Assembly (NCBI RefSeq): GCF_001904655.1
Contig: NZ_MRCC01000006.1
Location: forward strand, 186,001 to 250,000
Length of the DNA stretch: 64,000 bases
Direction: 5' to 3'
Source: Chroogloeocystis siderophila 5.2 s.c.1
GTDB taxonomy: Bacteria; Cyanobacteriota; Cyanobacteriia; Cyanobacteriales; Chroococcidiopsidaceae
The notes under the pieces are model-generated. The model had not been told where the DNA came from and did not search any database. It saw nothing but the letters and a program-made list of their open reading frames with translations. The position numbers and the translations under genes are program-made. Shown in pieces: positions 1 to 64,000 of the stretch. Within the stretch, counting starts at the first letter, position 1. Every line of letters begins with the position of its first letter.

Positions 1-955
1 GCGAGAAATTTGCTAAGTCACCTACAACAAATATATTGGGATGTCCTGGAATGCTCAAATCTGGTTCGACAATAACGCGTCCTGCACGGTCGAGTTGTGC
101 GCCAGTACGCTTAGCCAAGGTTTCTCCTATTGGTGACGCTTTGACACCCGCCGCCCAAAGAATGGTTTTGGCAGCAATTTGTGCTACTTCATCGCCTTGC
201 TTGATTGTTACGATATCATCGGCAATATTGGTAACTAATGTTTTCGTTTGCACTGTTACACCCAATTGCTGAAGGGATTTTGCAGCTTTGGCAGATAATT
301 CGGGTGCATAAGGCGGAAGTAGGCGATCCATCCCTTCAAGTAGTAAGATTTTGGCTTCAGCGGTATCAATATTGCGAAAATCTTTTTTCAGCGTACTGTA
401 CGCAAGTTCGGCGATCGCACCTGCTAACTCTACCCCTGTCGGTCCACCACCAACAATCACAAACGTTAACCAAGCCCGACGTTTTTCTGGATCGGTTTCT
501 TTCTCGGCGGTTTCAAACGCGACAAAAATTCGCCGCCGCATTTCTAGCGCATCTTCAACGGTTTTTAATCCTGGGGCAAATTCTGACCATTCATCTTTGC
601 CAAAATACGAATGCTTAACACCTGTAGCGACGATTAAACTATCGTAGTGTAGTTCTTGATTTTGCAGCGTTACTTTGTGCTGTTCTGGGTCAATATCGAC
701 AACTTCTCCCATCAGCACTTTGGTGTTTTTATTGCGGTTTAGGACTGACCTTAGCGGAGAAGAAATATCGGCAGGCGATAAAGTTCCTGTCGCAACTTGA
801 TAAAGTAAGGGTTGGAATAAATGAAAGTTACGCTTATCGATTAATGTTACCTCTACAGGAACACTGCCGAGCGATTTCGCTGCATACAAACCGCCAAACC
901 CACCACCAACAATGACAACACGATGCAGAGATTGATTATCGACAGCGTTAATCAT
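1..955 (-). CDS. ndb: Type II NADH dehydrogenase (NDH-2), partial; C-terminus beyond window
   Basis: Single-subunit flavoprotein that oxidises NAD(P)H and reduces quinone at the membrane surface without proton pumping. Translating leftward from an ATG at 955 gives about 318 residues. A first Rossmann motif, VIVGGGFGGLYAAKSL, lies at residues 14-29 and a second, VIVGGGPTGVELAG, near residue 165, the arrangement of the FAD and NAD(P)H sites in this family. The segment ending IFVVGDLANFS is the start of the C-terminal FAD-contacting motif. Family members usually have 400-470 residues, so roughly a quarter is missing at the window edge, not mutated. It faces leftward, away from the catalase remnant. 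Which NDH-2 paralogue it is cannot be told from this fragment. Confidence 0.9.
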   Translation of the reverse strand, partial: MINAVDNQSLHRVVIVGGGFGGLYAAKSLGSVPVEVTLIDKRNFHLFQPLLYQVATGTLSPADISSPLRSVLNRNKNTKVLMGEVVDIDPEQHKVTLQNQELHYDSLIVATGVKHSYFGKDEWSEFAPGLKTVEDALEMRRRIFVAFETAEKETDPEKRRAWLTFVIVGGGPTGVELAGAIAELAYSTLKKDFRNIDTAEAKILLLEGMDRLLPPYAPELSAKAAKSLQQLGVTVQTKTLVTNIADDIVTIKQGDEVAQIAAKTILWAAGVKASPIGETLAKRTGAQLDRAGRVIVEPDLSIPGHPNIFVVGDLANFS

Positions 956-1076
956 ATAAAACTGACTTTTAGATAATTTCTTTACAGATGTTCATATTAG
1001 CTCAACTAGAGAAAATCGGCGTAGCGATCGCTACAGGTCAAGCAATATAGAGTAATGAGTAGTCAGTTCAGAAAAG

Positions 1077-1440
1077 ATGACGCACTTTGACCGCGAACGA
1101 ATTCCTGAATGTGTTGTTCATGCACGTGGTGCTGGGGCGCATGGTTATTTTGAAGCGTATGGCACCGTAGGCGACGAACCTATTAACAAGTATAGGCGGC
1201 CAATCTTTTTTAATAAACAGGTAAGATTACGCCTGTTTTTGTCCGTTTTCCACGATGATTCATGGCGGACATTGACCGGAAACGCTCCGCAACCCGCGTG
1301 GTTTTGCCGTCAAGTTTTATACCTATACCGAGGATGGCAACTGGGATTTAGTTGGAAACAACTTGAAAATCTTTTTTATTCGCGACCTCATCAAGTTTCC
1401 TGACTTGGTTCATGCGTTCAGACAAGATCCCAGTTGTCAA
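1077..1440 (+). pseudogene. Remnant of a monofunctional heme catalase (KatE/KatA-like)
   Basis: The first 40 codons read [11 protein letters not shown]...[22 protein letters not shown], the N-terminal signature of heme catalases, including the His of the distal pocket. After about 1216 the frame is lost. In another frame 1257-1430 reads IHGGH-stop-PETLR, then [10 protein letters not shown] and [11 protein letters not shown], then [17 protein letters not shown], all consecutive catalase blocks. There is thus at least one indel, an in-frame TGA replacing the Ser of HGGHSPET, and loss of everything after about residue 130 of a protein of roughly 480. The heme-ligand Tyr region is absent. This is a dead 5' fragment; no intact copy lies in the window. 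A Mn-catalase at 18800 could compensate (inference). Confidence 0.85.
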
Positions 1441-1477
1441 TTTCTAGTGTGCTGCCTTGCACACTTCATTCCCATAG

Positions 1478-1498
1478 CCCCGACTTCAGTCGGAAGGC
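1478..1498. repeat. ACTTCAGT-centred palindromic repeat, copy 1
   Basis: CCCCGACTTCAGTCGGAAGGC contains the near-perfect palindrome CCGACTTCAGTCGG. Related copies lie at 38673 (GCGACTTCAGTCGC) and 61919 (CTGACTTCAGTCAG). The arms vary while pairing is kept, as expected of a dispersed hairpin element. It lies between the catalase remnant and the hydrolase gene, where no CDS is seen. Confidence 0.6.
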
Positions 1499-1575
1499 AT
1501 CTGTATTAAATTTATCATCTGGTAGAGGTGTCCATACAAGATTTCTACCAGTTTTAATTGCATAGTTGAAACCTT

Positions 1576-2307
1576 TCAAAGCAACAAACTAGCATGGAGT
1601 AAAGCGGATTGATGAGTAAATTGCCAAAAATCGGTTATTTGTTCACCAACAAGTTGATGTTGAAAGTAGTGAAAAAAATGCTTTCCTTGAGGACATAACC
1701 ACAAGCGATCGCCTGCTTTCAAATAATCTTTCCAACCTTGTAAATCTGCGCTTTCGATAATGATATCATCAGTGCCACCACAAACCATTAATGGTACTGG
1801 TACGCCACTTGCAGGTAAACTCACTCGTTGTAAAAATGAATGCGGTGATATCGAGCAATATAAGTCTTTTTGTAAGCGTTTAATCAAACTATTAATTGTA
1901 CATTTATCTTGCGAACCGAACAAGTTATAAGCCATCGAAGTAAGGACTCTTTGACAACTCATAATTTTACGATGATTATAATAATGAGCTTGCCAATCAA
2001 GCGCCGGATCAGCCCCGACAGCAAGGAGAGTTAGCGATTTAACTTTATCAGGATAGCGACGTGCATAGAGTAATCCCAGTAAGCCACTCGTACTATGACC
2101 GATTAAGTGAACTGGGTGATCGCACGATTGTAAATAGTCGTGGAGTAATTCTAAAGCAACATCAAGCGAACATGGCTCATCTTGCGTTTGGCAATATTCC
2201 CACTGCGCCACAGTTAAGTGATGCGACAAATAGCATAAAAGTGGGCGATGAAAGCATTGCAAACTAGGGCTAGTATTAATCCACAAAACATCTGGAACTA
2301 TAGACAT
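1576..2307 (-). CDS. Alpha/beta hydrolase of the isi operon
   Basis: Predicted soluble alpha/beta-hydrolase of 243 residues, substrate unknown. The nucleophile elbow is GHSTSG in LIGHSTSGLLGLLYARRYP, with the conserved strand before it. An acid region (CGGTDDII) and a late His (GKHFFHYF) fit the catalytic triad. I prefer the ATG at 2307; an upstream extension would add 20 unrelated residues. It is the last gene of the leftward isiA - isiA-psaL - isiB cluster, 82 bases after isiB. Several cyanobacteria carry a hydrolase gene in this place (called isiC in some strains), so co-expression under iron starvation is likely, but its role there is not settled. Confidence 0.75.
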   Translation of the reverse strand: MSIVPDVLWINTSPSLQCFHRPLLCYLSHHLTVAQWEYCQTQDEPCSLDVALELLHDYLQSCDHPVHLIGHSTSGLLGLLYARRYPDKVKSLTLLAVGADPALDWQAHYYNHRKIMSCQRVLTSMAYNLFGSQDKCTINSLIKRLQKDLYCSISPHSFLQRVSLPASGVPVPLMVCGGTDDIIIESADLQGWKDYLKAGDRLWLCPQGKHFFHYFQHQLVGEQITDFWQFTHQSALLHASLLL

Positions 2308-2389
2308 ACAAAATCTTTCACAAACAAATATGTATTGCCAAGTAGCACAGGCAAGATACCTGTGCATTGTGGTCGTTATCTCTTAGTAA

Positions 2390-2899
2390 CTACACGCCAA
2401 ATTCTTTCTTCAGTTGAGAAATCCAAGTTTTAACGCGCTGTTCTGTCAAATCTGATTGATTATCTTCATCCAGCGCTAAACCGACAAACTTACCATCTCT
2501 AACAGCTTTCGATTCATTAAAATCATAGCCATCAGTTGACCAGTAGCCGACTGTTGTTCCACCAAGTTCAGAAATTTTTTCTTCCAAAATTCCCAAAGCA
2601 TCCATAAAGTTATCGGTATAGCCAACTTGATCGCCTGTACCAAAATAAGCGACTTTTTTACCACTAAAATCAATATCGTCTAAATCAGGGAAAAAGCCAT
2701 CCCAATCACTTTGTAATTCCCCAATGTTCCAGGTAGGACACGCAATAATCAAATTTTCGTAATCATTAAACTCACTACCATCAACATCTGCCATATTGTG
2801 CAGCGTGACAACATCTTCACCCAATTCTTTTTGAATCATTTCGGCAACAATTTCAGTTTTGCCTGTGGTTGAACCGTAGAATAAACCAATACTTGACAT
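2390..2899 (-). CDS. isiB: Flavodoxin, iron-stress inducible
   Basis: FMN electron carrier that replaces ferredoxin downstream of photosystem I when iron is scarce. The 169 residues match long-chain flavodoxins. The phosphate-binding loop GSTTGKTE is at residues 9-16, the FMN-contacting Trp is W57 in PTWNIGELQSDW, and the second isoalloxazine loop FGTGDQVGYTDNF is at 86-98 with Tyr94. It lies 79 bases behind the isiA-psaL fusion and before the hydrolase, all leftward, which is the usual isi operon context. Nothing is damaged. Confidence 0.96.
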   Translation of the reverse strand: MSSIGLFYGSTTGKTEIVAEMIQKELGEDVVTLHNMADVDGSEFNDYENLIIACPTWNIGELQSDWDGFFPDLDDIDFSGKKVAYFGTGDQVGYTDNFMDALGILEEKISELGGTTVGYWSTDGYDFNESKAVRDGKFVGLALDEDNQSDLTEQRVKTWISQLKKEFGV

Positions 2900-2978
2900 T
2901 TATTTCACCTAAAACATTGAACATCAATATGAAGAAAGGGGCAATTTTACTTATTACAAGCCCCGCATTCCTCATTGA

Positions 2979-4493
2979 TTAATTTGCGATCGCTTGAAAT
3001 GCACTCCAGCTATTCAAAATTAAGTACGCAAAAATTGCGCCACCAATCCCACCAATGAAAAAGCCGGTTGTAAACTGACTCCACTCGTCAACATTCTGCA
3101 AAGCCTCTGGCACGTTGGGAACTGTTGCAGCAAACGCTGGTCGGGGTAAAGTTTCTAGGCGTTTTTCTAGTTTGGTACTACCATAAATTGAAAAACCGAT
3201 GGTCAGCAGGACAATCAAACCACCAGCTGCGAGTAAACCAACTAAAGCACCAATGTTCGCATCGCGTAATATTCCAATAGAACCTAGTACAGCAAAAGGT
3301 CCTACTAGCCAATAACCGTGTGCCATACCAATTTCTAATCCCCGTGCTAAAGGATTAATTCCTGGGCGGTAAATTGGTAGGTATTTGAGAAAATTCAACG
3401 TCACATCTTGGGAATTGATCGCATTGTTTGCAGCTGCCATTTGCGGATTAACTTGCGGTGGCTGAACCATGTCACCTTTTTTGAAATCAAATCCAGCCGC
3501 AGTTGCGCGCGCGCGTAAAGCGTGCCAAATATGACCGATGAGGAAAATCAAAGCGAGGACAAGATGGAATGTCACCAGCCAACCACGCACAGAAACTAAC
3601 CCAGGCGCAGATTCTAAAGTGCGTACCGGACCATAAAATACTTCGGGGTAAGCGGTGTTATTGACCCACGCGAAGTACGCAGCAAAGAAGCCCATGTAGG
3701 CAACAGCGCCAATGCTATACGAAAGATAAGCTTCGCCTGAGTAAATTAAAATGCGTCGCGCCCAAGCAAAAGGTTGCGTCAAGATGTGGAAGATTCCACC
3801 GCCAATCAACATCAAGCCAACCCAGATGTGACCGCCGACAACATCTTCTAAGTTATCGACCGCAGCCATTCCTTCTGAACCCCAAGCCCCGAATAGATAG
3901 CCAAAAATGCGGATAGGATTGAGTGTAGGATGACTGATAACGCGCACATCACCACCACCCGCTGCCCAAGGGTCGAATAATCCACCCCAAAACATCGCTT
4001 TGGCAACAAGTAGCAACGCGCCTAAACCTAAAAGTACGAGGTGAATGCCTAAAATAGACGTGATTTTATCTTTATCTTTCCAGTCATAACCGAAGAACCC
4101 AGCTAGGGTAGGGTTGTCTTCTAAAACTTCGGGACCTAATAAAGCGTGATAAAGTCCTCCGGCTGCCAGAATAACTGACGGTATCAAATGCAAAACGGCA
4201 ACAACAAAGTAAGGATAGGTGCTAATCACTTGTCCGCCAGCCCCAACACCCAAGCCCAGCGTTGCTAAATGCGGCAGTAAAATTAACCCTTGTTCGTACA
4301 TCGGTTGATCGGGATGAAAACGTGACAACTCGAATAGTGTCATTCCTCCAGCCCATAGCAAAATCAACCCTGAATGCGCAACGTGCGCGCCCAACAACTT
4401 ACCCGATAAGTTTGTTAAGCGAAAATTACCAGCCCACCAACCTACGTCAGGAATTTGGTTTTTGTAAGGGCTATCTGAGATCACTGCGGTCAT
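2979..4493 (-). CDS. CP43'-PsaL fusion: IsiA-family chlorophyll protein with C-terminal PsaL-like domain
   Basis: A 504-residue membrane protein in two parts. Residues 1 to about 345 are an IsiA/CP43-like six-helix chlorophyll antenna, with His residues in the helices ([35 protein letters not shown]) as Mg ligands. Residues about 366-504, from [18 protein letters not shown], resemble photosystem I subunit PsaL, with two or three hydrophobic segments and a [12 protein letters not shown] motif. A Q/N/A-rich linker joins them. Such fusions are known within the IsiA family of some cyanobacteria and probably let the antenna dock in place of PsaL on PSI (inference). It follows isiA by 76 bases and shares its operon. 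A second frame-intact antenna gene next to isiA argues for specialised roles. Confidence 0.92.
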
Positions 4494-4569
4494 GAGAACT
4501 CCTTGCGAATAATTTGCGTTATTGCAGTGTCAAGTACAGAAATCTATTGAGTAAATTTGCTAAGTAGCA

Positions 4570-5628
4570 TTAACTTGGTTGCGGAATCACTGCATCTTCA
4601 CTGATGCGACCTTTACGAAAATCTAAACCACGCGATCGCAAAGCGTGCCAGATATGTCCTTGCAGAAAGAAAAACGCTAACCAAAAATGAGCATTCGCTA
4701 GCCAAGTCCGCGAGGTGACTAAATCAGGATCGGGCGATGAAAAGTAAGGCACAATATTCTGCCGTACCACCAGCGCAGGACCGTAAAACACTTCAGGATA
4801 AACAGTGGTATTGACGGAGACGAACAGCGTTGCAACGAATCCCATCAATGCCAAAGCGCCCAAGCTGTAAGAAAGATAAGCTTCTCCCGACCAAACAAAG
4901 AACGGATATGTCCAGCGAAAAGGCTTGGTTAGGATGTGAAATATTCCACCAAAAATTAGCATTCCACCAACCCAGATATGACCGCCGACAACATCTTCTA
5001 GGTTGTCAACGCCAGCAATCCAGAACCTACCCATCGCACCGAAGAGATAGCCATAAATCACTGTCGGATCGAGCGTTGGATTTGTAATAACTCTGACATC
5101 TTCGACATTCGGGTCATACAAACCACCAAAGTACATTGCCTTCGTGACTAAAAGAAAAGCACCTACGCCGAGTAAAACAAGGTGAATGCCCAAAATCGTC
5201 GTCATTTTGTTGGTATCTGCCCAGTCATAGCCAAAAAAGGAAAACCTTCCTTCCAACCTTTCTGGACCGCGTAGCGAATGAAAGATACCACCAAAACCCA
5301 GAAACGCGGACGAAATGAGGTGAATGACACCGATCGCAAAGTACGGCTGCGTATCTACCACAGTACCATTGGCACCAACTCCCCAACCTTGGGCGGCTAG
5401 ATGCGGTAGCAAAATTAATCCTTGCTCGTACATCGGTTTTGCAGGATTAAAATGACCCAGTTCAAATAAAGTCATAGCGCCTGCCCACAGCACAATCAAA
5501 CCAGAATGAGCAACATGAGCGCCGAGTAATTTACCCGATAAATTCGTGAGGCGTGCATTACCTGCCCACCAGGGAGACTCTGCGAGATCTTGCTCCACTG
5601 AAAGTGGACTCTTAGCGACATTTGTCAC
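4570..5628 (-). CDS. isiA: Iron-stress chlorophyll-binding protein IsiA (CP43')
   Basis: Six-transmembrane chlorophyll a antenna that forms rings around PSI and dissipates energy under iron starvation. The 352-residue protein is standard for IsiA, which lacks the large lumenal loop of CP43. Chlorophyll-ligand His residues sit in [50 protein letters not shown] and [10 protein letters not shown]. The start is GTG at 5628, preceded 10 bases upstream by TAGGAGG. It is the first gene of the leftward isi operon; an iron-box-like sequence and a -10 candidate lie within 100 bases upstream. Confidence 0.96.
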
Positions 5629-5685
5629 CGTCTTTTACCTCCTAATTGTTGAAAATATTTTTCAAAAACTTGCAAGATAGCTTAC

Positions 5686-5722
5686 ACTATAACGTTAGTT
5701 ATTGACAATCCTTTTCATTAAT
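5686..5722 (-). promoter_or_regulatory. Putative isiA promoter with Fur (iron box)-like element
   Basis: On the minus strand TATAGT at 5691-5686 is a plausible -10 hexamer, 58 bases before the GTG of isiA. Just upstream, 5722-5698 reads AATGAAAAGG then ATTGTCAATAAC, an A/T-rich imperfect dyad resembling cyanobacterial FurA boxes, which are runs of degenerate NATWAT units. isiA operons are classic Fur targets, so the position fits, but the match is by eye only and no -35 hexamer is convincing. Confidence 0.45.
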
Positions 5723-5854
5723 TTTCTGCAACTTTTTACAAGCGCAACTGCCAGCGCGATTTTTAGGGGAAACACTGTATTGCTGCACGCTGTTTCAGCA
5801 GCAACAAAAACGTAAAGAATTCGCTACAACTTACACCCACTTGGCATAACGCAT

Positions 5855-6157
5855 ATGTTCAATTTATTTCTTCAAGTTGTTCAGCCGATTACAACTCCAC
5901 TATGTATGGTTTCGGTTTCATCGTTGCTAGCTGTGTTTCTGTGGAGTATCGCGATCGCAACGCGAGATGGTATCGCTCGACTCAAGCAATTGCACCAAGT
6001 TCCTTGTAGCCGCTGCGCCTACTTCACCGGAGATTATCGACTCAAATGTACTGTTCATCCTTGCAAAGCACTTACCGAAGACGCGATCAATTGTTTAGAT
6101 TATGAACCGGCGGCAAATCCACCCAAGTGTCATCCAAAAGCTTGTAAATATCGGTGA
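5855..6157 (+). CDS. Conserved cyanobacterial small membrane protein with Cys motifs
   Basis: A 100-residue protein of unknown function. Residues 8-36 form one hydrophobic segment (PITTPLCMVSVSSLLAVFLW). The C-terminal half is Cys-rich: PCSRCAYFTGDYRLKCTVHPCKAL, then CLDYEP and CHPKACKYR, eight Cys in CxxC and CxnC patterns that could bind zinc or an Fe-S cluster, or be disulfide-bonded. It faces away from isiA across a 226-base divergent region. I know this type only as a hypothetical protein of cyanobacteria and assign no role. Confidence 0.7.
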   Translation: MFNLFLQVVQPITTPLCMVSVSSLLAVFLWSIAIATRDGIARLKQLHQVPCSRCAYFTGDYRLKCTVHPCKALTEDAINCLDYEPAANPPKCHPKACKYR

Positions 6158-6174
6158 AAACTCATTGAAAAGTT

Positions 6175-6189
6175 GGTAACTGGTAATTA
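6175..6189. repeat. GGTAACTGGTAATTA-type interspersed repeat
   Basis: GGTAACTGGTAATTA begins 17 bases after the preceding stop codon. Variants built of GGTAATTGGTAA units occur at about 7125-7166, 10051-10116, 28486-28504, 36981-36998 and 61617-61636, mostly next to gene 3' ends. Function unknown. Confidence 0.5.
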
Positions 6190-6342
6190 AGTCATTGGCA
6201 GTTTTTTCCTCTTGCTAGCTGCTTACCCCTTACCTGCTCCCAACAAATATGATTCATTTAACCTGTATAGGGATCAAAGCGCAACTTGGCAAAGTGGCGG
6301 TTAAGCGCGACAATGAGTTTACGTCGCCCTTGAAGTCGTCCA

Positions 6343-7098
6343 GTGAATAACGTCCGTACAGTTTCCGATACCAAGCGAGCTTTCTACACATCTCACACCC
6401 GTCCAATCAACACGATTTATCGTCGGGTGGTCGAAGAACTGATGGTAGAAATGCACTTGCTGTCAGTGAATGTCGATTTTAGCTACAACCCAATTTATGC
6501 CCTGGGCGTAGTCACTGCTTTTGAGCGGTTTATGCAGGGGTATCAACCTGAAAGAGATAAGGAGTCGATTTTTAATGCTTTGTGTCAAGCTGTAGAAAGC
6601 GATCCACAACGCTATCGCCAGGATGCTGAACGTTTAGGTCTATTTGCTAAGAACACATCAACTCCTGAGTTGATAGCGTGGCTACGTGGGGAAACTCACA
6701 AAGAAGAAGTGGGTGATTTGCAGCAGCAAATTCAAGCGATCGCCTCTAATCCTAACTTTAAGTACAGCCGCTTGTTTGCGATTGGAGTCTTTGGGTTATT
6801 AGAACTGTCAGATCCTGCTTTAGTCAAAGACGAAAAGCAGCGAGTTGATGCGCTTAAGAGTATTGCTGCTACGTTGAACATCTCAGAAGACAAACTCAAC
6901 AAAGATCTAGAATTGTACCGCGCTAATGTAGACAAAATGGAACAAGCATTAGCAACAATTGCAGATATACTTTCCGCTGACCGTAAGAAACGTCAGCAAC
7001 AAACTCCAGATAAAGGAATTGCAGTGACTACTCCTGATGCTGAGGATCCGTCGCAAGCGCCTGGTTCGTCGCAAGACAAGGCTTCTTTTGGTTCTTAG
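6343..7098 (+). CDS. thf1: Thylakoid formation protein Thf1/Psb29
   Basis: Thf1 (Psb29) is needed for photosystem II assembly and repair and interacts with the FtsH protease in cyanobacteria and plants. The 251 residues carry the family's conserved N-terminus NNVRTVSDTKRAFY, followed by RPINTIYRRVVEELMVEMHLLSVN and FSYNPIYALGVVTAFERFM. The C-terminal third is charged and coiled-coil-like, with a variable tail rich in Pro/Ser/Gln. The start is GTG at 6343, which gives the usual MNNVRTV beginning. It stands alone between a hypothetical gene and the convergent antiporter. Confidence 0.95.
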   Translation: MNNVRTVSDTKRAFYTSHTRPINTIYRRVVEELMVEMHLLSVNVDFSYNPIYALGVVTAFERFMQGYQPERDKESIFNALCQAVESDPQRYRQDAERLGLFAKNTSTPELIAWLRGETHKEEVGDLQQQIQAIASNPNFKYSRLFAIGVFGLLELSDPALVKDEKQRVDALKSIAATLNISEDKLNKDLELYRANVDKMEQALATIADILSADRKKRQQQTPDKGIAVTTPDAEDPSQAPGSSQDKASFGS

Positions 7099-7189
7099 GT
7101 AACAGCAAAAACAAATCGAATGATGGTAATGAGTAATTGGTAATAGGATAATTTATTACCAGTTACCTATCATCTAGAGGTGAGTTTCA

Positions 7190-8275
7190 TTAGCTACGAC
7201 TGTGATGAGCGCGAATATAACGCAACGTAACAATAACTAGTGTAACGAGTGTGATAGGGATAACAAAGGCTTGAAACACCAAGCTAAATATCGGCAAGCT
7301 GGCGTGTTGCGTCGAATACAAAATTAAGTAGGTTGTATAAGCAACGTAATAACCGAGAAAGAGAATTCCTTCCCAACGGGAAATCACGTTATCTGTAAAG
7401 AAAATTGGCAAACAGGCGATCGCCGTTGCAATCATTACAGGAATATCAAAGCGTAGCGCCGCAGCCGAAACAGCAACACCATCAGGCGAGAAAATACTCG
7501 CTAGCCCCAAAACTGCGAGAATATTAAAAATATTACTGCCGACAACGTTTCCCACCGCAATGTCGCGTTCTCCACGCATACTCGCAACAACTGAAGTAGC
7601 AACTTCGGGTAAAGATGTTCCAGCGGCAACAATTGTTAATCCGATGATTAGCTGGCTGACGCCAATCGCTTGGGCGATCGCGATCGCGCCACTTACTAAC
7701 CAACGAGAACCGATGACGAGTAATACTAAACCACCAAGGATAAAACCTAAATTAACTAACCAAGCTGTTCTTTCGTAGTTGCCATACTCTCTAGCGTATT
7801 CTTCTTGAACCGCAGTATCTTTTTCTTGACGGCTTTGGTAAATCAAAAAAAGCGTATAAGCAACACCACCAACAAATAGTAAAATTCCATCAACTCTGTC
7901 AATTCTACCATCATAGCCAAGCAGATGAGTCAAAAATGAAACACCGATCATAATCGGGACATCAAACTTGACTAATTGCTGCGAGACGATTAGAGGAGCA
8001 ACCAACGAAGAAACACCCAATATAAATAAAACATTAAAAATATTACTGCCAACGACATTACCCAATGCAATATCAGCTTGTCCGGCAAAAGCAGATTGCA
8101 TGCTAACCGCAAGTTCGGGTGAACTGGTGCCATAAGCAACTATCGTTAAACCGATGATTAGGGGTGAGACTCCAGCACTAGCCGCGAGGCGCGATGCTCC
8201 ACGTACCAATATTTCCGCGCCAACAACAAGTAGCACTAGACCGATAATTAATAAAACGATTGTTGTAATATCCAT
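7190..8275 (-). CDS. Calcium/sodium antiporter, CaCA family (YrbG-like)
   Basis: Ten-helix inner-membrane cation exchanger of 361 residues. The two inverted alpha repeats are plain: YGTSSPELAVSMQSAFAG with GNVVGSNIFNVLFILG in the N-terminal half, and AAGTSLPEVATSVVASMRG with GNVVGSNIFNILAVLG in the C-terminal half. The acidic residues in TSSPE and TSLPE are the ion-binding Glu. Half repeats are separated by a cytoplasmic loop rich in charged residues (about 145-170). Ion specificity cannot be read from sequence. It is convergent with thf1 and has no obvious operon partner. Confidence 0.9.
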   Translation of the reverse strand: MDITTIVLLIIGLVLLVVGAEILVRGASRLAASAGVSPLIIGLTIVAYGTSSPELAVSMQSAFAGQADIALGNVVGSNIFNVLFILGVSSLVAPLIVSQQLVKFDVPIMIGVSFLTHLLGYDGRIDRVDGILLFVGGVAYTLFLIYQSRQEKDTAVQEEYAREYGNYERTAWLVNLGFILGGLVLLVIGSRWLVSGAIAIAQAIGVSQLIIGLTIVAAGTSLPEVATSVVASMRGERDIAVGNVVGSNIFNILAVLGLASIFSPDGVAVSAAALRFDIPVMIATAIACLPIFFTDNVISRWEGILFLGYYVAYTTYLILYSTQHASLPIFSLVFQAFVIPITLVTLVIVTLRYIRAHHSRS

Positions 8276-8425
8276 AAACCTTATATAAACTACTGGGTCC
8301 AGTTACCACTTGCCTTGACGAATAGCTAACAATCAATGTTATGCGATCGCCACAAACAGTGCGGAAACCAGACCCAGTTGATTAGATGACAAAATTAAGA
8401 AATCAAACCCCAGTTCACAGCTAGC

Positions 8426-9199
8426 TTAGCGCTTACTACCCGAAGCGTTACGCACCGGAACCATTTTCATGTAGTCGATGTTGTAGGCAGAAACACCTTG
8501 AGCGTAGTTTTGCTTGGGTGCGATCGCCGCTGCCATATCGCGATACTTGCGGGGATCGCCTTCGCGTAGCTGTCGCTGTTCGTACTTGCGGCTGTAGAAT
8601 TGCTCCAGCGCAAAACGCCAATCGGTGGTGACAGTGCCAGCTGTTTCGCGGAAGTCTTCACCATAGCGGGGAGTCACTAAGTTGAAGGGGCGACCTTCCA
8701 TCCGCTTGCGCTGATAAGGTACAGTATAATCACCAAAGTTATCGGTGTACTCTTCACTATCAAGCAAGGCATCAACAAAGCCATGAAAGCCTAGCGTGCC
8801 AATTTTGATTGACCAAGCGATTTGCTCATCTTTGTTGTAAGATGAGCGACCGAGAAAGCGCTTCAAGCAGATATCAACCAGGCGGTAGTTGTTATTCACT
8901 GCAACCACCATTTGATAAAATCGCTCCGACTTGGCAAGTCCGCGAATAAAATCGCGTACCGAAATTGCGCGATTCTTGAGTTGAGACTCTAGCTGTACTT
9001 GACGGTTGGCTTTGAGAATTTCATGCTCGCTGAAAACCTGGCGATAAGCAGCCCAGATCAAGTCTTGAATCTCTGCGGGCGAGTTCGCGTCTTCTATACG
9101 GTAGATATATGGAGTTTCGTCGTCGAGGTCAGCAACGCCAAAGCTGCGGACGCGGTGATTTTGTGTTGTAGGTTTGTACTGAAGCAACGGCAACGCCAT
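8426..9199 (-). CDS. cpcG: Phycobilisome rod-core linker CpcG, third copy
   Basis: Linker that attaches phycocyanin rods to the allophycocyanin core. The 257 residues begin [17 protein letters not shown], the standard CpcG N-terminus, followed by a PBS-linker domain (about 20-190) with [44 protein letters not shown] and a [14 protein letters not shown] block. No hydrophobic C-terminal helix is present, so it is the rod-core type, not membrane-linked CpcL. It is the last gene of the cpc operon, 68 bases behind the second cpcG. Three unequal paralogues suggest rods attached at different core positions. Confidence 0.95.
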
Positions 9200-9267
9200 G
9201 CTGGTATCTCCGTTTCAAACGATAAGTTGAGTCGTCAAATTAAGGGGAAATTCAATTGCTCCAGCTG

Positions 9268-10011
9268 TTACAACCGGACAGGGAAGCTAGCTGAAGGATT
9301 GACTGAAACTGGTACCCCTTGTTTATTATCCCGTGTCATGTCCGGAATTTGAATGTTGGCAGTATTGACAGGTGTAAATTGTACTTGTCGAATATTAATT
9401 GAACTTGCCATTTTCATGAAGTTATTAATATCGCCCCACTTGTAGCGCTCTTTTTCTTCCTTATCACGCCAGTAATCGCCGTAACGCGGTGTAACCAAAT
9501 TAAACGGACGATCTTTATAGCGACGCCGCTGATACGGTACTGTTGTATCGCCAAAATTGGTTTGGTATTCTTCGCTATCGAGCAAAGCGTCTACAAAACC
9601 GTTCCAGCCGAGGCTAGCTATTTTAATCGACCAAGCAATTTCTTCGTCTCGATTGTACGGGGCGCGGCCTAGAAGTCGTTTCAAGCCAACTTCTACCAAT
9701 CGGTAGTTAGAATTTGTTTCTACAACCAAGCGACGAAAGCTTTCTGATTTTGCTAACCCGCGAATGAAATCGCGAACAGTAATTGCACGATTTTTCAGTT
9801 GCGATTCTAGCTGCGCTTGGCGGTAAAACTTCAGTGTTTCATGTTCGCTGAAGACTTGGCGATACGCTGCCCAAATTAATTCTTGGATTTCGCCATCCGA
9901 AGCACAATCTTCTAAACGATAAATCCAAGGAGTATCCTCGTTTGGTACTTCATAACCCGATACCCGCTGATTTTGGGAACTCGGTTGATATTCAAGTAAA
10001 GGAATTGGCAT
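9268..10011 (-). CDS. cpcG: Phycobilisome rod-core linker CpcG, second copy
   Basis: A 247-residue rod-core linker starting [23 protein letters not shown]. The PBS-linker domain shows [52 protein letters not shown] and the [29 protein letters not shown] block. The C-terminal tail ends [10 protein letters not shown]...FPVRL, shared with the first copy but missing from the third. No membrane segment. It lies 149 bases behind the first cpcG, and that gap contains short GGTAATTG-type repeats and a TTTACACCCA tandem (10125-10149). Confidence 0.95.
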
Positions 10012-10160
10012 AGATTTAATTGGATCTTTAGGTTAAGTGTTAGCTCAATTGGTGACGGGTAACAGGTCATGGGTAATTGTATAGATTTATGTCGCTCTAA
10101 CCAATTACCAATTGCCAAGTTGCGTTTACACCCATTTACACCCATTTACTTAGCCGCGCA

Positions 10161-11009
10161 TCAATCTACTTTGGGATTAGCCGAGGGAATATAGCGATAA
10201 GGCAAAGCAACTTCGGTGGGTTTAACGGCACGCTGTAAGGAATTTTCTCCGCGAGTCATATCAGGAATTTCTAGATTTTTGACTTGCGAGGTGACACTAG
10301 CAATGGTTCGCTGATAGTTACGCTCGTTTGGTAATAAGCTTCCTGCCATTGCGAAAAAAGTATTGGGAATTGCTCGACGCGCAGCTTCTTGTTTGGGCAT
10401 ATTTTGTGTCCGTCGTACTTGATAATAAGAACGTCCTGATATGGATTGTAATGTCTGGCGATCGCGCCAGTACGCTCCATAACGCGGATTGACTAAATTA
10501 AATGGACGTTCGTTAAAGCGACGCCGCTGATACGGTACAACATCATCGCCAAAATTTTGCCGATACTCTTCACCATCTACGATCGCGTCGATAAACCCGT
10601 TCAAGCCTCGTGTTGCAATCACAATTGACCAAGAAATCTGTTCGTCTTTCCCGTAAGTCGCGCGTCCTAAAAATCGCTTGAAGGTGATATCTACTAAACG
10701 ATAGTTAGAATTTGTTTCGCCTACCAATTCACGGTAAACTTCCGATTTCCCTAACCCGCGCACAAAGTCGCGGACTGTGATCGCTCGATTGCGTAGTTGT
10801 GATTCTAGAAACGGTTGACGATACGTTTCTAAAATCAAGTGTTCGCTAAAAATTTGTCGATACGCTGCCCAGATGAGTTCGTTAACATCTGTATCTGATG
10901 TCACATCGATCATGCGATACATTCTTGGGTCGTCTTCGTCTGGAACTTCGTAGCCAGCAACGCGTTGATTTTGGGTAGTCGGGGTGATTTCAAGTAGAGG
11001 TATTGACAT
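10161..11009 (-). CDS. cpcG: Phycobilisome rod-core linker CpcG, first copy
   Basis: The longest of the three rod-core linkers at 282 residues, beginning MSIPLLEITPTTQNQRVAGYEVP. The linker domain has [52 protein letters not shown] and PFNLVNPRYGAYWRDR. An extended C-terminal tail (about 190-282) carries NLEIPDMTRGENSLQRAV and ends YIPSANPKVD without a hydrophobic helix. It follows cpcF by 43 bases and is the first of the tandem trio. Confidence 0.95.
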   Translation of the reverse strand: MSIPLLEITPTTQNQRVAGYEVPDEDDPRMYRMIDVTSDTDVNELIWAAYRQIFSEHLILETYRQPFLESQLRNRAITVRDFVRGLGKSEVYRELVGETNSNYRLVDITFKRFLGRATYGKDEQISWSIVIATRGLNGFIDAIVDGEEYRQNFGDDVVPYQRRRFNERPFNLVNPRYGAYWRDRQTLQSISGRSYYQVRRTQNMPKQEAARRAIPNTFFAMAGSLLPNERNYQRTIASVTSQVKNLEIPDMTRGENSLQRAVKPTEVALPYRYIPSANPKVD

Positions 11010-11052
11010 TTTGACAGCCTTATAGTACCGAATGAAAACAGTAAAATTTGTT

Positions 11053-11679
11053 TTAAAAAGTTGTACTGAATAATTGCGATTGAGCTAATTGCACGCGCGA
11101 TCGCACTGCGGCATCTTTTTCGGTTTCTAAAATTTGCGCAAACTTGCCCTGAATTTGCGGTGTCAGTTCGGACGTTGTTGCTAGCCCTTGCAAGCCAACA
11201 ACCGCAGCGTAGCGAATCGACCAGTCTGCATCTTGGACAATGAATGCTAAAGTCTCTAATGCTTTTGCTTGAGCAGCAGTTTGCTGTTGTGTAGATAATT
11301 CACTCCAGCGTAAATTCCCAAGCCCTTTAGCAGCCGCACGCCGGACACTTGGAGCAAAATCGGTCGCTGCCGAAGCGAGTAGAATATCCAAAGCACGCGG
11401 GTCAGCAATCGCTGCTAAGGCTCGAATTGCATACGCTCTTGCGCCGTAGTTGTAATCGTCAAGTTTTTCAATTAACGGTTGTACCGCTGGACTACCGATT
11501 TGAATTAATCCCTGTACTGCTGCGGCAGCGGCGGTAGGATTGTTGTAACCCAGGACGGCAATCAGCGTCGATATCCCTGCTTCGACTTCAGCGGCTGCCA
11601 AATCCCTGACTGCTGCGACTAAGCGCGGGGCAGAGTCGGCTTGTTCGACGGCGCGGATGAGGGCTTGTGCTTCGGTCAT
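11053..11679 (-). CDS. cpcF: Phycocyanobilin lyase subunit CpcF
   Basis: HEAT/armadillo-repeat subunit that with CpcE attaches phycocyanobilin to Cys84 of CpcA. The 208 residues are nearly all Ala/Leu-rich helical repeats such as AGISTLIAVLGYNNPTAAAAAVQGLIQIG and YGARAYAIRALAAIADPRALDILL. It contains no Cys, so the Cys motif linked to PecF isomerase activity is absent; this favours CpcF over PecF. It follows cpcE by 22 bases, the usual E-F order. Confidence 0.92.
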   Translation of the reverse strand: MTEAQALIRAVEQADSAPRLVAAVRDLAAAEVEAGISTLIAVLGYNNPTAAAAAVQGLIQIGSPAVQPLIEKLDDYNYGARAYAIRALAAIADPRALDILLASAATDFAPSVRRAAAKGLGNLRWSELSTQQQTAAQAKALETLAFIVQDADWSIRYAAVVGLQGLATTSELTPQIQGKFAQILETEKDAAVRSRVQLAQSQLFSTTF

Positions 11680-11701
11680 TATGGGGTTCGGAGGTCAGGG
11701 T

Positions 11702-12523
11702 TTATAAGAGAAAGTCCATCAGGTTCATGACTTGGATCGCGTCTTGAGTTGGTGTTTCGTGCTGTTTGGCTTGATGTTCTAGCAGCCCTTTCAGCGCTAG
11801 CAGTTTGAAACTGTTTTCGGCGGCACAACGAGCGATCGCTTCGCGTGCTGGGAAATAACCAATTGCGCCTAAATCGCTGAGTGCGGTACGGCGCAGTTGT
11901 AGATCGTCACCTTCTAAAGCTTGCATCAAGCGTTGACCGTAGCGATCTTCCTGCGTCAGTTGATACATTGCTCGCGTCGCCGCGTACTGAACTTTTGCTT
12001 GTGGATGTTCTAAGAAAGGTTGAATGAGCGATACTGCTTGCTTTGCTTGTAACGCACCTAAAGCTTCAATTACCGAGTCATAAGGTTGAGTCAAGTGCGG
12101 GCGTCCTGGAACTGGCATAGCGACCTCTACACCACCTATTAATAATTCCATCAACGCGGGAATTGCCGTCGGCGCGTCTAGCATTCCTAGTGATTGCGCG
12201 GCTGCTTCGCGCACGTAATAATCTTCACACGCTAGACAGCGAATCAATCCAGGCACGGCTTGCGTGTCACCAAGTTTCCCTAAGGCTCTAGCCGCGTTGC
12301 GCCGCAGTGGGTATCCTCCTAATTCGGTGCGATCATCTTCGTCTTCTAACGCTACAATTAAAGCTGCTACTGCACTAGGTGTGTTGACACGAAATTTACC
12401 CAACCACCAAGCCGCATAGTAGCGCAAGCTCAAATCAGGCGATCGAAGGTTGGCGATCGCCTGTTCTACGGTAAGTCCTTGTGTTTCTGCTACGGAGTCT
12501 TCTGACCAATTAGAATCCTGCAT
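11702..12523 (-). CDS. cpcE: Phycocyanobilin lyase subunit CpcE
   Basis: Partner of CpcF in the heterodimeric lyase for the alpha-phycocyanin chromophore. The 273-residue protein has HEAT repeats, for example LRYYAAWWLGKFRV, RRNAARALGKLGDTQAVPGLI and VREAAAQSLGMLDAPTAIPALM, and the typical CpcE segment EVAMPVPGRPHLTQPYDSVIEALG. Its stop lies 22 bases before cpcF; its ATG is 6 bases behind the second cpcD, so translation is probably coupled. Confidence 0.93.
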   Translation of the reverse strand: MQDSNWSEDSVAETQGLTVEQAIANLRSPDLSLRYYAAWWLGKFRVNTPSAVAALIVALEDEDDRTELGGYPLRRNAARALGKLGDTQAVPGLIRCLACEDYYVREAAAQSLGMLDAPTAIPALMELLIGGVEVAMPVPGRPHLTQPYDSVIEALGALQAKQAVSLIQPFLEHPQAKVQYAATRAMYQLTQEDRYGQRLMQALEGDDLQLRRTALSDLGAIGYFPAREAIARCAAENSFKLLALKGLLEHQAKQHETPTQDAIQVMNLMDFLL

Positions 12524-12529
12524 TAGCTC

Positions 12530-12778
12530 TTAAGAATCATTAGCAGCAACGCTTAACGGTTGAATACTGACAATCTTACCTCCTAAGCGAGTAATCCGCT
12601 GCATTTCCTCGTTCATGCGGTTGTAGGGAACTGTAACAAATACACTGCCACTACGGCGGATATCGTAATTATTTTTGTCAGTTTCTTGGTTCTGACGCAA
12701 GCCAACAACTTCATAACGAAATACGCGACTGGCGTTAGAGGATACGCCTCCGTTTCCAACGGTTGTTTGACCAAACAT
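12530..12778 (-). CDS. cpcD: Rod-capping linker CpcD, second copy
   Basis: Small linker of 82 residues that caps the distal end of phycocyanin rods. It begins MFGQTTVGNGG and carries the CpcD fold: VFRYEVVGLRQN, SGSVFVTVPYNRMNEEMQRITRLGGKIVSIQPL. It is 28 bases behind the other cpcD and about half identical to it. Two capping linkers in tandem may give alternative rod ends. The product ends AANDS and overlaps no other gene. Confidence 0.93.
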   Translation of the reverse strand: MFGQTTVGNGGVSSNASRVFRYEVVGLRQNQETDKNNYDIRRSGSVFVTVPYNRMNEEMQRITRLGGKIVSIQPLSVAANDS

Positions 12779-12806
12779 GACTGCTTTGTCTCTCCTGTAG
12801 TAAGGT

Positions 12807-13133
12807 CTAATCCTTATCTGCGCCTGCCGCTTTGTTCTTGCCTTCAGCTTCTAGGTTTTGCGTCACTGCGGTTGCTTCGCTTTTAGCTTGGCTGTTACCA
12901 TCAATCGTCAGCGGTTCAATACTCACAATGGTGCCACCCATGCGGTGAATGCGCTGCATTTCTTCATTCATCCGATTGTAGGGAACGCTAATGAAGAAAC
13001 TGCCGCTACTGCGAATCGGATAACTGAGTTGATCGTTTTCGTATGTCTGACGCATCCCTCTGACTTCGTAGCGAAACATCCGATTTTCGGCATTGCTGAG
13101 TCTGCCACTGCCAAGTCCAGTTTGACCAAACAT
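12807..13133 (-). CDS. cpcD: Rod-capping linker CpcD, first copy, with extended tail
   Basis: CpcD-type linker of 108 residues. The start is the ATG at 13133 (MFGQTGLGSGRLSNAENRMFRYEVRGM), which matches the downstream copy; a longer reading from 13196 would add an unrelated segment. The CpcD domain FFISVPYNRMNEEMQRIHRMGGTIVSIEPL is followed by about 28 extra residues rich in Ala, Lys and Glu (QAKSEATAVTQNLEAEGKNK), which the second copy lacks. The tail is unusual for a rod cap and could be disordered. Confidence 0.92.
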   Translation of the reverse strand: MFGQTGLGSGRLSNAENRMFRYEVRGMRQTYENDQLSYPIRSSGSFFISVPYNRMNEEMQRIHRMGGTIVSIEPLTIDGNSQAKSEATAVTQNLEAEGKNKAAGADKD

Positions 13134-13206
13134 TTTTATTTGTCTTTCCCTGTAGTATTTAGACTTTAAATTTAGGTTACGAGGCACGAAGCACAAGGTT
13201 AATTTC

Positions 13207-13230
13207 CTCGCTCCTCGCTCCTCGCTCCTC
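13207..13230. repeat. Heptamer tandem repeat (CTCGCTC)3
   Basis: Three tandem CTCGCTC units lie in the 98-base gap between cpcC and the first cpcD. Short heptamer tandem repeats of this sort are a known feature of cyanobacterial intergenic DNA. On the transcribed strand it reads as purine-rich GAGCGAG units. Confidence 0.65.
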
Positions 13231-13231
13231 T

Positions 13232-14110
13232 TTATGCGGGGGTGACGCTGACGATCCTGCCACCTTTTTTGGTGATTTCTTGGTACTTCTGCGACAGCCG
13301 TTCGTAAGGCACTAAAAATGCAGTACTACTCCGGCGGACTTTGGGATATCCAGGTTGCAGAATTCCCGTGACTTCGATGCGGTACATCCGTCCGCTTTCT
13401 TCAGGAGTGCCACCCAGGGCTTTTCGGGGTGCAGCATCCGCAGGAATTGCCGCGTGTTTCCAGGTGGAACTACTACCAGCAGGTTGCACAATGTTGGAAG
13501 CTTGGTTGCGTCCGAGTTCGCGCATTAACCGAGGCGATTTGCCGCCTACAGTGCCGCGATCGCTTGTCGCATATCCGCGATAAAGCCGGAACATCCGTGT
13601 AAAACCAGTGGTTTGCACGCCTGGCTCGACCATAAAGCCGCGATAATACGGAACGACGTTATTACCAAAGCTGTTTTCGTATTCAATGCTATCGATATGC
13701 GAATCAATCTCAGCATCGTAACCTTGCTCCTCACACAGTTGTGTATGATAAGCTAGTTCTTCTTCGCTATATGGTGCGCGACCTAAAAGATGCTTGAAAT
13801 TGAGTTCAACAAAGCGTTGATTTGAATTGGGATAGAAAAACTTGTTTTTGTATAAATCTGATTTAGCAACGGCGCGGACAAAATCGCGAACTGTGATATT
13901 TCCTTGCCGTAGAAGCGATTCCGCAGATGTTAGACGTTCTGCTTGCATCACATAGTCGTTGCCTAATACCTGACGATAAACAGCACGAATAACGGTCTGA
14001 ATGTCATCTTCAGTCCAATCAGGCCGCAACTCAACTCTTGATGAAGCATCAAATGCCGAAAGCCCTAAACGCCCTGCAGCTGCTAAGTTGTTTACCATTA
14101 AAGCGCTCAT
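13232..14110 (-). CDS. cpcC: Phycocyanin rod linker CpcC
   Basis: Rod linker joining phycocyanin hexamers. I choose the ATG at 14110 because GGGAG lies 8 bases upstream, giving 292 residues (family 275-290); the longer reading from 14182 has no such site. The PBS-linker domain (about 20-160) shows [56 protein letters not shown] and the [13 protein letters not shown] block. A C-terminal CpcD domain follows (MYRIEVTGI ... [20 protein letters not shown]). It is separated from cpcA by 127 bases containing a large hairpin. Confidence 0.94.
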
Positions 14111-14162
14111 CAACGGTTCTCCCAATGCAATAAATTTTTGATTCTGCAAAATTGGAAAAACA

Positions 14163-14225
14163 ATGCCCGGAAAAATTAGCAACTGCTAGCTTTTTGCGCC
14201 AACACTCGCTTACTCTTCCGGGCAT
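14163..14225 (-). promoter_or_regulatory. Hairpin between cpcA and cpcC (mRNA stabiliser/attenuator)
   Basis: Arms ATGCCCGGAA (14163-14172) and TTCCGGGCAT (14216-14225) pair perfectly over 10 bp. Inside, AAAAATTAGCA and TGCTAGCTTTTT can pair further. It lies between the cpcA stop and the cpcC start, where cyanobacterial cpc operons are known to produce an abundant short cpcBA transcript and less linker mRNA. I infer that role from position and structure. Confidence 0.7.
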
Positions 14226-14237
14226 CGCACCTGAATA

Positions 14238-14726
14238 CTAACTCAGGGCGTTGATAGCGTAGTCAATGTATGTGTTGGCTTCGTTAGCTGCTTGACCTTG
14301 CAAGCCATGGTTAGACTTGATGTGCTTCAATGCTTCGACATACCAGCTAGGCGATAGGTCGAAAGAGCGGTTGATTTCATCCAAACCAGCAATTAAGTAC
14401 TCGTCCATTGGACCTGTACCACCAGCAACGAGGCAGTAAGTTACCATGCGCAGGTAGTGACCAATATCACGCGCACACTTGGATTTACCACGCGAATCAG
14501 AAGCATACTGAGGTCCTTGCATTTGGGTGGTGTAAGGAAACTTCTGATAAACTGCTTGTGCGGCTCCGTCAATAAGTTGCTGTGACTTTTGAGTCAATGC
14601 TCTTGCAGCTTCCATACTAGCTGCTGCACGGTCAAAGCGACCATTAATAGCTTGTAATTCGGTGTTGCTTAAAAAACGACCTTGGGTATCCGCAGCGCCG
14701 ATTGCTTCTGTAATTGGGGTTTTCAT
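14238..14726 (-). CDS. cpcA: C-phycocyanin alpha subunit
   Basis: Alpha subunit of C-phycocyanin, 162 residues, the exact family length. Cys84 in [17 protein letters not shown] is the phycocyanobilin attachment site, loaded by CpcE/F. The start [20 protein letters not shown] and the end [11 protein letters not shown] are canonical. It follows cpcB by 62 bases. No second bilin Cys is present, which fits alpha-phycocyanin, not an alpha subunit of phycoerythrin. Confidence 0.98.
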
Positions 14727-14788
14727 TGTTGCAATATCTCCTTTTTGTTTTCTCGAAGTTTAATTCAGCTATATAAGCTTTGAAAATA

Positions 14789-15307
14789 TTAGGCAACAGC
14801 AGAAGCAGCGCGGTCAAAGTAGCTTGCTAGTTCAGACATTAATTGGCTGCAATCACCTTGGGTAATCCCATTAGGGTCGTTGGCGATCTTAATTGCAGCA
14901 TCTTTCATTTTTTGCACGCCAGCAGCAACAGAACCGCCAGGTACGCCCAATGCTTGGTAAGTTTCGCGCAGACCATTCAAGCAGCGATCATCAAGTACGC
15001 TAGCATCACCAGCCATCATGGCATAGGTTACATAACGTAAGATGATTTCCATGTCGCGTAAGCAAGCAGCCATACGACGGTTGGTGTAAGCATTTCCACC
15101 TGGTTGGATCAACTGAGGCTGCTCTTCAAACAACGCACGGGCTGCATCGGTAACAATGCTCGAAGCGTTGCTGGTGATGCGGTTCACTGTATCCAAGCGC
15201 TTGTTGCCGTCTTTTACCATGTTGGTGAGTGCGTCTAATTGCTCGCTGCTTAAGAACTCACCTCTTGAGTCAGCTTGGGATACTACTTTGGCGAATGCAT
15301 CTAACAT
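14789..15307 (-). CDS. cpcB: C-phycocyanin beta subunit
   Basis: Beta subunit of C-phycocyanin, 172 residues. Bilin-binding Cys82 ([10 protein letters not shown]) and Cys153 ([10 protein letters not shown]) are present, as is Asn72 (PGGNAYTN), the site of gamma-N-methylation. It is the first gene of the leftward cpc operon and has a long upstream region. No phycoerythrin or phycoerythrocyanin genes are seen in the window, so phycocyanin is the rod pigment encoded here. Confidence 0.98.
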
Positions 15308-15944
15308 CGACTTTATTCTCCTAAATGAGCGAAAAGTAGAGTGCTGTTTTTAAAATCAGGAATGTTGTTGTATGCGGTTGGAATTGACCGCAACAGACTT
15401 TACTCAAAACACTTTTTCAAGCTATTCTCAGTTGCTCTTGGTCGTTAGTTGGGGATCAAACGGTACAAGCGAGAAATCTGAGAAGGTGTGTGACTTTTAT
15501 GAGAAAGTCGTTCACTTGATGGATGAGTGTTTTTGTTGCTTTTGCCTGTTACTTAACCCCTCCAGGTAATCTTTATACAATGCCCTCGTGTCATTGTTTT
15601 TTACAAGTTGTTAAGTTTTTCCCGTACTTGCTAAATAAAAGCTCAAACCCTTTCTGCACGTTCATTGCACTCCCTAAAAAGCATTTCTAACAGTAATAAA
15701 ACTTCACGTAATTATACTTATTCAAGCTCGATATTTTTTCTTTATTTTTTCTTTATGTTTTCTCTATAGTCTGTGGAGTAAGACTTTCACCCTATTCATA
15801 GTCATTGAATCTAAATACAAAATATTAAGAAATACAAATGAGTTGTATCTAAATATTTCTATTAGTTGTTGCAATTCTTTAGCTAATCAGTCGGTGAAGT
15901 TTAGCTGCGATCGCGACTCGTTAAACACACAACCAGCACCCCAA
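15308..15944 (-). promoter_or_regulatory. Long cpcB upstream region with promoter and tandem A-rich repeats
   Basis: No gene is supported in these 637 bases. On the minus strand TATAAT at 15716-15711 is the best -10 candidate, leaving a leader of about 400 bases. Just upstream lies a tandem of the 11-mer AAAGAAAAAAT (within 15731-15758) preceded by TATAGAGAAAACAT. At 15600-15617 TTTACAAGTTGTTAAGTT is a poor match to the RpaB-type HLR1 motif. Long, structured leaders are typical of cpc operons. Start site and factor binding are not proven. Confidence 0.45.
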
Positions 15945-16823
15945 TCAAGCGATCGCCATCCGACGACGCAAAACTTGCAAAAGCGTAGTGAAACTAGCAG
16001 GCAAAGGCGCGATCGCTTCAATAAATTCACCACTCATAGGATGCTGTAACTTAAGTTTCCAGGCGTGTAGTGCTTGTCCTGGAAGATTCACCCCAACCGA
16101 ATGACCCGAACTGTAAACAGGATCGCCCACAATCGGATGACCCAGCGCAGCACAATGAACGCGAATTTGATGCGTACGTCCTGTTTCTAGCTGAAAGTGC
16201 ATCAACGTATAATTACCTAATCGCTCCAAAGTCTGCCAGTGCGTAACCGCAGAACGTCCTCCTTTCTCTACAGAGACAACCGCCATTTTCTTGCGATCTA
16301 CCGGATGACGACCGATGGGAAAGTCAACGGTACCACTCTCTGATTTCGGAACACCATAAACAACACCGAGATATTCTCTACGCGCAGTTTTTGCTTTGAG
16401 TTGTGCTTGCAGATGTTGTTGTGCAAAGTCGGTTTTGGCAATCGCGATCGCCCCTGTCGTATCTTTATCTAAACGATGCACAATTCCAGGACGCTGTACG
16501 CCGCCAATTCCAGGTAAATTAGGACAGTGCGCAAGTAAAGCATTGACGAGTGTACCACCAGCATGACCAGGTGCAGGATGAACAACTAACCCTGCTGGTT
16601 TATTAATAATTAACAGCGAGTCATCTTCGTAAAGAATATCTAAGGGAATATCTTCTGGTTGTAAATCAAGCGGTTGTGCATCGGGAATTTCAACTGTAAT
16701 GCGATCGCCTAGTTTTACCGTAATTTTTTTGGAGGTACAAACTTGATCGTTAAGTTGTACTTGTCCTTGTTCGATCAGGTTTTGAATGCGCGATCGCGAC
16801 AAATCGGGTAATGCTTGTGCCAA
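15945..16823 (-). CDS. RluA/RluD-family pseudouridine synthase
   Basis: Modifies uridines in ribosomal RNA. The S4-like N-terminal domain (RIQNLIEQGQVQLND) is followed by the catalytic domain with GIVHRLDKDTTG, where the Asp is the nucleophile, then QTLERLGNYTLMHFQLETGRTHQIRVH. The coordinates use a TTG at 16823 (LAQALPDLS). The same frame stays open upstream to 16932 and reads VQTPSDRLDRY, which looks like genuine S4-domain sequence, yet that extension contains no ATG, GTG or TTG. The true start is therefore uncertain: a non-standard codon such as ATT, or a lost start. The gene is convergent with nothing and follows cobA by about 90 bases. Confidence 0.85.
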   Translation of the reverse strand: MAQALPDLSRSRIQNLIEQGQVQLNDQVCTSKKITVKLGDRITVEIPDAQPLDLQPEDIPLDILYEDDSLLIINKPAGLVVHPAPGHAGGTLVNALLAHCPNLPGIGGVQRPGIVHRLDKDTTGAIAIAKTDFAQQHLQAQLKAKTARREYLGVVYGVPKSESGTVDFPIGRHPVDRKKMAVVSVEKGGRSAVTHWQTLERLGNYTLMHFQLETGRTHQIRVHCAALGHPIVGDPVYSSGHSVGVNLPGQALHAWKLKLQHPMSGEFIEAIAPLPASFTTLLQVLRRRMAIA

Positions 16824-17025
16824 ATAACGGTCAAGGCGATCGCTAGGAGTTTGAACTTGAATATCTACGCTTGAGTGAGAAATATTGACTCTACCGAACT
16901 CATCAATTTCTATTGTGACGCGAGTTGATTAATGGTTCAGACGAAGATTAAGTATTGAGTTCATTACAGATGACTTTATATTTTAGATTTAGCAATGCAG
17001 TTAACTCATCATGCAAAATTTATTT

Positions 17026-17793
17026 TTACCCTGGACGACAAGTAGACAAAACCTCATGCAGATTGACGACATTGCCAATCACCGCGATCGCCGGTGCGCT
17101 AAATTGTTTCGCTTCCATCTGCGCCACAATTGTTTCTATTGTCCCAATCAACTCTTCTTGTTCGGGGCGCGTACCCCAGCGGACTAAAGCAATGGGTGTA
17201 TCTAAACTTAATCCGGCGGCGTGTAACTGTTCGATAATATGCGGGAGATTGTGAATTCCCATGTAGACGACGATCGTTTCGGAACCATGCGCGATCGCGT
17301 GCCAATTGACGATTGGGCTGTACTTGCCTGCGGCTTCGTGACCTGTTACGAATGTTACTGAAGAACTATAGCTACGATGCGTTAATGGAATTCCAGCATA
17401 AGCAGGTGCAGCAATACCTGAAGTAATTCCAGGCACAACCTCAACGGGGATTCCTGCCTGAATCAAGTCTGCCATTTCCTCACCACCGCGACCAAAAACA
17501 AACGGATCGCCGCCTTTTAGCCGTACTACGATCGCGTTGTCTTGGGCTTTTTCAATTAAAAGTTGCGTAATCTCATCCTGAATCAACGAATGACGCCCAC
17601 GACGTTTTCCCGCATGAATCTTTTCCGCTTGCGGGTTAATCATCATTAAAATTGCCGGACTCACTAATGCATCGTAGATGACAACATCTGCACACTCTAA
17701 CAATCCTTTCCCTTTAAGCGTCATTAATCCTGGATCTCCAGGTCCCGCACCCACTAAATAAACCTTACCCAATTCTTCTTTCTCTGCGTGCAT
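17026..17793 (-). CDS. cobA: Uroporphyrinogen-III C-methyltransferase
   Basis: SAM-dependent double methylation of uroporphyrinogen III to precorrin-2, the branch to siroheme and cobalamin. The 255 residues show the family motifs VYLVGAGPGDPGLMTLKG (residues 11-28), RLKGGDPFVFGRGGEE, GITSGIAAPAYAGIPLTHR and VVYMGIHNL. It has no CysG-type dehydrogenase/ferrochelatase domain. The start ATG at 17793 is 6 bases behind the sirB-like gene, so the two enzymes form a siroheme/corrin pair. Confidence 0.95.
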   Translation of the reverse strand: MHAEKEELGKVYLVGAGPGDPGLMTLKGKGLLECADVVIYDALVSPAILMMINPQAEKIHAGKRRGRHSLIQDEITQLLIEKAQDNAIVVRLKGGDPFVFGRGGEEMADLIQAGIPVEVVPGITSGIAAPAYAGIPLTHRSYSSSVTFVTGHEAAGKYSPIVNWHAIAHGSETIVVYMGIHNLPHIIEQLHAAGLSLDTPIALVRWGTRPEQEELIGTIETIVAQMEAKQFSAPAIAVIGNVVNLHEVLSTCRPG

Positions 17794-17799
17794 TGTCGT

Positions 17800-18567
17800 T
17801 CATTTTTCAACCAAGTCCCAAATTAAACCTGCTAACTTTGCACTCGCGCCGATTGGTTCAGTTAAATGTAACTTTGCGCCAAAAGACGCTTGTAATTGTG
17901 CTACGAGTTGCGTGATCGCATCAGTAATCCCTCCAGCAAACAGAAAGTAGGGTAAAATCCCGATTTGCTGATGACCTGCGGTAACTAATGCTTGTATGCG
18001 TGCCTCTAAACTCGGTGCAACTGCCCAATAAGCATCTATGGCATTCAACTGCTTGGCTATGGCTTTCACGGGGTCTTTCGCACCAGGGCGGCGGCTACCG
18101 TGCGATAATAAAATCCAACTGGCCATGTCGTTATGAGTCATCGTTGCGGCTAACAGACGTACTAAACCTGGATGCGTACCGAGATGCGGTCGCAAATTAA
18201 TTGTGATTTCGTTTCCTAAAGTTTGTTGAGCGATCACGACTTGCGCGGGAATATCTTCTTTAACGTGCGTTCCTGGTAGTAAAAAGACTGGGACGATCTG
18301 TATTTTTTTGTAACCTTGAGTCAGCGCGCGATCGCTAAATTCCTTAATTTGCTGCGCTAATGATAGCGAACCTAACTCTAAACAGGCTTTATCAACAAGT
18401 GGCGGCTTAATGGAACTGACACTGAATGTAGACGCGCGATAGAAACGATCTCTACACTGCTGTTGATTGGCTGACGAGTCCGCAAGCAATCTTACCAACT
18501 GCTCCATAGCAAATTCAGGTCGCGGGTCGCGACTTCCATGTGATACTAGCAAATAAGCAGATGGCAT
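17800..18567 (-). CDS. sirB: Sirohydrochlorin chelatase (CbiX/SirB family)
   Basis: Inserts Fe2+ (siroheme) or Co2+ (cobalamin) into sirohydrochlorin. The protein is a two-domain CbiX-long type of 255 residues from the ATG at 18567. The N-half has LLVSHGSRDPRPEFAMEQL with the metal-binding His and a second IVPVFLLPGTHVKEDIP; the C-half repeats the fold with ILLSHGSRRPGAKDPV and ILPYFLFAGGITDAI. Its stop is 6 bases from cobA, implying an operon. Metal preference cannot be read here. The N-terminal segment around residues 25-60 seems divergent. Confidence 0.88.
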   Translation of the reverse strand: MPSAYLLVSHGSRDPRPEFAMEQLVRLLADSSANQQQCRDRFYRASTFSVSSIKPPLVDKACLELGSLSLAQQIKEFSDRALTQGYKKIQIVPVFLLPGTHVKEDIPAQVVIAQQTLGNEITINLRPHLGTHPGLVRLLAATMTHNDMASWILLSHGSRRPGAKDPVKAIAKQLNAIDAYWAVAPSLEARIQALVTAGHQQIGILPYFLFAGGITDAITQLVAQLQASFGAKLHLTEPIGASAKLAGLIWDLVEK

Positions 18568-18731
18568 CAACCAAGTAATATCAATATTGTTATCTCTTAG
18601 CTATTATAATTAAAACCGTATTCTTGATTTATTCTGTATCATTCTTGTCTGTTTCTTACGACCATAACTCAGTCAAAATTTTGGACAACTCTGATTTTAG
18701 CAATTAAGAATCTATATTTCATAAAAATATG

Positions 18732-18765
18732 AAAGGTCAGCGGGTTAAATTCCTACTGACCTTTT
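18732..18765. terminator. Rho-independent terminator hairpin after Mn-catalase
   Basis: AAAGGTCAG (18732-18740) pairs with CTGACCTTT (18756-18764), a 9-bp stem. On the minus strand it follows the Mn-catalase stop by 35 bases and is followed by TTTCATATTTTTATG, a weak T tract. Confidence 0.7.
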
Positions 18766-18799
18766 CGAATCTATTTCTTACACTCGAAAACTAGGTATC

Positions 18800-19489
18800 T
18801 TATTGCTTATCTGCAACTGGGTCTGCAATATAGCGGAAGGTTGGTTCAGAGTTCCAAGGACCGCGCTCGTCTTGCTTGCCGTTTGTAGATAGATTGTAAT
18901 AGATATCTACGGTTTCATCCGGCTGAATTGCACCGAAGAATGGATCGGTGAGCTTACCCAGAGACTCCAAAGCCTTCATAAACATCTGAGTGTGAGAAAT
19001 TTCTCTGGTGAGTAGATGTACTAAAGTTTTCTTAGTACCCTCATCAGGGGCTAATTTGATAAGATCCTCATAGGTTTGACGCGCACCCGCTTCAGCCGCG
19101 ATATTGGCGCGTAGGTCGCGGACTACATTACCACCTTCATTGAGATAGCTAGCCGTCCAAGCGTTACCCTGGCTGTCCAAGAAATGAGGTCCCATACCGC
19201 GTACGGCAAACAATGTACTTTTGTATGCTTCTGTCTGGTCTACATTTTTAGTATGCGCTTCAATCAGCTTACCGACCATTTCTAAATGACCGAATTCCTC
19301 AATTGCAATATCCTGAAGCATATCTTTGATGCCAGGATTCTCAACATGAAATGACTGTACCCAGTATTGTAAAGCAGCAGAAAGTTCGCCTGTTGCTCCC
19401 CCAAACTGCTCTAGCAGTAGCTGGGCAAAACGGGGGTTTGCTTCATCAATATTGACAACGTGAATTGGTTCTTTTTTGTGAAAAAACAC
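18800..19489 (-). CDS. Manganese catalase (dinuclear Mn, ferritin-like)
   Basis: Non-heme catalase with a dimanganese site in a ferritin-like four-helix bundle. The 229 residues contain the ligand motifs LSAALQYWVQSF with its Glu (ATGELSAAL), IAIEEFGHLEMVGKLIE, NIAAEAGARQTYEDLI and LTREISHTQMFMKALE; these give the Glu/His set of the Mn pair. The start is GTG at 19489 with GGAGA 7 bases upstream. It sits alone with its own terminator. Its presence beside a decayed heme catalase suggests that peroxide removal here does not need heme iron. Confidence 0.93.
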   Translation of the reverse strand: MFFHKKEPIHVVNIDEANPRFAQLLLEQFGGATGELSAALQYWVQSFHVENPGIKDMLQDIAIEEFGHLEMVGKLIEAHTKNVDQTEAYKSTLFAVRGMGPHFLDSQGNAWTASYLNEGGNVVRDLRANIAAEAGARQTYEDLIKLAPDEGTKKTLVHLLTREISHTQMFMKALESLGKLTDPFFGAIQPDETVDIYYNLSTNGKQDERGPWNSEPTFRYIADPVADKQ

Positions 19490-19877
19490 AGTATTCTCCC
19501 TCTCTTTGACTGCGGTGTATTAAATTCAGTTGGATAATTTGTAGTAAAATTGCTGCAATTAACCAACTTCAATTTAATTTCAGACGGGTTTGTAATCTTT
19601 ATTAAAATGTTAGTCTTGATAGCTAACTCAGACTTACCTCGGAAGAAAGATTTTGTAGTCAAATTTTTCTTCCCAAAGTTGGCATTTTCGACTTTTTTTT
19701 AGGCTTTTTCCAGCTGATAATAGTGTATGACATAACATATAATTAAGGTTACATATTATACATACGCTTGCCGTAGTCAATCTCCTTTGTTGACTGCGAA
19801 GCGAAAAGGAAACAAAAATAGTCCGCGAAGGTCGATCGAAAATATAAAAAAGTCTGAGTTACAAGGAATAAATACTC
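19490..19877. promoter_or_regulatory. Divergent intergenic region between Mn-catalase and M16 peptidase
   Basis: The 388 bases hold no supported gene. It is A/T-rich, with an imperfect inverted repeat, GTATGACATAACATATAA near 19724-19741 against TTACATATTATACATAC near 19749-19765, that could be an operator or promoter for either divergent gene. No clear -35/-10 pair could be chosen. Confidence 0.4.
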
Positions 19878-22712
19878 GTGTTCTTCTCCAAACGCCGCCA
19901 GCGGCTAGCCATTTTATTATTTAGCTTTTGCCTAAGTGGAGTTTTACTACTAAATAGTAGTTGGGCTGCAACACAACCAGCACCTGTACAGGCTGAGACG
20001 AATGCATCAGTAGTCAATCAACCGCTCTCAGTAACAGAAAATGTCCGCAAGACAGTACTAGAAAATGGGCTAACAGTATTGACAAAAGAAGTTCGTACTG
20101 CGCCCGTCGTGAGCGTACAAGTGTGGTATCAAATTGGTTCGCGGGATGAAGCCCCAGGAGTGAATGGCATTGCGCACCAATTAGAACATATGTTATTCAA
20201 AGGAACAACTGATCGCCCGATTCAGTTTGGACGCTTATTTAATGCTTTAGGAAGTGACTCGAATGCGTTTACCAGCTACGACCAAACGGCTTACTTTGGG
20301 ACAGTAGAACGCAACAAGTTGCAAGCATTGCTGACACTAGAAGCAGATCGGATGCAAAATGCGTTAATAGATGCAGAGGAACTCGAAAGCGAAAAACGTG
20401 TTGTCATCTCTGAGTTACAAGGATATGAAAATGATCCAGGCTACCGCCTCAGTCGCGCTGTCATGCGGGCGGTGTTTCCTAAAAGTCCTTACGGATTACC
20501 CATAGGTGGTACAAGATCCGACGTGCAAAAGTTTACAGTCGAGCAAGTCCGCGAATACTACCGTAATTATTACAGCCCAGAAAATGCAACTTTAGTTGTT
20601 GTGGGGGATTTTGATACGGATACAACTTTAGCAACAATTAATGAAACTTTCGGCAAAATCCCGAATCAAGAGTCCACGCCTAGCGTGAGTGGAACACAGA
20701 AGTTGCGATCGCTACTCGTTCAAAGTCGTAGACCAGAATCTAACACAAACAACGAGCCAAAAAGAGCTAATACGCCAATTGTCTTGCGCGAACCAGGCGC
20801 AGCAGCTTCATTACAGACAGTTTATCCATTACCGAATGTTAATCATCCCGATGTACCAGCACTTGATGTGATGGATTACATTCTCAGCGAAGGTAGAAAT
20901 TCACGGCTGTATCAAGCATTAATCGAATCAGGGTTAGCAAGCGATGCTGGCGGTTATGTCGCTAGCATGAAATCATCTGGTTGGTATAATCTTGCAGCAA
21001 CCGCCGCGCCAGGTCAAGCGTTGCCAAAAATCGATAGTGTGATGCAACAGGCGATCGCGCAACTGCAAACAAAAGGCGTTACCCAAGCAGAAGTTAACCG
21101 CGCAAAGGCCTTAGTCAAAGCGACAGTCATTTTAAGTAATCGCGATATTACCTCGCAAGCAATGCAACTTGGTTATAACCAAACAACAGCAGGTAATTAC
21201 CGTTTTACAGACCGCTACTTAGCCGCCATCGAACAAGTTACACCAGCAGATGTCCAACGCGTCGCGAATACTTATCTACAACCAGAAAAACGCAGGGTCG
21301 GCTTTTTTGAACCAACAGCGATCGCCGCAGATCAGTCTGTTGGCGCAGCAGGTGCAACGCAAACGCACGAAAGCTTCACCGCAGGACCACCCGTTGACCC
21401 CGCAGAAGTAGCCAAATACCTACCACCAATCGAATCAGCAACACCAACCGCGCGTCAGTTACCTGAGCAATTTAAACTAACAAATGGGCTAGAAGTCTTA
21501 CTTTTACCCGATAAAAGTACGCCGACAGTGACACTCAGTGGCTACATCAAAGCAGGTTCAGAATACGATATTAATGCGAAAGCTGGACTAGCTGCACTCA
21601 CCGCAGATAATTTGATGAATGGCACTAAGACGAAAGATGCACAAACATTAGCTGCATCGCTAGAAAATCGCGGCGCGAGGTTAGAATTCGCGGCTTTTCG
21701 TGAAGGAGTTGACGCGACTGGCTACAGCTTAGCCACAGATTTACCCGTTTTAATTGAGACGTTTGCGGATGTGATGCAAAATGCGAACTTTCCTGCGAAT
21801 GAATTGGAACTCGCACGAAAACGTGCTTTGACGAATTTAAAGCTAGAGTTAGATTCACCTGCGCAGGTAGCGCGACGCCAATTTCAACAAACAATTTATC
21901 CGCCAAACCATCCTTACCATAGCTTCCCCACCGCAGAAAGCTTGCAGCAAATTAACCGCGCAGATGTGATGCGCTTCTATCAGCAGCATTATCGTCCCGA
22001 CCAAGTTACTTTGGCGTTAGTCGGAGATTTTGAACCGCAACAAGTGCGATCGCTTCTCGAACAACAATTTAAAAACTGGCGATCTTCAGGTAAACCGCCT
22101 GCGGTGAATTACCCGCAAGTGTCGTTACCCAATTCTGTAGTCCGGCGTAACCCTGTTCTACCTGGCAAAACCCAAGCAATTACGTTGATGGGTTATCGCG
22201 GAATTGAACGACGCGATCCGCGCTACTACAGCGCTTTGGTATTGAATCAAATCTTGGGTGGAGATACGCTATCCAGTCGCCTAGGAACCGAAATTCGCGA
22301 TCGCCAAGGTTTAACTTATGGCATTTATAGCTATTTCCAAGCAGGTAGAAACGCAGGTCCATTCTTAATTCAAATGCAAACCTCTCCAGAAGATGCAGCG
22401 CGGGCAATTGCTAGTACCACTCGATTGTTACAACAAGTTCACAATCAAGGTGTCAGTCAAAACGAACTAGATACCGCGAAGCGATCGCTCACAAGCGGTT
22501 ATACCGTATCCTTGGCAAATCCTGATAGCATTGCAACTCAAATTTTAATGAATGCAGTGCATGAACTTAGTGCAGCCGAATTACGCGCCTTTCCTCAAAA
22601 AATCGATTCAGTGACACTTACCCAAGTCAATCAAACAGCAAAAGAGTTGTTGCAACCAAACAACATTGTCGTCGTTACCGCAGGACCAGGAAGTAGTACG
22701 GCTAACCAATGA
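19878..22712 (+). CDS. Secreted M16-family zinc metallopeptidase (insulinase-like), two tandem M16 units
   Basis: A 944-residue protease. Residues 1-31 are a signal peptide (RLAILLFSFCLSGVLLLNSSWA), so it acts in the periplasm or lumen. The N-terminal M16 unit has the inverted zinc motif HQLEHMLFKG (HxxEH) near residue 102 and the downstream Glu region ELESEKRVVISELQGYEND. The second unit (about 530-930) lacks HxxEH but keeps the M16 fold and the active-site R/Y segment RLGTEIRDRQGLTYGIYSYF. This fusion of an active and an inactive half is typical of the long bacterial forms. The start is GTG at 19878 with AAGGA upstream. Substrate unknown. Confidence 0.92.
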   Translation: MFFSKRRQRLAILLFSFCLSGVLLLNSSWAATQPAPVQAETNASVVNQPLSVTENVRKTVLENGLTVLTKEVRTAPVVSVQVWYQIGSRDEAPGVNGIAHQLEHMLFKGTTDRPIQFGRLFNALGSDSNAFTSYDQTAYFGTVERNKLQALLTLEADRMQNALIDAEELESEKRVVISELQGYENDPGYRLSRAVMRAVFPKSPYGLPIGGTRSDVQKFTVEQVREYYRNYYSPENATLVVVGDFDTDTTLATINETFGKIPNQESTPSVSGTQKLRSLLVQSRRPESNTNNEPKRANTPIVLREPGAAASLQTVYPLPNVNHPDVPALDVMDYILSEGRNSRLYQALIESGLASDAGGYVASMKSSGWYNLAATAAPGQALPKIDSVMQQAIAQLQTKGVTQAEVNRAKALVKATVILSNRDITSQAMQLGYNQTTAGNYRFTDRYLAAIEQVTPADVQRVANTYLQPEKRRVGFFEPTAIAADQSVGAAGATQTHESFTAGPPVDPAEVAKYLPPIESATPTARQLPEQFKLTNGLEVLLLPDKSTPTVTLSGYIKAGSEYDINAKAGLAALTADNLMNGTKTKDAQTLAASLENRGARLEFAAFREGVDATGYSLATDLPVLIETFADVMQNANFPANELELARKRALTNLKLELDSPAQVARRQFQQTIYPPNHPYHSFPTAESLQQINRADVMRFYQQHYRPDQVTLALVGDFEPQQVRSLLEQQFKNWRSSGKPPAVNYPQVSLPNSVVRRNPVLPGKTQAITLMGYRGIERRDPRYYSALVLNQILGGDTLSSRLGTEIRDRQGLTYGIYSYFQAGRNAGPFLIQMQTSPEDAARAIASTTRLLQQVHNQGVSQNELDTAKRSLTSGYTVSLANPDSIATQILMNAVHELSAAELRAFPQKIDSVTLTQVNQTAKELLQPNNIVVVTAGPGSSTANQ

Positions 22713-22866
22713 GAATTGCGATCGCCTGTGGCAAAAAGATAAATTACTTTAGAATAGAAAGTAATACTTTATTAAAATGCCCAGAGCGCAGCTATTGCAC
22801 AATTGATTTACAGCGATGTTCTGCTGTCGTCATTCTTAATCCCCTCTGTTATCACATCGATATCTC

Positions 22867-23694
22867 ATGAACATTCTTAGCAACTTACTATATCAACCAA
22901 CTCAAGCCCCGCGTCAGAAAAAGCAACGCAGAGGTATCGAAATTAAATCAGCGCGTGAAATTGAGATCATGCGTCAATCGGCAAAGATTGTAGCTACGGT
23001 GCTCAAAGAAATTTCTGAGATGGTACAGCCAGGAATGACGACAGCTGACTTAGATGCTTATGCAGAAAAGCGCATCCGCGAAATGGACGCAACTCCTAGC
23101 TTCAAAGGCTATCACGGCTTCCCTGGTTCGATTTGCGCGAGTATCAATAACGAAGTTGTTCACGGTATTCCCAATCCCAAAAAAGTCATTCGTAACGGCG
23201 ACGTTTTAAAAGTCGATACAGGTGCATACCATCAAGGCTTTCACGGTGACTCGTGCATTACAATTGCAGTTGGTGATGTGACTCCTGAAGCTGCAAAGTT
23301 GATTCAAGTAGCCGAAGAAGCATTATACAAAGGTATTGCACAAGTCAAAGCCGGAAACTATCTAATGGATATTGCTGGCGCAATTCAAGACCATGTAGAA
23401 GCAAATGGCTTTGTGATTGTCGAAGATTTTACAGGTCATGGTGTCGGTCGTAACCTTCATGAAGAACCCTCAGTGTTTAACTTCCGCACGCGCGAAATGC
23501 CAAATGTCAAGTTAAGGACGGGAATGACCCTTGCCATCGAACCGATTTTAAACGCTGGTTCTAAATTGACGCGGACACTAAGCGATCGCTGGACAGCAGT
23601 AACAGTAGATAATTCGCTTTCGGCACAGTTCGAGCATACCGTGTTAGTCACCGATAGTGGTTACGAAATTTTGACAGATCGAACAAAAGTTTAG
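22867..23694 (+). CDS. map: Methionine aminopeptidase type I
   Basis: Removes N-terminal Met from new proteins. The 275 residues include an N-terminal extension of about 28 residues ([14 protein letters not shown]) before the catalytic core. Metal ligands are in [18 protein letters not shown] (Asp, Asp), [15 protein letters not shown] (His), AIEPILNAG (Glu) and QFEHTVLVT (Glu). It follows the peptidase gene by about 150 bases and ends in a strong terminator. Confidence 0.96.
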
Positions 23695-23722
23695 ACCAGT
23701 TCTAAAAGCATTTCTTTTTTAG

Positions 23723-23763
23723 AGAGGTAGGATGTCATTTACAACAAATTACCTCTTTTTTTG
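23723..23763 (+). terminator. Rho-independent terminator after map
   Basis: AGAGGTA (23723-23729) pairs with TACCTCT (23750-23756), followed by a run of Ts. It begins 29 bases after the map stop. Confidence 0.8.
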
Positions 23764-23781
23764 CATAATTATGAAAGCGAT

Positions 23782-23826
23782 AACTTGTTTCTCGCGATAC
23801 TTTAGTAAAGGTTATTGAAACAAGTT
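23782..23826. repeat. Inverted repeat AACTTGTTTC/GAAACAAGTT
   Basis: Perfect 10-bp arms at 23782-23791 and 23817-23826 with a 25-base spacer, in the gap between map and the broken acetyltransferase. A short CAGCAGTGCTG dyad follows. No gene is evident; it may be a second terminator or the end of a small mobile element. Confidence 0.5.
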
Positions 23827-23909
23827 TCTTACACAGCAGTGCTGCCATAATTGCAGATAAGAACTTTAATAAAGTAGTTTGGTTCTTTTCTATCTTTGGA
23901 AATTGTATT

Positions 23910-24516
23910 TTATAAAGCATTGCATAGCCTATTCACATCGCTACCCATAATCAAATCGATATTGCGGGTGATTTTATCAATATCCCAATTCCACCACCGA
24001 ATCGCTAAATCGCTGTTTGAGTAATTGTGCAGGATTACCGCCAGCAACAGTGTAAGGAGGAACATCTTTAACGACGACAGATCTTGCAGCAACGATCGCA
24101 CCGTCACCAATTGTCACTCCTGGCATAATCAGCGATTCGTAGCCAATCCAAACATCGTTACCAATGATAGTATCGCCCTTGCTGGGTAAATTCATCACCT
24201 GATCAATCGCAGTTTCCCAACCGTGTCCAAACATCGGAAAAGGATACGTAGATACTCCATCAAGTTTGTGATTCGCGCCATTCATGATGAATTTGACATT
24301 CGTTGCAATGGCACAGAACTTGCCAATAATTAAGCGATCGCTACCGTAGTTGTACAATACATTTCTCTCAAACCCTTCAGGATCGACAGGATCGTCGTAG
24401 TATGAATAATCACCAACAATGATATTTGCCGCTTTAATAAAATTTTTGATCAAGCAAACACGACGATGATCGACCATCGGATAAGGTTGGTTGGGATCGG
24501 GTCCATATTGAGTCAA
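23910..24516 (-). pseudogene. Vat/CatB-type xenobiotic acetyltransferase with C-terminal frameshift
   Basis: Left-handed beta-helix acyltransferase of the streptogramin/chloramphenicol (XAT) group. The first about 170 residues look intact: NVLYNYGSDRLIIGKFCAIATNVKFIMNGANH with the catalytic His, then GDTIIGNDVWIGYESLIMPGVTIGDGAIVAARSVV. The frame then ends as QRFSDSVVELGY at 23977. The family's conserved end, AIRWWNWDIDKITRNID, is present directly downstream in another frame, closing at 23910. The break lies at two AATCGCT repeats (24000-24006, 24008-24014), as if about eight codons were deleted by slippage. The start is TTG at 24516 with AGGAG 8 bases ahead. A shortened active protein cannot be excluded. 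Confidence 0.8.
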
Positions 24517-24612
24517 TCGATTTACTCCTAAGTGAGAATCTAATTTTAGGGAAAGAAGATAAAACAGAAGAATTTCTTGCTAGACTCGCCTGCAATGTGC
24601 TAGCTAGCGAAT

Positions 24613-26010
24613 ATGAATAAAACTGATTTAGCCTTTACCTCCGCGCTTGAACAAGCGCAGTTAATCCGCAGCGGTGAAGTATCGCCCGTCGAATTAGTCG
24701 AACTTTACTTAGAACGCATTCAGCAACTCGATGGTCAAATCGGTAGTTATTTTACTGTAATGGCAGAAAGTGCGATCGCCGATGCGAAAGCCAAAGCAGA
24801 GTTATTGACTAGAAGCGACAAATTCCCACCATTTTTTGGCGTACCGATCGCAATTAAAGATCTTAATCCTGTTGCGGGTTTTCCCTGTACTTATGGCGTT
24901 CCAGTCTTAAAAAACGAAATCGCCACTTACGATGATGGAGTCGTTACCCGCCTTCGCCATGCAGGATTCACAATCTTAGGAAAAACCGCAACATCCGAAC
25001 TCGGTTCTTTTCCCTATACCGAACCCACAGGATTTCCACCAACGCGCAATCCTTGGAACTTAAATCATACCGCAGGAGGTTCGAGTGGAGGTGCAGCCGC
25101 AGCCGTCGCTGCTGGGTTGTGTGCGATCGCGCAAGGTTCGGACGCCGGCGGTTCAATTCGCGGTCCTGCATTTTGTTGTGGTTTAGTTGGAATTAAGCCC
25201 TCACGCGGTAGAGTATCATGGGCACCTGTCGGCGATCGCTTGAGTGGTCTTTCTTCTAATGGTCCGATTGCGCGTACAGTTACAGATGCAGCAGCGTTAC
25301 TTGATGTCATGTCTGGTTATACCACGGGCGATCCGTATTGGCTACCCGATCCCGAACCAAGTTTTCTGGCAGCAACGACGCAACAATTAGGACGTTTACG
25401 CATTGCATTTACAACAGCAATACCACCAATCGGGGAAGCTGATGCGGTGTGTCAACAAACGGTACACGATACCGTCAAAAAACTACAAACCATGGGACAT
25501 ATTGTCGAACCAGGTTGCCCTGATTTTAGCGGCTTAATTGAACCTTTTACGCGCATTTGGCAATCCGCAGTAGGTGCTAGCGGGATTCCGCAAGAAGTTT
25601 TGCAACCACTCAACCAGTGGCTACTCGCACAAAGCGGAACTGCGGGAGATTATTTAAGGGCTGTATCACAAATGCAAGTGATCGCCCGTCGAATTGTCGC
25701 CTTCTTTGATTCTGTAGATGTGCTAGTTACGCCAACGTATATGCACCCGCCAATTACTGTTGGTGAATGGGCTAATTTAAATCCAGAAGCAACATTGCAA
25801 AAAATGGTTAACTGGATTGCACCATGTCCGCCATTTAATGCTAGCGGTCAACCCGCGATCGCACTTCCCACGGGTTTTGATAATAATGGCTTACCAATTG
25901 GTATACAACTTGTCGGTCGTCCTGCCGCAGAATCGACTTTAATCGCATTAGCCGCGCAACTCGAAGCCGTTGTAGGATTGAGTCAACATCGTCCAGCGAT
26001 CGCGATGTGA
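24613..26010 (+). CDS. Amidase signature-family hydrolase
   Basis: Hydrolyses amide bonds of an unknown small substrate. The 465 residues hold the Ser-cisSer-Lys triad: Lys82 (VPIAIKDLN), Ser157 in the GGSSGG loop and Ser181 in GSDAGGSIRGPAFCCG. The glycine-rich signature is complete, and the C-terminal QPAIALPTGF block is typical. It could be mistaken for GatA, but lacks a gatB/gatC neighbour and diverges after residue 230. It stands alone, divergent from the vat-like pseudogene. Confidence 0.9.
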   Translation: MNKTDLAFTSALEQAQLIRSGEVSPVELVELYLERIQQLDGQIGSYFTVMAESAIADAKAKAELLTRSDKFPPFFGVPIAIKDLNPVAGFPCTYGVPVLKNEIATYDDGVVTRLRHAGFTILGKTATSELGSFPYTEPTGFPPTRNPWNLNHTAGGSSGGAAAAVAAGLCAIAQGSDAGGSIRGPAFCCGLVGIKPSRGRVSWAPVGDRLSGLSSNGPIARTVTDAAALLDVMSGYTTGDPYWLPDPEPSFLAATTQQLGRLRIAFTTAIPPIGEADAVCQQTVHDTVKKLQTMGHIVEPGCPDFSGLIEPFTRIWQSAVGASGIPQEVLQPLNQWLLAQSGTAGDYLRAVSQMQVIARRIVAFFDSVDVLVTPTYMHPPITVGEWANLNPEATLQKMVNWIAPCPPFNASGQPAIALPTGFDNNGLPIGIQLVGRPAAESTLIALAAQLEAVVGLSQHRPAIAM

Positions 26011-26014
26011 TGAA

Positions 26015-26035
26015 GCCTCCGGTTGCAGTCGAGGC
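26015..26035. repeat. Degenerate palindromic element GCCTC-N11-GAGGC
   Basis: GCCTCCGGTTGCAGTCGAGGC lies just after the amidase stop. The GTTGCAGTC core and pairing ends loosely recall the ACTTCAGT palindromes elsewhere in the window. It may serve as a terminator stem for the amidase gene. Confidence 0.35.
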
Positions 26036-26115
26036 TAACGAAACCAAGCGTGTCTGCGCATACTATTTTGATTCAAAAGTCCACGCAGGTGAACGTTGTT
26101 TATGCAGCCGCGAAT

Positions 26116-27507
26116 TCATTCGCCAGGCGATTCATTAATAATCTGCTGATATGCGTAAAAACTTTGTTTCGGCGTTCTTTGCTGCGAATCAAAATCAACG
26201 TACACAATGCCAAAGCGCTTGTCGTACCCAAACAGCCACTCAAAGTTATCGCAAAAACTCCATAGAAAATATCCGCGCAAATCTACACCATCGCGTTTTG
26301 CTTGTAAAGCACTATCAATATGACGTTTGATGTAGTCAGTACGTAAAGGATCTTTAACAATATTTCCGTTTAGCTGTTCGTCAGCCGCTCCAAAACCTGC
26401 ACCGTTTTCGGTAATATATATCGTCGGATTGCCATACTCATTTTTGATCCACACAAGCAGCTGATAAAGATGCTCTGGTCGAACAGGACCATTAAACATT
26501 TTCACCTCATCTGGGTTCGTTGAGAACCACTCTGCCCCGTAAGGTGCGGAAGCATCAGCTTTGATATAGGCTGGCGCATAGAAATTAACACCAATAAAAT
26601 CTGGTTTATGCGCAGCGATTAACTGCATATCCTTTGCTGATACTTGAAAAGCAGGATTATATTTCTGGTGCAATTTCACAATATCATCTGGATATTTACC
26701 TTTATATATTGCATCCAAAAACCAGCGATTATGCAAACCATCAAACACCGTAGCTGCTTGGACGTCTTTTATATTATTTGCATCCAGCGGAATAGTCGGC
26801 GTAAAGCTTAAAGTAATGCCAATGACTCCACCTAAATTTAACTGATAATAATTTTGAGTGGCGATCGCACTGGCTAATAACAAATGATGTACCGCTTCCG
26901 CTTGTTTGCCGTAAGTTTCATTACTGATCGCATAAGGATTTGCCTTTTTCGCGATCGCATTGTGTGCTAAAAGTTCAATGAAAAATAGATAAATAAAAGG
27001 TTCGTTAAATGTGATAAATTTCTTAACGCGATCGCCGTAATTTGTAAACAGAACGTTAGTATATTCTACATACCAATGAACCGAATCAGAATGACTCCAA
27101 CCACCTCTTTCTTGTAATTTATATGGCAAATCCCAATGAAAATTAGTGATGACAGGTTCAATGTCATTGGCTAAAAGATCGTCGATTAACTGATTGTAAT
27201 AAGCCATACCCTGCGAGTTGACTTCACCCGTCCCATTAGGAAGAATACGCGACCAGGTAATTGAGAAGCGATAAGCATTGACACCCAGTTGTTTCATCAA
27301 TGCCATATCTCGCAAATACTGCGATCGCTCGTAAAAATTAATCGCAACATTACCTGTATGCTGTTTGTCAATAAACGCCTTAGTTACCTGATAGTCATTC
27401 GTATAAGCATCCCAATTTGACCTACCTTTACCATCAGCTTGATAACCGCCTTCAACCTGATAAGCAGCACTCGCAACACCCCAAAGAAATTTATCTTGTA
27501 CAAACAT
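26116..27507 (-). CDS. Glycoside hydrolase family 1 beta-glucosidase
   Basis: Retaining beta-glycosidase of 463 residues from the ATG at 27507, chosen because AGGA lies about 9 bases upstream and the protein then starts MFVQDKFLWGVASAAYQVEGG, the family's usual N-terminus. The acid/base Glu is in ITFNEPFIYLF and the nucleophile in IYITENGAG. The C-terminus SFCDNFEWLFGYDKRFGIVYVDF is complete. No signal peptide, so it is cytoplasmic. It is divergent from a HAD phosphatase gene of the beta-phosphoglucomutase type; a joint role in disaccharide use is conceivable but unproven. Confidence 0.94.
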   Translation of the reverse strand: MFVQDKFLWGVASAAYQVEGGYQADGKGRSNWDAYTNDYQVTKAFIDKQHTGNVAINFYERSQYLRDMALMKQLGVNAYRFSITWSRILPNGTGEVNSQGMAYYNQLIDDLLANDIEPVITNFHWDLPYKLQERGGWSHSDSVHWYVEYTNVLFTNYGDRVKKFITFNEPFIYLFFIELLAHNAIAKKANPYAISNETYGKQAEAVHHLLLASAIATQNYYQLNLGGVIGITLSFTPTIPLDANNIKDVQAATVFDGLHNRWFLDAIYKGKYPDDIVKLHQKYNPAFQVSAKDMQLIAAHKPDFIGVNFYAPAYIKADASAPYGAEWFSTNPDEVKMFNGPVRPEHLYQLLVWIKNEYGNPTIYITENGAGFGAADEQLNGNIVKDPLRTDYIKRHIDSALQAKRDGVDLRGYFLWSFCDNFEWLFGYDKRFGIVYVDFDSQQRTPKQSFYAYQQIINESPGE

Positions 27508-27599
27508 TATTATTTTCCTGCAAATAACTGTGGCCATAACACCATCTAATACAGTCTTCTGTGCGAACTCTGTGTACGGACGGACACTTTGTGCTCAAC

Positions 27600-27646
27600 A
27601 GAGGACACCTCTACACCCACCTTCCATGTGTCCTCTTCTGTGGTTC
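27600..27646. repeat. Inverted repeat AGAGGACAC/GTGTCCTCT plus shared 'CCACAGAGGACAC' element
   Basis: Arms 27600-27608 and 27628-27636 pair over 9 bp. The right arm with its flank (reverse strand CGAACCACAGAAGAGGACAC) closely matches CGAACCACAGAGGACAC near 33222-33240. It lies in the 283-base divergent gap between the glucosidase and HAD genes. Confidence 0.5.
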
Positions 27647-27790
27647 GTATTTTCCCGATTACCTCCGTCCAACGCATCTACCCTGACACTGATAAATCAG
27701 CACTAGGGTGAAAAACAACACAAACCAATACGCGCAGGTGCAGCAGTTAATTATGTTAATGTCAGCAATAAGCTTTTACCTTGAGGAATC

Positions 27791-28444
27791 ATGCTGGCAG
27801 CAATTTTGTACGACCTTGATGGAACTATCGTCAACACCGATCCTCTCCATTACCAAGTTTGGCGCGAAATGTTGCAGAAATACGGTATTGAGATTGATGA
27901 AGAGTTCTACAAAAATCACATGAGTGGGCGACTCAATCCCCAAATCGTGCGCGATTTTATGCCAGAGTGGTCAACCGAAGCTATTTATGAGTTTAGCGAT
28001 CGCAAAGAAGCCCGTTTCCGCGAAGTTGCGGGTCATCTCAAGCCACTTCCTGGTGTTTATGATGCGATCACCTGGGGAACCGAACGCGGACTTAAACAAG
28101 CATTAGTTACAAACGCGCCGCGTGCGAATGCGGAATATATGCTAGAGGTGTTACAACTTTCCACTGCATTTGACCGCGTTGTCATCTCTGCTGAGGTTGG
28201 TATCCCTAAGCCTGACCCCGCGCCTTATGAGTATATTCTTAAGGAGTTTGGCATCACGCCAGGCGAAGCTTTAGCGTTTGAAGATTCACCGTCAGGAATG
28301 CGATCAGCTGTTGCAGCCGGTATTAAAACTGTCGGTATTGCTACGACTCAAGAACCTGGTGAACTGTATGAACTAGGTGCAGCCTTAGTGATCTCTGATT
28401 ATACCGACTCAAGATTATGGAAATTGCTAGAACCTCATCACTAA
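27791..28444 (+). CDS. HAD-superfamily phosphatase (beta-phosphoglucomutase-like)
   Basis: Sugar-phosphate phosphatase or mutase of 217 residues. Motif I YDLDGTIVNTD is at residues 7-17, with two Asp; motif II VTNAPRAN is near 109; the Lys is in VGIPKPDPAPYEY; motif IV FEDSPSGMRSAVAAG holds the Mg2+ ligands. A helical cap with HYQVWREMLQKYGIEIDEEFYKNHMSG fits the phosphoglucomutase/phosphatase subgroup. It starts at ATG 27791 with GAGGAA upstream. Substrate unproven. Confidence 0.88.
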   Translation: MLAAILYDLDGTIVNTDPLHYQVWREMLQKYGIEIDEEFYKNHMSGRLNPQIVRDFMPEWSTEAIYEFSDRKEARFREVAGHLKPLPGVYDAITWGTERGLKQALVTNAPRANAEYMLEVLQLSTAFDRVVISAEVGIPKPDPAPYEYILKEFGITPGEALAFEDSPSGMRSAVAAGIKTVGIATTQEPGELYELGAALVISDYTDSRLWKLLEPHH

Positions 28445-28559
28445 AATTGTCATAAGAGGAATGAGTAATAGTTAGATATTCTTGTTAATTACCAATTACC
28501 AACTTTGAAGTTAAATTTATTTTTCCCTAGTTGCTCAAATCGTATTGCATGATAAATAT

Positions 28560-29264
28560 ATGCAGGCAACTATTGAGCAAATTTCGCAAGTAAACATATT
28601 GGTAGGGTTAGAAACCCCAGACAAGTTGAAGTTACAACCTCATACGCAAGTCCGCCAATATTTGCAAGGAGAAATTGTATTTCATGAAGGCGATCGCTTG
28701 CCAGCTAAATTGTATGCTCTCATCGATGGAGCATTACAAGTTACTAAAACCGCAACTACAGGCAAAGAAACGATTTTACGGGCATTACGTGCAGGAGAAA
28801 TTTTTGCCGCGCCAGCACTTTTGGGTAACGGAATTGCCCCAGCAACTGTAACAGCAGAAACGGATTGTCAAATTCTAACTGTCGAGCGCGATGCATTACT
28901 CAGCGCAATTCAGCAAAATCCTGATGTTGCCTTACAGATGCTAATGGTGTTTAATTCGCGCCTGCAACAACTGCATGAAACAGTTCATGGTTTAGTTTCC
29001 GAACGCGCGATCGTGCGCTTAGCAAGAGTAATTCATTATTCTGCGATAGAATACGGCACTAAAAGTACTAAAGATGGCGATTTTTTACAGGTTAAGTTAC
29101 CTTACTATCGCATTGCACGGAGTATTGGTATTACTTATGAAGAATGCGTAAGATTAATTAAAAGTCTTAACTGCCTTGCTTATAGTCGAGGTGGAAAGAT
29201 CGCGATTTTGGATATGGAAAAGTTAGAAGCGATCGCGCGTGGAGAATTAGAAAGTACCGAGTAA
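28560..29264 (+). CDS. Crp/Fnr-family transcriptional regulator
   Basis: A 234-residue regulator from the ATG at 28560 (MQATIEQISQVNI); an upstream TTG at 28545 is less likely. The N-terminal cNMP-binding-like domain contains HEGDRLPAKLYALIDGALQV and LRAGEIFAAPALLG; the phosphate-binding Arg/Ser of true Crp is not clear. A dimer helix (VFNSRLQQLHETVHGL) leads to a winged helix with RIARSIGITYEECVRLIKSLN. No N-terminal Fe-S Cys set is present, so it is not an oxygen-sensing Fnr. Its targets are unknown; it lies 2 kb upstream of the NO island on the other side of rpaB. Confidence 0.85.
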   Translation: MQATIEQISQVNILVGLETPDKLKLQPHTQVRQYLQGEIVFHEGDRLPAKLYALIDGALQVTKTATTGKETILRALRAGEIFAAPALLGNGIAPATVTAETDCQILTVERDALLSAIQQNPDVALQMLMVFNSRLQQLHETVHGLVSERAIVRLARVIHYSAIEYGTKSTKDGDFLQVKLPYYRIARSIGITYEECVRLIKSLNCLAYSRGGKIAILDMEKLEAIARGELESTE

Positions 29265-29296
29265 ATTCACCGTACTTCTGCACTACTGCTATTAAA

Positions 29297-29578
29297 TTAT
29301 ACATCTGAATGACGATCAAAACTATGGTTTGTAGGATAAACGCTATGCTTTTGCCTATACAAAACCATCAATTCTAGAGCTTCTTTAACGCCTTTTTCTA
29401 GTGCTGACAACCTTTGATCGACATTATCTAGCCTTTCATGGCAAGACATCATGCCCAAATAAGACCTAAGGGCGCTAATCACGATTTCTGATTTAGACTG
29501 CCCTGTTTCTTTCATCCTGGCAAGAATCGCCTGTTCTAACTCAGGAGGAATCCTAACACCAAGGAAGGGATTTGCCAT
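29297..29578 (-). CDS. Ribbon-helix-helix DNA-binding protein
   Basis: A 93-residue protein with an N-terminal RHH motif: FLGVRIPPELEQAILARMKETGQSKSEIVISALRSYLG spans residues 4-41. The rest is helical (LDNVDQRLSALEKGVKEALELM), probably a coiled coil for oligomerisation. Such proteins often act as antitoxins or small repressors, but no toxin gene is adjacent. It converges with the Crp-like gene. Function unknown. Confidence 0.75.
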   Translation of the reverse strand: MANPFLGVRIPPELEQAILARMKETGQSKSEIVISALRSYLGMMSCHERLDNVDQRLSALEKGVKEALELMVLYRQKHSVYPTNHSFDRHSDV

Positions 29579-29919
29579 GTCAGTCTTGTGAGTGTAAGCT
29601 TTGACCTTTGATGATAACAGTTTGCCAGTGAGTCACAGAAGTTGTAACGATGAATTATAAGAGCTTGAAGTAGTCACTCACGCTTGTGTAACATTGTGAT
29701 ATCTCAACTGCTAGATCGCTATCTATCTTACTCAACCCTTAACCGGCATGAACATACGCCTCAAGCTAAAAAACATTTCTTTGAAACAGCTTCGCTTCGG
29801 CTAAGCCCACCGTTTTATGAAAACATTTGTTATCATTTGTTATCAAGACCGTAATAACTCATCTCAAAACGCTTCAGGTTCGAAACGCGAGGCAATCTTA
29901 ATGATGGGTCAATTTAGCC
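29579..29919. promoter_or_regulatory. rpaB upstream region
   Basis: The 341 bases hold no supported CDS. It contains a tandem ATTTGTTATC pair near 29824-29843 shortly before rpaB. Nothing could be assigned as a promoter with confidence. Confidence 0.35.
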
Positions 29920-30699
29920 ATGACAAGAATTGCTAGCGAGTTGCTGAACACAAGCAAGGAGTACTCGATAGTGGCGAGCGATAAGAAGAAAATTTTGGTG
30001 GTAGACGATGAAGCAATGATCCGTCGCATTCTCACCACAAGGCTTTCTATGGTGGGGTACAAAGTTGTAGCAGCTGCTGACGGAAAAGAAGCTTTAGAGG
30101 TCTTCACAGCCGAAGACCCTGATCTCGTAGTCTTGGATGTGATGTTACCAAAGCTAGATGGATATGGTGTTTGTCAAGAAATTCGTGAGACTTCTGATAT
30201 TCCGATTATCATGCTAACTGCCTTGGGTGACGTTGCAGATCGCATTACGGGACTGAAGCTAGGTGCGGATGACTATCTTGTCAAGCCTTTTTCTCCTAAG
30301 GAATTGGAAGTCAGAATTGAAGCAATTTTACGCCGAGTCGATCGCGCTAACGTATCCGGTTCGGGAGTCGTATGCGCAGGTAGGTTGCAAATTGATTTTA
30401 ATAAGCGACAAGTCACGCTTAGTGAAGAGCGAATTCGGTTAACTAATTTAGAATTTAACTTACTAAAACTACTGGTTCTGCGTGCTGGAGAAGTCATATC
30501 TCGTGCTGAAATATTGCAACAGATTTGGGGCTATGGCCCGCGCCAGCAAGCCGATGTCCGAGTTGTCGATGTTCACATCTCGCGGCTACGAGTCAAGCTG
30601 AAAGAAGACCCCAAAAACCCAGAATTTATTCATACAGACCGAGGTACGGGCTATTTTTTTCAGAAGGTAACGGAAATCCCACAAGTTCTAGGAGCATAG
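29920..30699 (+). CDS. rpaB: OmpR-type response regulator RpaB (Ycf27)
   Basis: Regulator of high-light and photosystem genes that binds HLR1 motifs, paired with the kinase NblS/Hik33 in cyanobacteria. The 259 residues carry a receiver domain with acidic pocket VVDDEAMIRR, phospho-acceptor Asp73 (LVVLDVMLPKLDGYGV) and Lys122 (DDYLVKPFSPKEL). The C-terminal winged helix has LTNLEFNLLKLLVLRAGEVISRAEIL and RVVDVHISRLRVKL. The ALGDVADRITGLKLGADDY stretch is diagnostic of RpaB over RpaA. It carries about 20 residues before the receiver core. A shared terminator follows. Confidence 0.94.
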   Translation: MTRIASELLNTSKEYSIVASDKKKILVVDDEAMIRRILTTRLSMVGYKVVAAADGKEALEVFTAEDPDLVVLDVMLPKLDGYGVCQEIRETSDIPIIMLTALGDVADRITGLKLGADDYLVKPFSPKELEVRIEAILRRVDRANVSGSGVVCAGRLQIDFNKRQVTLSEERIRLTNLEFNLLKLLVLRAGEVISRAEILQQIWGYGPRQQADVRVVDVHISRLRVKLKEDPKNPEFIHTDRGTGYFFQKVTEIPQVLGA

Positions 30700-30741
30700 A
30701 ATGCGATTAATGTCAAGATAAAGTAGCGATCGCTTTAGCAC

Positions 30742-30776
30742 AAAAAAATCTCCAAGATCAAACTTGGAGACTAAAA
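30742..30776. terminator. Bidirectional terminator between rpaB and norB
   Basis: TCTCCAAG (30749-30756) pairs with CTTGGAGA (30763-30770). On the minus strand it is followed by seven Ts, making a strong terminator for norB; on the plus strand it is followed by CTAAAAATTA, weaker for rpaB. Confidence 0.85.
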
Positions 30777-30792
30777 ATTATTCAACAATCAA

Positions 30793-33096
30793 TTAACCTT
30801 CGGTAGCCTTTAATTCTGCAATACTAGTCTGTACTGGAAAGCGGAAGACCGCAAAAATTGCTCTTACAGTAAACGCAAACATTGCCAGTGTACCCACCGC
30901 AAAAATAATATCCCCTGGAATTCGCAGCCAAACCGTCCATCGCATCCACGGGCTAGTAATGACTTCTGCACTCCGCGCAAACCAAGTACCATGATTTACC
31001 GATTCAACAAGTTGATAAAATCCATTGGGAATTAAACCAAAAACTAACATCACAACCAAACCACCATTAATTGCCCAAAATGCAAAACGCAGCAACTTTT
31101 CATTCCAAGCATCTTCTGGTACAAATTCGCGAAAAGCAAATAGCATGAGTGCCAAAGCAAGACAACCGTAAACACCAAATAAAGCAGCATGAGCATGAAT
31201 TGGAGTTGTATTTAATCCTTGAGAATAGTAAAGAATAATGGGAGGATTAATTAAGAAACCAAACACACCTGCACCGACTAAATTCCAAAAACAAGTAGCA
31301 ATAAAAAAGCACAAAGGCCAACGATAAAATCCTTCAGCTTCTTGCGAAAGTTTTAGTGTTTTCAATACCTCAAAACCAATCAACGATAACGGGACAACTT
31401 CTAACGCAGAAAAGACTGCTCCCATTGCCGCAATAAACGATGGCGTCCCAGAAAAATATAAGTGATGTAAAGTTCCAATGACGCCGCTACCTAGATACAA
31501 AATTGTCGTTAGATAAGTTGCTCTTAAAGCCGAAGAACGCTTCAAAAAACCTAATTCACTACAAAGATAGGCGATAACAACTGTAGCAAATACTTCAAAA
31601 AATCCCTCGACCCAAAGGTGAATCACCCACCACCGCCAATACTCAGCAATACTTAAAGGCGTATGATTGGTATACATCAAACCAACCGAATAAAATAAAG
31701 GAATTGTAATTGCACTATAAAGGAAAAAGTGACTTAAACCAGTGGGGTTTTTCTCTTTTTGCAAAGCAGGTTTAAATGCACGGTACATTAACCACAACCA
31801 AAAGGTCATACCACCAATTAGTAGCACTTGCCAAACTCTTCCCAATTCGATGTATTCATAGCCTTGGTGTCCCCATAAAAAGCTACTTTTTACATCCAAA
31901 ACTCCTGTTACGGCTTCCCAAGTACCAATCATCGAACCACCGACAATGACAGTAAGTGCAATCAGAAGAATTGTGTTACCCAGTGCTTGATATTTAGGCT
32001 CAAAACCACCAAAACGCGGAGCAAAGTATAATCCTGCTGCTAGCCAACACGTTGCAATCCAAAATATAGCTAATTGCAAGTGCCAAGTGCGAGATGCAGC
32101 ATAAGGAAGAAATTGATTTAACGGAATTCCATAAAAACCTTCTCCTTCTACAGCGTAGTGTGCAGTAAACATTCCCATGAGAATTTGCACCAAAAACAAC
32201 ACCATAGCTACACCAAAATATAGCGAGGTAACTTTTTGGCTGGGAGTAGGAATTCGGACTGCGGGGCGGGCTGGTACTGGCTGTATTTCGTCAGATTCTT
32301 CTTGAGCCAAATAAACTAATAAAAATATACCAATTCCTGCAATAAGTACGACAATTGACACGATTGACCAAATCAGAAATTGTCCTGGTGGTTGATTACC
32401 AATTAAGTCGTCATGCGGCCAATTTGCTGTGTAAGAAAATGGTGCATTTGGTCGATTTGCTGCAGCAGCCCATGCAGTCCAAGAAAAGAAGGCGGTAACA
32501 TTATGAATTTGCGTATCGTCCTTAAACCATCCATCAGGAATTGAGTGAATTGCAGAACCGTGTGCTAACAGTTTTTGGTAATCTTGAAAAACCTGTTTCA
32601 ACCCTTCGGTTTGAGCATTTGTGAGAATTAATTCATGCGTTTGCGGATCGTATCGATTAGTTTTAAAGTGCTCGCTGACTTGTGCTTGTAAGCTAGCACG
32701 TTCTGGTACTGGTAAAACTTCTAAATCAGCTTGCGAGAACTCAGGATTTTCGTTGAATAGAACTCCCGCAGTGGCTAAACCCCAACGATGAAGAACATCG
32801 GCTGTCCAATCGGGTGCTAAATAGCTTCCGTGTCCCCAGATGCTACCAATATGTTGTCCACCACGCGCTAGATAAATTTCTTGTCCAGCTTGAATTTCTG
32901 GTTGGGTGAGTAAGATTTCTTGCTGAGGAGAACGAATTGTTGCTGGTACGGGCGGAGCATTTTTCCAAATAATTGCCCCAGTTCCTAATAAAACAGAGAA
33001 GGCAATAATGCAGATTAAAACTAGCCACACAGGTAAGCTGAGTTGACGTGTTTTATGTGGCGTTTTAGAGTGTGAATCTACCAGTGTTGATGCCAT
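30793..33096 (-). CDS. norB: Quinol-dependent nitric oxide reductase (qNOR)
   Basis: Reduces 2 NO to N2O using quinol, in the membrane; in cyanobacteria it serves NO detoxification. The 767 residues include an N-terminal extension typical of qNOR with a periplasmic cytochrome-c-like fold (IYLARGGQHIGSIWGHGSYLAPDWTADVLHRW) but no CxxCH heme motif. Twelve or more helices follow. Heme/FeB ligands are visible in YAASRTWHLQLAIFW, WWVIHLWVEGFFEVFA, LHHLYFSGTP and PIHAHAALFGVYG, the last with the conserved His. It is the last gene of a leftward island with truncated hemoglobin, but a gap of 288 bases suggests its own promoter. Confidence 0.93.
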   Translation of the reverse strand: MASTLVDSHSKTPHKTRQLSLPVWLVLICIIAFSVLLGTGAIIWKNAPPVPATIRSPQQEILLTQPEIQAGQEIYLARGGQHIGSIWGHGSYLAPDWTADVLHRWGLATAGVLFNENPEFSQADLEVLPVPERASLQAQVSEHFKTNRYDPQTHELILTNAQTEGLKQVFQDYQKLLAHGSAIHSIPDGWFKDDTQIHNVTAFFSWTAWAAAANRPNAPFSYTANWPHDDLIGNQPPGQFLIWSIVSIVVLIAGIGIFLLVYLAQEESDEIQPVPARPAVRIPTPSQKVTSLYFGVAMVLFLVQILMGMFTAHYAVEGEGFYGIPLNQFLPYAASRTWHLQLAIFWIATCWLAAGLYFAPRFGGFEPKYQALGNTILLIALTVIVGGSMIGTWEAVTGVLDVKSSFLWGHQGYEYIELGRVWQVLLIGGMTFWLWLMYRAFKPALQKEKNPTGLSHFFLYSAITIPLFYSVGLMYTNHTPLSIAEYWRWWVIHLWVEGFFEVFATVVIAYLCSELGFLKRSSALRATYLTTILYLGSGVIGTLHHLYFSGTPSFIAAMGAVFSALEVVPLSLIGFEVLKTLKLSQEAEGFYRWPLCFFIATCFWNLVGAGVFGFLINPPIILYYSQGLNTTPIHAHAALFGVYGCLALALMLFAFREFVPEDAWNEKLLRFAFWAINGGLVVMLVFGLIPNGFYQLVESVNHGTWFARSAEVITSPWMRWTVWLRIPGDIIFAVGTLAMFAFTVRAIFAVFRFPVQTSIAELKATEG

Positions 33097-33384
33097 AGTA
33101 AAATCTCAAAAATGTGTGGATAGATTGAGATTAGGTCAATTTTTTGCAAGACTAATAATGGTGTAGTCTGAAGCTTCAAGTTTTATATGAATTTGCTCTG
33201 AGGGGTCAATATTTTTTGAAACGAACCACAGAGGACACTGAGGAGAGATTGTGAGGGCTTTTTTTATAGCAATTTAGAGTTGCTAATAGCAATTTAGAAA
33301 GATGAGCGTAAATGAATTGTGGATTGCTTTGACTGATGGTATATCTTTAATTGAACGCACTGACTAAGAATGCTATTTTAGTTA
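33097..33384 (-). promoter_or_regulatory. norB upstream region with dyads
   Basis: No gene. Two adjacent dyads lie 50-85 bases before norB: AGACTA-N9-TAGTCT (33149-33169) and the palindrome TGAAGCTTCA (33169-33178). The shared TGAGCTAGCTCA element of the island is not present here. A CCACAGAGGACAC repeat lies near 33222-33240. On the minus strand TTGACC (about 33139-33134) could be a -35. Confidence 0.4.
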
Positions 33385-33711
33385 CTAACTTAAGGCAGCA
33401 TATACAACTGTATTTGTAGATTTCGTTTGTGTACTACGTAGCCACTCATCAAATTCTGCTAATAGATTGTCTGGCAAATTTCTTACCATTGCTACAATTG
33501 CTCCTACAAGATCATTTTCAGAAAGTTGTGCAGGTAATTTTGCTTTGAGTTCATTCGAGCGAATGCAATTGAGAAAACCACGAATTAACACTGGAATATC
33601 TCCTGTAGGAGGAGTGTAAATTAAAGCTTCGTTATCAGCTAGAGAGGTTTGACGAAATTTCTGTAAGTCACCCCAACCTAAATAACGACACTCAATGTTG
33701 CTAGCATTCAT
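33385..33711 (-). CDS. Hypothetical protein, coupled to upstream flavoprotein gene
   Basis: A 108-residue soluble protein from the ATG at 33711 (MNASNIECRYLG); I do not recognise the family. It contains GDIPVLIRGFLNCIRSNELKAKLPAQLSENDLVGAIVAMV, a helical region, and ends in WLRSTQTKS. Its ATG is 5 bases after the stop of the broken thioredoxin-reductase-like gene, so the two were probably translationally coupled. Position between norB and glbN suggests expression with the NO island; function cannot be said. Confidence 0.6.
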   Translation of the reverse strand: MNASNIECRYLGWGDLQKFRQTSLADNEALIYTPPTGDIPVLIRGFLNCIRSNELKAKLPAQLSENDLVGAIVAMVRNLPDNLLAEFDEWLRSTQTKSTNTVVYAALS

Positions 33712-33716
33712 TGCTG

Positions 33717-34673
33717 TTAACCCCAATCAGGTTTGACGTTCTTGCGCTGCTTGAGATAGCGATCAATATCCATCGCGGCGATGCAACCATCTCCAGCGGC
33801 TACAACTGCTTGCTTAAATGGCGTGTTACGAATGTCTCCGATCGCCCAAACTCCTGGAATACTGGTTTGCATCATTTCACCAACTTTAACGCCGCCATCA
33901 GGTTTGAGTTCAATCTGATCGCCAACAAAATCAACAATGGGCTTGGCTCCTTGTAAGTAAACAAAGACGCCCTCGGCAGAAATATGTTGAGTTTTCTTAT
34001 CACTCATCAAGTACAAATTAGCGCCTGTAACGCCACTGTCGTCACCTTCAATCGCGGATAAGCGGGCTTTTTTCCAAAGTTTAACTTGAGGATGCGATAG
34101 TAGTTCTTGCGCGTATTCGTTGCTTCTGGCAGGCTCTTTAGCAGTTACCCAATGAACAGTTGCCGCAAATTTTGTCAACACTTGCGCTTCGGCGATCGCC
34201 TCATGGCTCATTCCTACAACAACAACCTCGCGGTTATGATAAAAAGCGGCATCACACGTTGCACAGTAGCTTACACCTCGACCTAAAAACTCAGCTTCAC
34301 CAGGGATTGAAGGCGTACGTCCCATTGCGCCAGTTGCTAGTACTAGTGTGCTCTTCCAATAAAAGTCCCTTCGGGTGTGTAAACTTTTTTCTGAGGATCT
34401 TTAGCATCAATCCCAAAAACTTGAGCGCGTTTGTAGTCAGTGCCAAATTCCATCGCTTGCTGACGCATCACCTCGAGTAATTCACTTCCTGTGACTTCAC
34501 CGCGTACTCCTGGATAGTTAGCAATTTTATGCGTAATCGCAAGCGCACCTGCTGAGGGATTTTTGTCTAAAATCACTGTTTTTAACTGATAGCGGGAAGG
34601 AAGTATAGAGGGCACAAGTACAACCTGCGGGACCGCCGCCTACAATGACTACGTCATAATCAAAGTTATCCAT
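33717..34673 (-). pseudogene. Thioredoxin-reductase-like flavoprotein, broken by two frameshifts
   Basis: FAD/NAD(P)H oxidoreductase of the TrxR-like group. From the ATG at 34673 the frame reads MDNFDYDVVIVGGGPAGCT, then shifts after CALYTS where GGAAGGAA (34595-34602, plus strand) is a tandem duplication of 4 bases. The next part (ITHKIANYPGVRGEVTGSELLEVM) runs in another frame to GTFIGRA and shifts again at GTGTG (34346-34350), a 2-base duplication. The third part has VLATGAMGR, the redox-active CATC in RGVSYCATCDAAFY, and the FAD end VWAIGDIRNTPFKQAVVAAGDG. Joined, the three make one full-length protein of about 315 residues, so the gene was lost recently or suffers recoding or assembly error. 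Confidence 0.85.
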
Positions 34674-34694
34674 CGTATCGAATACCTCTGATAA

Positions 34695-35153
34695 TTAAGC
34701 AAAAACAAGTTTCGGTTCTGGCGCGTGTCCGAGATAAATATGTGCAGCAGACTTGAGAACAATCTCAGAGTAAAGAATCTTTTGAATTTCTAAGCTAGGA
34801 GAACGCTTTGCGATCGCTCGATATGCTGTAATCTCACCCTCAAGACTAAAGTCAGAATGCGTCTGGTAGTGATCGTAGTCATGAATCGCTAGAAATGCAA
34901 ATCCGTAAAAGGGATTAGGGTAGAAATCTGCGCCGTAGGTTTCCATTGATACCCATAGATGTCCTTTTTCAATGTCTGCGTACAGTTCTTCTACCGTGTC
35001 ATAGCACATATACTCTGAGGCTTGAACTGCAAAAGGAAGCGCTTTAAATTGACTCATGATGAAGTCAATAAGCTCATCTGTAGTCTCTTCAGAAATCTCA
35101 GCAGGAGAACTTTCTAGATAGATTTTGGCAAGTTTTTCGGTTTTAGGTGCCAT
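34695..35153 (-). CDS. Unknown 152-aa protein of the NO island, His/Glu-rich
   Basis: From the ATG at 35153, with GGAGG 8 bases ahead, it gives 152 residues. I do not recognise the family. It is mostly helical and soluble. A cluster of possible metal ligands occurs in the middle: FLAIHDYDHYQTHSDFSLEGEITAYRAIAKR, with three His in HxxxHxxxH and two Glu, and a further Glu and His in YSEIVLKSAAHIYLGH. The spacing hints at a helical di-metal or heme-binding protein, but this is inference. It is the first gene after an intergenic region holding the shared palindrome, and precedes the broken flavoprotein gene by 21 bases. Confidence 0.7.
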   Translation of the reverse strand: MAPKTEKLAKIYLESSPAEISEETTDELIDFIMSQFKALPFAVQASEYMCYDTVEELYADIEKGHLWVSMETYGADFYPNPFYGFAFLAIHDYDHYQTHSDFSLEGEITAYRAIAKRSPSLEIQKILYSEIVLKSAAHIYLGHAPEPKLVFA

Positions 35154-35197
35154 CAAAGTCACCTCCTGAAGTGTCAGACTATTTGAGTTGCATCTGT

Positions 35198-35203
35198 ACT
35201 ATC
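35198..35203 (-). promoter_or_regulatory. Candidate -10 hexamer GATAGT, promoter A of NO island
   Basis: GATAGT on the minus strand lies exactly 32 bases after the palindrome core TGAGCTAGCTCA, 45 bases before the ATG of the unknown 152-aa protein. The same hexamer has the same spacing at promoter B (36920-36925). No -35 consensus is seen, which fits activator dependence. Confidence 0.5.
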
Positions 35204-35233
35204 TCTAGCCTGACAAAAATTCTTAACTACTTT

Positions 35234-35249
35234 TATGAGCTAGCTCATA
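35234..35249. promoter_or_regulatory. Perfect 16-bp palindrome TATGAGCTAGCTCATA (candidate operator A)
   Basis: Lies between glbN and the unknown 152-aa gene, 81 bases before that gene's ATG. Its 12-bp core TGAGCTAGCTCA recurs at 36958-36969 before the methyltransferase gene. I saw no further full-length copy in the window. The binding factor is unknown. Confidence 0.65.
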
Positions 35250-35270
35250 GATGCCTTAGAACCACCGTTG

Positions 35271-35633
35271 TCACTTGTACAAGACAGCTTCTTTTAAATT
35301 TGCGATGTGCTCGAGAATTATATTAATTTCATCTGATGGTACATGATGCACCTCAAGCGCTTCACTTAGGTGTTTAACAATTGCATCAAAGTGTTCTGGT
35401 TGTAAATTTAAACCTGCGTGTGCTTTTTCCATCGAGCGTCCTTTGTAAGGAGTAGGGCTACCAAGTGCAAATGAGATGAAAGCAGTTTGGTGACGACGCT
35501 GTTTTCCCATATCTGTATGTGCAAAAAAAGAATTAACAGTATTGTCTGCTAAAACACGAGTGTAAAAATCATCGACAACCTGTTTAATAGCCTGTTCTCC
35601 GCCGAGTTTCTCGTACAATGTTGCTGATTGCAT
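35271..35633 (-). CDS. glbN: Group I truncated hemoglobin (trHbN/GlbN)
   Basis: Small hemoglobin linked to NO dioxygenation and protection from reactive nitrogen species in cyanobacteria. The 120 residues show B10 Tyr24 (DDFYTRV), E10 His48 (KQRRHQTAF) and proximal F8 His72 (EKAHAGLNL); the spacing of 24 between the two His is the same as in the hexacoordinate Synechocystis protein. The PYKGRSM turn and C-terminal helix are intact. It follows the cupin gene by 60 bases and precedes an operator-bearing gap. Confidence 0.95.
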   Translation of the reverse strand: MQSATLYEKLGGEQAIKQVVDDFYTRVLADNTVNSFFAHTDMGKQRRHQTAFISFALGSPTPYKGRSMEKAHAGLNLQPEHFDAIVKHLSEALEVHHVPSDEINIILEHIANLKEAVLYK

Positions 35634-35693
35634 ATTTTTGCCTCAAATCATCAATAATTGGCTGAAAAAATGTAACTTCAAACAAAATTATTC

Positions 35694-36038
35694 CTAGCTT
35701 TGTGCGATCTTTTCAGATAGCGTGAGAAGAAATGCTAAATTCTCTGTTGCTTTTAGTGCATGAGGTGCATGAGCAGGCATAAAAACAAAAATACCTGGCT
35801 GCAAAGAGATTTCTTGCCCTTGAAGGGTTAATATTCCTTCACCTTCAATCACATTAATTGTGGCGTTGTAAGTAGAAGTGTGTTCGGTTATTTCTGTGTT
35901 AGCTGCAAGACAAAATAGCACATGTTGACAAGCGTTGTCTTTAATTAATACTTTACTGAGAACTCCAGCACTAGGATATTCAATTTGTTCTCGCAGTTGG
36001 ATTTTTGAAGACACATTAGTATTTATGGTAGAAGTCAT
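35694..36038 (-). CDS. Single-domain cupin protein
   Basis: A 114-residue cupin beta-barrel. Motif 1 is degenerate (EITEHTSTYNATINVIEGEGILTLQG, with H at the first His position and no second His), and motif 2 is LQPGIFVFMPAHAPHALKA with two His. Metal binding is likely but the enzyme or sensor role is open. A cupin beside hemoglobin and nor genes is common in NO-responsive loci, so it may be a sensor or effector of nitrosative stress (inference). It is 34 bases behind the methyltransferase gene. Confidence 0.85.
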   Translation of the reverse strand: MTSTINTNVSSKIQLREQIEYPSAGVLSKVLIKDNACQHVLFCLAANTEITEHTSTYNATINVIEGEGILTLQGQEISLQPGIFVFMPAHAPHALKATENLAFLLTLSEKIAQS

Positions 36039-36072
36039 GATTTCTACTTGAAAGTGTCGTTGGCATTACAAA

Positions 36073-36897
36073 TTACTGAGTAGTGGCACAGATGAGGATA
36101 TAACCTAATTCTTCATGGTATTTATTAAAAACACGTCGCATCTCTAAAACTCGTTTACGGATCGGTTCGCGAGTTAGAATATTTCCTAAAATTCGCAGCG
36201 TATTAACAATACCTTCATCCTGAAACATCTGTCTAAAATTTAAGAGACTCATTGCTCCAGTTTGAACTTTTTCGATGTGTAATCCTGCGGCTTCATAGAT
36301 GTTAATCCAGTTCGCTTCGGAAAGTGGTGTTGCATTAACGCGAATAACTTGTGCAAGTTCAGCGAAAACCCCCGTGCGCGGGTTCCCCGCGTTGAGGGGA
36401 GTTTTCAAGAGAGCGCGAATTTGTTCTTCGTTGTCACGGGCTAATAATTCATGCGAGAGAAACTTACCGCCAGGTTTGAGGCAATCGCGAATTCCTTGCA
36501 AAATCTTAGCCTTCCCTGGTGGAGATTGCATTGTCAGGATGGCTTCGGCTAAAACATAATCAAACTGTCCTGGTATCGCGTCGAGATGGAAAATGTCACC
36601 CTCGATGATTTCAATTTGATTTTCTAAGTTTGCAGCCCGAATATTGTCACGCGCTTGGCGGACACTTTCAGGTTTTTTCTCGACACCAACAACTTTGACA
36701 CCATAGCGTTGTGCAAGCGATATAGCACTATAGCCAAAACTCGCAGCGAGTTCTAAAACTGTTTCACCTGGTTGAAAATTCGCCCACTCAAGTAGTTGTT
36801 CTGTCGCTATTCTCCCGCCAGGACGTAGATATTTTTTACCTGCGGCTGCAAGCACTTCGTGTCCAGGTGCGGTTTGCATGAGGGTAGCCTTGGTCAT
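36073..36897 (-). CDS. Class I SAM-dependent methyltransferase of the NO island
   Basis: From the ATG at 36897, with GAGAGGG about 9 bases ahead, the product has 274 residues. Motif I is VLELAASFGYSAISLA, unusual in lacking the full GxGxG; motif post-I is VVGVEKKPESV; then IIEGDIFHLD and FDYVLAEAILTM. Upstream GKKYLRPGGRIATEQLLEWANFQPGE is typical of small-molecule methyltransferases. The substrate is unknown. It is the first gene of the glbN transcription unit, directly behind operator B. Confidence 0.85.
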   Translation of the reverse strand: MTKATLMQTAPGHEVLAAAGKKYLRPGGRIATEQLLEWANFQPGETVLELAASFGYSAISLAQRYGVKVVGVEKKPESVRQARDNIRAANLENQIEIIEGDIFHLDAIPGQFDYVLAEAILTMQSPPGKAKILQGIRDCLKPGGKFLSHELLARDNEEQIRALLKTPLNAGNPRTGVFAELAQVIRVNATPLSEANWINIYEAAGLHIEKVQTGAMSLLNFRQMFQDEGIVNTLRILGNILTREPIRKRVLEMRRVFNKYHEELGYILICATTQ

Positions 36898-36919
36898 CTC
36901 GATTGACCCTCTCAACTCA

Positions 36920-36925
36920 ACTATC
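36920..36925 (-). promoter_or_regulatory. Candidate -10 hexamer GATAGT, promoter B of NO island
   Basis: GATAGT on the minus strand, 32 bases after the palindrome at 36958-36969 and 23 bases before the methyltransferase ATG at 36897. The region between also shares AATT-N2-TG-N-CA with promoter A. Confidence 0.5.
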
Positions 36926-36957
36926 CTCAATTTGTCAGGAATTTATGGTTTCGTCTT

Positions 36958-36969
36958 TGAGCTAGCTCA
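36958..36969. promoter_or_regulatory. Perfect 12-bp palindrome TGAGCTAGCTCA (candidate operator B)
   Basis: Identical to the core of the 16-bp palindrome at 35234. It lies 61 bases before the methyltransferase ATG and behind the WYL gene. Flanking bases differ, so the core is probably the conserved recognition sequence. Confidence 0.65.
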
Positions 36970-37016
36970 TACTAATAAGTGGTAATTGGGAATTGGTGAA
37001 AAGTCTGCTTTATGAT

Positions 37017-37880
37017 CTAACTATTGGTTTGAATATCGTACAACTGGCACAAAGTACGTAGCTTTGCAGCGAGGAGATCGCGCATTGCTTCAGGAGACAC
37101 AATTACGCAATTTTCCTCATACCGCAGCACTTCTCGGATTAACCAAAAAGGTAGCGCAACTCGCCGCACTACTTTACGGACATCTCTAATCGTTATATCT
37201 TCGATATCGTCATTTTTACGTTCATAGGCTTTTACCATCCAGCCCAAGAAGTGTAATTGCACTTCGATGTAATCTAATTCACCTCGCCAATCACCATTAA
37301 TTGGTACAATTGACCTGATTCGCTCTAACCGCAAACAGCGATTGTGCCAAAGTTCGGGTAATTGCTGCGAATCGTCTTCTACATCTGCGGTTTCTTCACA
37401 CCAAACAAGAAGATAAAAGCGTTTATCGAAGAATTTAATCTCAGCGTGGCGAACGGTGTATTCTCGGTCTTTGTCTTGCGAGTCATGATAGAGGATGTAA
37501 AAAGGTTGTTTTTTCTCCCGATATTCATCGACTAAAATCCGCCATGCTTGAGCGGGTTGGCTGAGTTGTTTAAGCAACGATTGCCGCAAGGGAGTTTCTA
37601 GATTGCCTCTATCTAACAAAAGTGTAAGTATAGTTTGAGCTTCCCCAATACGACCTGCATCATTTAAAGCTTTAATTGCTTGCTGCAAGGCATTAATTTG
37701 ATTGGAATCAAGCTCAAAGGGCTTTCCTAGCTCTAGGGCGTGTTGGGCGATCGCCACGATTAACCCAGAAATACTAGGGTCTTTGCCCCACAAAATGTTG
37801 AATCGGCAGGCGATCGCTTCGAGTTGTTCTTTCGTTCCTGGTGGAATTGACAGTGTAATTGTCTCTTTTTTTCTTGGCAT
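37017..37880 (-). CDS. WYL-domain protein with N-terminal RHH-like segment, putative regulator
   Basis: The 287-residue protein starts MPRKKETITLSIPPGTKEQLEAIA, an RHH-like DNA-binding sequence, followed by a helical region (40-105). The WYL domain (about 115-280) is seen in PFYILYHDSQDKDREYTVRHAEIKFFDKRFYLLVWC, the beta-strand core, then RSIVPINGDW and EVQLHFLGWMVKAYERK. WYL proteins are ligand-responsive regulators of stress, phage defence and CRISPR loci; no cas genes lie here. It precedes the methyltransferase with 119 bases between and runs the same way, so it is a candidate to bind operators A and B (inference). Confidence 0.8.
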   Translation of the reverse strand: MPRKKETITLSIPPGTKEQLEAIACRFNILWGKDPSISGLIVAIAQHALELGKPFELDSNQINALQQAIKALNDAGRIGEAQTILTLLLDRGNLETPLRQSLLKQLSQPAQAWRILVDEYREKKQPFYILYHDSQDKDREYTVRHAEIKFFDKRFYLLVWCEETADVEDDSQQLPELWHNRCLRLERIRSIVPINGDWRGELDYIEVQLHFLGWMVKAYERKNDDIEDITIRDVRKVVRRVALPFWLIREVLRYEENCVIVSPEAMRDLLAAKLRTLCQLYDIQTNS

Positions 37881-37922
37881 CCTACTTTGTAATTACAATA
37901 TTGACAAAACTTGAAATAAAGA

Positions 37923-37942
37923 GCTAATGTAAATATATTAGC
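37923..37942. promoter_or_regulatory. Inverted repeat GCTAAT-N8-ATTAGC before WYL gene
   Basis: Six-bp arms, 43 bases upstream of the WYL start codon, preceded by GA so that the left arm reads GAGCTAAT, sharing GAGCTA with the island palindrome. It may be an autoregulatory site. Confidence 0.4.
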
Positions 37943-38042
37943 GGGTAATTGAGGATCTAAATGCAAAATGAACACGCATCTGCACCGATTCTAAAAAACC
38001 CGAATGAAAAACCATCCCATCACCTACAACAGGTCAACTGTT

Positions 38043-38318
38043 ATGACCCAGGACGATTTACTGTCGATAATTTCTATCGACCCAAATATCTGTGTTGGCA
38101 AACCTTGCATTCGCGGACATCGTATATGGGTTTCCCTGATTTTGGACTACTTAGCAGGTAGTGCAACAATTGAGAACGTTCTTGAAGCTTATCCAAGCAT
38201 AGAACGAGAAGACGTGCTTGCTTGTATCGGCTACGGTGCAGAAATGTCGCGGGATGTTTTTGTTGAACTTCCTCTGAGTAAAAAAAAGGAAAAAAGTATT
38301 GCTGATGCGGTTGCTTAA
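38043..38318 (+). CDS. DUF433-family protein (antitoxin-like)
   Basis: A 91-residue protein from the ATG at 38043. The DUF433 signature is complete: IISIDPNICVGKPCIRGHRIWVSLILDYLAGSATIENVLEAYPSIEREDVLACIGYGAEM. The family has a small winged-helix-like fold and usually pairs with a PIN-like DUF5615 toxin immediately downstream. No such gene follows: the next 400 bases have only a short membrane ORF. It is thus an orphan antitoxin or a remnant. It is divergent from the WYL gene. Confidence 0.85.
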   Translation: MTQDDLLSIISIDPNICVGKPCIRGHRIWVSLILDYLAGSATIENVLEAYPSIEREDVLACIGYGAEMSRDVFVELPLSKKKEKSIADAVA

Positions 38319-38411
38319 ATAGATGAAGTAACTCTGGGGGAATATCTTCGGGTGATTCTACAATATATGACTGAAATAATTCTGGCGGGAGATGAATATT
38401 GATACACAACA

Positions 38412-38552
38412 TTGGTTGCTGTTAATGTTTGGTCTACACTTCTAGGCAATGTCGTTGTTTATCTTGGTAAACTGTGGTTTATAGATCGTATAGTTTGGCT
38501 GTACGAAGACATGAAAGACACCAACGCAGAATATCGTAGCTGGTTGTATTGA
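38412..38552 (+). CDS. Possible 46-aa membrane protein (TTG start)
   Basis: Reading from TTG at 38412 gives MVAVNVWSTLLGNVVVYLGKLWFIDRIVWLYEDMKDTNAEYRSWLY. One hydrophobic helix (about 6-30) is followed by a charged amphipathic end, EDMKDTNAEYRSWLY. The composition is protein-like and the WF-DR-VWLYEDM pattern looks conserved in kind, resembling small cyanobacterial membrane proteins. There is no good RBS and a TGA precedes directly, so it may be the C-terminal piece of a truncated gene. Confidence 0.45.
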   Translation: MVAVNVWSTLLGNVVVYLGKLWFIDRIVWLYEDMKDTNAEYRSWLY

Positions 38553-38640
38553 TAATAGAATAAAAGCTTAGCGCATGACCCCCGCAAATGTAATCATACA
38601 ACCGTTCTTCGTAGCTTTCTGTAAGATAGAGTTTTGCATT

Positions 38641-38690
38641 AGTCCACGGAGGTGGACTTCGTTTGTTAAGCCGCGACTTCAGTCGCCAGG
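38641..38690. repeat. Double palindrome: AGTCCAC-N5-GTGGACT and GCGACTTCAGTCGC
   Basis: The first dyad covers 38641-38659 and the second, ACTTCAGT copy 2, covers 38673-38686. Together they form a compact 50-base element in front of the CRTISO-like gene, of the sort repeated through cyanobacterial genomes. Confidence 0.6.
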
Positions 38691-38723
38691 CTATTGATCT
38701 TCAAATTTTATGTCAGTATATCC

Positions 38724-40229
38724 ATGCAAGATAGCGATGTCATCATCATTGGTAGTGGTATCGGTGGTTTAACCGCTGGTGGTTTATTATCGCGTTATGG
38801 CAAACGAGTTATTGTTTGTGAAAGTCACAACATTGCTGGTGGTGCAGCACACAGTTTCACGCGACGCAGATTTATCTTTGATTCGGGTCCTTCGTTTTAC
38901 TGTGGTTTGAGTAACCCACATAGTTATAACCCCTTACGGCAAGTTCTAGAAGTGTTAGGAGAATCAATAAAATCGATCTCTTATGACCCGCCAGGACACT
39001 ACCACTTTCCTGAAGGTACTTTTGCAGTTTATAGCTCAATTGAGCAGTATCTTGAGACAGTAGCCAAAATTACTCCCCTAGGTGCAAGGGAACTACAGCG
39101 ATTTATCCAACGATTGCTTCCACTGTATGAATCTTTACAAGGAATTCCCACACTCGCTTTAAGAGCAGATTGGCAACTTATTCCGACTCTATTAAAATAC
39201 TTACCATCATTGCTCAAAATGCTACCTCATTTAGGAACGATCCAAAGTTCTGTAGGGCAAGTAATGGATCGGGAAGTACAAGACCCTTGGGTACGACGAT
39301 TAATTGATTTAGAGTGTTTTCTCTTATCAGGCTTAAAGGCACATGGCACAATTGCTCCAGAAGTTGCGTTTATGTTAGGTGAGCGATCGCACATCGGAGT
39401 CGATTATCCTATTGGTGGTAGTGGTGTGATCGTTGATGCTTTAGTACGCGGTTTAAAACGTTGGGGTGGTGAGTTGCGCTTGGGAACTCATGTCGAGCAA
39501 ATCTTGGTAGAGTCTAGTAAAGTCGCTGGGGTGCGCTTACGCAACGGTGAAATCCTCAAAGCCCCTGTAGTGATTTCCAATGCTTCAATTTGGGATACAT
39601 GTAATAATTTGTTGCGTCCTGAAAACTTACCCGCATCCTATCGCCAAGCCTCATTAAAGACACCAGCGGTAGATAGCTTTATGCATCTTCATCTCGGTAT
39701 CAAAGCTGAGGGTTTAGAGCATTTGACAGGTCATCATGTTGTCGTTCATGATACACAACAGGATATTACCGAACCAGGTAACACGTGCATGATTTCAATT
39801 CCTTCCGTATGGGATGCGACGCTTGCACCATCGGGTCATCATGTCGTTCATGCTTATACATTAGAACCTTACAGCAATTGGCAGCGCGATGATCGGTATG
39901 AAGAGAAGAAAAAAGCGCGATCGCAATCCTTATACAAAGCTTTAGAATGCATAATTCCTGATATTAGGCAACGAGTTGTCATAGAACTTATTGGTACGCC
40001 ATTAACCCATGCCTATTATCTCCGACGATATCAAGGTACATACGGACCTGCGATCGCCGCAGGTCAAGGGATGTTCCTTGGAACTACGACACCGATACCA
40101 GGATTATACCGCGTTGGCGATAGCACGATGCCAGGAATTGGCGTTCCTGCGGTTGCAGCTTCGGGCATTTTGTGTGCCAATACTTTAGTCACACCGCAAC
40201 AAACAGCCGAGATACTTTCTAATTATTAA
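38724..40229 (+). CDS. FAD-dependent oxidoreductase of the carotenoid isomerase/desaturase family
   Basis: From the ATG at 38724 (MQDSDVIIIGSGIGGLTAGGLLSRYG) the product has 501 residues. The FAD-binding motif GSGIGGLTAGGLLSRYGKRVIVCE is at the N-terminus, and the C-terminal FAD contact GLYRVGDSTMPGIGVPAVAASG is typical of CrtI/CRTISO proteins. It resembles CrtH (prolycopene isomerase) in general build, but the active protein could also be a CrtO-like ketolase or another retinol-saturase relative. It is not in a carotenoid operon, so the substrate is open. Confidence 0.88.
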   Translation: MQDSDVIIIGSGIGGLTAGGLLSRYGKRVIVCESHNIAGGAAHSFTRRRFIFDSGPSFYCGLSNPHSYNPLRQVLEVLGESIKSISYDPPGHYHFPEGTFAVYSSIEQYLETVAKITPLGARELQRFIQRLLPLYESLQGIPTLALRADWQLIPTLLKYLPSLLKMLPHLGTIQSSVGQVMDREVQDPWVRRLIDLECFLLSGLKAHGTIAPEVAFMLGERSHIGVDYPIGGSGVIVDALVRGLKRWGGELRLGTHVEQILVESSKVAGVRLRNGEILKAPVVISNASIWDTCNNLLRPENLPASYRQASLKTPAVDSFMHLHLGIKAEGLEHLTGHHVVVHDTQQDITEPGNTCMISIPSVWDATLAPSGHHVVHAYTLEPYSNWQRDDRYEEKKKARSQSLYKALECIIPDIRQRVVIELIGTPLTHAYYLRRYQGTYGPAIAAGQGMFLGTTTPIPGLYRVGDSTMPGIGVPAVAASGILCANTLVTPQQTAEILSNY

Positions 40230-40269
40230 GCTGGCACAATGAAGGGCAGAAGTTGCAAAGCAAGTATCA

Positions 40270-40774
40270 ATGACTAATCCTATTCCCATTTCAACGCTGT
40301 TTATCGGACTTAGTGGTTTCATCGCTTTTGCGCTGTCTTATATGGAGCGAATTAGTACTAGGGTTTGGCATGGCGGATCGAAAGAAGAGGTAGCAACGCA
40401 GCCTAATTACCTCGATAAGCCTAGTAAATGGGCAGCCTTTGTCGAGAACTACACGCAAAAGTGAGTTGCAACCAAAACGAGTGATGATGGACGGAGTATT
40501 GCAGCGAAAAGTTCGTGCTTTTGGCAATTTTAGCGAGTATGTACCGGTGGGATTACTGTTTCTTGTGGCGTTGGAGTTAATGAAATTGCCGACTGTGTTA
40601 GTATGGCTGCTGGGAAGCGCATTAATTATAAAACGAATTACCCATGCTTGGGGATTAATTACAACGTATGGACTGTCCCCAGGTCGTGCTGTTAGATTTT
40701 TTCTGACTTGGTTCGTGTATTTAGTTGGTGCTGGTGTTTGCGTTTATTACGGTGTAGTTGGAATTTTGTCGTAA
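40270..40774 (+). pseudogene. MAPEG-family membrane protein gene, broken
   Basis: MAPEG proteins are small four-helix membrane proteins, some with glutathione transferase activity. The first frame, from ATG 40270, gives IPISTLFIGLSGFIAFALSY and WAAFVENYTQK, then TGA at 40462. Reading on in that frame yields VATKTSDDG, where GGACGGA (40489-40495) adds 4 bases; the third frame then continues VLQRKVRAFGNFSEYVPVGLLFLVALELM and GVCVYYGVVGILS to 40774. The RAFGNFSEYVP motif (N-terminal MAPEG signature) is preserved, and so is the stretch of four hydrophobic segments. A stop plus a shift argues for a decayed gene, not a sequencing error alone. Confidence 0.8.
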
Positions 40775-40817
40775 CTGCAAATTACCAAGTCATCATTCAC
40801 AACTCTGTACAGCGGTA

Positions 40818-40856
40818 AGTGGCTGGCTTTATTCTAGTTACTACACGCCAGCCACT
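40818..40856. terminator. Strong hairpin between MAPEG remnant and metK
   Basis: AGTGGCTGGC (40818-40827) pairs with GCCAGCCACT (40847-40856), a 10-bp stem with a 19-base loop, in the convergent gap. A T tract is weak on both sides, so it could be a terminator or a 3'-end stabiliser for metK. Confidence 0.55.
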
Positions 40857-40868
40857 CATCAGTTTTAC

Positions 40869-42134
40869 TTATCCAACAGTTGCTGAAAGTGGTTGAGACG
40901 CTGCTTTCAACGCATCGGCTTTATCGGTACGTTCCCATGGCAAATCCAAATCAGTGCGACCAAAATGACCGTAAGCCGCGACGTCCTGATAAAAACGTCC
41001 GCCTCGTTCAGATGGCAGCTTTTGCAAATTAAAAGCATGGATAATGCCCGCAGGACGAAGTTCAAAGTGCTGTTTGACTAACTCTAGTAAGCGATCTTCT
41101 TCAACTTTGCCCGTACCAAAGGTTTCCACTAAGATACTGACAGGTCGCGCGACACCGATCGCATAACTCAGTTGTACTTCACACTTTTCTGCCAACCCAG
41201 CAGCAACAATATTTTTAGCGACATAACGACACGCATAAGCCGCACTGCGGTCTACTTTTGTGGGATCTTTACCAGAAAAAGCCCCACCACCGTGGCGCGA
41301 ATAACCACCGTAGGTATCCACAATGATCTTACGTCCAGTGAGTCCTGAATCTCCTTGCGGACCACCAATGACAAACTTACCAGTAGGATTTACTAAAAAG
41401 CGCGTACTATCATCTGGTTTAATCGCAATATCGGCAAACACAGGTTCAACTACTGCTGTCCATAAATCCGCTTTGATTTTGGCTTGTACCGCTTCGGTAT
41501 TGGTAATATCACCAATTGTTGCTGTATGCTGAGTGGAAATGAGGATGGTGTCAATTCCGACTGGACGTCCATCTTCGTAAGCAACGGTGACTTGAGTTTT
41601 ACCATCAGGACGAAGGTAAGGTAAATCTCCTGTTTTGCGTACAGCAGCTAAGCGGCGGGAAATTCGGTGTGCCAAACTGATTGGTAATGGCATCAACTCG
41701 GGTGTTTCGTTGCAAGCAAAGCCAAACATGATACCTTGGTCGCCAGCACCGATCGCATCGAATTGTTCTTCGCTATCTTGTTCGCGACTTTCGTGCGCTG
41801 TATTCACACCTTGGGCAATATCGGGCGATTGTTCGTCTAAAGCAACTAAAACCGCACAACTATTGTCAGAAAAGCCATTATTCGCATCGGTATAGCCAAT
41901 ATCAGCAATTTTCTTGCGCGCAATATCAACGTAGTTAACATGGGCTTTGGTGCTGATTTCTCCGGTAATCAGGACTAACCCAGTATTGACGACAACTTCT
42001 GCGGCAACGCGGCTAGCAGGATCTTGTGCTAGCAACGTATCTAAAATGGTATCAGAAATTTGATCGCAGATTTTGTCTGGATGTCCTTCTGTGACTGATT
42101 CAGAAGTAAAAAAATAACGACGAGACAAGGGCAT
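40869..42134 (-). CDS. metK: S-adenosylmethionine synthetase
   Basis: Makes SAM from methionine and ATP. The 421 residues carry the family signatures [20 protein letters not shown] at residues 9-28, [15 protein letters not shown] and the P-loop-like [22 protein letters not shown]. Full-length and intact. Monocistronic, ending near a strong hairpin. No SAM-riboswitch structure is evident in the 120 bases upstream. Confidence 0.97.
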
Positions 42135-42254
42135 CTCCTTAACTCATAATGTATAAGTGTTGATGGTTGTATGATGTTAGTCTGCCATCATAGCAACATT
42201 TCCAATATACGGATAAGTTAAGAATAAAGGATGATCCCAAAAGTCGGGGAAAAT

Positions 42255-42995
42255 TTAGTTGGATTGGCAGATCTGAATTTCATTGAGTTGCGCGATCGCC
42301 ACATCGGCTGAATGTAAATGTGCAGCCGCACTTCTCCAGGAAATACCAATACACCCTGCTGCACCAGCGTTACGCGCCATTTCGATATCACCTACCGAAT
42401 CTCCTACCATTAAGGTATTTTGGGGTGCGACTTCTAGCTTTTGGCAAGCTTGAATAAACAACGCCGGATCGGGTTTACTAGGTCCAAATTCCTCAACTCC
42501 CATTTGCAATTGTACGTAGTCTTGCAACTGATGGCGTTCGACAAAAGCTTTTACGCGCTGTGTAGAAGCTGCTGAAAGAATTCCTAGTTTCAAACCTGCT
42601 TGCGATAGATCCTGTAAGACTTCCAACGAACCGACAAATAAGGGTGAAGGTGTTGTCCCAATCACTTGATCGGCTTCCATAAACGCATTGTGCGCGATCG
42701 CGCGTGAGTCTAACCACCCCCGCCCTGTTTCAGCAATATAAGCTGCTGCGGCAATTTCGGTTTCATAACGACTACCAACTGCAAGTAATCCTGTCGGATC
42801 GAGGCGATCGCCCTGAATTCCAAACGCCATTAATAACGGTTCTCCGATTCCTGGAATTTGCGCATCAATTAAGCGCGATCGCTTTTGCCCTAAGGAACGC
42901 AAATATTCTTCAGAATCTTCTAGCGTGCCGTCTTTATCAAAGATGATTGCTTGGATGTTTTGAAAAGTTATATGTTTACACTGAATTGTAACCAA
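42255..42995 (-). CDS. HAD-superfamily phosphatase (Gph-like)
   Basis: HAD hydrolase of 246 residues. Motif I IIFDKDGTLEDSEEYL has Lys in place of the usual second hydrophobic residue, as in many cyanobacterial HADs; motif II ILSAASTQRVKAF; Lys in FGPSKPDPALFI; motif IV MVGDSVGDIEMARNAG. A large helical cap sits between motifs I and II. It is likely a small-molecule phosphatase; the substrate cannot be deduced. It follows metK by about 120 bases. Confidence 0.86.
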   Translation of the reverse strand: MVTIQCKHITFQNIQAIIFDKDGTLEDSEEYLRSLGQKRSRLIDAQIPGIGEPLLMAFGIQGDRLDPTGLLAVGSRYETEIAAAAYIAETGRGWLDSRAIAHNAFMEADQVIGTTPSPLFVGSLEVLQDLSQAGLKLGILSAASTQRVKAFVERHQLQDYVQLQMGVEEFGPSKPDPALFIQACQKLEVAPQNTLMVGDSVGDIEMARNAGAAGCIGISWRSAAAHLHSADVAIAQLNEIQICQSN

Positions 42996-43133
42996 ATAAG
43001 ATACCTCGCTGATAATGCTGCTGTTATTATTTTGATTAAAACTTGTCTAAAACTCAATTTGCGGCTCATTGCACGAAGTGTGCATACACATTTGATTTGT
43101 GTAACTCACAGATTAAAATTTATGGCTTGAGAA

Positions 43134-43159
43134 ATAAAAAAAGAGGGATAAACCCTCTT
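43134..43159 (-). terminator. Rho-independent terminator after rpsA
   Basis: On the minus strand AAGAGGG pairs with CCCTCTT (43159-43153 and 43147-43141), followed by a T run (complement of AAATAAAAAAA). It lies 45 bases behind the rpsA stop. Confidence 0.85.
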
Positions 43160-43203
43160 GTTATGAAGTATGAATTACTGTTACTTTCTCCGCAAAAATA
43201 AAC

Positions 43204-44196
43204 TTACTCCTCGTCAATAGCAGCAGGAATTTCTTCTTCCGTAGCAGCAGGAATTTCTTCCTCGACTGCTTCAGTTTCTTCTAGAGGGATTCCTTGCTGT
43301 TTAGCAAGCATCTGCTCTCGATACTTAGCGGCCATTTCTTCTGCTTTATCGTACACCAGGTCGCGATTTTTAATCATATCGCCTGGTTCAGGTTCTAGCT
43401 GCTTCGTAGACAACGAGATTCGACCGCGTTCCGCGTCTAAATCAATGATCATCACTTTCACTTCATCATTGACGTTAAACACGCTATGAGGCGTATCAAT
43501 GTGATCGTGCGAGATTTCGGAGATGTGCAGCAAACCGCTAACGCCACCAATATCAATAAAGGCACCGTAAGGCTTAATTCCGCGTACAGTACCAATCACA
43601 ACCTCACCGACTTCTAGACGGTTCATCTTGCGCTCAACTAAGGCGCGGCGGTGCGAGAGAACCAAGCGGTTGCGGTCTTCATCTACTTCTAAAAATTTTA
43701 GCGGTAGTTCTTCGCCGACTAAGTCTTCCTTGGGTTTACGAGTACTAATATGCGATCCTGGAATGAAGCCCCGCAGACCTTCAATGCGGACTAACGCGCC
43801 ACCACGATTGGTCGCAAAGACATTAGAGCGCACTGTAGCATCTTCGGTTTGCAATTGGCGTACTCGTTCCCACGCCCGCATATACTCGATCCGGCGAATC
43901 GACAGCGTTAGCTGACCATCTTCATTTTCATCGGTAAGAATGAAGAATTCCCGTGTTTCGTTCGATTGTAAAACTTCTTCTGGGGAATCCACGCGGTTAA
44001 TGGACATCTCCTGAATCGGGATGTACGCCGCTGTTTTCGCACCAATGTCAATCAGAGCGCCTCTAGGCTCGATACTGAATACTGTCCCAGCTACCGTATC
44101 TCCAGGACTAAAGTGATAATCGTATTTATCGAGTAGAGCAGCGAAATCTTCGTGAGTAAAACCAATTTCTGCGACAGTTTGTTTCTGATTGACCAT
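43204..44196 (-). CDS. rpsA: 30S ribosomal protein S1
   Basis: Cyanobacterial short S1 of 330 residues, which helps mRNA binding to the ribosome. Three S1 domains are visible: residues about 30-100 (GDTVAGTVFSIEPRGALIDIGAKTAAYIP), 118-183 (RGGALVRIEGLRGFIPGSHIS) and 200-270 (GEVVIGTVRGIKPYGAFIDIGGVSGLLHISEIS). The C-terminus is acidic with a tandem EEEIPAATEEEIPAAIDEE-like repeat, unusual in regularity. It ends in a strong terminator. Confidence 0.96.
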   Translation of the reverse strand: MVNQKQTVAEIGFTHEDFAALLDKYDYHFSPGDTVAGTVFSIEPRGALIDIGAKTAAYIPIQEMSINRVDSPEEVLQSNETREFFILTDENEDGQLTLSIRRIEYMRAWERVRQLQTEDATVRSNVFATNRGGALVRIEGLRGFIPGSHISTRKPKEDLVGEELPLKFLEVDEDRNRLVLSHRRALVERKMNRLEVGEVVIGTVRGIKPYGAFIDIGGVSGLLHISEISHDHIDTPHSVFNVNDEVKVMIIDLDAERGRISLSTKQLEPEPGDMIKNRDLVYDKAEEMAAKYREQMLAKQQGIPLEETEAVEEEIPAATEEEIPAAIDEE

Positions 44197-44252
44197 GCTA
44201 ATGTGTTCCTGGTATTTAGTCTCCGTAAGTTTTTGCCTCCTAACTTCTTAGG

Positions 44253-44274
44253 GGTCAGAGGTCAGAGGTCAGTG
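44253..44274. repeat. Heptamer-type tandem repeat GGTCAGA
   Basis: About three GGTCAGA units in tandem (GGGGTCAGAGGTCAGAGGTCAG). Related sequence occurs at 44994-45016 and, on the other strand, at 47671-47690 and 49760-49788. Short heptamer repeats are typical of cyanobacterial intergenic DNA. Confidence 0.6.
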
Positions 44275-44439
44275 TTAAAACAGCAGCTAGGTATTGCCTT
44301 ACCCTAGTTAGGGCAATGGTTCTGAGCTTTTATAGTGTCCTAACCATCAAGACCATTTCCATACATCTTTAATTAATCCTAGCGTAGGAAAGCCAAATCT
44401 ATACGCACAAGTATTCAGACCCTCCATTATACCTGATTA

Positions 44440-44955
44440 TCATGAATGAGTAAATTCATAATCATTAATGGTTTCGGCGGCGATGTCTGTTGCTGCGGGG
44501 CTGCTGCGCTGTGCCAAATCTTCTAAAGTATCTACAAAATCACGGATGCTCTGAAATTGGCGGTACACCGAAGCAAAACGCACATAAGCTACTTCGCTAA
44601 GTGATTTGAGGTGATGCAAAACTAATTCGCCAATTTCTAAACTTGTGACTTCGCGCGAGGTGCGTTGTTGAAGTTCCGATTCAATTTCGTCTACTAATGC
44701 TTCGAGCCGTACTGTAGAAATGCCTGTTTTATGACAAGCTTGGACAATGCCTCGAAGTAGTTTTGAGCGGTCAAAACACTCGCGATCGCCGTTTTGTTTT
44801 AAAACGGTAATGGGTAAAAACTCAATACGCTCATAGGTTGTAAAGCGACGTTGACAATTGAGGCAATCACGTCGCCTGCGGATACTTTGTCCTGCTTCTG
44901 TTACTCGTGATTCCAACACCCGATGATTAGGATGTTGGCAGAAAGGACAGCGCAT
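44440..44955 (-). CDS. nrdR: Transcriptional repressor NrdR
   Basis: Represses ribonucleotide reductase genes in response to dATP/ATP. The 171 residues have an N-terminal zinc ribbon with Cys3, Cys6, Cys31 and Cys34 ([10 protein letters not shown]...[10 protein letters not shown]) and an ATP-cone domain ([28 protein letters not shown]). Intact, monocistronic, between rpsA and psbT-psbB. Confidence 0.96.
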
Positions 44956-45170
44956 AAAAAACGCATCTTTAAAGGATTTACTTTCAACAGCAGAGGTCAG
45001 AGGTTAGAGGTTAGAGCTAAATATTAGCCTCAATAATGTTCTAACTCTATTAACCTTGCTATAAAACTCTATTTACCTTAAAGCAGGTAAAAATGCAAAC
45101 AATCCGCCACTACCACAATCGGTAGCAGCGGTTGTCTAATCGCATTTCTTGCTAAAACTAGCTTGAATTG

Positions 45171-45269
45171 CTATTTCTTTTGGATACGGGGAGGTTCGCG
45201 AAAGGCGATCGCAAAGAATAGAGTTCCGATTGCCAAAGCAAGAATTAAGATGTAAGCAACGCTTTCCAT
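45171..45269 (-). CDS. psbT: Photosystem II protein PsbT
   Basis: A 32-residue single-helix PSII subunit at the monomer-monomer interface. Reading [23 protein letters not shown], then REPPRIQKK, it matches PsbT in length and motif, the REPPR end being diagnostic. It is the second gene of the leftward psbB-psbT unit, 135 bases after psbB. Confidence 0.97.
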
Positions 45270-45404
45270 AAGACAATGTTCTAATTACAAGCTGAGCTAA
45301 TATTGATAGTTTACCAAGCAAAAGAAAAGAACGGTTTAAAAAACTACTAAGGCTATAGTTGCCGCAGCAATTTGTTACCGTTCTTTACAAATTAAGAAAA
45401 AGCA

Positions 45405-46961
45405 CTAAACGGCTTCTTTCTTTCTGGTTGTCTTGTCGCCTAATTTTTGGAACAAACCAAACTCGACTTGTTCTTCTAGATCGGCCTCAATTCCGGCAAA
45501 TACGTCGCGGAAGATTGTCCGTGAACCGTGCCAGAGATGACCAAAGAAGAATAACAACGCAAACGTAGCGTGTGCGAAAGTAAACCAACCGCGAGGAGAG
45601 GTACGGAATACACCGTCCGGTTTCGCGATCGCCAAATCGCCAAATCGCGTACTTTGGTCGCCATCAAATAAGAAGGGTTCGCCTAATTGAGCTTGACGTG
45701 CGTACTTCTTCACATCAGTTGGATCGGTAAAAGTTTGCCCGTCCAACTCACCGCCGTAGAAGCTAACAGTGACACCTGCTTGCTCAAAGCTATATTTAGA
45801 TTCTGCCCGACGGAAAGGAATATCCGCGCGGACAACACCATCGGCATCGGTCAAGATTACTGGAAATGTTTCAAAGAACGCAGGCATCCGACGCACAAAC
45901 AATTCGCGTCCTTCAGCATCTTGAAACACCGGATGACCCAACCAAGCCAAAGCAACGCCGTTAGTTTTATTCATTGGACCTACACGGAACAAACCACCTT
46001 TAGCTGGGTTGTTACCGATGTAGTCATAGAATGCAAGCTTTTCAGGAATTTCCGACCAAGCCTCAGATAAAGACGCTCCTTCGGCTACACTTGCTTGTAC
46101 GCGACGCTGAATTTCTTGTTTGAAATAACCATCATCCCATTGATAACGGGTAGGACCAAACAATTCGATTGGCGTGGTCGCGCTGCCGTACCACATGGTG
46201 CCAGCAACAACAAACGCAGCAAAGAAGACTGCCGCAATACTGCTAGAAAGTACCGTTTCAATGTTACCCATCCGTAGAGCTTTGTACAGCCGTTCGGGTG
46301 GTCGCACGGAAAGGTGAAATAAACCAGCAATAATACCAACAACACCCGCCGCGATATGGTGGGCGACAACGCCTCCAGGGTTAAAGGGGTTAAACCCAGC
46401 AGGTCCCCACTCTGGTGCGACAGGTTGAACGCTACCTGTTAGACCATAAGGGTCAGACACCCACATTCCTGGACCAAATAATCCGGTAAGGTGGAACGCA
46501 CCAAAACCGAAGCACAACAGACCAGATAGAAACAAGTGGATGCCAAACATTTTTGGCAAATCAAGCGCGGGTTCGCCAGTACGAGGGTCTCTGAAAAGTT
46601 CTAAATCCCAATAAACCCAGTGCCAAACAGCCGCTAAGAATAACAGCCCAGAAAGGACAATATGAGCAGCAGCAACGCCCTCAAATGACCAAATACCTGG
46701 GTCAGTTACAGCACTTCCTGTAACGTTCCAGCCCCCCCAGGAACCAGTAACGCCTAAGCGCGCCATGAACGGCAGTACGTACATTCCTTGCCGCCACATG
46801 GGGTTGAGAACCGGATCGCTGGAGTCAAAAATTGCTAATTCATACAGGGCCATAGAACCAGCCCAACCTGCAACAAGCGCAGTATGCATTAGGTGTACAG
46901 AAATCAGTCGCCCTGGATCATTCAAGACGACTGTATGTACTCGGTACCAGGGTAGTCCCAT
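45405..46961 (-). CDS. psbB: Photosystem II CP47 chlorophyll apoprotein
   Basis: Core antenna of photosystem II. The 518-residue protein is slightly longer than the usual 508-510. It begins [36 protein letters not shown], has six helices with chlorophyll-ligand His, the large lumenal loop (about 260-450) including [25 protein letters not shown], and ends [11 protein letters not shown]. It is followed by psbT. Confidence 0.98.
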
Positions 46962-47164
46962 TGACTACGATCCTCCAAGGGTGAATTATGTCTACAATGC
47001 AATTTTTCAACTTTTTGTTATTACCAGGTGCTTGCCAAGAAACACAACTGTGTTGGAGTAACAAATTGTCTTCACAGCTAAGCAACTGAAGGACAAACAA
47101 AAATGAGAATTATTAAAAAAGTGTAACTATGTCCTGTGCCGATTGCAAGAGCGATCCCATCGGG

Positions 47165-47500
47165 TTATTGCACAACTGATTGAATATTTGTCAACTGACA
47201 CATCGCTTCGGCTGCACCTAAGCGCTCAATCACCTGTTCGGCACTTATTAAGCGTTTGAGGACAACTTGACCGATGCCTTGGGCGGTGGAGTTATTTTGA
47301 AGGCTGACGATTGGTTTGACCTCTACGGTCAACACAATGTCTTCTACAGCGTACAACCACAACTTTTCGTTAGCTTCTACAAGACAAATATTTAACCGGT
47401 TAATATCTGGTTGACGTCGCCACGCAGTTTCGTTCCACAACCCATCCGATGCCCAGACTCGGCACACTATCCAGCCATCAGTGAGAAAGAAGTATTTCAT
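47165..47500 (-). CDS. Conserved cyanobacterial protein of unknown function
   Basis: From the ATG at 47500 the product has 111 residues (MKYFFLTDGWIVCRVWASDGLWNETAWRRQPDINRL). It is soluble, with a beta-rich start and helical end (VLKRLISAEQVIERLGAAEAMCQLTNIQSVV). It resembles hypothetical proteins often met near psbB in cyanobacteria, but I cannot name a function. The 5' extension in the same frame (to 47575) is unlikely to be translated. Confidence 0.65.
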   Translation of the reverse strand: MKYFFLTDGWIVCRVWASDGLWNETAWRRQPDINRLNICLVEANEKLWLYAVEDIVLTVEVKPIVSLQNNSTAQGIGQVVLKRLISAEQVIERLGAAEAMCQLTNIQSVVQ

Positions 47501-47753
47501 ATACCGTATTTCCGTAAGGCTGACCCGAATAAAGAGCAAGGGCAAAGAAAAAGAATTAAGAGCCGTCCTTCTCAATCACGCTTTTTGTGAAATAGTATCA
47601 CGAGCTTCTGTAATCTGTAATTGTTGCAAAATGAGAATCATCCGCCTTGGCAATCAGCTTGAAAAACTCCAATCTCCGACCTCTGACTCCTTCTTTGGTA
47701 TAACAATTAGAATTAAAATACTGAGTCGTTGCTGCTGCTTGAAGCCATAGCTT

Positions 47754-49682
47754 ATGCGATCGCCCACGAATGTAGAATTTATCGACGCGTTTGATGTCAT
47801 CGTTGTCGGAGCAGGTCATGCTGGTTGTGAAGCTGCTCTTGCTACCGCACGCTTGGGCTGTCGGACGCTACTCCTGACGCTCAACTTGGATAAAATTGCT
47901 TGGCAACCGTGTAATCCTGCGGTCGGAGGTCCAGCAAAATCGCAGTTGACGCACGAAGTTGATGCCTTGGGTGGGGAAATCGGCAAAATGGCAGACCGTA
48001 CCTACCTACAAAAGCGGATACTTAACTCGTCGAGAGGTCCTGCGGTGTGGGCATTACGCGCGCAAACGGATAAGCGGGAATACGCAGCCGTTATGAAAGG
48101 AATTGTCGAGAACCAAGAAAACTTGACAATTCGCGAAGCGATGGTCACAGATTTGGTATTGGGCGCAAACGATGAAGTTATTGGTGTCGAAACTTACTTC
48201 GGCGTCGGATTCAAATCTCCTACAGTGATTTTAACGACGGGGACATTTCTCGGTGGTCGCATTTGGGTTGGTAATAAATCAATGCCCGCCGGACGCGCCG
48301 GAGAATTTGCCGCGGAAGGATTGACAGAAACACTCAATCAGCTAGGGTTTGAAACTGGACGATTAAAAACAGGAACGCCAGCACGAGTTGACAAGCGATC
48401 GCTTGATTACACCCAACTAGAACCCCAACCAGGCGACTCGGAGATACGTTGGTTCAGCTTTGACCCAAATGTGTGGGTAGAACGCGAGCAAATGCCTTGT
48501 TATCTAACGCGTACGACCGCTGCAACACATCAGTTGATTCGCGATAATCTTCATTTATCTCCAGTCTACGGCGGCTGGATCGATGCTAAAGGACCGCGCT
48601 ACTGTCCCAGTATTGAAGATAAAATTGTCCGTTTTGCTGATAAAGAAAGTCATCAGATATTTATTGAACCCGAAGGGCGTGATATTCCTGAACTTTATAT
48701 TCAGGGGTTTTCGACAGGTTTACCCGAAGCGCTGCAACTTCAGATGCTACGCACGCTTCCAGGACTGGAAAACTGCGTGATGCTACGTCCAGCGTATGCA
48801 GTGGAATACGACTACTTGCCTGCGACGCAATGTTACCCAACACTGATGACAAAAAAAATTGCAGGGTTATTCTGTGCGGGGCAAATCAACGGCACAACAG
48901 GTTATGAAGAAGCCGCAGCCCAAGGAATTGTCGCTGGGATCAATGCGGCGCGTTATGTACGGCATCAAGAAATGATTGTCTTTGCCCGCGAACAAAGTTA
49001 TATCGGGACGTTAGTAGACGATTTGTGTACCAAAGACCTCCGCGAACCTTATCGAATGCTGACTAGCCGTTCTGAGTATCGGTTGTTACTGCGCTCCGAT
49101 AATGCCGATCAGCGGTTAACACCATTAGGGCGCGAGATTGGGTTGATTGATGACCGCAGGTGGGAACTGTTTACCCGCAAACAAGCAAACATTGCAGCGG
49201 AAAAAGAACGACTCTACACCACACGCGTGAAAGAACACGAACCCGTAGGACAAGCGATCGCATCTTCTACAAAACAAGCAATCAAAGGCTCGATTACACT
49301 TGCTGACTTACTGCGACGTCCTGGCTTTCATTACGAAGATCTCGAACATCATGGTTTAGGTAACTCGGATCTTGATGTTGTGGAAAAAGAAGGTGCTGAA
49401 ATTGAAATTAAATATTCAGGCTATCTACAACGCCAGCAAAACCAGATCGACCAAATTTCACGACAAGCACACCGTCTACTACCATCAGATCTAAATTATG
49501 CTGTGATCGAAACCTTATCGAAAGAAGCACGCGAGAAGCTTGCCAAAGTCAAACCGCTAACAATCGGTCAAGCAGCGCGGATTGGTGGTGTAAACCCTGC
49601 AGATGTCAATGCGTTGCTCGTCTATCTAGAAATACGTTCTCGTAGTGGAGCGATCGCACAACCTTCCGTTTTAGTATCGTAG
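47754..49682 (+). CDS. mnmG: tRNA uridine-5-carboxymethylaminomethyl modification enzyme MnmG
   Basis: FAD enzyme that with MnmE installs cmnm5U at the wobble position. The 642 residues include the Rossmann motif [27 protein letters not shown], the conserved [55 protein letters not shown] and the C-terminal GidA-associated domain ([23 protein letters not shown]). The ATG is at 47754. Length is in the family range. Monocistronic. Confidence 0.97.
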
Positions 49683-49807
49683 GGGAAAAGGGTGAGAAAC
49701 GAGGAGCGAGTGTATCTAGTAGCTTGTAATGAGTGAAAAAGTTATATGTAATTCTCCCCCGACCTCTGACCCCTGACCTCTGACCCCTCATCAATGGAGT
49801 TCTCATA

Positions 49808-50377
49808 GTGGGCTTATTCGACGATTTCAACCGCTTTTTAGAAAACCGCTTAGAAGAATTTTTGCGCAACAACCCGCATTTGGAGTTTGAAGCGCTTTTA
49901 GAACAACTACGCGAACAAGAAGAAGATACTTTAAAGTTAATTGCGGATTTGCAATTACAAGAGAAACGCGCACAAGATGAAATTCTAGCAACTGCGCAAG
50001 AAATCCAGCGCTGGCACGTTCGTGTAGAAAAAGCAAAAGCTGCAAATCGACTCGATCTTGCGCAACCAGCACAAGAGCGCGAAGCCGCACTATTACGCGA
50101 AGGTAATCAGCGTTGGGGTCACATGCAGGGTTTAAAAGAACGCATCACCCAAGCAAAAGAATTACTCCGCCAAATTCAACAACGACGTCAAGAAGTTCAA
50201 ACTAAAGCCACAGAAGCACAAACGAACCGTGCTAACTATCAAACGCAGCAACTTTGGGAAACAGACGGTTGGAATCGTCGGGCACGATCGCAGGGTGCAG
50301 ACGATCTCGAAGCAACGTTTCAACGATGGGAAACCCAAGAGGAGCTAGACCAGTTAAAGCGGAATATGGGAAGATAA
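49808..50377 (+). CDS. TIGR04376-type conserved cyanobacterial coiled-coil protein
   Basis: 189 residues, GTG start at 49808. It begins MGLFDDFNRFLENRLEEFLRNNPHLEFEALLEQLREQE, then is almost wholly helical with Gln/Glu-rich heptads (LKLIADLQLQEKRAQDEILATAQEIQRWHVRVEKA) to residue 150. The family is, as far as I recall, restricted to cyanobacteria and of unknown function. The predicted long coiled coil suggests a structural or scaffold role (inference). Confidence 0.75.
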   Translation: MGLFDDFNRFLENRLEEFLRNNPHLEFEALLEQLREQEEDTLKLIADLQLQEKRAQDEILATAQEIQRWHVRVEKAKAANRLDLAQPAQEREAALLREGNQRWGHMQGLKERITQAKELLRQIQQRRQEVQTKATEAQTNRANYQTQQLWETDGWNRRARSQGADDLEATFQRWETQEELDQLKRNMGR

Positions 50378-50657
50378 TTTGGTGTCCATGACACGATTAA
50401 ACTACAGTATAGCTCTCGTTGCTAACAGGTAATTGAGATTTTTACCATGTCCTATATTCCTCACTCCAAATATATAGCGGATGATTCAATTATTTGCTTA
50501 ACTTGAGGCTCAGCGAATCGAGCGCCAAGAATTTTATACAGCAACAAGCAACAAAGAGCTATAAAATTATTTATTACCAATTTTTCTAAATCTATTAGAA
50601 TCTCAGGAACATAACCTTAGCCTAAGAGACAAAGGCTTTAGCTTGTATATTTAACAG

Positions 50658-50731
50658 GGCGAACGATGGGACTCGAACCCACGAATGGAGGAACCACAAT
50701 CCTCTGCCTTAACCACTTGGCTACGCTCGCC
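50658..50731 (-). tRNA. tRNA-His (GTG anticodon)
   Basis: On the minus strand G-1 GCGAGCG pairs with CGTTCGC and C73, the extra G-1 typical of tRNA-His. The anticodon stem AGAGGATTGTGGTTCCTC holds GTG, and the T-loop GTGGGTTCGAGTCCCAT is normal. CCA is not encoded. Confidence 0.97.
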
Positions 50732-50788
50732 ATTGCATTATTGATTATACCACTTTTTATTTGTAGCTTGGTTGCTCAAACAAAAAAT

Positions 50789-51169
50789 ATGAAAAATTTG
50801 CCTATTATTACCTACGTCGGAGTTGCAGCCCTCGCAGGGATAGGAATCACCATGGCTGTGACTAACCCAAGCTTGCCAGCCTACGAAGCTTATGCAGTAC
50901 AGCGGCTGACAGAATATCTCAAAAGTGACGTTTGTCCGCAAGTACCAGAGGTTTTTGGTGATTTCTTACAGCGCAATTGCTCTAAAATTGTTGATTCGAG
51001 CCAAGCACAGATGCGGTTGATTATTACCCAAGCAACACAGCAGCAAAATTTTATTTTATTTAGTATTTACCGGACAAATCTATCGGTGAATCCTTTACTG
51101 CCGTCTTATCAATTTGAAACTGTGGGAGTTTTCCATAATTTTTACACTTATAGCGCCGAACGTCAGTAA
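50789..51169 (+). CDS. DUF4359-type secreted or membrane-anchored protein
   Basis: 126 residues from the ATG at 50789; an upstream ORF extension would run through the tRNA gene and is rejected. It starts with a hydrophobic segment (LPIITYVGVAALAGIGITMAV), so it is exported or membrane anchored. The rest reads YAVQRLTEYLKSDVCPQVPEVFGDFLQRNCSKIVDSSQAQ and ends TVGVFHNFYTYSAERQ, with two Cys that may form a disulfide. Function unknown. It converges with the VOC gene, 2 bases between stops. Confidence 0.75.
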   Translation: MKNLPIITYVGVAALAGIGITMAVTNPSLPAYEAYAVQRLTEYLKSDVCPQVPEVFGDFLQRNCSKIVDSSQAQMRLIITQATQQQNFILFSIYRTNLSVNPLLPSYQFETVGVFHNFYTYSAERQ

Positions 51170-51171
51170 AC

Positions 51172-51606
51172 TTAGCCGAGAACGCGAATGAATTCTAATG
51201 GTAATCCATCCGCATCGGCAATAAAGGCGACTTCGTAACAGCGATCGCCAATTTGTTGTTGAGTCGGTTCGAGAAGTACTTTCAAAGCTTGGTATTGTTC
51301 GGGTTGCGACTGCTGGGCTTGGGCAAAGCGCTGTTGTAACGCAGTTAACCAACTGGGGAGATCGCTAGTGACAGTACTTAGATCAAACGATAAGTGATAG
51401 TACCCGACATAATGCTCGTCGTTGAAAGCATCTGGTGCGGGGCGGGGTTGGGGAATTTGAATCAGTTCAATTCTGCCGTTGAGTCCTTCCATCCAGCAAG
51501 CTAAGGTATAGCCTGTGGTAAAGCGATCACACACGGTAAACCCTAAAAGTTCGTAAAAGGCAATCGCGCGATGAATATCAGCAGTGCGAATTGAAGCGTG
51601 ATGCAT
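51172..51606 (-). CDS. VOC/glyoxalase-fold family protein
   Basis: 144 residues starting MHHASIRTADIHRAIAFYELLGF, a vicinal-oxygen-chelate domain with a metal His (H2 or H3) and a second set in YYHLSFDLSTV and the ending YEVAFIADADGLPLEFIRV with a Glu. Metal ligands of a glyoxalase or dioxygenase are therefore plausible, but substrate and activity are unknown. It follows the TIGR02652-type gene by 29 bases. Confidence 0.8.
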   Translation of the reverse strand: MHHASIRTADIHRAIAFYELLGFTVCDRFTTGYTLACWMEGLNGRIELIQIPQPRPAPDAFNDEHYVGYYHLSFDLSTVTSDLPSWLTALQQRFAQAQQSQPEQYQALKVLLEPTQQQIGDRCYEVAFIADADGLPLEFIRVLG

Positions 51607-51635
51607 GGAAGTAACGCAGGTGTCTCACCCGCGTG

Positions 51636-52145
51636 CTATTCAAACAATCGGAAATAAGGATAGCGTACAGGGACACCAGGCTCTTTCTCTAAGTCAAAAT
51701 TGATCACTTCCCAACATGGTTCCTCTTGAGGATCGGGGCTAAATTCTACGGGTAAACCGTAGAGTCTTGGTTTAGAAGCTTCTGATTGTCCTCGCCAGGG
51801 TGTACTTCGCTCTAAATAGCCACTAATGAGTTCTTGATAGCGACGGGCTATGATCACGCGAGTTGCGCGATATCCTTGCGTGTACAGGCGATCGAGCGCC
51901 TCGTGAATTTCAAAGCGAATGCCATCAGGATGGGTGTGCTGTCGATACCACTCGCTATTCCAACGTCGCCAGTGACGCCCTGATTGGAGGTGAATAAGTT
52001 CGCCCGTTTTGGGATCAGCTTCAAACGCGCCGTGACGCGGACACAAATACGTATCAGTCAAAGTCAGTGCCGGAATCGTCTGGCGACAGTGAGGACACTG
52101 AATTTCGGGACCAAAAATTGGGTATTGTAAGCCTGGGTTAATCAT
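51636..52145 (-). CDS. TIGR02652-type zinc-binding cyanobacterial protein
   Basis: 169 residues from the ATG at 52145 (MINPGLQYPIFGPEIQCPHCRQTIPALTLTDTYLCPRHGAF). The four residues CPHC and CPRH make a zinc finger near the N-terminus. Downstream YTQGYRATRVIIARRYQELISGYLERSTPWRGQS is a conserved-looking helix-loop. The family is cyanobacterial and uncharacterised. It pairs in operon with the VOC gene. Confidence 0.75.
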   Translation of the reverse strand: MINPGLQYPIFGPEIQCPHCRQTIPALTLTDTYLCPRHGAFEADPKTGELIHLQSGRHWRRWNSEWYRQHTHPDGIRFEIHEALDRLYTQGYRATRVIIARRYQELISGYLERSTPWRGQSEASKPRLYGLPVEFSPDPQEEPCWEVINFDLEKEPGVPVRYPYFRLFE

Positions 52146-52354
52146 GTAGAGCAAAGCAGCATAAGTCTCTGTACACCAGCGCCAGTAGTTTTATTTTGAC
52201 ATTGCTCTAAAAAGCTGTCATACTTTTTTGCTTGCATTGTCTTTCTATCAGTTTTTACATCATGATATGCTCATAAAACAACCAAGTTTTGATTCTTTTA
52301 TCCACGTTCGCGGATAAATTTTGGTTGAACTGTGAGAATAATATCTATTCTACT

Positions 52355-52879
52355 GTGTCTGTTATATCCTACTGGAGCGATCCTGACCTTTCTACGGCGG
52401 CTTTTGTTGCTGCCAATGCTACCGTTGTCGGTAAAGTGACACTTGGCGCTGGGGTAAGCGTTTGGTATAACGCTGTCATTCGCGGTGATGTTGAGCGGAT
52501 TGAAATTGGCGAGTATACAAATATTCAGGATGGCGCGATTCTGCATGGCGATCCTGGCAAGCCCACGATTTTAGAAGATTACGTAACTGTAGGACATCGA
52601 GCAGTTGTGCATTCAGCGTATATTGAACGCGGTAGCTTGATCGGAATAGGCGCAGTCATCTTGGATGGAGTTAGGGTGGGCGCAGGGAGTATTATTGGTG
52701 CTGGTGCTGTTGTGACTAAAGATGTTCCGCCGCGATCGCTCGTTGTTGGAGTTCCTGGCAAATGCATTCGTGAAGTTTCTGAAACTGAAGCCGCCGATTT
52801 AATCGCTCACGCTCATCACTACCAAAAGTTAGCGCTCGTTCATGCAGGTAAAGGCACTGATTTAGGATTCTTGCCGTAG
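52355..52879 (+). CDS. Gamma-class carbonic anhydrase-like protein (left-handed beta-helix)
   Basis: 174 residues from GTG at 52355; the longer reading from a TTG at 52289 adds an unrelated 22-residue stretch. The hexapeptide-repeat beta-helix and metal-ligand His residues are seen in [51 protein letters not shown]. Such proteins belong to the gamma-CA/CcmM-related group; activity is not certain. The ending [15 protein letters not shown] is helical. It starts from a rich upstream region and ends at a hairpin. Confidence 0.88.
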
Positions 52880-52892
52880 AAAGTGTTTTTTA

Positions 52893-52913
52893 TGCATAAA
52901 AATGCTTTATGCA
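52893..52913. terminator. Hairpin TGCATAAA/TTTATGCA after gamma-CA gene
   Basis: Perfect 8-bp arms at 52893-52900 and 52906-52913 with a 5-base loop; preceded by a T run. A terminator is possible, but the loop and lack of a following T run weaken it. Confidence 0.5.
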
Positions 52914-53057
52914 CAATGCGTTTACAACAATCTTTACACAAAGAACTTACTCGCTAAGATAACAGTGCGGGGATCTAGAAATTTTACCAATTTCGGCTAA
53001 CAATAAAAGATGAGAAAATTTAAAAATCTTTAATTTCTACTTTCAAGAGGTAAAGAT

Positions 53058-53183
53058 ATGGACATCGATATGCGTGTTGCTTTTGTGTTACTTCCTGTAA
53101 TTGCCGCAGCCAGTTGGGCAGTCTTCAATATTGCGCCTGCTGCTATCAAGCAAATTCAAGCTTTTTTGAACAAAGAAGCTTAG
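53058..53183 (+). CDS. psbY: Photosystem II protein PsbY
   Basis: A 41-residue single-helix protein, [20 protein letters not shown] then [17 protein letters not shown]. The MDIDxRVAxVLLPVxAAxxWAxxNI pattern is diagnostic of PsbY, a PSII peripheral subunit near cytochrome b559. GAGGTAAAGAT stands 5-12 bases before the ATG. Confidence 0.95.
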
Positions 53184-53303
53184 GTAACTGGGGATAAAGA
53201 CAAGGGAAGCGTAGAAAGATGGTTTGTTGATGATTCTACTTTTGTTAACCAATCGTTTCTCGCTCCCTCCCTCATAAATCTGATAGGTTCTGTTCAAAGT
53301 TTT

Positions 53304-53378
53304 TTTTAGCTCCCTAAATCCTCCAAATTTGGGAGACTTTGAACGGCTCAGTTCCCCTACCAACTGGGGATAGAGTGT
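53304..53378. repeat. Interspersed repeat family CTAAATCCYCCAAATTTGGGRGACTTTGA, copy C
   Basis: CCCTAAATCCTCCAAATTTGGGAGACTTTGAAC, then CAGTTCCCCTACCAACTGGGG. Other copies lie at about 56495-56560 and 61747-61810. Each has a first CCCC/GGGG hairpin, ACTTTGA, a short spacer and a second CCCCC hairpin. It follows psbY and its 3' neighbourhood. Confidence 0.65.
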
Positions 53379-53471
53379 CATGAAGGGGTGGCATCGCACT
53401 GATGTAGGCTAAGGGCGGTTCACCAGAGGCTGAGTTAGATTCCACACTTGTCGTAGATACCGTAGCTTCGA

Positions 53472-53999
53472 TTATGAAGTGACTAATCTCCTGCGTAGCT
53501 TTTCCGATCTGCGCTTAGCTGTGGAATTGTTAGGTTCAAATTCTAGCGCTTGCTCATAGGTTTGTAGTGCTTGAGCCGTTAAACTTTTGCGTTCGTAAGC
53601 ATGACCTAAATTGTTGAGTGCGGTAATGTATTGAGGTTGATGTTTGATAGCTTCTTTGTAGTTACGAATTGCTAAATCATACTGCTCTTGAGCAAAGTAA
53701 GCATAACCTAACCCGTTATATATGGGAGCAATATTGTCTTCTGCTTCTTGTTCGGCTGCTTTGAGTGCTTTTTGAAACAGCGAGATTGCTTGAGCGTAAA
53801 CTTTCTTGTCTAAATAAATGCTTGCCAACTCATAATATTCTTGCGTTGTTCCCTTTTCCTTATTGAGCTTTTTTTGGAGCCGCGAGAGCGCATTTTCAAT
53901 TTTGCGGGTTTTAAAGATCTGACGGAAAATCGTGAAGCCAGCTGCTGACAATAACACGAGTAAGATAGCCAGATAAACAATAGCTAAAGTGTTATCCAT
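53472..53999 (-). CDS. TPR protein, Ycf37-like
   Basis: 175 residues. An N-terminal membrane anchor (LAIVYLAILLVLLSAAGFTIFRQIF) is followed by three to four tetratricopeptide repeats: YYELASIYLDKKVYAQAISLFQKAL, APIYNGLGYAYFAQEQYDLAIRNYKEAIKHQP and ITALNNLGHAYERKSLTAQALQTYEQALEFEP. The layout resembles Ycf37, linked to PSI assembly in Synechocystis, but TPR proteins are numerous and the identity is not certain. The basic C-terminus RRSEKLRRRLVTS is typical. Confidence 0.7.
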   Translation of the reverse strand: MDNTLAIVYLAILLVLLSAAGFTIFRQIFKTRKIENALSRLQKKLNKEKGTTQEYYELASIYLDKKVYAQAISLFQKALKAAEQEAEDNIAPIYNGLGYAYFAQEQYDLAIRNYKEAIKHQPQYITALNNLGHAYERKSLTAQALQTYEQALEFEPNNSTAKRRSEKLRRRLVTS

Positions 54000-54079
54000 T
54001 GTCTGTAAATACAGATATTAAACGTTTTTGTTCTGTCTTTATTATTAGAGAGAAGGTGACTAGGAGCTAGTGGTAAACA

Positions 54080-54886
54080 CTAAGAGTTCCTACTTTTACT
54101 TTGTTCTTTGATTTTCTGATTAATTGGTAATCCCCAATAGCTGGCGCGTTGTTGTAACCACCCTTGAGCGAAGTAACGCGCAATCGCAGCGTTTACCTGT
54201 TGTCGCAAAGCATTATATTGCAAGCCTTTGGGCATTGCGATCGCCAGTGGTTCTGTAGAGAGTAGTGTTGGTAAAAGACGATATTGTGGATAATCTTGTA
54301 TCCAGCCGCTCAAAACACTAGCATCAGCGGCGAATGCATCGGCGGTATTAGCTTCTAAAAGTGAGTGGGCTTGTCTATAAGAGTCAACACCGACTAATTG
54401 TGCAGAAGGCATTAAATAACGAATCGTAGGAATCGTACTTGAACCGTTTAAAACGAGTATTTTGCGACTCGCAAAATCACTCAGGTTCTGTACAGACGGA
54501 ACTTTTGTCACGATCGCTGTTCCATCAAAATAATAAGGAAGACTAAAATCCACCAACCGCGCACGCGATTGTGTCACTGTTATATTGGCGATCGCAAAAT
54601 CGACTTTATTGTCTATCACTGCTGTTAAGCGATCGCGGTTGGCAACAGGTTGAAATCGAACCGCATTAGCATTTCCTAGCAAGTCTTGAGCTATACGCTG
54701 TGCTATATCAATTTCTAGCCCTTGGAGGTTTCCTTGGACATCGCGATAACTGAGTGGACGTAAATTGTCTTTCACCGCAACGAGAAAATAGCCGCGTTGT
54801 TGAATTTCTGGTAAATTAGCAGCATGGGTAGCGATTGCAAATGGAATTTCCCAGCGTGCAATCGCTGTGCCTGCCCTAATGTTCAT
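54080..54886 (-). CDS. Amino-acid-type periplasmic binding protein (SBP_bac_3)
   Basis: Solute-binding domain with IQQRGYFLVAVKDNLRPLSYRDVQGNLQGLEIDIAQRIAQDLLG, RLTAVIDNKVDFAIANITVTQSRARLVDFSLPYYFDG and a hinge-like end ending YWGLPINQKI. The start used is the ATG at 54886, but then the signal peptide is lost: directly upstream in frame lies YQLLILICSFLTVS, an ideal hydrophobic core, between the ATG and the rplT stop. An upstream ATG at 55030 exists but lies 95 bases inside rplT. No ABC permease gene is adjacent, so the protein is an orphan, perhaps a binding protein for a remote transporter or a signalling sensor. Confidence 0.82.
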   Translation of the reverse strand: MNIRAGTAIARWEIPFAIATHAANLPEIQQRGYFLVAVKDNLRPLSYRDVQGNLQGLEIDIAQRIAQDLLGNANAVRFQPVANRDRLTAVIDNKVDFAIANITVTQSRARLVDFSLPYYFDGTAIVTKVPSVQNLSDFASRKILVLNGSSTIPTIRYLMPSAQLVGVDSYRQAHSLLEANTADAFAADASVLSGWIQDYPQYRLLPTLLSTEPLAIAMPKGLQYNALRQQVNAAIARYFAQGWLQQRASYWGLPINQKIKEQSKSRNS

Positions 54887-54935
54887 GCTAACCGTCAGAA
54901 ACGAACAAATAAGAATCAGCAGCTGATATTTTACT

Positions 54936-55289
54936 TTATCCTTGCGATTGTGCCATCTCTGCGACTTTGGCGAAACTGGCTGGATCGAGTATTGCCATTT
55001 GTGCCAACATTTTACGATTGAGTTGAACATTGGCTTTCTTCAGGTTTCCAATCAGTTGGCTATAGCTCATATCGTGCTGTCTAGCCGCAGCATTGATGCG
55101 GGTAATCCACAACCGACGGAAATCGCGCTTGCGTTTTTTGCGATCGCGATAGGCGCTTCGCAGTGCCTTCATCACTTGCTGATTTGCGGTGCGAAATAGA
55201 GTAGAGTGCGAACCGCGAAAACCTTTCGCTAGTTTGAGAATTTTCTTACGGCGCTTGCGCGCGACATTACCACGTTTGACGCGTGTCAT
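54936..55289 (-). CDS. rplT: 50S ribosomal protein L20
   Basis: 117 residues, [58 protein letters not shown], the basic RNA-binding N-terminus of L20. Follows rpmI by 21 bases, the usual order; infC is not adjacent here. Its stop lies upstream of the binding-protein gene. Confidence 0.97.
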
Positions 55290-55310
55290 AGTTTTTTCCT
55301 AAAAGTTAAA

Positions 55311-55508
55311 TTACAAGTATGGCAACATGAAACGAACGTTTTGCTCGTCACGTTCGTTAACGACTTCCATTTGAGAGAGGCGACGCTTTCTGGCAGAAGA
55401 TTTGTGCTGTAGTAAGTGGTTTTTGAACGCTTTGCGGCGAACAATTTTTCCGCTACCAGTTGCACGAAACCTTTTTGCCGCTGCTTTTCTAGTTTTAAGT
55501 TTTGGCAT
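55311..55508 (-). CDS. rpmI: 50S ribosomal protein L35
   Basis: 65 residues, [44 protein letters not shown], diagnostic of L35. First gene of the rpmI-rplT pair. Confidence 0.97.
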
Positions 55509-55683
55509 GAGTTTTTATTAATTCGACACAATCTATCATTATACCATGTCTTTACCTGTCCTGCATTAGTATGACTTGCTAGCGTCCGCGATTTGTCGCG
55601 GGAAAGACGCAAACCTACTGTTACTTTTTCAGGATGGTGGGAATTTGTACACAATCTGTGTTAACCATCCTGGGAGTGCATTG

Positions 55684-56436
55684 ATGAATTCGTTAACTCG
55701 ACCTTTAGCTGTTGTAACTGGTGCTTCTAATGGCATTGCTTATGAGCTTGCAAAGCAGTTTGCTCAAAACGGCTTCGATCTTTTCCTCACAGCTACAGGA
55801 GAAAGTATCAATGAAGCAGCTTAGCCTTTGAAAAGCTAGGTGCTAAGGTCAAGACAGTTCAAAGCTGATTTTGCTACTTGTGATGGTGTTGAGGCGCTTT
55901 ACAGCCAAATTAAGGCAACAGAACCTGTGGAAGCGATCGCAATTAACACAGATGTTGGTGGCGATTTCGCCCGCGAGACTAACTTGCAAGACGAACTTAA
56001 TTTAATCAACCTCAATGTTGTATCGTCCGTTCATCTTGCTAAGCGAGTAGTAAAAGATATGGTGGAGCGTGGCAAAGGAAGAATTTTGTTTACCTCATCA
56101 ATCGCAGCGCTGATGCCTGAACCTTTTGAGGCAGTTTATGCGGCATCTAAAGCGTTTGTGCATTCGTTTACTGAGGGATTGCGCAACGAGCTAAAAGACA
56201 CAGGCGTTACTGTAACTTCCCTCATGCCTGAACCAACTGATACTAACTTCTTCCATCGCGCTGGTATGGATGACACTAGAGCAGGTGCGAGCAAAAAGGA
56301 CGATCCGGCTGAGATTGCTAAGCAAGGGTTTGAGGCACTAATGGCGGGTAAGGATTCTATTATCGCTGGTGCAGTGATGACCAAGATTCAAGGCAATGTC
56401 AGTAAAGTCTTACCGGATAATATCGCGGCTGAGTAG
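55684..56436 (+). pseudogene. SDR-family oxidoreductase, broken
   Basis: Short-chain dehydrogenase. The first frame from ATG 55684 reads PLAVVTGASNGIAYELAKQFAQNGFDLFL, the Rossmann motif TGASNGIA, and ends at 55824. FEKLGAKVKTVQS is legible in another frame at 55827-55868, ended by TGA. The third frame continues DFATCDGVEALYSQI, VEAIAINTDVGGDFARETNL and the catalytic SSIAALMPEPFEAVYAASKAFVHSF to 56436. At least two shifts are needed, and the usual NAGVG motif is reduced to NTDVG. It is a decayed gene, though its 3' part has kept an open frame of 198 codons. Confidence 0.8.
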
Positions 56437-56806
56437 CACCGCCAGCTAACTAAGCCTGGCTCAGCATGATTGTTATTACTCAGTAGATCGGTTGCAAATC
56501 CCCCATAAGTGGGGGACTTAAACTTCAGAATCCCCCAGAATTGGGAGCAGGGGCGTAAGGGATCTATGTAGGAAGTCTAACAAACCTTGTGTATGAATTG
56601 CAGATACCCTTTGAAACTCAGAGTTAGGCAAAATTGACTAAAGAGCGGAAAACCTCCGCCCAGAACCTATTATGTAATTTCACGCACTTAAAAATACTGA
56701 AGTTTCCGTATTTATACGCAGAAAGCTTTATTTGTCTAGCAGTGAATTTATCAAGCTTAAAGTACTGAATTAAGAGGCCGCCTTGAATCAAATAATCACA
56801 AATTAT
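56437..56806. repeat. Intergenic region with interspersed repeat copy A
   Basis: No gene seen. At about 56495-56560 lies CAAATCCCCCATAAGTGGGGGACTTAAAC then AGAATCCCCCAGAATTGGGAGCAGGGG, copy A of the CTAAATCCCCC family. A further stretch near 56640 is not assigned. Confidence 0.55.
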
Positions 56807-57247
56807 TTAATCGCTGAAAGCTTCTTTGATACTATCGATAGTACGTTCAACAGCATTTTTAGTGTTATCTACTGCTTTTTGAGTGCGAGCCGCGTCTTCT
56901 TCTGCTCTTTTCTCAATACGAGCCGCGTCTTTTTTTGCTCTGCGTTCAACGAAATTACCATCACCGTCGGTTGCTTCTTCTACACGCTTAGCATTTTTCT
57001 TTGCTGTTTCTTCAACGCGATCTGCGGTATCTCGAATGAAGCCCTTAGCACGTCCAGCATCTTCTTGTACTTTTTCTTGTGCTTGATCTCCTAGATCGGC
57101 TGCGATTAAGGTTGCATGAGGAGCCGCGATCGCATCAGTATTTAAGAAAGCACCCTGCCAAACAAAGGTGATCGCAGCGAGAAATAGCAAGGTTGCTATT
57201 GTGCGTCCTACTGCAGCAAGCTGTTTTGTGAAGTAACTTAGTTTCAT
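56807..57247 (-). CDS. Secreted LEA-like, charged helical protein
   Basis: From the ATG at 57247 the product has 146 residues. A signal peptide or anchor (AAVGRTIATLLFLAAITFVWQGAFL) is followed by AAPHATLIAADLG and then about 90 residues of Ala/Lys/Glu/Arg heptads (KVQEDAGRAKGFIRDTADRVEETAKKNAKRVEEA, then VERRAKKDAARIEKRAEEDAARTQKAV). It resembles late-embryogenesis-abundant and apolipoprotein-like helices, possibly a desiccation or membrane-stress protein, but this is inference. Two earlier ATGs exist at 57262 and 57274. Confidence 0.65.
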   Translation of the reverse strand: MKLSYFTKQLAAVGRTIATLLFLAAITFVWQGAFLNTDAIAAPHATLIAADLGDQAQEKVQEDAGRAKGFIRDTADRVEETAKKNAKRVEEATDGDGNFVERRAKKDAARIEKRAEEDAARTQKAVDNTKNAVERTIDSIKEAFSD

Positions 57248-57274
57248 AGAATACAATTCCATTAAATTTGGCAT

Positions 57275-57599
57275 CCTAGTTTTACTTCATTTGGCTCGTC
57301 GCCTAAATCGCGCTCTAGATAGAGGTTTTCCTATAATAGGTTGTTATGCAAGTTCACTCTTTTGATAGACCAAGAGAATTGCAAATAACAAGTTTATAAC
57401 TTGCGCAATCTTAGTGGTTTAATCAGAACCAAGACTTAGGGGGCTTCCCCCAAACCCCCTCCAAAAAAGCGGCTACTCATGAAGCATTGATTGTTCTGGG
57501 TAGCTGCTGCGTAAGTCCTGAAGTTAATAAATGACGGCAAGAAGCATTAATACAAATTGCAGATTTTTTTGAGCAGCAAAACACGGAGAACACTACAAC
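57275..57599. other. Intergenic region between LEA-like gene and class III ADH
   Basis: No gene supported. It contains a GGGGGCTTCCCCCAAACCCCCTCC dyad near 57438-57462 and GAGAACACTACAACATG just before frmA. Nothing else is recognised. Confidence 0.4.
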
Positions 57600-58709
57600 A
57601 TGGATGTTAAAGCAGCAGTTGCTTTTGAAGCTGATAAACCATTGTCGATTGAAACGGTACAACTTGAAGGACCCAAAGCAGGAGAAGTCTTAGTCGAGAT
57701 CAAAGCGACTGGAATATGTCATACTGATGCTTTCACGCTTTCTGGCGCCGATCCTGAAGGTTTATTTCCAGCAATTTTAGGGCATGAAGGTGCGGGTGTT
57801 GTTGTTGAGGTGGGTGCAGGAGTGACTAGCCTCAAAGGTGGCGATCGCGTTATTCCGCTCTATACTCCAGAGTGCCGCCAGTGCGAATATTGTCTCAGTC
57901 GCAAAACAAATCTTTGTCAAGCTATCCGCCCAACGCAAGGGCGTGGTGTGATGCCAGATGGGACAAGCCGCTTTTCGCTTGATGGCACGATGCTCCACCA
58001 CTACATGGGAACCTCCACTTTTGCTAATTATACAATTTTGCCAGAAATTGCGGTAGCTAAAATTCGCGAAGATGCTCCCTTTGATAAAGTGTGTTACATC
58101 GGTTGCGGGGTGACGACTGGTATTGGAGCGGTGATTTATACTGCCAAAGTTGAGCCAGGGGCAAAAGTCATCGTTTTTGGACTAGGGGGCATTGGTTTGA
58201 ATGTCATTCAAGGTGCTCGCATGGTGGGAGCCGAAATGATTGTCGGCGTGGATATTAATCCGAGTAAGCGAGCCTTAGCTGAAAAATTCGGGATGACGCA
58301 CTTTGTTAATCCGAAAGAAGTTGAAGGTGATTTGGTACCCTATCTAGTTGATCTCACAAAGGGTGGTGCTGATTATACTTTTGAATGCATTGGCAACGTG
58401 AATGTCATGCGTCAAGCATTAGAGTGCTGTCACAAAGGCTGGGGCGTCAGTGTGATTATTGGTGTCGCTGCTGCTGGTCAAGAAATTTGTACTCGTCCTT
58501 TTCAATTAGTGACGGGACGTGTTTGGAAAGGTTCGGCATTTGGCGGCGCTAGAGGGCGCACCGATGTCCCCAAAATAGTTGATTGGTATATGGAAGGCAA
58601 AATCAACATTGATGACTTGATTACGCACACTATGCCATTAGAACGGATTAATGACGCGTTTGATTTAATGCATAAAGGCGAATCGATCCGCAGTGTGGTA
58701 ACATTTTAG
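57600..58709 (+). CDS. frmA: Class III alcohol dehydrogenase / S-(hydroxymethyl)glutathione dehydrogenase (GSNO reductase)
   Basis: Oxidises the formaldehyde-glutathione adduct and, in known members, reduces S-nitrosoglutathione. The 369 residues have catalytic zinc ligands Cys40 (GICHTDAF), His62 and Glu63 (GHEGAG), structural zinc Cys92, Cys95, Cys98 and Cys106 ([16 protein letters not shown]), and the NAD motif [31 protein letters not shown] ends normally. S-formylglutathione hydrolase lies 1 kb downstream on the same strand, with rbp and rpsU in between. Confidence 0.95.
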
Positions 58710-58725
58710 TTAAAAGCTAAAAAAT

Positions 58726-58754
58726 TTAGGAGGACTAATTAATATTCCTCCTAA
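58726..58754 (+). terminator. Terminator hairpin after frmA
   Basis: TTAGGAGGA (58726-58734) pairs with TCCTCCTAA (58746-58754), followed by GTTGTTAAATTTTTT. It begins 17 bases behind the frmA stop. The loop is 11 bases. Confidence 0.7.
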
Positions 58755-59044
58755 GTTGTTAAATTTTTTAATGTTGGCAAGCTAGTAAAGGATAGTAGGT
58801 GTACTAGCAATACGCCTTTACTGCTAGTATTTAGTCCAAAGTCATTTGCAAGACGCATGAACGTCAATCCTGGAAAAAGTTAACTTGAATTAACGTTACC
58901 GTTTGCTATTCTTGACTAACACAACCTTGCGACTTGTGTTAAAGTGTCAATTACAGATTACATTCGGTTGTGCAGTTTGTTGTTTTCACATCACAGACCT
59001 CTCTCCGAATCTAATTCTCTACATCTTTGATTCTGGAGACTTTT
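58755..59044 (+). promoter_or_regulatory. rbp upstream leader
   Basis: 290 bases between the frmA terminator and the rbp ATG, with no gene seen. RNA-binding-protein genes of this type are often cold induced and have long leaders. No specific motif is assigned. Confidence 0.35.
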
Positions 59045-59350
59045 ATGTCGATTTATGTCGGTAATCTATCTTACCAGGTAGAGCAAGAAGACCTCAAGCA
59101 AGTATTTCTTGAATATGGAGACGTTAAGAGCGTACAACTACCTACAGACCGCGAGACAGGGCGCGTAAGAGGTTTTGCTTTTGTTGAAATGGGGACAGAA
59201 GCCGAAGAAGCTGCGGCAATTGAAGCACTCGATGGTGCTGAGTGGATGGGGCGCAATCTTAAAGTAAATAAAGCTAAACCCAGAGAAGATAGATCTTCTG
59301 GTGGTGGAAGGCGAGGCAACGGTGGTGGCGGATACTCGCGCCGCTACTAG
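59045..59350 (+). CDS. RRM RNA-binding protein (Rbp, glycine-rich)
   Basis: 101 residues from ATG 59045 (TCTGGAGAC precedes). A single RNA-recognition motif: MSIYVGNLSYQVEQEDLKQVFLEYG with RNP2 (IYVGNL) and RNP1 (RGFAFVEM) near residue 42, followed by a short Gly/Arg-rich tail (GGGRRGNGGGGYSRRY). It sits before rpsU, the usual cyanobacterial rbp-rpsU arrangement. Confidence 0.95.
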   Translation: MSIYVGNLSYQVEQEDLKQVFLEYGDVKSVQLPTDRETGRVRGFAFVEMGTEAEEAAAIEALDGAEWMGRNLKVNKAKPREDRSSGGGRRGNGGGGYSRRY

Positions 59351-59387
59351 GGTTCGCGACCAACAAATTTTACTCTAAGGTCTTAGG

Positions 59388-59413
59388 GGCAGACAAAGAG
59401 TCTGCCTTTTTTA
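59388..59413 (+). terminator. Hairpin with T run between rbp and rpsU
   Basis: GGCAGAC pairs with GTCTGCC (59388-59394, 59400-59406), with a T run from 59407. It lies 38 bases behind rbp and 20 before rpsU, so it may act as an attenuator of read-through to rpsU. Confidence 0.7.
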
Positions 59414-59432
59414 TTATCTATTGGAAAAGAGA

Positions 59433-59624
59433 ATGACCCAAATAATTCTAGGTGAAAACGAAGGCATTGACTCAGCCTTGCGTCGTTTTAAACGACAAGT
59501 ATCTAAAGCAGGGATTTTCCCAGATATGCGGAAAAACCGTCACTTTGAAACACCAATTGAAAAACGCAAGCGCAAAGAACTTACCAAGCACAAGCAACGC
59601 AAGCAAGGAAAGCGTCGTTATTGA
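59433..59624 (+). CDS. rpsU: 30S ribosomal protein S21
   Basis: 63 residues from ATG 59433 ([39 protein letters not shown]). Basic C-terminus [12 protein letters not shown]. Typical S21. It is downstream of rbp and follows a hairpin. Confidence 0.96.
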
Positions 59625-59696
59625 AGTCGGTGGAAAAGAAAGCGCGATCGCCGCTTAGTCTAAAATCAGATCGACGCTTATCTCAACCTGTTTGAC

Positions 59697-60542
59697 ATGG
59701 CTGCATCGCTCAAACTAACAAGTGAATATCGCTGTTTTGATGGTACTGTCGGCTTTTATTGCCATCAGTCGGAAACTTGCAACATTGAAATGCGTTTTGC
59801 TGTATACCAACCGCCGCAAGCAAAGTCGGAACGAGTTCCAGTATTGTATTTTCTTTCAGGGTTAACTTGCACCGAAGAAAACTTTATCGTCAAAGCAGGG
59901 GCGCAGCGTTACGCAGCTGAATATGGATTAATGTTAGTTGTCCCTGATACTAGCCCCAGGAATACAGGAATTGCAGGCGAAGATGAGGAATGGGACATTG
60001 GGACAGGTGCAGGTTTTTATGTTGATGCGACAGAAGTCCCGTGGCGATCTCACTATCAAATGTACAGCTACATCGTGCGCGAATTACCTGCACTAATTGC
60101 CGAGAATTTCTCAGTACAACCAGAACAAGGAATTTTCGGTCATTCAATGGGGGGACATGGGGCGCTTGTATGCGCGTTGCGTAACCCCGATCAATACCAG
60201 TCTGTTTCTGCGTTTGCGCCAATTGTTGCACCGATGCAGTGTCCTTGGGGTGAAAAAGCTTTTTCGCGTTATTTGGGTACAGATCGCGATAGTTGGCGTA
60301 CCTATGATGCAACGGAATTAGTACTGAATGCAAATTATCAACGTCCGATACTGATCGATCAAGGTACTGTAGATAAATTTTTAGTCGATCAACTCAAGCT
60401 AGAATTATTTGCAAGCGCGTGCGCCAAAGCTAACCAACCGCTAAACTTACGGATGCAACCTGGTTACGACCATAGTTATTACTTTATTGCTACTTTTATA
60501 GAAGACCACATTCGTCATCATGCTGCTGCACTGTTGAATTAA
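59697..60542 (+). CDS. frmB: S-formylglutathione hydrolase
   Basis: Hydrolyses S-formylglutathione to formate and glutathione, the second step after FrmA. The 281 residues show the esterase motif FGHSMGGHGAL with Ser150, the His in GYDHSYYF and Asp in ILIDQGTVDKF, and the LSGLTCTEENF oxyanion region. It follows rpsU by 72 bases and precedes the glutathionyl-hydroquinone reductase gene by 29 bases. Confidence 0.95.
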   Translation: MAASLKLTSEYRCFDGTVGFYCHQSETCNIEMRFAVYQPPQAKSERVPVLYFLSGLTCTEENFIVKAGAQRYAAEYGLMLVVPDTSPRNTGIAGEDEEWDIGTGAGFYVDATEVPWRSHYQMYSYIVRELPALIAENFSVQPEQGIFGHSMGGHGALVCALRNPDQYQSVSAFAPIVAPMQCPWGEKAFSRYLGTDRDSWRTYDATELVLNANYQRPILIDQGTVDKFLVDQLKLELFASACAKANQPLNLRMQPGYDHSYYFIATFIEDHIRHHAAALLN

Positions 60543-60571
60543 TTGTTCCTACGTTCGTAGGAGTGAGTGTT

Positions 60572-61627
60572 ATGTCCTCTACACAAGACGAAAATAAGAA
60601 GGCGATCGCCACCAAGCGCGGTAAATTACCATCGAAGTGGATTGTTTGGTTAGGCAAGTTTGTTTGGACAAATCTTTGGCATATGATGATGTCAAAGCTA
60701 GCGCCACGCGATCGCTCAGGTGCTTACATTCGTCCTAACAGCGAGTTTCGCAACTTTGTAAGTTTAGCACAAGGAAGTTCTTATCCACCAGCAATAGGGC
60801 GCTATCAACTTTATGTTGGGATGAGTTGTCCGTGGGCGCATCGGACGCTGGTTGTACGGGCGTTGAAAGGATTGGAAGATGCGATCTCAGTCTCTACCGT
60901 GTCTCCTTCACCGCTAGAAGGCGGTTGGATACTTGACAAAGAAGAAAACGGCTGTCGCACCCTAGCGCAAGTGTATCAGCTAGCACAACCTGGATATGCT
61001 GGACGTTCTACCGTGCCTGTATTGTGGGATAAAAATACGAAGACGATTGTGAATAACGAGAGTTCTGAAATTATTGCGATGTTGAACTCACAATTCAATC
61101 AATTTGCAAAGCATCCCACACGCGATCTTTACCCTGAACAACTGCGCGAAAAAATTGATTGGTGGAATGAGAAAATTTATCATGCAGTTAATAACGGCGT
61201 GTACCGTTGTGGTTTTGCACAAACGCAGGAAGCTTATGAACAAGCGTGCAATGAGCTATTTGCTACCCTGAATGAAATTGATACCGCATTAGATTCAAAT
61301 CGATATCTTTGTGGTGAAAGTGTATCCCTCGCGGATGTGCGTCTATTTACAACATTGTTTCGCTTTGATGTCGTTTACCACGGTTTATTTAAGTGCAACC
61401 GTCGCCGAATTCAAGATTATCCCAATCTAGGACCTTACTTGCGCGACTTGTATCAGTTACCAGGCGTGGCTGAAACGTGTGATATAGAAGCAGTCAAGCA
61501 AGACTACTACGGTAATTTATTTCCCCTCAATCCTGGTGGCATTATTCCTTGTGGTCCTGAAGTGAGTCTTTTAGAACCACATAGTCGCAAAAAAGTTGGT
61601 CACACAAAGATGATAGGTAATTGGTAA
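60572..61627 (+). CDS. Glutathionyl-hydroquinone reductase (YqjG/ECM4-type GST)
   Basis: Reduces glutathionyl-hydroquinones with glutathione. From the ATG at 60572 (AGGAG 8 bases ahead) the product has 351 residues. The active-site Cys is Cys86 in MSCPWAHRTL; SRKxxxWG-like N-domain features and a C-terminal GST domain (LADVRLFTTLFRFDVVYH) fit the Xi-class GST. The last residues, MIGNW, are encoded by a GGTAATTGGTAACTGGTAATTA repeat, so the C-terminus may be altered. It forms a set with frmA and frmB around glutathione. Confidence 0.9.
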   Translation: MSSTQDENKKAIATKRGKLPSKWIVWLGKFVWTNLWHMMMSKLAPRDRSGAYIRPNSEFRNFVSLAQGSSYPPAIGRYQLYVGMSCPWAHRTLVVRALKGLEDAISVSTVSPSPLEGGWILDKEENGCRTLAQVYQLAQPGYAGRSTVPVLWDKNTKTIVNNESSEIIAMLNSQFNQFAKHPTRDLYPEQLREKIDWWNEKIYHAVNNGVYRCGFAQTQEAYEQACNELFATLNEIDTALDSNRYLCGESVSLADVRLFTTLFRFDVVYHGLFKCNRRRIQDYPNLGPYLRDLYQLPGVAETCDIEAVKQDYYGNLFPLNPGGIIPCGPEVSLLEPHSRKKVGHTKMIGNW

Positions 61628-62124
61628 CTGGTAATTAAACCTCCTGCATGAATGCTTGACGAATAAATTCGCAGCCAAACAAAAGACAATCTGGCATCGC
61701 TGAATCAATGTATGAATCGTTAAGCAACCGCACTTGTATAAGTTTCCTAAATCCCCTACAAGTGAGGGACTTTGAAAAATTTGATTCCCCCAGAATTGAG
61801 ATAAGGGAACAAATCATACTCCTATTCAGCTTCAGCAACATCAGACAATCTACCAATGTGAACTTATTGATAAAAGTCTTGCTTCAGTGTAAGAAAGTAC
61901 ACTTTGCTTAAATACCCCCTGACTTCAGTCAGAGGCGTTTGTGATTCATACAAGAAATCTGTTGGTATTTTTAACTTTATAAATAAGTATTGTCTAGTTC
62001 ACTAACCACTAACTACTGACACTAAGATGGGTTGAATTACAGATTGTATAACGTTTTGCTTCCTGCTCAGTTTAGACTTTTATTTATTGATTAAATTAAT
62101 TGCAGTATAGGCTGATACCAAATA
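61628..62124. repeat. Intergenic region rich in interspersed repeats
   Basis: No gene supported. It contains the GGTAA repeat at 61617-61636, copy B of the CTAAATCCCCTACAAGTGAGGGACTTTGA family at about 61747-61810, and CTGACTTCAGTCAG at 61919-61932. The rest appears non-coding. Confidence 0.6.
61919..61932. repeat. ACTTCAGT-centred palindromic repeat, copy 3
   Basis: CTGACTTCAGTCAG, preceded by CCCC and followed by AGGCG, sharing the layout of copies at 1478 and 38673. Confidence 0.6.
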
Positions 62125-63273
62125 ATGACACAAACGATTTCAATCAACGACAAGCAGCGTCTGCAACTTGCCCCCTTAGAGATGCCGAATCGCCTGCTAT
62201 TAGGACCAGGACCATCAAACGCGCATCCTGATGTGTTGCAAGCGATGAATAAAAAGCCTGTAGGACATCTCGATCCCACCTTTTTGGCGCTGATGGATGA
62301 AATTCAGTCGCTACTACGTTATGTGTGGCAAACAGAAAATCCCTTGACGATCGCGATCAGTGGAACGGGAACTGCGGCGATGGAAGCCACAATTGCAAAT
62401 TCAGTAGAACCTGGTGATGTCGTTTTAATCGGTGTCAGTGGTTATTTTGGCAATCGTTTGGTCGATATGGCAGGGCGCTATGGTGCAGATGTCCGCACAA
62501 TAACCAAACCTTGGGGACAAGTTTTCTCCTTAGAAGAATTGCGAACTGCTGTAGAAACGTATCGCCCAGCAATTTTAGCACTCGTTCATGCCGAAACATC
62601 TACAGGTGCAAGGCAACCTTTAGAAGGCGTTGGCGAGTTGTGTCGCGAGTTCAACTGTTTATTACTCGTAGATACTGTCACAAGTCTTGGTGGCGTACCA
62701 ATTTTTTTAGATGCTTGGGGTGTTGACCTCGCGTATAGTTGTAGCCAGAAAGGTTTAGGATGTCCGCCAGGGGCTTCGCCTTTTACAATGAGTGCAAGGG
62801 CAATGGAGAAGTTGCAGCAGCGTCAGAATAAGGTAGCAAACTGGTATCTCGATATGACCTTGTTGAGTAAGTATTGGGGTCAAGAACGCTTTTATCACCA
62901 CACTGCGCCGATTAATTTATACTACGCCTTGCGGGAGGCTTTGCGTTTAGTTGCCGAAGAAGGATTAGCAAACTGTTGGCAACGCCATCAAAAAAATGTT
63001 GAGTACCTCTGGGAAGGATTAGAAGATCTAGGACTAAAGCTACACGTCGAACGCGAGTTTCGATTACCCACTCTTACGACTGTGTGTATTCCCGAAGGTG
63101 TTGATGGTAAGGCAGTGGCTCGACAGTTATTAAATGAGTACAATATTGAGATTGGCGGTGGTTTGGGTGAATTAGCTGGTAAAGTTTGGCGTGTAGGATT
63201 GATGGGCATTAATAGCCGCAAAGAAAGCGTCGACCAACTTTTAGGGGCTTTACGGCAAGTTTTGCCAAATTAA
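62125..63273 (+). CDS. Class V aminotransferase (alanine-glyoxylate type)
   Basis: PLP enzyme of 382 residues, used in photorespiratory glycine formation or serine-pyruvate metabolism. The PLP Lys is Lys209 in SCSQKGLGCPPG. The conserved LLGPGPSNAHPDVLQAM, SGTGTAAMEATI and VDTVTSLGGVPIFLD blocks are present. In cyanobacteria this protein is often called the soluble hydrogenase small subunit in older annotation. It follows a repeat-rich gap and is not tied to its neighbours. Confidence 0.94.
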   Translation: MTQTISINDKQRLQLAPLEMPNRLLLGPGPSNAHPDVLQAMNKKPVGHLDPTFLALMDEIQSLLRYVWQTENPLTIAISGTGTAAMEATIANSVEPGDVVLIGVSGYFGNRLVDMAGRYGADVRTITKPWGQVFSLEELRTAVETYRPAILALVHAETSTGARQPLEGVGELCREFNCLLLVDTVTSLGGVPIFLDAWGVDLAYSCSQKGLGCPPGASPFTMSARAMEKLQQRQNKVANWYLDMTLLSKYWGQERFYHHTAPINLYYALREALRLVAEEGLANCWQRHQKNVEYLWEGLEDLGLKLHVEREFRLPTLTTVCIPEGVDGKAVARQLLNEYNIEIGGGLGELAGKVWRVGLMGINSRKESVDQLLGALRQVLPN

Positions 63274-63349
63274 GATTCACAGGTTGAATACAGGCGTAAA
63301 AGCATCTTCGCCTGTATCTCATTTTATCTATCAATTCCAAACTGCAAGC

Positions 63350-63475
63350 TTATTGAGAGAAAAAACCAACCAGCAAAAGAGGTATGAAAATTAATGCAGA
63401 CACAATAACAAGGAGAGTCCCTGCATCAACATCAATTTCATTAGCTTCATCCTCATTTCTCTTTGGTATGGGCAT
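63350..63475 (-). CDS. 41-aa single-pass membrane protein
   Basis: ATG at 63475, preceded by AGGAGG 7 bases upstream, a strong and well-placed RBS. The product is MPIPKRNEDEANEIDVDAGT, then LLVIVSALIFIPLLLVGFFSQ: a charged N-tail of about 19 residues and one hydrophobic helix. It does not match PsbJ, PsbT, PsaM or PetN in sequence as I recall them. It is convergent with the aminotransferase gene; function unknown. A predicted cytoplasmic N-terminus with acidic cluster may bind partners. Confidence 0.6.
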   Translation of the reverse strand: MPIPKRNEDEANEIDVDAGTLLVIVSALIFIPLLLVGFFSQ

Positions 63476-63673
63476 CGCGCACCTCCTAAGAGTAAGTATA
63501 TTAACTTAGGGTAAAGGATACTTGCACATTTCTTAAACCCTAAATAGGTAGAGAATTGTGAAGGTAAGGTGCGATCGCCACAAATCAGCTTAATCTCCTT
63601 GGAAATTGATTTGCAGTTAGTATTTTACAATGCTTGGGCAATCTGAATCTATAAAGATTTAGCTAGTCATTGC

Positions 63674-64000
63674 ATGAAATACGATCCTGAAAAACACCAT
63701 CGCCGATCGATTCGCCTCAAAGGATACGATTACTCTTCAGCAGGTGCCTATTTCATTACAATCTGTACACATCAACGAAGATGTTTGTTTGGAGTAATTA
63801 GAAACGGGGTCATGGAGTTAAATGCGTATGGACAAATTGTAGCAGAATGTTGGCAACAAATCCCGCAACATTTTCCCAGGGTTCAATTAGATGCATTTGT
63901 GGTAATGCCCAATCACGTTCATGGAATTTTGATGATAACCAATAACGGTAGGGACATGGCAATATCCGATGACGGTAGCATTGCCATGTCCCTACCAGGG
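63674..64000 (+). mobile_element. REP-associated tyrosine transposase (RAYT), partial; runs off window
   Basis: ATG at 63674. The N-terminal 109 residues include HHRRSIRLKGYDYSSAGAYFITICTHQRRCLFG and the HUH motif FVVMPNHVHGILMI, typical of RAYT (Y1/IS200-like) transposases. The reading continues NNGRDMAISDDGSIAMSLPG, encoded by an inverted repeat. The catalytic Tyr region would be beyond the window. A chromosomal domesticated transposase that mobilises REP hairpins is the usual role. Confidence 0.85.
63947..63996. repeat. REP-like hairpin with GTAG tetranucleotide inside RAYT coding sequence
   Basis: GGTAGGGACATGGCAAT (63947-63963) and ATTGCCATGTCCCTACC (63980-63996) are perfect inverted 17-bp arms separated by 16 bases. 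The left arm begins with GGTAG, containing the GTAG tetranucleotide recognised by RAYT enzymes next to REP hairpins. It lies in the middle of an open reading frame and adds about 17 codons in frame. Confidence 0.75.

Follow-up and report, generated by a model that had tools for sequence, protein, structure and literature searches.

The RAYT/TnpAREP gene at the edge of the analysed window (the whole 64-kb stretch of DNA, G000:C6:186001-250000, from a host genome of 5.0 Mb) most likely carries the relic of a REP element in a tolerated loop of a subclass-2.4-like transposase, whose reading frame would have been shifted recently by a repeat-associated deletion; we place the probability of this reading at roughly 0.85. 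Ancestrally, a double-foot GTAG palindrome together with a half-copy would have occupied the variable loop that separates the HUH motif from the WQ/Y motifs, and the REP DNA would have been translated in frame into a flexible loop, NNGRDMAITNDGRDMAMPCPYQ, without importance for catalysis, a state that appears to have been kept in another genome of the same genus (G002). The complete palindrome would then have lost 8 bp of its left arm, probably through slippage at the hairpin or direct repeat, which would have put translation out of frame and brought a stop codon into play 4 nt after the palindrome, leaving the only RAYT of the genome split into a HUH-bearing fragment and an out-of-frame Y-bearing fragment.

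The hairpin is a perfect inverted repeat with arms of 17 nt, just as the initial annotation had described it, and a spacing of 16 nt (Table 1). No other short-range inverted repeat of the window has arms as long, the runner-up reaching 11 bp. In simulated windows (first-order Markov, n = 15) the arm length never exceeded 11 bp, compared to the 17 bp observed, and folding of the hairpin as DNA gave z = -7.6, i.e. 7.6 standard deviations better than the shuffled sequences. A chance palindrome is ruled out by these simulations and the folding score, as well as by the codon-shuffled relatives described below. The structure is a composite, its left arm stemming from repeat unit 1 and its right arm from a damaged repeat unit 2. 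The latter derives from a 31-nt double-foot GTAG palindrome, the left arm of which is shorter by 8 bp, with the frame shifted as a result.

Table 1. Features of the RAYT gene and its in-gene repeats, in window coordinates
Feature	Position	Strand	Description
RAYT/TnpAREP 5' fragment	63674..64000	+	109 aa; TAA at 64001-64003, just beyond the window edge
HUH motif NHVH	63911..63922	+	From sequence; N80, H81 and H83 invariant in the alignment
Repeat unit 1	63947..63963	+	Half-REP GGTAGGGACATGGCAAT, the left hairpin arm; same half-repeat in the G002 orthologue
Repeat unit 2	63974..63996	+	23-nt remnant GGTAGC-ATTGCCATGTCCCTACC; from alignment with the syntenic intact orthologue
Right hairpin arm	63980..63996	+	Part of repeat unit 2; from inverted-repeat search and alignment

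The initial annotation had placed a GTAG-headed, REP-type palindrome in a RAYT gene, in the loop that follows the HUH motif, and this placement is borne out, since the hairpin lies directly after NHVH in the RAYT-like ORF. The accompanying claim of a frame kept open by the palindrome is incorrect: the ORF only seemed open because the window stops at base 64000; on the contig beyond the window the very next codon is TAA, which begins 4 nt past the end of the hairpin. The conserved remainder of the protein (GKFGKPIPGS...PVWQHNYYE...YIQMNP), including the WQ and tyrosine motifs, is encoded in a different frame, and the 5' and 3' RAYT ORFs overlap. The 109-aa product is devoid of the tyrosine motif, and because of this loss the window RAYT is very probably inactive. 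A search of the genome found no second RAYT.

The state before the break is best illustrated by G002, where a syntenic RAYT orthologue forms an uninterrupted single ORF of 189 aa and is flanked by the same two aminotransferase genes as the window copy. It contains the half-repeat, a spacer and the complete 31-nt palindrome GGTAGGGACATGGCAATGCCATGTCCCTACC, in this order and all in frame. When the two copies are aligned, the sole indel in the compared stretch is the 8 bp by which the left arm of the palindrome is shorter in the window copy; the lost bases abut the GTA(G) head, and point differences in the spacer and the palindrome centre adjoin the indel. We take the complete palindrome as the ancestral state because an identical 29-nt core is found as a repeat in other members of the order. 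In G010, a member of the same family, both flanks are present with no RAYT in between, and the other genome of the same genus (G001) has no RAYT and carries different DNA beside the same aminotransferase gene. A separate hairpin, TAGGGTAG...CTACCCTA, is found between the RAYT site and the LL-DAP-type aminotransferase gene at L002:5338-5366 (just past the window), L037:1466-1487 and L158 near 1430, and also in G010, where the site is without a RAYT; it is less likely to be a cognate REP than a terminator belonging to the neighbouring gene.

The two halves of the gene differ in their divergence. Between the window and G002, dN/dS is approximately 0.05 in the 5' (HUH) part and 0.30 in the 3' part (Fisher p ~0.04). 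The HUH half looks to be still under constraint and both catalytic motifs persist; this counts against the reading above, in that the decay must be recent or the missing 8 bp an assembly error. Relaxed selection on the 3' half was considered as proof of the age of the pseudogene and is not conclusive; the changes fall on both the window and the G002 lineage, and the divergence of the 3' half thus gives no date for the break.

Membership of the RAYT/TnpAREP family is indicated by the HUH and Y1 core and by the REP_Tyr_transpos profile (NCBIfam NF047646), albeit with profile scores below the curated cut-offs: 33 bits for the window fragment (E = 3.9e-8) and 63 bits for the G002 orthologue (E = 2.7e-17) against a cut-off of 80, and 21.7 bits against a cut-off of 23 for the Pfam Y1_Tnp match. 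The arrangement of a REP inside the gene is already known. TnpAREP subclass 2.4, defined by Quentin et al. 2018 and corresponding to RAYT group 4 of Bertels, is abundant in cyanobacteria and Bacteroidetes (PMC6006769); its tnpAREP genes hold REPs between HuH and Y with the frame undisturbed, and Quentin et al. suggest that the REP-encoded part is a peripheral loop of little effect (PMC6006769). Both the window copy and G002 likewise carry the REP between HuH and Y, and they match the motifs of the subclass (NH[IFV]H, WQ and YIxNNP) with NHVH and WQ, but have YIQMNP, which is one position off. The in-gene REP leaves the frame intact in G002 but not in the window copy, which we accordingly classify as a decayed relative; what is particular to it is only this broken frame, owing to the 8-bp deletion in the REP. 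A further difference from the subclass is that the window gene lacks flanking REPs of this type.

The E. coli TnpAREP (PDB 4ER8) has the HUH/Y1 fold in common with these proteins, as judged from the sequence profile and Foldseek matches, but it belongs to subclass 2.2, in which REPs inside the gene have not been reported, and the REPs associated with it form bulged hairpins (PMC6006769, PMC8266576). Other short palindromes tolerated within ORFs are intragenic REPs and the palindromic elements of Rickettsia, but these sit in unrelated genes and not in a cognate transposase (PMC3733652). A literature search on palindromes in cyanobacterial coding genes returned nothing relevant.

In-gene palindromes are common amongst the relatives of this RAYT. 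We surveyed 78 distinct relatives in which the stretch from HUH to WQ is uninterrupted and found a palindrome with arms of at least 9 bp within this stretch in 46, compared to 2.3 expected with shuffled codons, a percentage that pertains to a sample picked by similarity to cyanobacterial RAYTs and is not a family-wide rate. With arms of at least 12 bp the count was 30 of 78 versus 0 after codon shuffling. The same two cut-offs gave 21 and 3 in the 5' part of the gene and 1 and 0 in its 3' part. No HUH-to-WQ palindrome was present in the remaining 32, so that relatives with and without the insert, the comparison proposed at the outset, both exist. The in-loop palindromes are mostly of the form GTAG...CTAC, and in all in-loop cases GTAG falls in one of the two frames in which TAG is not read as a stop, as an open frame requires. 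The in-gene arm recurs in the 500-nt flanks of its own gene in 17 of the 46 relatives, versus 36 of 2070 for the flanks of other genes. In-frame GTAG loop palindromes were seen in L077, L081, L082, L084, L085, L087, L098, L103, L117, L141, L142, L151 and others, and the corresponding genomes are labelled Nitrospira, Chloroflexi, Desulfuromonas, Zixibacteria, Peribacteria, Atribacteria and Brocadia, amongst others. The sequence survey suggests that relatives with an in-gene REP are spread over many phyla; the published summary gives the distribution of subclass 2.4 as cyanobacteria, Bacteroidetes and 'various phyla' (PMC6006769).

That the insertion can be tolerated in a surface loop, as the initial annotation had envisaged, is consistent with the predicted structure of an intact relative and with the published description of subclass 2.4, but not with the window copy itself, in which the 8-bp deletion breaks the gene. 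The AlphaFold2 model of relative L077 has a mean pLDDT of 80.8, with residues 91-103 below 50; residues 90-99, which are encoded by the REP, coincide with this low-confidence stretch outside the confident core. The model matches TnpAREP 4ER8 (Foldseek, E = 2.2e-7) and also IS200-family transposases.

Copies of the palindrome are distributed unevenly. The window's genome contains zero copies of the complete palindrome and, when up to two mismatches are allowed, no further copies of the arm. A dispersed REP family was accordingly rejected for this genome, since matches with three mismatches are about as numerous as those of a reversed-sequence control, and the flanking or dispersed cognate REPs of a functional REPtron are lacking at up to two mismatches. 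G002 has one copy of the complete palindrome, within the RAYT, and no copy was found in the flanks. Two genomes from another family of the order, G029 and G096, contain 50 copies in one case and 55 in the other (up to two mismatches), and the reversed-sequence controls none. The absence of other copies, which the initial annotation would have held against its own proposal, thus applies to the window's genome at this threshold, yet other genera of the order have copies in abundance. G029 and G096 show weak, fragmentary RAYT matches only, despite their 50-55 palindrome copies; the mobilising enzyme may have been lost there or may come from another subclass.

The missing 8 bp could alternatively be an error of sequencing or assembly, introduced where a strong hairpin coincides with a direct repeat, in which case the strain would carry an intact in-frame RAYT like that of G002. 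The indel does fall exactly within the palindrome/direct-repeat region of a 43-contig draft assembly, and both RAYT halves otherwise keep their motifs, with a 5' dN/dS that is low. However, the genome is 99.8% complete and the point differences beside the indel point to genuine divergence, which makes an error unlikely. It is highly improbable that programmed +1 frameshifting joins the halves into an active enzyme with the hairpin as a stimulatory RNA structure. Such a mechanism would account for the overlap of the two ORFs and for a hairpin just upstream of the stop, but a stimulatory hairpin would be sought downstream, no recognised slippery site was apparent on reading the sequence, the G002 orthologue is one uninterrupted ORF, and an incidental, non-systematic view of the relatives noted no conserved two-frame architecture.

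A further explanation holds that the in-gene REP functions in cis as a target at which the enzyme cuts its own gene, either to limit itself or to seed REPs, and that the deletion is an enzymatic scar. That in-gene REPs turn up at one and the same site in different phyla, often matching the flanking REPs, would be in keeping with this, as would the position of the lost bases next to the GTA(G) head and, by analogy, the cleavage of single-stranded REP at GTAG by the E. coli RAYT (PMC3733652). Slippage accounts for the deletion equally well, though, 32 of the 78 relatives have no palindrome at that site, the REP has not spread in the window's genome or in G002, and no activity data were found for the subclass; we consider a scar of this kind distinctly unlikely. 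Self-targeting by the RAYT of its own gene is possible but unsupported. It is similarly doubtful that in-gene REPs are selected cis-elements, which would tie the enzyme to its cognate hairpin via horizontal transfer or enable self-limiting self-cutting; were this true, an event of this kind would have killed the window copy of the gene.

With the reading of a REP relic in a recently frameshifted RAYT, the locus illustrates two fates of an in-gene REP, which is tolerated in G002 and in the window destroys its host transposase by way of a small deletion. The locus itself is ordinary; in-gene REPs across many phyla would nevertheless make a test of self-targeting worthwhile.
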